The notes below the pieces were generated by a model that did no database searches, was not told where the DNA came from, and saw nothing but the letters and a program-made list of their open reading frames with translations. Shown piece after piece: positions 1 through 64,000 of a DNA stretch of 64,000 nt. Source of the DNA: Bolinopsis microptera (taxonomy: Eukaryota > Ctenophora > Tentaculata > Lobata > Bolinopsidae). The stretch's first letter is position 1; every line of letters begins with the position of its first letter. The stretch lies in NCBI RefSeq assembly GCF_026151205.1, contig NC_087077.1:18700975-18764974 (forward strand), in the 5' to 3' direction. Made by a program: the position numbers and the translations under genes.

Positions 1-148
1 CAGTAATTTTCTGAATTGATCATTCTTATTTTGCCATAAGTAGCTGAAATTAAGCTAACAAATTGTATATTAAAGCTAAAGTTTTGATAGATTACACTCT
101 TATAGGCTACATGATAGTTCAAAGTTTACGCAGAATTACAAAGAAACG

Positions 149-863
149 CAGCTCAGAAACTATTAGTATTGCTCTAGTATTGGATAGAAATGTTAACAAG
201 GGGCAGCTCAGAAACTATTAGTATTGCTCTAGTATTGGATAGAAATGTTAACAAGGGGCAGCTCAGAAACTATTAGTATTGCTCTAGTATTGGATAGAAA
301 TGTTAACAAGGGGCTGCTCAGAAACTATTAGTATTGCTCTAGTATTGGATAGAAATGTTAACAAGGGGCAGCTCAGAAACTATTAGTATTGCTCTAGTAT
401 TGGATAGAAATGTTAACAAGGGGCAGCTCAGAAACTATTAGTATTGCTCTAGTATTGGATAGAAATGTTAACAAGGGGCAGCTCAGAAACTATTAGTATT
501 GCTCTAGTATTGGATAGAAATGTTAACAAGGGGCAGCTCAGAAACTATTAGTATTGCTCTAGTATTGGATAGAAATGTTAACAAGGGGCTGCTCAGAAAC
601 TATTAGTATTGCTCTAGTATTGGATAGAAATGTTAACAAGGGGCTGCTCAGAAACTATTAGTATTGCTCTAGTATTGGATAGAAATGTTAACAAGGGGCT
701 GCTCAGAAACTATTAGTATTGCTCTAGTATTGGATAGAAATGTTAACAAGGGGCTGCTCAGAAACTATTAGTATTGCTCTAGTATTGGATAGAAATGTTA
801 ACAAGGGGCAGCTCAGAAACTATTAGTATTGCTCTAGTATTGGATAGAAATGTTAACAAGGGG
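149..863. repeat. 55-bp minisatellite, 13 copies
   Basis: Thirteen consecutive 55-base units, read directly. All carry the core ATTAGTATTGCTCTAGTATT and end in AAGGGG. The only variable site I see is the second base of the unit (CAGCTC or CTGCTC): A in copies 1-3, 5-8 and 13, T in copies 4 and 9-12. The array exits into unique sequence after 863. Near-identity implies recent expansion or homogenisation. Confidence 0.97.
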
Positions 864-1388
864 CTGCTCTGGAATAATCTTATTTCTCTATATTCAGCCC
901 CCTACACCCAACACGGACTAACGACAAACTCGCATACAACTATGTCACATACACGGTTACAGTGATACACAGTGTCACATGCATTGGTACACACTCTTGG
1001 TACACTAATGTCACTGATATAATATTTTGAGCTTAAACTGTGAAACATCGTTATCCCAACGACAACCGACGACAGATCGTATATATATTCTAAAACAATA
1101 TCCTGGGGTTCGAAGAAAAACGTCAAGGACGCTGAACGACGCGACGGATAATGAAACAACACATAACTACTATGTATCATATTATAAAACATCGTTATTC
1201 GTTTACGTATAATATCATAAGCCACTAAGCCACAAGGTTGTGCGCTCCCTTTAAGGACTTACAAAGGTTAACTGCAATGGTCGCTAAATTTCACTTATAC
1301 GGATATCACAAATAACTGATGCAGCTCATCCGGGAAATTAGCTATTTTCTCATTAGGTATGCGCATAAAAAACCGTTTAAGAATTACG
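864..1388. other. no gene seen
   Basis: AT-rich sequence between two tandem arrays. Short open frames occur on both strands, but none has family features or convincing splice sites. Confidence 0.5.
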
Positions 1389-1513
1389 CTTATCTTATCT
1401 TATCTTATCTTATCTTATCTTATCTTATCTTATCTTATCTTATCTTATCTTATCTTATCTTATCTTATCTTATCTTATCTTATCTTATCTTATCTTATCT
1501 TATCTTATCTTAT
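1389..1513. repeat. (CTTAT)25 pentanucleotide array
   Basis: Twenty-five uninterrupted copies of CTTAT. The open frames it creates (repeating Leu-Ser-Tyr-Leu-Ile) are an artefact of a repeat without stops. Confidence 0.97.
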
Positions 1514-3553
1514 GTCAAAAAGCGGTAGACTTATCATCTACAGGAAATAAGCGAGCAAAAAGCTTTAAAAAATATCAGATAGAGGTGCACTTAAAATGTT
1601 TACACTTAAAAATAGATAACCAACGCAATATAACTATAAGATGTCCGTAATAGATAACCTCGCTCTATGGATCTAGATGCTTACGTCAGAGAGAAAAGAT
1701 ACTTCTCATGCATTTATATGCATTAAGGCAATGGAATGTGCATTAAATTTTATTTTAAATATAAAGTAGTGATGAGTAAGGCATGACGTGAGACTAGATA
1801 GTAATGGAAAAAGTAAAGCTTAGCAAAGTGGACGATTATTTCATGTACTACTAATAAAACAAAATCGATAAACCGAAATTCGTTAAAGGCGATGCATTGC
1901 ACGAACCATAAAAACCGCTAACTATCAAACAGAGGTTACGATCATCTGATATGACAAGCTGTGGTAACTGTGGTGTACGTTCTATCAATCTTTAATTTAA
2001 TAAGAGTATCGTAGATAGATACCATGTACACAACAATCTACACATATGTGGGATCTGTGTCACTGATCACGTTCACTGAGCATTAAGATAGATATGCAGC
2101 ATAATTATTCGGTAATAAACCCATCCTAATTCTCATAATTAGAAATGGGGACTGGGCAATGAAATACTGCTCAAGTTTCACATTGCAGGAATCTCTTGCA
2201 GTTGCAGAACTACCTCGATTACACGGACCTCCGGGATTACATTTTTCACACAAACCTACATAAACTACCATCTTCCTTTACCTATTAATGCTTTATTATT
2301 GGTACTGGCCGTTACATGTATAAACTTACAATAAGAAGTTAGCCAAATTCCGGATTTTTTGAGACAAGCGACGAATACAAGAGGGTGACTATAACAGAAA
2401 GAGGGTGACTTTAACAGAAACTGTTACATTTAGCTAGATCACCTGGATCTTGAAGCTGACAGTAAGCTCACCTTACCAGACGGAGGATTATGAGAACTGC
2501 AGAGTTTTAGAGTTACCATGTTAACATACCATGCAGCAGTAGTAGCTAGTAAGCTAGCTTTCTGTATGGGGTAGCTTTGCTAAGTGCGTCGTCAGGGTCT
2601 TTAGTTTTATCACAGAACCTACATGAGCTGCAGTGAGCTGCAGTAGTGCACAAACCAGCTGATCGTTATGAAAGACAAGACTTCTCCAACCCGGTAAAGT
2701 AGAGATGCAAGAGCAAAAGCTTAAAACCATATTAATTAAGGAGAACACTTCATTAGTTTAAAATATGCTCGCTGTATGAAGACTTTAAGCAAGGACTAAA
2801 TGGTTATTTACCTATGCTAACTTGCAAAAGAGATATCAAATTTCTTTGAGAAAGCCGACAATCATTAAGTGGGGGGGGGGGGGGGGGTAGCAACAACCTC
2901 CCTGATATTGCAGAACATTTACCAATGAGCTGTGCAGTAATAATCAGAATATCATATCAAGAATGGAACTGCTTCTACCCCCTCACTTAACGACCATAAC
3001 TGCGTCACGAGTTCACGACCGTCTTAAAACTATACCATGGCAAAGAAAAATGATGACACTGCCCATGTGAGAGTCGATAACGTAAATTAGAAATGTTCAA
3101 GTTGTCAAGATGAAAGCCCCCCTCTTTTTGCCGGAGCTTTAACACAAAGACTTTGAGTCAGCTCTGCGAAATATCACCGACTATTTCATTTTATCAAACT
3201 ATTGATTTGGGTAACAAAGGTGAGACGTGAACAAAGTTTTGGTAATATTGAACTATAGTAAAGCAGTTAAAGTGCCGCATATTAGTAGCCTTTTACAATA
3301 AATTCGTGGGTGGGCCCAATAACGCTTGATTGGTCTCGAACATGTAAAATAACTTTGCGGCGGAGAAAAACTCTGCGAAGTTAGATAACCATTCCAATCA
3401 AAATTAAGTCGTGAAATATGGTGACTTGAAAGTTGACCAAGTTAGGTCAAGTTTGAGACCTGAAACAAATCTGGGTAACTCTTTATTCGTTAACCAAGAA
3501 ACTTAGAATCTGGCTATCATTTAGCGTAGAGGATCACGTGTTCAATCTAACGA
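1514..3553. other. unassigned AT-rich stretch
   Basis: No gene recognised. It holds a 17-base G run at 2871-2887 and an ATTGG (inverted CCAAT) at about 3330. A weak plus-strand terminal-exon candidate near 2190 was not accepted. Confidence 0.4.
2871..2887. repeat. G17 homopolymer
   Basis: Seventeen consecutive G on the plus strand, in AT-rich surroundings. Length may be unreliable for sequencing reasons. Confidence 0.9.
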
Positions 3554-3590
3554 ATTAGGGTAATTAGGGTAATTAGGGTAATTAGGGTAA
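3554..3590. repeat. (TTAGGGTAA)n telomere-like short array
   Basis: About four copies of the 9-mer TTAGGGTAA. It contains the animal telomere hexamer TTAGGG, but each unit is interrupted by TAA, so this is a microsatellite resembling telomere repeats rather than a true interstitial telomere. Confidence 0.9.
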
Positions 3591-4193
3591 TATGTCTGAG
3601 TCTGTAGTTATTAACATGCTAATAACAGTTGCTATAGCAAAATAAATCTGCCTGTCCACAAGCCATCTAAGGTAACAGTCTGGCACTGAAATACCAAACA
3701 AGTAACTATAGTACCAAAGCTTCAAGCTAGTCTAGCACTAAAAAGTAACTATTATAGTACGAATATTAAATATTGCAAGCCAAGACTACAAGTCGTAAAA
3801 TGTAACAAACAGTCTAGTACTAAAAAGTAAATGTAATACAATTACGGACACTTCAAGCCAAGACCGCCGGCTAGCCGGCATTCCATTACACTAGGCTTGA
3901 CAATTCTATCAAAACAGCGCGAACCAATTAACTGGCATTGTTCCCTCATTTTACTGATTGTAACACAAGAGATTCTCTTGAGTTACAATGAAGAGAGACA
4001 TGGAACGCCAACTTGAGGCGTGCTTTTAGCACCGGGTTTTTCCTTTTAGCACCGGGTATTTGCTTGGCACCAGCACGGCACTGTGATGAACTACTGCCAC
4101 ATACGCAACACAACTCCCGAACAGATGGCGAAATTGGTTATAACAATGTGTATATTGACATATAATAACAGTGTATAAGATGTATAAGATGGA

Positions 4194-4360
4194 GCTACTT
4201 AGAGAACTATCTTTAGAGAGTAGTGCTACTTAGAGAACTATCTTTAGAGAGTAGTGCAATGTGCACATGAGTGAATATCCTGAATATGTGATTTGAATAC
4301 TATCTTTAGAGAGTAGTGCAATGTGCATGAGTGAATATCCTGAATATGTGATTTGAATGC
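4194..4360. repeat. nested tandem duplications (31 bp and about 61 bp)
   Basis: A 31-base unit beginning GCTACTTAGAGAACTATC occurs twice (4194 and 4225). Part of it (ACTATCTTTAGAGAGTAGTG) then seeds a second duplication of about 61 bases that runs to near 4360. The second duplication must have arisen after or across the first. Confidence 0.85.
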
Positions 4361-5094
4361 TCTACAGAAAGCTAATAATGGAGCAATATTCATAGTGCAA
4401 TCCGATTAGAGTTGTGTACAGAGCGGAGGACCATGGTACAATGGACATAAAGCAAGTACGGATCTGGAGTTCTCAACAACTTGCTGTAAACTGATAACTT
4501 TATTATTATAGCCACGCGCACTTCTTTATCCAATTTAGCACGACTATTATAAAACAGAACTGTCTGCAAGTATTCCTTTGACACCGGATGTAAACTCTCA
4601 CAGGGTTACTACTTTTATTAGAAGTCACTAACAAGATGGTATCGTTTTCATTTTCTCTTCTTCATATCACAAAATTTGTCACTTGGGATGAGTATCAGAA
4701 AAGGGCTGGGAAATTGCCAGACAGGTTTGTGCGATATATAATTTTCACCAACAAAATAACGTTGAAAGTGCAACATCGGTACTTCAAGGTATTGGTTAAC
4801 AAATGGAGAAATCTGTGTATGCCGTAGTAATTTTAAATGAAAACCGCACCGAAATTAAATTACATGATTAAGGATTTAAATCATATCAAATTATGATAAA
4901 TGCATTCACATAATATGCCGATAGGGTGGTTTAGTGTTTCCTCCTCCACATTTAATTAATATATCAAAAACGAACACGACAGATGCCTCGACAACATGGG
5001 TACATTGCAATTATAAATCCCAACGGACGGGCAAAACACATAAAATTTAGTGAGTATCAGGAGACTGTATAGATATTGTATACACTATACATTG

Positions 5095-5178
5095 ATTGTA
5101 TAGATAAGATTGTATAGATAAGATTGTATAGATAAGATTGTATAGATAAGATTGTATAGATAAGATTGTATAGATAAG
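5095..5178. repeat. 14-bp tandem repeat, 6 copies
   Basis: Six exact copies of ATTGTATAGATAAG. Confidence 0.95.
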
Positions 5179-6284
5179 ATCTGGAGTTGTGTAAGAATGG
5201 AAATGTCAGGATGAACATATTCATTAAATTTGACAACATAATGCACTGGGGTATTGCAAGAAGATGCCAGAATTGACAGCCAAATTCCATGCAGGAAAGC
5301 AAATTCCGATCAAATAAGCTGAACCAAATACCAGACAGATTGTGAAACAATATGAGAATGTAGGCAGGTGGGTTGGGTGCAATCATTGGAGGAGAATCAG
5401 CACGTCAGTGAGATCTGGCTTTGGGTTGGCTGGATAACGATACGTCAGGTTCTGTTGACATAACTTTTTAGAGGAGAGAAAGACAAAGAAACCAACTAGT
5501 GAAATACTATATTCCCGTTGATTATGTTGATTATGTAACACAGAAAGATATGAGCTGTTGCAAGATCAGATCTACATTATCAACACAGTTGACATTCTCA
5601 GGCTTGCTCAACTTTCTCTCAAAGTCTCAACTGTAGTAAAAGAGGCAGACAATGGACATCTATTTTTCACTATTTGCTTATTTCTTAGACGGAAGACGGA
5701 AGACCCTTAGATCGCTGAAAACAATACGACGGATCAGAGTAATGATTACTAAAGTTGTACAGAGCTGATACGACAATCGAAAAATTACATCATCATATGA
5801 ACTCCGTCAGGAGATATTAAACAGAAATCAAAGAAATTTCCTAATTTGACCTTTATACAGTAAACCACAATCTCTAGCTGTCAACTGCTGTTGATTGGGG
5901 AGGATGTAGAATCAAGGAAGCCTTTGAGGACTGGGAAAACCTCGCTTAAACCAAACTGTCAGTATCACTCTGCAAAACTCATAAATATTTTGGGCAATTT
6001 ACAAGCAACACATACAGTTCTCATGGTTAGTTAAGCTTTGAAAAGATGATCTAAAACTGTAAAAACTAAAAATTCAAACAGAACAAAATACTATTAGTGT
6101 GTAGGCAATCTACTTAGAACGGGAAAAAAAACACCCTAATTTGAAAACAATCTTGTATGCTAGCAAATTTCTCATTTTTCAGTGCAACGGGAGCACCAGG
6201 GAGCGGTAGTTTAAAATAAATCAACTGTCAAGCAGTGAGACTTTGAGAGCGCTCATAATCAATCACTACACAACCAACCACCTA

Positions 6285-6356
6285 ACACGTGGGCAACTGT
6301 AATAACACGTGGGCGCATCACGTGGTATGACTCTTACATCACGTGGGTATCACGTG
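6285..6356. promoter_or_regulatory. cluster of five CACGTG E-boxes
   Basis: Five CACGTG hexamers lie within about 72 bases, in contexts such as AACACGTGGG and TCACGTGA, with a sixth near 6470. CACGTG is the binding palindrome of bHLH-Zip factors of the USF/Myc/MITF type in animals. No gene start is convincing next to it. The cluster lies just beyond the 3' end of the tentative minus-strand gene ending at 6654, so it could serve an unseen gene or be a repeat-derived relic. Confidence 0.4.
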
Positions 6357-6576
6357 ACGTCGTCACACACGAATGACGATAGAACGATAGATTAAATAAC
6401 AGAGCTTCTCCGTCACAGTCTAATTTATTTTCAATTTCATTCCACCTCACGGGGTAACGGTATGGCGTGTCACGTGATTCTTTGAACAGAAAGAAAATTA
6501 AAGAATTTAATATAAGGCACTGCTTTGTTCAAGAATAAAGGGTTGGAAAGGAAGAAAGGAGTAAGGAGGGTTCGAA

Positions 6577-6582
6577 TTTATT
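6577..6582 (-). terminator. polyadenylation signal AATAAA
   Basis: TTTATT on the plus strand reads AATAAA on the minus strand, 72 bases downstream of the TAA that ends the tentative terminal exon at 6654-6765. The spacing suits a short 3' UTR. Confidence 0.4.
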
Positions 6583-6653
6583 TAATAGATACTTTGATAC
6601 GAGCTCGAATGGACTCTTTCATAGTTTTACAGATGCGCCTGAGGATCCCGAAA

Positions 6654-14998
<8,345 letters not shown>

Positions 14999-15184
14999 TA
15001 ACAGGTACAATAACTACAGATGAAGACGGACTGACCTAGATGAACCTAAATATATATGAACGCTCCTTCATCAAATATAGTTCTGACTTAACTCTCAATG
15101 TTCCCACGTTCTGGACGCAGAGTGAGTGACACTTAACTTTGAGCGGTGAATGAACTCTACTGCAGTAGCAAAATTCCAAGAAGC

Positions 15185-15228
15185 TCTACGATTGGACAAT
15201 TGTGTGATTCGGAGCTTATGATTGGTCG
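15185..15228 (-). promoter_or_regulatory. paired inverted CCAAT boxes
   Basis: Two ATTGG motifs (GATTGGAC near 15190 and GATTGGTC near 15221) lie about 31 bases apart, which is close to three helical turns. On the minus strand they read CCAAT and lie 190-230 bases upstream of the first ATG of the tentative small gene (14998). NF-Y binding is an inference from the motif. Confidence 0.3.
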
Positions 15229-15239
15229 GTTAGACATGT

Positions 15240-18200
15240 TTTCAAAACACGTACTGCAGGCTCTGAAGAGCATGCTAGGCATTAAGTGTTTATAATATTA
15301 ACTGTTGATAATATATGGATACAAAAACTTGCGGATAGCCGAGGCATCGACGGTGCAATATGCAGAGTAAGCGTATAATAATCTACAAGAGGTATTATAA
15401 CCGACTGAACTTTAACCGATTGAACTTTGTCTTTCTGTAGTCTTTCAAGTATCAAAATTCCTAAAATTGCTGAGAAAAAAAACTTGAAATTTGAGCCTTT
15501 TAGCACGGGTGGCACACCCAACAGAAGCAAACAAAAACAGCCATTACAAGGAATCAAGACAGAAATACAGATAAAATAATAATTTGACAGGAGGAGCCAA
15601 GAAACAAGGCCACATGTTAGACACTTGCTGGTCTACAGTTACTGTAAATTTGAACTGTAAATGTTAGGAAAACATTTTGTGGTAAATTACAGGCCGTCAA
15701 ATATCAATTTACGTGTGCTATCAATAGACTCGACGTGATAATTTATCTTGAGCAATGTAAAAAACAAATTTTGAGATCTTTATACAATATATAGAACCTT
15801 ACAAAGCAATTAGAAAGATGTGTGTACTGAACAACAGATCATTTGTTAACTATTAGTACATCAGAGTGAGAGACGTGTTATTTTCACGTACTGTACGCAT
15901 TTCGATCGACTGGATAGAAAATCAGTAAATTTGCCTGATAATGCGAAAACCTCATGGGATATAATATTAATTATGTCATCAGTATATTTTAGGGAAAATA
16001 ACAGATAGACCAGGTAAGACACAGTCGTCACCATCACCAGTCAGTGATGACAGGTATTCTAGTCCCTAACCGTGAAAAAATGCTTTGAGCATATGTTATG
16101 TAAGCGTTAGCAGCAATTATAGAAGGAATTGAACAAGCGTAAGGATATTAATAAAGCGAACATTTTAACCGATCAAGGACACGCTTAGCTAATAGCTCCT
16201 TATACGTTATGATAGCTAAAGTGAAAACCTCAAGCTCTCTCTCTCTCTCTCTCTCTCTGTACACGTAATGATAAAACTAACAGTTCTTCCGGGGCAGCAG
16301 CTAATGAAAACGCTGTGGTCCGTTTTTACATACGTCATTGGGAGCTTGGGAACTAATGAACGTTCTTAGCACTGTTTTCGTAACGACAAAACTAATGAAC
16401 ACCATGTATGCGTAGTAGTATAGAAGAAACTGACTTTCTAAGAAATTCAGTGAGTGTACCGATTCATAACGTTACTGGAAACTTCTGTGGTTTACAAGTT
16501 ATCTTTCTGTATCACTAAATATAGGATTGCAGGTTGCATGCCTAGGTGCAACCGTGCAGGAGACCACCTACTCCACGATGGCATCTAATACTACTACTAC
16601 TACTACTAATTAACTCATGCCTAAGAACAAGTGATATTGTAGCTCCAGAGGGGTCTAATAGTTAATTAAGATAAAAGGACACAGCATGCTTTTGTTGCGC
16701 GGGTACACTGGACTATATTTACTTTAACACACTATAGTATATATACCCCCATCATCCGTGCTATGTAAACCACAAAGGAGCAAAGGAGACCTGGTGAGCC
16801 AGCTGTAAGAAAACATACTTTTAACATCATAATAATATAGTCAACTCCAAAAGGTCGCATAATGGCAGTTGGAAATTAGATGAAAGTAAGCAAGGCTATA
16901 ATATACTCGTCATTCTACTTAATCTACCAGTTCTTTATTTCCAAGATAAGCTAGTGTTTGTAAATACTGCAGTATCTTGCTAAAATTTTGCTAAATATAG
17001 CATAGTATATATATATTAAAATATAGGTAAGAGTGGTATCACTAACTTCCTATTTAGCGCAAAATCAGTGAGCTCGCTTAACCAACTATGGCTACAATAA
17101 GTAAGCTCGACAATAGCTACAAAGACGGGTAAACTCTTAACAAGGTGTCTCGACCAACTTAAAAGATATCAAAATATTCCGCCTTGAAAAGAAGCAGAAC
17201 ATTGGTTAAGCAATCTCACGACTAAAATATTAAATTTTGAGAAAGTCGCCGTGTTCACTGTAAGCTTTCGTGACAAATTCTCTGAATTGGAAGACAGATT
17301 ACAAATTAAAGATTGCAGCCAACCTGCGTTATGATTTTGTCACCGGTTCGAATTTTATATGTTGTAAGAAAAATGCCACCTTGTACTGTATGCATTCAGT
17401 AAAGTATAAGTTCGTACGAATTGTGCAGGTTACAGGGTTACCCAGTAAAGTATAGGTATCCATCGAATTCTGTAAACATTTAACTGCAATATGCGAGACT
17501 TGACGACATCAAACACAAAGACATAACTCTTTAACTTTAGAATCAATATCTACTTAAATACTTCCAACTTTCAGGGTTCCAAAAGCGTTCAGAGTTATTT
17601 ACTGTTTTGAAAGTTGGGAATGTCGGAAAATAATAAGATTTCGTAACTGATTCGAAATGATACGAACAACAAAAGCGATGAGCTAGAGAAATGTCAAAAT
17701 CGGAAAATAAACTGAAAAATATTAAAGAAGCACCGGTTTCGTGATATGTTGCACGTTTCACAAAAATGCATAAAAAATGAACGGGGGAGTTTTGGTGTGC
17801 AACATCAATCATAAAGCTGCTGGTCAAAATTGACCGTTTGAAACGTGTGACCCTTGCCATCAAAACAATTGGTTCTACATTAGTATTACTATTATATATT
17901 ATTACTAGTATTATTATTAGTATTATTATTAGTATTATTATTAGTATTATTATTAGTATTACTTCTAAGTATCTAACGTACAATCAGAAATTCATGTCCC
18001 AAAGTCACATGATATTATTATCTATAATATCAGCACATAAATGAATTTTTGAAGATCTGCCACTATTACTACGGCAGTTCCGTAGGCGAGCCGCTAACAG
18101 TTATAGAATATAAATAAGGGATAATATAATATATAAGAGTAATTGTAAAGGGTAGCGGGTTGAAGTTAGCAGGTAATACTCTTGAACTGAAAGTGCACAA

Positions 18201-19675
18201 AATCTGTCTGATATGCCGCTTAATTTTGGAGGAACACGTGCCATAACTTGACCGTTCGTATTGCTTAATACTTCCAATAGTGTACCCGAGATCGAGAGTG
18301 TATCCTAATAGAGTAAACTAACATGACTAAAATCAATCATGTATCTAATGAAGATCATTAGGCAAAGTTTTAAACAAAAGCACACTGATTGAACGGTGAT
18401 TGAACGCTGTGCCACCGGAGTGAGAAGTGGAGACAAGAGCAGCTGTTGACAAACTCTGCATTTTTGTGTAAACATGACACGTGCAACAACAACAACAACA
18501 AAACACGTGCCAACACGACATGAGGAGACACTGTTAGATCATGCATTAACACACTTCGCTGCTGATGAAGCAATACACTCCGCAAGCAATACACTCAAGC
18601 ACCGCTGTGATGATCAAGCAGGCAATGGTGCTGTGTGATATTAGAGAAAGGAGCCTCCCAACTTAATTAACCTGATTAAATCGCACTACAAATAGCTTCT
18701 AGTAGGCTGTGGTATTGTACGTGGTATTGACGAATCTCATATTTGACGAATGCTCGAATGGTCTAATATTGGATGCTGTGATCTGATAAAAGTCCGTTAA
18801 TAGCATCGAGATTCGTTTTGGAAATAGTCGTCATTGAAGTTGACAATGCAAATTTATCAATCGTGTGATAATTTATTAATTTTGGCGCCAAGGTAACGTT
18901 TGCCTAGATTTGAACTCCTTTGTCACTCCACAGATATATCAACTTGTCTAAATAACAACATTTGACCAAAAATATGTCGTTAAAACCCATTGTAACACCA
19001 ATTTGAAGGCAGTCTCGATGCGGAATTTAAAGAAATCAGCAAGAGTTGTCAAAATTGGTCTTATAAATAATGGAGGTTATTCTATATTCAGCGTGGCGGT
19101 CATCAGTAAGGTGTTGGAAGCCGATTAAGTAACTTTTGATTGTCTCCCACAAGTTAATCCCACCGTTTAGCTCGATTGGAAATACTGTGATTTGTCTAAA
19201 GAGGATTGTGCACTCCATTTGTAAAGGGAAACCGAATTTTAGAAGCATTTTATTTGAACAATTGTGACGGATTTTTAAAATATTGAACAATGATACGTGT
19301 AAAGGTTGCCCACAATTGGTCAATTGGCGAGACGGTTGCATGTCTTGAGTAACAACCACTCAAGTTCACTAGATTTACTAATTTAAACTTGCACGTAACA
19401 ATGAATATCATACACAACCACTCTCTTTACGCAAAATTCGAATTTCATTTTATCCATGTTAATTCAAAGCATTAGAAGTACCTTACTTTTTCAAAATCAC
19501 TACATAAATGAGTTTGCATCTTATAAATATCGAAGTCAACCTAATTAGTAATGAATTCTTCGAAATACCTAACAACATTTAAAAGTAGAACGCTTATGAC
19601 ACGCGTGAACAAACATCAAACCTGCGATGTGTGTTGTAGTAGTTGAGGTTCACCAAGTTAGGCAGAGTAGGCGGT
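15240..19675. other. intergenic stretch, no gene accepted
   Basis: Between the promoter-like site at 15.2 kb and the stop codon of the SAM-domain gene. Contents: a (CT)n of about 24 bases at 16235, (ACT)n near 16590, a period-12 array at 17905-17962 and CACGTG sites near 18235, 18480 and 18503. A strong minus-strand acceptor near 16803 (GTTTTCTTACAG) has no convincing partner. Confidence 0.4.
17905..17962. repeat. 12-bp tandem repeat (TATTATTATTAG)
   Basis: About five copies of TATTATTATTAG, an AT-rich array. Confidence 0.85.
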
Positions 19676-50612
<30,937 letters not shown>

Positions 50613-50771
50613 GGCCACTAGGGCTCAGTGAACCATACTCTAGGCTCCTTGTTTTACATAGTGCTGAAAATGTGTCCTTACTTCAAAAATTAACAATATG
50701 TGGATCTAGTGAACTGTGGAAAACCAAAACATTCAGCTAAAATAACTTTATGGGAGGATTCATAAATTTAG

Positions 50772-51278
50772 TAGTAAAACAAAATTTTAGTAAAACAAAA
50801 TTTTTATTTACCACAAAACAATCAATACATATTTAATATTATTATACATTTATAAATAAATTTAAATTTAAATTCAGCCTAAATAGAGAACCACCTCACT
50901 ATAGGAGCTCTTTAAGTAAAACAAAATTTAAATTTGTTTCACTAAAATTTGTTTCACTAATTACGACTATTAATGTTGGCATATTAGGATTACCACTGTT
51001 CAGTGGCGTAACGTTTGGATGTGGGACAATTTTGAAAAACTTAACTACAGTACTAGCAAAACTGCACGTATTGCTGTAGAAACAAACTCTTTTACAGATT
51101 TCACCAACGTATCCTCTAAAATCATCTAACTTGTCCAATCTTACGTTTCTACTTAAAGAGGGGGAGAGGGCGCCAACAGGGGGGTGCTTTTTCAGTGGGG
51201 GCGACAACTTACAATGTTACGCCACTGCTACTGTTAAGAATAAGTAAAACAAAATTTTTAAGTAAAACAAAATTTAAA
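50772..51278. repeat. AGTRAAACAAAATTT repeat motif, direct and inverted
   Basis: AGTAAAACAAAATTTT occurs twice at 50772-50806, inverted as AAATTTGTTTCACTAAAATT at 50928-50960, and again twice at 51242-51278. Another inverted pair lies near 60140-60180. It may be the terminal motif of a short transposon, here upstream of the SAM-domain gene. Confidence 0.6.
51001..51227 (-). mobile_element. hAT-type MITE, copy 1 (227 bp)
   Basis: Starts CAGTGGCGTAACG and ends with its complement (GTTACGCCACTG). Flanks are CCACTGTT (50993-51000) and CTACTGTT (51228-51235), an 8-bp duplication with one mismatch. The CAGTGGCGTA terminus and 8-bp duplication are standard for hAT elements. The interior is homologous to copy 2 in opposite orientation. 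Confidence 0.9.
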
Positions 51279-51644
51279 TATGGAGCTACATAGGCTACAC
51301 AAAAATATCTTGACTCTAAAATAGTGGTCGTCCTAAATCACGATTTCATTTGAAGTGTTCATTAAACAATAAACTATATGATTGGAGATTTCAGCTAAAT
51401 GCATCAGGGGTCACAAGTATCCTTACTCCTAGCCCCGTACACAAGAAACCCGGTAAAATTTAAGTGCCAACAAACAACAAAACGCTTCGACAATATCTAT
51501 ATTAGACTACTATTTTTCGATCTTCTTTCTCCACTAAGAGCAATGACCATTGTTCTCGATAGGTCAAATCTTACTCTAATAAATGTCATTACATAGCCTT
51601 ATCTTTGATGAGACTTTCCAAACAAATTAATCGGCTAGCTCCTT

Positions 51645-51930
51645 CAGTGGCGTAACGTTGCCTGTTGGCGCCCCCGCCGAAAAGGCGCCCCCCTGTTGGC
51701 GCCCCCTCCCCTTTCGGTGCCCCTCCCAAAAATTGAACAAATTAGGTGATTTTAGAGGATACGCCGGTAAAATCTCTAAAAAAGTGTGTATCTAGAGCAA
51801 AACGCGCAGTTTTGCTAGTACTTTAGTTAATTTTTCGAAATTTTCCCACATTCAAACGACGATTTGGCGCCCCCCTAAGACGGCGCCCCCCTGCACAGCG
51901 GGGTCAGCGGGACCCTTTGTCACGCCACTG
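51645..51930 (+). mobile_element. hAT-type MITE, copy 2 (286 bp)
   Basis: Same CAGTGGCGTAACG terminus as copy 1, ending CACGCCACTG. A perfect 8-bp duplication AGCTCCTT flanks it (51637-51644 and 51931-51938). Compared with copy 1 it has extra C-rich blocks (GGCGCCCCC) near both ends, so the two copies are not simple recent duplicates. It ends 25 bases before the sequence shared with the LINE. Confidence 0.93.
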
Positions 51931-52063
51931 AGCTCCTTATAAAATCAAATCAATGTTTTAATACTTTCAACACTACTATATAACAAATAATTTGAGGTCC
52001 TGAGGCCTGTCTGACGGGACACCACCCTGAACGGTCCACCGGCTGCCCCCGCCTCTACTGATA

Positions 52064-53980
52064 ATGGTTAATAAGCAAACAGAAAACAACAAGAAGAAGC
52101 TCAGCCTGAATAGCCCGAAGTTCAAGACGCCTGAAATCCGGAGTCCAATGTACGGCAAATCCCAGGGTAGCACCACACGGAGTAGATCCAGGAGTGAAGG
52201 TGACCAGAAGAATGTTAACTCAACATTAGCTACCACACCGACAAGTTCAGAGAACCGAAGCCTTCTGCAAGTATCCCTTCTCAACCGCACGGGAGTATCA
52301 CCAGGAATATCACCACTAGCAACCCCCTTCTCAGATACTGAAGCAGAGACCTCAGCCTCAGACAGCAACAGTGCATCACCGAAACCCAAGCCCAAGAAGA
52401 GCAAATGCCCCTGCAAGGCAACTTCAGGCGGGAAGTCTTGGCTCTTGACATGTTCGCGCTGTAACCAAGTCTGGCATTCTGCTTGTGCAAACCTTAAGGG
52501 CAGTGAACTAGCTGGCCAGAAAGCCATTGATGAAATACTTAAGAGTTGGGAATGCCCTTGGTGCTACACATGCCCTCATCCCTGCCCAAAAACACATAAG
52601 TCTGCCAAACTTGCATTAAAACTGGAGTCTTTATCAGAAGCAAATCAGGTGTCAGCATCAGTTATTGAATCTCTTGACGGCATGCTTAAGGCAAGATTTG
52701 CAGAAATCACCCAACCATCCAACAATCTAATTGATAGTATCCAGAAACAACTCAGCTCCCTGTCAGATCAGGTAAAGTCCATGCAGATTCCTCAGGCACC
52801 ACCCCCACCACCCTCTGATATGCCCTCCACGTATGGACAGCAGCATCATCCAAGAGCACCTCCATCAGTTCCAAGGATTGAAGTAAAGGATACCCCCCTT
52901 ACTCATAATTTTAAATGCATAGAAGGGATAAAGGAAGATTTCTTAACTCCTGATGAAGAGATGGAGCTCACAGACTTTCTCAAAGCTGAGAGTTTCACTA
53001 AAGAAGGTAAGCATGCCACAATCCAGTATGGCCAACATTACCACTACATGGGTGCAAAATCGGAACCAAAGCCCATGCCCACCCTGATTGGCAACATCAT
53101 GAAACGTCTTAACACTGAATTCTCCTCCACACACCCCCAGAAACAGTTCCACTATGACCTAAACTCCTGCCTGGTTAACAGGTATGCAGATGGGAATGAA
53201 GCACTTCCTGAACATTCAGACAACGAGGGAGACATTAATCGGGTGTCATCGATATTCACAGTTTCCTTAGGCTCATGTCGAACACTTAGCTTTCGTGAAA
53301 CTTCTACAGATAAGATTACGGAGATAAAATGTCAGGGTAGAAGCATGTACCATATGACAAAAGCAAGCCAGGAGTTTTTTAAACACTCAATCAAGCCTGA
53401 AACGTCTGATGAAGTAGGAATGCGATATAGTCTAACCTTTCGCTCAATCCACTGGTCAAATTTTAACTCCACAGTGCTTGTTGGAGATTCAAACTTTGGA
53501 CAAATCAACTTTGGTACAGGTCGTGGAAAGATGGGACAAGCCACCCCTGGAGTTCGCCTCTGGGCAGCTACGGTTGAGGAGATCGATCCCTTGTCTTGTG
53601 TAGGTTACAGAAACGTTGTCATCATGGAAGGAACCAACAATTTAAAAGTAGATGGAACGGATGAGAGAGAGTTGTATACCAAGTATAAGAACAAAATCGC
53701 TCAGATTAGGAAATACAACCCACGTTGTAAACTGATAATCTGTCCTGTGCTGCCAACAAGGTCGCATAAGATCAATCAAAAAGTTAATGTTTTTAACCAG
53801 TATTTGTACAACGATCTCAGTCAATCTAATCTTAAAGTTCTAATTGTTGATAGCTTTTTGACATTTCTAGATAAAAGCACCAACCTGCTTAAGAACAGTC
53901 TAGCTAAGTCTGATGTGAATGATATTCTTCATATTAATGGCAAGGGCGTTGGCCGTTGGTGCACTAGTCAAGTTAATTAA
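52064..53980 (+). CDS. LINE ORF1: PHD finger + AlkB-like dioxygenase + SGNH esterase
   Basis: 638 residues, intact. Residues 1-113 are disordered and Ser/Lys-rich. A PHD-type zinc finger has C115, C117, C130, C133, H138, C141, C164 and C167. Residues 180-240 look helical; a Pro-rich linker follows. Residues about 280-462 form an AlkB-type 2-oxoglutarate/Fe(II) domain: N372 and Y374 in NRYADG, iron ligands H384 and D386 (PEHSDNEGD) and H441, and R454 and R460 in RYSLTFR, matching the AlkB pattern of 2-oxoglutarate-binding and nucleic-acid-side arginines. Residues 466-638 form an SGNH hydrolase: S476 in VGDSN, GTNN at 523-526 and D620/H623 in DILH. PHD and esterase domains are established in CR1 ORF1 proteins. 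AlkB enzymes oxidatively demethylate N-alkylated bases in DNA or RNA, so repair or demethylation of the element's own RNA is a possible role (inference). Confidence 0.92.
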   Translation: MVNKQTENNKKKLSLNSPKFKTPEIRSPMYGKSQGSTTRSRSRSEGDQKNVNSTLATTPTSSENRSLLQVSLLNRTGVSPGISPLATPFSDTEAETSASDSNSASPKPKPKKSKCPCKATSGGKSWLLTCSRCNQVWHSACANLKGSELAGQKAIDEILKSWECPWCYTCPHPCPKTHKSAKLALKLESLSEANQVSASVIESLDGMLKARFAEITQPSNNLIDSIQKQLSSLSDQVKSMQIPQAPPPPPSDMPSTYGQQHHPRAPPSVPRIEVKDTPLTHNFKCIEGIKEDFLTPDEEMELTDFLKAESFTKEGKHATIQYGQHYHYMGAKSEPKPMPTLIGNIMKRLNTEFSSTHPQKQFHYDLNSCLVNRYADGNEALPEHSDNEGDINRVSSIFTVSLGSCRTLSFRETSTDKITEIKCQGRSMYHMTKASQEFFKHSIKPETSDEVGMRYSLTFRSIHWSNFNSTVLVGDSNFGQINFGTGRGKMGQATPGVRLWAATVEEIDPLSCVGYRNVVIMEGTNNLKVDGTDERELYTKYKNKIAQIRKYNPRCKLIICPVLPTRSHKINQKVNVFNQYLYNDLSQSNLKVLIVDSFLTFLDKSTNLLKNSLAKSDVNDILHINGKGVGRWCTSQVN

Positions 53981-54079
53981 GAACTGTATTTTTACATCCA
54001 AGGATCATAACAAGTTAGTAGGTAGTAGATTGTACAGCAACACACTAAGAGGAGGACCGCCAGATGCAGTCTGATATAA

Positions 54080-56527
54080 ATGTTTAAGATTAACTCAACT
54101 AAGGAGAAATGCGGATGCTGTAGCAAAAACATTAATATTGGCCAAAGATTTCTTGAGTGCCAAAGTTGCCAAAATATTATCCACAAAATTTGTTTCAAAA
54201 CATCTGAATTCAAGCTGACTGATTCCATACTTCTCTGTAAAGTTTGCTCAAAAAGAGAAAACTTAATTTACAACCCGTTTAAGGACCTTTGTACCACAAA
54301 TGAGGATCTCTTCAAGGATAGCGAGAATGACAAATTTTACTCCGAAAATTGGTCTGAGGCTATTGGAAGTCTTCAGACTGCCTCCTCTATCTTGGACAAA
54401 TGCAGCTATTATAGATTGAAATCCTTACACCAGCACACCCCTGAAAACTCTGGCTTAAAAACTTTATTTTACAACATTGATGGTAATAAATCGAATTTCG
54501 ACTTATTCCTCTCGGAACTTGCCACTCAAAAAACGAAATTTTCTATTCTAGCTTTAGCGGAAACAAATACAGATGCTGAGAACTGTGATGTTTATGCACT
54601 TGATGGATATTCACACTTTTACGGAGATAAACTCCAAGGCAAAGCTAAAGGCTCAGGCGTGTGCTTGTATATTCATGATTCCCTAAATGCAACAATTAAT
54701 GACCAACTTTGCACAATCACACCAAATTTAGAAACCCTATATGTAACTATCAACCATGGAGATAGCAAACTCAATGTTGGGGTGTTGTACAGATCTCCAA
54801 ACGGAGACTCAGTCAAATTTGATGAAGAATACACACAATTAATGTCCAAATTTCCAAAAAATGCAAAAACTATAACTCTTGGAGATTTCAACTACGATTT
54901 GCTTAAAAATCAGAGTAATAAAAAACAGGTTCAGAATTTCGAGAACACTATGCTCTCTTATGGTTACTTTCCTCTTATATCTCGTCCCACTCACTCAGTA
55001 AATGTAGGCCAAAGCTCCTGCATTGACAACATTTTTACTGATGAGATTGACTTGGTAACCCTCTCTGGAGTTATTGAAGACACTTCTTCCCATCATAAAC
55101 CAATCTTTGCTTTCTTTGACATCAGTCATTTAACTTCTAGGAAAACTTCCCCTAAGCCTAAGCAATTGCAAAGCTATGATTTCTCAAACCGAAATGTTGA
55201 ACTACTAACAAAACACTTGCTATCTAAGAAATGCATACTAACAAACAATGAAAATCCAATTGAATTTGACGACTTTTTTGAAATTTTTAGCTCAGCTATT
55301 GACTCATGTTGTAAACTCGACAAACCCAAACTCACCAAACGAAATCCTATAAGTAATCCCTGGATATCCGACAGCATAATTGAAGCAATTGAAAAGAAAG
55401 GTCAGCTGTATGATAACTGGGTGAACTCAAAAAAGCTCCCTGACTTCAAGCCAGTTGGAGATCTGAAACTCCACAAAATTTTTCGTGATTACAGACGCTG
55501 TCTTAAAAAGATAATAAAAAACCAAAAAGATACCTATAACTGTAACAAAATTCTTGAAAATTCTGATAGTTCTAAAAAGATGTGGGAAGTAATAAATGAG
55601 ATAAGAGGGAAAAGGAAAAAAACCATCAAACCCCAATTTATGGTAGATGGAGTCCGTGTTGTTGAAAGACGGGTGATAGCCAACAAATTTAATGAGTACT
55701 TTGCCTCTATTGCCTCAAAAATGAATGAAAATACTCATAATGGCCTTCTTTTAGAACCTCTTCCCTCTTTCCTCGAATTCATGCCACCAAAAACTCTCGA
55801 TTCAATTTACTTCCATGACTGTAGTGAAGATGAAATTTCTGAGATTATAGCCAACTTGAAGAGTGGGAAAGCTAGCGACTTTCCCATAAGAGTAATCAAA
55901 AAACTATCGGGTATTCTTAGCCCAACTCTTGTTGTTCAATTTAATCGCCTAATATCTCAAGGGATATTTCCGTCAGTTCTGAAGCTTGGCAAAATAACCC
56001 CAATATACAAAAAAGATAACGAAGAACTGATTGAGAACTACAGGCCTGTTTCCACACTTCCAATTTTTGGTAAAATTTTTGAAAAGATAATATACAAACG
56101 TCTTTACAGCTTCTTGGTTAGTCAAGGAATCCTTCACGACAGTCAATTCGGATTCCGAAAGAGTCACTCAACATCACATGCACTTAACTACTCAGTTTTT
56201 CACATCCAAAAGGCCCTAAAGCAAGGTCTTCATGTTCTAGGAATTTTTATTGATCTAAGCAAGGCTTTTGACACAATAGACCACACAATTTTGCTTGAGA
56301 AACTTGAAATATATGGGATTAGAGGAGTGCCACTTAAGTTACTGGAAAGTTACTTGTCGGACAGAGAGCAGTGTGTGTCCGTCCTGGGCGAAGTATCAGA
56401 CAGACTTCCTGTTCTCTATGGCGTTCCACAGGGGAGCTGCCTTGGGCCTCTCCTGTTTTTAATATACATAAATGACGAAATTCCTGGGAGTAATTGTCGA
56501 CGAAGGCCTAACTTTCAATCCCTATAG
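54080..56527 (+). CDS. LINE ORF2, N-terminal part: PHD-like finger, endonuclease, RT motifs A-B
   Basis: 815 codons to a frameshifted end. A PHD-like zinc finger has C11, C14, C27, C30, H35, C38, C53 and C56. The apurinic/apyrimidinic-type endonuclease spans about 126-345: N132, E161 (LAET), Y237 in VLYRSPN, D269/N271 in LGDFNYDLL and SCIDNIF. The usual final S-D-H motif reads S337-H338-H339, so the catalytic Asp position appears to be His. Reverse transcriptase follows: NYRPVSTLP, FGFRKSHST, motif A FIDLSKAFDT (D725) and motif B GVPQGSCLGP. Soon after YIND (796-799) the frame runs into out-of-register sequence because the segment with motif C is gone. The product would lack a working polymerase site. 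Confidence 0.88.
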   Translation: MFKINSTKEKCGCCSKNINIGQRFLECQSCQNIIHKICFKTSEFKLTDSILLCKVCSKRENLIYNPFKDLCTTNEDLFKDSENDKFYSENWSEAIGSLQTASSILDKCSYYRLKSLHQHTPENSGLKTLFYNIDGNKSNFDLFLSELATQKTKFSILALAETNTDAENCDVYALDGYSHFYGDKLQGKAKGSGVCLYIHDSLNATINDQLCTITPNLETLYVTINHGDSKLNVGVLYRSPNGDSVKFDEEYTQLMSKFPKNAKTITLGDFNYDLLKNQSNKKQVQNFENTMLSYGYFPLISRPTHSVNVGQSSCIDNIFTDEIDLVTLSGVIEDTSSHHKPIFAFFDISHLTSRKTSPKPKQLQSYDFSNRNVELLTKHLLSKKCILTNNENPIEFDDFFEIFSSAIDSCCKLDKPKLTKRNPISNPWISDSIIEAIEKKGQLYDNWVNSKKLPDFKPVGDLKLHKIFRDYRRCLKKIIKNQKDTYNCNKILENSDSSKKMWEVINEIRGKRKKTIKPQFMVDGVRVVERRVIANKFNEYFASIASKMNENTHNGLLLEPLPSFLEFMPPKTLDSIYFHDCSEDEISEIIANLKSGKASDFPIRVIKKLSGILSPTLVVQFNRLISQGIFPSVLKLGKITPIYKKDNEELIENYRPVSTLPIFGKIFEKIIYKRLYSFLVSQGILHDSQFGFRKSHSTSHALNYSVFHIQKALKQGLHVLGIFIDLSKAFDTIDHTILLEKLEIYGIRGVPLKLLESYLSDREQCVSVLGEVSDRLPVLYGVPQGSCLGPLLFLIYINDEIPGSNCRRRPNFQSL

Positions 56528-57203
56528 AGACAAACTAGTTAGAAAACTCTCGTCCTGTTCTGGGAGGCTATACATGATTAAGGATAAAATTCCATCATCT
56601 ATCCATAAGGACCTGTACCACACACTTTTTGAAAGTCACCTATCTTATGGCATTACCGTTTGGGGAGGTGCAAGTAATAATAAACTTCAACCACTATTTG
56701 TAGCCCAGAAAAAGTGTGTTCGTATCATGTTTGGTGACAAAAAAGCATACCTTGATAAATTTATGACATGTGCTAGGACTAGACCTATCAGTGAACAGAA
56801 ACTTACTAGCACATTCTTTGAGAGAGAGCACACCAAGCCAATTTTTGCCCGTCAATCACTCATGACATTGCATAATTTATACGCGTATCACTGCTGCAAT
56901 GAACTTTTTAAAGTCTTTAAATATCGAACACCAATTGCACTATTTGAACTTTTCTGTTTGTCTAAAAGACCCGGCAAAGAAACTCTTCTTATAACAACCA
57001 TGCCCTCAAACAGTTTCGTTTACAAATCTAGTTGCCTTTGGAATTCATTCCGTCAGATGTTGGCACTGAACGACCTTGAAATCACTCATGGTGTATTCAA
57101 ATCAAAGGTAAAAAAAGTCATTCTCTCGTCTCAGGGTAAAGGTGACAAGAATACCTGGGCCCCTTTGGCAAACTTTCTGAACTCAGGCAGCTTGAACGAC
57201 TAA
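56472..57203 (+). pseudogene. LINE ORF2, C-terminal part in another frame
   Basis: Begins at the deletion junction with TKFLGVIVDEGL, which in CR1/L2 proteins lies about 100 residues after YIND, and continues with SHLSYGITVWGG and CVRIMFG, all typical of the thumb and tail of these enzymes. It ends with a stop at 57203. Both sides of the junction align to adjacent parts of one protein, so this is an internal deletion and not a second element. The FADD/YADD catalytic motif is missing. Confidence 0.88.
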
Positions 57204-57760
57204 ATTTGGAAAAATAAAACTTCTTGTCTGAATGAACTATTAGAACCTCAAGAAGCTGATCCGCATGTCTCCGCTACTAAAATGTTTAATGAGCCCAATC
57301 ACTCATCACTTAACAGTTTAATCTTCAAAGTGAGTTGTACAATCTAGGTTGTTTTAAGTAGCTGTTGATAGTGTAAAACAGGAGTGACTTGATCGTTTTC
57401 ATAACTTCGATTTACAATTTGTACCATAATAAAACTAGCACTGCCATGGGGTTCAAAAAGGGTCATTGTAAGCCTCCAGCGTAATGGTCCTAAGTCTCTG
57501 CCCCGTGCAGTGCCTGTCAGCATCAGCTAACAGAATAGCCCTAACATAACGATCAAGCCACAAATTAGGTTCTATAATGATTTAATATTGTTGAATAAAG
57601 AGATTTGAATATAATATTTGTTTTATTCTGAATATTTGTTTTATTCTGACATAAACGTAAATGTTTCGTGTTCAACTTTGACAATCTATTTCTAAGGAAA
57701 ACGACATTGCATAATGAATAATCGATGTATGGTTTTTTTTCTCATATGCAGTAAGGACAC

Positions 57761-58080
57761 CCAAATAAGATCTCAAAGGAGCTATTTTGCTCTAACTAGA
57801 GCCCTCTCGCTTGCAGTAGCGCACGTGAAACAAGCGCTTGCTTCAAACCTTCGGGGATCGCACACTACTTTAAACGAGAGGGCTTTAGTTTAAGCAACAT
57901 CGGGACCAAGGACTAGCGTACCAAATAAGATCTCAAAGGAGCTATTTTGCTCTAACCAGAGCCCTCTCGCTTGCAGTAGCGCACGTGAAACAAGCGCTTG
58001 CTTCAAACCTTCGGGGAACGCACACTACTGTAAGCGAGAGGGCTTTAGTTTAAGCAACATCGGGACCAAGGACTAGCGTA
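57761..58080. repeat. 160-bp tandem duplication with internal inverted repeats
   Basis: Two copies (57761-57920 and 57921-58080) plus the start of a third, differing at a few bases. Each copy contains AGCCCTCTCGCTTGCAGTAG and, inverted, CTACTNTAANCGAGAGGGCT, giving a hairpin around CACGTG and GCGCTTGC. Related AGAGCCCTCTCGCTTGCAGT sequence recurs at about 59597, and a weaker relative at about 60195. Probably ends of a non-autonomous transposon family. Confidence 0.85.
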
Positions 58081-58142
58081 CCAAATAAGTTTAACAGAAA
58101 ATGATAAATTTTTAACAGCGCAGTAAATGTTTAAAAAGCGTT

Positions 58143-58215
58143 CACCTTAAGGCTTAGAGGCTCAGTTGGTTAATCCGCCTGGTATTGCTTGAGGTACCAG
58201 GTTCGATTCCCGACT
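58143..58215 (+). repeat. tRNA-derived SINE head (Pol III boxes)
   Basis: GGCTCAGTTGG resembles a Pol III A box, and GGTTCGATTCC matches a B box about 45 bases downstream. The expected T-arm pairs imperfectly, so it is not a functional tRNA gene. It directly precedes the inverted-repeat element at 58229. Confidence 0.55.
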
Positions 58216-58228
58216 CTGTCACTAGTTA

Positions 58229-58367
58229 CTGGGCCGCGCTCAGCCTGTCATTCCGCCAAATCATAATGTTTATGAACATAATAGCCTGGGGTCCCCAGGT
58301 AATGTCACTAGCCGTGGGGTGAGCGTCGTCGACACTCAGCTAAGGATCCTGAGTGGTCTATGCAGCG

Positions 58368-58401
<34 letters not shown>

Positions 58402-58975
58402 CCACTCAGCCAAATACTCGAGAAATCGGGTGTGAGGGTTAAATGAGGAGCTGCCCATTGCAGCAAAGTCTCGGGCGAAGAAAGTATGGTACACACTACT
58501 ATACCTTAACTGTCACTGGCCTAATGTATAATTGAATCCTTCGGCTTCCTGTAATTGGCTGGTTACACACTTGTGTAACAATGTGGCTGTTGGAATGTCC
58601 GAAGTAAAATAAGTGTTGAGATTTTAAAAAATGCTAGAATTTTGCGCAAACACATTTCATTATAAACAATTTTAATCTTTTCACGTCACAATTTGAATTA
58701 CCTGTACCCCAGGCTATTACATTTAATTTTATGTTCATAATCGGATGATGACTCTACGCTCGACTGTCACGTGACTTCTTCAACCCGTCCTCAAGCTGGC
58801 CCTGAACAACTATTCAAAATCCTGACTCTCTAATCTGATCACAACCCTAACCTTAACCCGATCCTTAACAGAAGCATATGCTGAAACCTTACCTGGGGAC
58901 CTCAGGCTATTATGTTCATAAACATAACATCTCCGAATAGAGATTAGGCGGAATGACAGGCTGAGCGCGGCCCAG
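58229..58975. mobile_element. 747-bp inverted-repeat element with C-run
   Basis: Exact 29-base inverted termini (58229-58257 and 58947-58975) begin CTGGGCCGCGCTCAGCCTGT. A second inverted pair lies just inside (near 58268-58303 and 58889-58926, TTATGTTCATAAACAT type). TA flanks both ends (58227-58228, 58976-58977). A run of about 29 C occupies 58369-58398. No coding region. A lone copy of the terminus (GGCGGAATGACAGGCTGAGC) recurs at about 59488. Confidence 0.75.
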
Positions 58976-59099
58976 TAAGCTGAAACCCTAACCCTAACGA
59001 GAAATTAGACTGTACTACTAACTTCCTGATACGGTCATATCACGTGATCGAGACAGTTTTTCGCCAATATCTCGCCAGGGGAGCATTTTAACCCTATGT

Positions 59100-59420
59100 A
59101 CGTCATCGTGGAGTGATTCGGAATCAACGTCCAACAATACATCGATCGAAGTTGGTTTCAACTGTCGGGGGCCGTTTTAGAACAATCTCGAAGATTGACT
59201 GTAGAGTGATTTTATTTTTAGCACGTTCGTTCGTTGTAGCGCGATATACTACTAGGCCGCGCCGCGCATCTTCTCGCAACCACAGATCGACGAGATGCAC
59301 CAGTGCACCACTGGGCCTCGCCGAACTTGTCATACGTTGTATGACCCGCCGCGCACGAAGTGCGCGGCTCCCCCTGTATCTTCAGGACGATAAAGTTTCA
59401 CCATAGTGAAACGACCGTGG
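59100..59420. other. CpG-rich island-like stretch
   Basis: Markedly richer in CpG than the surroundings, with a hairpin GCCGCGCACGAAGTGCGCGG near 59348. A 97-codon plus-strand frame crosses it without recognisable features. It may be part of a transposon or an unmethylated patch. Confidence 0.4.
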
Positions 59421-60538
59421 GGGTCGCAACGTGATACAACGCCGAACTAGGAAGGATTGACATGACATCGTGAATCAAAAAGATGGGCGGAATGACAGGC
59501 TGAGCACTGTAAAACATGCTTACGATACACTCAAAATTGGGAATATTCAACGGCTCGTATATGAAACTTAACGATTTACACTCAGTGTTGCTCTAACCAG
59601 AGCCCTCTCGCTTGCAGTCTAGTAGTGCGCGACCGCCGATGGCGGCAAAGCATTGGATTCAGTTTACACAAAACATGAACATTTAGACGTACACATCGAC
59701 ACGATATTTATTAGAAAGCAAAAAGTATAAAATAATACGTCCGTGCGCGGCTGAAGCTGTGCCGCATAAGAATGGATGCGTATAATAAGGGCTGGAGTAC
59801 GCTTGTTTATTATTGATAGATTAATGAAATGTTGCATTGTAAATATTTAAAATTGACGATATATAATGATCTAAAAATAAATTTTACGAAGCAGGCTTTG
59901 GATTTAGGTAAGATTATAATTTATTTTAGAAACCACGGATTAGATAGTTTTAAATTTACTTTGTCGTACAACTATAAACAAGTTAATCCTGTTTTCATGA
60001 ATGTGCAGCTTAGGCGGCCAGTTATTGAACTATACATAAAATTAATTTTTAAATAGAAATGTGGATATGTTAAAATTTAAAACTTTCAAAACGGGGGCTT
60101 ATAAATATTAGTATATTATAATTGTAAAATAAAGGATAAAATTTTAAATTTGTTTCATACTAAAATTTGTTTCACTAACTTGAATTGCAACCGCAGGCGC
60201 GCTATTGCAAGCGCGAGGGCTATGGCTAGAGCACTTGCTTTACTTTTCTATTGCTTCCTTCTCTTTTAAAGCATGAGCAATATGAGCTTGGAAGTATTGG
60301 CACTGTCAGTCAAAATGTCCAATTTCAAATGAAGCTTAACTTGAAAAAATTAGAAATAGTAATTAAAATTGTTTTTTGAATACTTAGAACTACTCAGGCT
60401 TATATTAGTAAATCATCTATACTATTGTTTGGAAGCATAAAATGTAACTGATTACTAAAAATAGAACACAGACTACAAATAGGGAACTTGATAAATGATA
60501 AAAAGATCGCACTTTATGAAGAAAATAATTATTGTTTA
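59421..60538. other. unassigned stretch
   Basis: Contains repeat fragments of the AGAGCCCTCTCGCTTGCA family near 59597 and an inverted AAATTTGTTTCACTAA-type motif near 60140-60180. A 75-codon frame at 59829-60056 is AT-driven and unsupported. Confidence 0.4.
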
Positions 60539-61000
60539 TTATGTAACCAATCTAGCCTGTTCATCATTGAGGCTTGCCTGATTTAAAAGTCTATACGCTA
60601 ATACCATGTCATTGTAAAGATCTTCGTCTTTTTTCAGCTGTTTGAGGATTTTATACCTCCTCTGGAATTCCAAGATGTAGTTGTCTATATCTTCTCCATC
60701 CCCTCTCCTGTATCCCTCAAAATCATCTATTGCCTTAAATAAAGACTGGGCACTGTTCTTCTTATACAGTTTGTCCAGTTCGGCAATGAGTTTAGCAACT
60801 CCATCTTCTGCTCCTAGCACCTCTCATGTCATGTTTATAGAGACCTCCTGTGGTCTACCTTTCATGTTCAATATCAGCTTACTAGCTTGCTGTTTCGTTG
60901 ATGCTGCGGTGCCAAGCTGCCATATTAGCACTTTCTTCTTCCATGTGCTGTAATCGACGCTGTCGTCTAAAACTGGTATCTCACGAAGACTCATAGTCAT
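60539..61000 (-). pseudogene. Ty1/copia-type gag fragment with one internal stop
   Basis: Minus-strand frame from ATG at 60998-61000, interrupted by a single TGA (60821-60823) and continuing in the same frame to TAA at 60539. Visible features are an N-terminal DYSTWKKKVLIW block, then LIAELDKLYKKN, YILEFQRRYKILK and LAYRLLNQASL, the helical capsid-like pattern of copia-group gag proteins in which the last block precedes the zinc knuckle. The knuckle, protease and polymerase are absent. No LTR was identified. A truncated, inactive remnant. Confidence 0.72.
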
Positions 61001-61095
61001 AGTTTGACTCAAAAAACTCTAAAACTGTCTCTCAATTAGTCTCTAAATTAGTCTCTAAATTGTAGTCTAAATAACACACAAACAAAGTGCCACTG

Positions 61096-61367
61096 TCAGG
61101 TCGTTACGTAGAACGTTTTCCGACTTCCTGCTATCACTGTTAGATGACCGTTAGTTGACCAATAAAATCCGTATTTGTCGTATGTACAAAACCTGTAAAA
61201 CAAAATACTTTATTACATAATAGAATAACTTTACAACCAAATTAAACAAATTCCAAATAAATACCTAATAACTAAACAATATAAATACTTACCGATTGGA
61301 TGGTAGTGTGCTGCCACTGGTCTGCAACTCCCCAGTCCAATCGGTTATCCCTGTTTCTTTGTCATTG
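61096..61367 (-). CDS. last two exons of an unrecognised minus-strand gene
   Basis: Exon 61293-61367 (75 bases, frame begins NDKETGITDWTGELQ) and exon 61096-61192 (begins FCTYDKYGFYWSTNG, ends YVTT and TGA). The donor is GTAAGTATT, the acceptor TTTTGTTTTACAG, the intron 100 bases, and the phase (2) fits. The upstream acceptor TACCCTTTCTAG is also good. No family recognised; upstream exons were not found. It lies 96 bases upstream of the gag fragment on the same strand, so it could instead belong to that retroelement's leader, or be coincidence. Confidence 0.45.
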
Positions 61368-61889
61368 CTAGAAAGGGTAAACACGGTTAGAAGTATTCCA
61401 TCACAAAAGAGAGATAAATGTGTGATCAGAAATAACAGATTCCGCCCAGGTAATGTATTGCAGCAGCATCTGTACTACGCTTTACACTTTTATCTGATCT
61501 TATCTCTTATCTGATCATCCATATATAATATATAATCCAAGAGTACCATACCATTTACCAATATCTACGTCGATTATATAAGATGTATGCTAAAGCACAT
61601 TCAGGAGCCTTTATATTCAAAAGCGAGTAATACAATTGTGTCATGAAATTGATATGAAACAAAAGGATCATCAAATATAGTTTTAACAAAATTAGAGGGT
61701 GTAAATTATATCGAAAAGAAGAAGCAACAAGTCCAATATTTATATAAAAATCCGTGTGTTGCCAAGAGAAAGGGAATAAATATCTCATGAATTTGTTTTT
61801 ATTTATTTATTTTTAAAATTAACGGTTTTTAACTTTTTAAACTTTTTTATATGTAAATAAATTTTGACAATTATGTTAGTTATAGAATT

Positions 61890-62019
61890 TGTTTGTTTTT
61901 TAATGACGAAGGCTGTGAAATGTTCACAGTTCTGATAATGAGGAAATCAGAAAGAATGTTTAAAACTAGTGATGATGTTTATGTCATTATTCTTAATCTA
62001 ATCTAATCTAATCTAATCA
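61890..62019 (+). repeat. LINE 3'-end-like sequence with (TAATC)n tail
   Basis: Two consecutive small hairpins (CTGTGAA / TTCACAG and TTCTGAT / ATCAGAA) are followed after about 50 bases by TAATCTAATCTAATCTAATC. Hairpins plus a short-repeat tail are typical of CR1/L2-type 3' ends. The coding part could not be traced. Confidence 0.4.
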
Positions 62020-62562
62020 TCGAAGTGGAACATTGAATATCCACTTCTATGTCCAATACTCCTTTTAACTACAGGTGGACTGGGAAGAGAATCAAATATC
62101 CTTTTCAAGAAGCTAGCTGATAAACTTTATAGGCAGTAACTTTTTTATAGAGCGAAATTCGACCTCATGAGATCACAGCCATTGCTCTTAGCGGAGAAAA
62201 AGGGTTTTTTAAAAATAGTTATGTGGCCAAGATAGCATATATTTCGATAATAACCATTGCTGAAATTATTTATGTATATCGTTCTTACAATTCACTCAAC
62301 TAACGACTCTTACTAACCTCCTTAAACACTAAACCCGATTCTCGCTATAAACTAACTACTCACTAAAACTACTACACTAAAATATCACTAAATAATCCCA
62401 AACTGAATGTCTTTACTTCCTAAAATATAATACTAAATAAAACTATGTTTAAACACTTCCTTCTTCTTCTAGGTTACTCTCTTCTATTGTTGTGATGCTT
62501 ACACTCCTTATAGCCGTCTCCTATTTCTTCTCTTCAATACATTTCCACTACAATAATAAAAA

Positions 62563-63090
62563 TACCTAATCAAATCAAAATCAAATCAAAATATATTGAC
62601 ACAAATAAAACATCATCACACATTATCAAAAATATATCTACTAAAGTTTTAAAATTATCTAAAATCTATTGGCCTAAACAACCAAGTTAAAATGAATCTA
62701 ATTTACATACTTTCCACTACTATATAAGTTGATAAAGCGTTTTTTAGGAACATGAGGATTACACATAAGATATTCGTTGTGCTTCTCTTTATTAGTAGCA
62801 TAATTTAATCCCTCAATCTTTCCTAATACTTCGTCCGAAACATACCAAAAATGACTATCATTTACAGATCCGTTTAACATAGTCTCTTAATTGAAAGCCT
62901 CTAATCTTATTTTAAAACTTAACACTGTCCCATAATTCTTGACATCCGAGGGGAGTTTGTTCCAATATGGTCTCACCCTCTCCGGAAGAAAAGAACTATG
63001 GACTTTCTTCATTTTACTGCTACTTTCACTGCATCTACTGTTTGATTCCACATTAAGACCAGATCTGCTCATACTGAACAAACCAGCACC
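62563..63090 (-). pseudogene. 3' fragment of a LINE ORF2
   Basis: The minus-strand frame reads SSFLPERVRPYWNKLPSDVK, then LSFKIRLEAF, TAA, then continues in the same frame to TAG at 62698. The block F(x)ERVxxYWNxLPSDV with SFKxRL is the conserved C-terminal end of CR1/L2-type LINE proteins. A TTTTGATTTTGATTTGATT tail near 62563-62590 marks the 3' end. It is 5'-truncated and carries one internal stop. Not the same family as the AlkB LINE, whose tail differs. Confidence 0.7.
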
Positions 63091-63717
63091 TATGATTCAT
63101 AAGAAATACAATTAATATGAATCATCTGTAACATAAAAAATAAATAAACCTACAACCATCATGAAACTATAAGTAAAATACAATTTTTACACTTCACAGG
63201 CTAGCACACCTTCTACTAGCCACTACAGTTAGTACACCTTCCTACTAGACTCCGAGACACCTACTCCCGGGAAGTTCCTCTCCCGCTGGATCTCAGTCCT
63301 AGTCTCTCTTCATCACTTCTTCTCTCTTTACATATTAAGAAACTGTTTACACCATTAAAATATTCAAAACCCCTGGAACTCTTTACATATGCTATAATAT
63401 ATATTATATGACAATCCTTCAACAACATGACAATCATATAATCTCATAACACACATATTATAGTTGATGAGCAGTTGATGAGTACAAGGTCATGTGATTA
63501 TGACATCACCTGAGCTGCAGATTGTTTTTATAATTTATAATTTAATTTTGCTTGAATTTTAGGCAAAATTTTCAGTGGTATACTCATTTGATGTCCATGT
63601 GTAAGCTTTAAAGTGTAAATGGGAAGATGGGGATAAATGGGAAATGGGATCTCTGTATTTTTGTCTCTCGGGCAGTTGTTGAGTGCACTGGGTAACAAAC
63701 AACTATTTAGGTGCAAA
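63091..63717. promoter_or_regulatory. upstream region of the RanBP2-finger gene
   Basis: Contains TCATGTGATTATGACATCA near 63490, with CRE-like TGACATCA and an E-box-like CATGTG, about 230 bases before the ATG. No TATA box at a clear position. A T-rich tract and AG near 63562 could be a 5' UTR acceptor. Assignment as promoter is inference. Confidence 0.3.
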
Positions 63718-64000
63718 ATGAGTCGGTATGAAGAGCGTGGTGATTATGGTGGCGGCAGATATGAGCGTCGGGATGATAGGTCATCTAGGGGTGCACCTCA
63801 GCGAAGAGCTGGAGATTGGGACTGTGATGACTGTGGATTCCATAATTATTCCAGTAGGAGTGAGTGTTTCAAGTGCAGAGTACCCAAGAGCGGCGGAGGT
63901 GGTGGAGGTGGAGGAGGTGGTAGAAGATCCCACTCTAGATCTCCTCCTCGCAGAGATAGAAGTGATAGATCCCCTCCTCGTAGTTATGGTGGCGGTGGTG
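63718..64000 (+). CDS. RanBP2-type zinc-finger, Gly/Arg/Ser-rich RNA-binding protein (5' part)
   Basis: Open from ATG at 63718 to the window edge (94 codons visible). Residues 1-32 are Arg/Asp/Gly-rich (MSRYEERGDYGGGRYERRDD). Residues 33-57 form a RanBP2-type zinc finger: DWDCDDCGFHNYSSRSECFK and a final Cys, i.e. W, C-x2-C, Asn, C-x2-C. Ten Gly then follow, and an SR-like region (RRSHSRSPPRRDRSDRSPPR). RanBP2 fingers of this type bind single-stranded RNA, as in ZRANB2 and the FUS/EWS/TAF15 family; Arg/Gly and Arg/Ser tracts fit a nuclear splicing or RNP protein. An RRM may follow outside the window. The start is supported by the preceding A-rich context (GCAAAATG). Codon use is normal and there are no stops. 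The exact orthologue is not decided. Confidence 0.88.
   Translation, partial: MSRYEERGDYGGGRYERRDDRSSRGAPQRRAGDWDCDDCGFHNYSSRSECFKCRVPKSGGGGGGGGGGRRSHSRSPPRRDRSDRSPPRSYGGGG

Follow-up and report, generated by a model that had tools for sequence, protein, structure and literature searches.

A ctenophore LINE family whose ORF1 protein carries an AlkB-type dioxygenase domain between a PHD finger and an SGNH esterase

Structure of the LINE copy in the window

The window analysed here is a stretch of 64,000 nucleotides from Bolinopsis microptera. It contains a copy of a LINE in which ORF1 is followed downstream by an ORF2 encoding an endonuclease and a reverse transcriptase (RT), the arrangement by which APE-type LINEs are recognised. 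The coordinates of the individual features are summarised in Table 1.

Table 1. Features of the LINE copy, in coordinates of the window
Feature	Position	Strand	Remarks
LINE copy, approximate extent	51999..57648	+	putative ends, the 5′ one inside a short repeat and the 3′ one at a direct repeat of 18 bp
ORF1 frame, 638 aa: PHD, probable coiled coil, AlkB, SGNH	52064..53980	+	off the family frame from residue 631 on
PHD-type zinc finger, residues 113-170	52400..52573	+	PF16866 3.9e-6 and conserved ligands
Long helices 179-215 and 221-239, probable coiled coil (multimerisation)	52598..52780	+	helices predicted in the AlphaFold model
AlkB-type Fe(II)/2-oxoglutarate dioxygenase domain, residues 275-465	52886..53458	+	metal ligands H384, D386, H441; signature R454, R460
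SGNH/GDSL esterase domain, residues 470-628: GDSN, GxNN, D-x-x-H	53471..53947	+	PF13472 4.7e-6, below cut-off
Family ORF1 C-terminus, 37 residues and stop	53961..54074	+	off-frame with ORF1 here; same sequence as the P0002 C-terminus
ORF2, initial segment with a possible zinc finger at the N-terminus, an APE-type endonuclease and the first two thirds of the RT	54080..56527	+	
ORF2 remainder, in another frame after a putative internal deletion	56472..57203	+	no Pfam match
Pair of 18-bp repeats close to the 3′ end, replacing a poly(A) tail	57613..57648	+	putative role as 3′ tail

The original prediction, made from the sequence of the locus, described ORF1 as an intact frame of 638 residues. A single open frame of this length is indeed present, but it is not intact, as residues 631-638 lie outside the frame used by the rest of the family. 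The family C-terminus can be read in the next frame, and its stop lies 5 nt before the ORF2 start codon, which supports the assignment of both ORFs to one element. The B. microptera protein P0002 (LOC134823106, 667 aa) shows one substitution relative to the window ORF1 across 630 shared residues, with residues 270-480 being 100 % identical, and may represent either a second copy of the LINE or a corrected model of the copy in the window. No second ORF1 copy was found inside the 64-kb window.

The first part of ORF2 was matched by RVT_1 at 6.1e-23. Only positions 3-136 of the 205 positions of this profile are covered, so the catalytic palm motif of the RT is probably among the missing parts; the frame breaks near 56475-56530 and then resumes in a different one. 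The Exo_endo_phos match (5.4e-5, 23.5 bits) falls just below its cut-off of 24.5 bits, and the N-terminus of ORF2 gave weak matches to C1/PHD zinc fingers (0.013-0.048). The closest protein in PDB is human L1 ORF2p (9.2e-15). With the end of ORF1 off-frame and the RT incomplete, the window copy is, as sequenced, decayed and non-autonomous. The defects in both ORFs may be real or may stem from assembly errors.

We place the start of the element at approximately 51999-52003, because the segment 51955-52003 matches a palindromic repeat at 28327-28424. The full near-perfect palindrome spans 28319-28432, and the arm at 51955-52003 abuts the 5′ end of the LINE. Since this arm lies directly upstream, the LINE was probably inserted into a copy of the MITE-like palindromic repeat. 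A search downstream of the element did not recover the other half of the target repeat, and no target-site duplication was found, as 51901-52064 and 57201-57800 share no exact word of at least 9 bp.

The occurrence of a PHD finger and/or an esterase in ORF1 is a feature of the CR1/L2 group, and both are present here. The putative placement in this group follows from the ORF1 modules. The esterase by itself is non-diagnostic and does not fix the clade, because it is shared with RTEX and Penelope elements; an alignment in PMC3905857 includes cnidarian and sponge esterases that belong to CR1, RTEX and Penelope elements.

Several other repeats were noted in the window. Just beyond the 3′ end of the LINE, a 160-bp unit occurs twice in head-to-tail orientation at 57761-58089, with 97-98 % agreement between the copies. 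A second RT frame of 405 aa on the minus strand (8932-10149; RVT_1 3.9e-25, DUF6451 8.5e-5 and below its cut-off) apparently comes from a different LINE-type element. Tandem arrays are located at 148-869 (13 copies of 55 bp, 99 % matches) and at 41611-42114 (25 copies of 20 bp, 95 %), the latter underlying a repetitive 183-aa frame on the minus strand (41630-42181).

The AlkB domain of ORF1

The central claim of the original prediction was an AlkB-type dioxygenase in the middle of ORF1, and the profile search bore this out. PF13532 matched residues 310-460 at 3.3e-18, with 67 bits well over the cut-off of 31.2 bits. The residues named beforehand also occupy their proposed places, i.e. NRY, H384-x-D386, H441 and R454-Y-S-L-T-F-R460, followed by GDS(N) and D-x-x-H. 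The closest PDB match by sequence was ALKBH2 (2.7e-5 with the single sequence, 1.2e-14 using a profile of 12 family AlkB segments), which ranked above ALKBH3, ALKBH8, an N6-methyladenine demethylase and E. coli AlkB. In the sequence alignment, H384, D386, H441, R454 and R460 are each paired with an identical residue of ALKBH2, and we take these ALKBH2 residues to be its ligands.

The domain was predicted with high confidence to adopt a double-stranded beta-helix that superposes on ALKBH3 and ALKBH2, with 21-24 % identity in the structural alignments, and its closest folds are DNA/RNA repair AlkB enzymes. A structure look-up using the model of full-length ORF1 aligned, among the matches listed, with the AlkB part only. 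As nearest folds of the model, ALKBH2 and ALKBH3 suggest a repair-type substrate, which could be RNA as well as DNA, and a shared fold does not equal a shared function.

Relatives of the ORF1 protein

The protein search returned 277 candidates, 103 of which we accepted as relatives at E <= 1e-3. Those assigned to a named species (seven of the 103) are all from ctenophores, one from Bolinopsis and six from Mnemiopsis leidyi. Across the aligned AlkB region the relatives show 34-100 % identity, and the median AlkB identity in the family is 41 %. The complete H-D-H-R-R set is nevertheless kept in 101 of the 103 relatives, the exceptions being P0084, with Q in place of the first R, and the truncated P0104. 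When columns were counted over the window copy together with the 102 relatives other than P0104 (103 rows), H384, D386, E388, H441, S456, T458 and R460 were invariant and R454 was present in 102 rows; a separate alignment of 104 rows agrees with the invariant AlkB columns. With strict patterns, 64 of the 103 relatives showed the succession of PHD finger, AlkB domain and GDSN-like esterase start. Both the AlkB segment and the three-domain order, which the original prediction had proposed to look for in other copies, are therefore found elsewhere in the family. The 103 relatives rule out a one-off capture, and the completeness of the active site rules out a pseudo-domain.

For comparisons over the full length we aligned 60 rows, consisting of P0001 and 59 of the 103 relatives picked for length and spread. 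The mean pairwise identity in this set is 0.44 for AlkB and 0.47 for both SGNH and PHD; the N-terminus has 0.25 and the linker 0.24. At E 0.001, PF13532 was recognised in all 60 rows, PF13472 in 41 and PF16866 in 21. A match to PF05549 (Allexi_40kDa, 1.7e-4) in one row was judged to be noise.

We also considered an AlkB-less sister ORF1 among the close esterase relatives. This candidate was rejected, as PF13532 is carried by 32 of the 33 matches to residues 466-630 in a search that reaches only relatives with exact 5-residue words in common. The last match is P0104 (ACHWQZ_G016046), a Mnemiopsis leidyi gene model in which just the last portion of the AlkB segment remains. In this model the end of the LINE AlkB and the esterase start are fused to glutathione S-transferase, ubiquitin-like and ribosomal S30 domains, and it may be a read-through chimera or an annotation artefact.

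PHD finger, probable coiled coil and esterase

The two other modules of the original prediction, a PHD-type Cys/His set and an esterase behind the AlkB domain, gave Pfam matches below the curated cut-offs and are backed by the family alignment and by profile searches. PF16866 covers residues 121-168 with 27.2 bits (cut-off 30.6) and PF13472 residues 483-628 with 27.7 bits (cut-off 32.9). The PHD ligands C115, C117, C130, C133, H138, C141, C164 and C167 are each conserved in 56-60 of the 60 aligned rows, and the family profile around these residues matched BPTF (E 0.0081). The PHD pattern is present in 64 of 102 relatives and absent in 38, many of which are short or fragments. P0099 and P0101 display a different N-terminus, and Pfam at 0.01 recognises AlkB alone in them. 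As these proteins and others alike have a non-PHD N-terminal region, their sequences suggest that the AlkB-SGNH pair is joined to more than one kind of N-terminal module. The long helices modelled behind the PHD finger form a probable coiled coil.

The catalytic columns of the esterase are well conserved in the 60 aligned rows (S476 and N525 in all 60, D620 in 58 and H623 in 59). Among SGNH hydrolases, the family profile matched 2hsj best (E 2.6e-5); it also matched 4c1b, an 'ORF1-encoded protein' that is presumably the ZfL2-1 esterase, at E 0.0024. The stricter pattern for the esterase serine was found in 87 of 102 relatives and that for AlkB in 102 of 102. A strict D-x-x-H pattern turned out to be too narrow (23 of 102), and alignment columns were used in its place. 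Across 103 rows, the distance from the last AlkB arginine to GDSN amounts to 13 residues in the window copy and in all other rows but one, which has 14. Due to this near-constant spacing, AlkB and SGNH look like one fixed unit.

Searches for the origin of the AlkB domain

Searching with the AlkB segments alone yielded 122 proteins, 120 of which are listed as P0105-P0224. P0105-P0164 are mainly pieces of the LINE family; of the 21 among them with good AlkB coverage, 18 run on into an esterase start (15 with GDSN, three with a one-letter variant). P0166-P0224 are mostly standalone AlkBs. We built a tree of 86 rows from 37 LINE AlkBs, left after 99 well-covered ones had been thinned at 62 % identity, and 49 AlkBs from the search with AlkB segments. 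P0164 was placed with the latter despite the esterase start after its AlkB. LINE and other AlkBs were split on one branch with a support of only 53, and six rows had long branches. Nearest to the LINE set were P0164, P0168, P0172, P0196 and P0200, with P0169 within the same open fork. P0172 has a more distant AlkB, the only domain recognised by Pfam, followed by a proline-rich stretch and LMLSDS, which is perhaps the start of another SGNH-like hydrolase.

In viral contigs, none of the 28 pattern matches to the AlkB alignment and two of the 76 to the full ORF1 alignment were confirmed (L001 and L002, 29-30 % identity over 95 AlkB residues). In prokaryote genome contigs none of the 22 pattern matches was confirmed, and a phage collection gave 14 records at 26-30 % identity. 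Among the 50 matches listed, Foldseek in BFVD recovered AlkBs of giant viruses, RNA viruses and phages at E 1.9e-14 to 3.1e-10 and 14-24 % identity. The viral proteins are likewise AlkBs of selfish replicons.

Comparison with known systems

LINE ORF1 proteins are mostly regarded as RNA-packaging factors, and PHD-containing ORF1s of CR1/L2 LINEs were reportedly described by Kapitonov and Jurka in 2003. The ctenophore LINE has the N-terminal PHD-type finger in common with such ORF1s as presented in excerpts of PMC4120745, where the finger is followed by RRM/zinc knuckles or Tnp22, whereas here it is followed by AlkB and SGNH. No ORF1 type tabulated in these excerpts contains a dioxygenase, unlike the ctenophore ORF1 with PHD, AlkB and esterase in one protein, and AlkB, Mnemiopsis and ctenophore are all absent from the main text of this survey. 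The same survey reports esterase ORF1s only from vertebrate groups of CR1 and L2. The succession of a coiled coil and an SGNH esterase is shared with type IV (esterase) ORF1s such as that of zebrafish ZfL2-1 (excerpts of PMC3905857 and PMC4120745). According to the former excerpts, the ZfL2-1 esterase binds phospholipids but has no affinity for oligo(A) RNA, and RNA-binding domains are absent from the esterase ORF1s of RepBase. The AlkB domain could fill this RNA-binding gap as well.

The domain differs from ALKBH2 and ALKBH3 in being located inside ORF1 at a constant spacing to an esterase. A retrotransposon-encoded AlkB (2-ODD) is also known from Phalaenopsis Ty3/Gypsy elements, which, in the excerpts of PMC9289625, are plant LTR elements with a separate AlkB ORF of recent acquisition. 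Here, in contrast, a LINE ORF2 is present and the AlkB lies within ORF1 of a diverse family found in at least two ctenophores. The TET/JBP DNA transposons of fungi resemble the ctenophore LINE in bearing a 2OG dioxygenase thought to act on methylated bases, but both the dioxygenase family and the transposon class are different, and the excerpted text states that no retrotransposon with TET/JBP was found (PMC12730594). Among the matches listed, within titles and abstract starts of open-licence PMC articles, there was no report of AlkB in a LINE; a prior mention elsewhere may exist.

Possible function of the AlkB domain

Many relatives keep the domain with an unchanged active site, and it is therefore probably a working part of how these LINEs copy themselves. 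Our preferred reading, which we consider reasonably likely, is that the window copy is a decayed member of a LINE family in which ORF1 joins a PHD finger and a probable coiled coil to a fixed AlkB-SGNH pair, and that the AlkB demethylates bases of RNA or cDNA. Directly observed are the domain identity, the predicted fold, the conserved catalytic residues of the two enzymes in about 100 relatives, the constant spacing between these enzymes and, in the window, the coupling to ORF2. Base demethylation of RNA or cDNA would be a plausible function; among AlkB relatives, some have different substrates or may lack catalytic activity.

ORF1p would multimerise via the coiled coil and package the element RNA, and its AlkB, like ALKBH2 and ALKBH3, would oxidise base methyl groups using Fe(II) and 2-oxoglutarate. 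The target would be the bound element RNA or the cDNA made in target-primed reverse transcription. As m1A and m3C are ALKBH2/3-type substrates and both stop reverse transcriptases, these Watson-Crick-face marks would be the likeliest targets. A role in membrane or RNP handling would fall to the esterase and chromatin targeting to the PHD finger. A demethylase in the RNP would let the LINE clear its own template. To the broader claim that a whole LINE lineage carries its own demethylase in the RNP, cleaning template RNA or nascent cDNA of methylated bases that block the RT or act as silencing marks, and that this non-LTR retrotransposon thereby encodes a proofreader of template chemistry, we give an even chance. 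The esterase, and not AlkB, might be the key activity.

As the main alternative, instead of unblocking the RT, the AlkB could act as an m6A or 6mA eraser that lifts an epitranscriptomic or epigenetic silencing mark from the element RNA or the integrated DNA and so evades control by the host. The PHD finger hints at chromatin, the orchid Gypsy AlkB demethylates m6A in vitro (excerpts of PMC9289625), and the dioxygenases of fungal TET/JBP transposons are thought to lift silencing (excerpts of PMC12730594). In mammals the situation appears reversed, as the m6A writer METTL3 helps L1 and the eraser ALKBH5 suppresses it (excerpts of PMC7873242), and we regard an eraser as unlikely. CG methylation in Mnemiopsis is low, at 6.8 % (excerpts of PMC12221973). 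The AlkB fold could also serve mainly to bind nucleic acids in place of RRM or zinc knuckles, its catalysis being incidental. Structured RNA-binding domains are missing from esterase ORF1s in the excerpts of PMC3905857, and Pfam found neither RRM nor zinc knuckle in the window ORF1 (E 1) or in the 60 family rows (E 0.001). Invariant metal ligands and near-invariant arginines at such a low median AlkB identity argue that catalysis is selected, which makes a mainly binding role improbable.

The 2OG enzymes of this superfamily also hydroxylate proteins, and with a PHD finger in cis to select chromatin the substrate might be a histone or an RNP component. Given that the closest folds are repair enzymes acting on nucleic acids and that the sequence gives no pointer to a protein substrate, we find this very improbable. 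As for a one-off or decaying capture without function for the element, the window copy has defects in both ORFs as sequenced, but the catalytic set and the PHD-AlkB-esterase order kept among the relatives make this explanation hardly credible.

Under the preferred reading of a conserved demethylase, modification of the template RNA or cDNA would be a barrier strong enough for a LINE lineage to carry a countermeasure over the long term. The role of base modification in the conflict between LINE and host becomes testable, as P0002 and full-length ORF1 relatives with complete catalytic sets provide sequences for expression and assay. The family adds a second class of retrotransposons with AlkB beside the orchid Gypsy elements, and it does so in ctenophores, an early-branching animal lineage.
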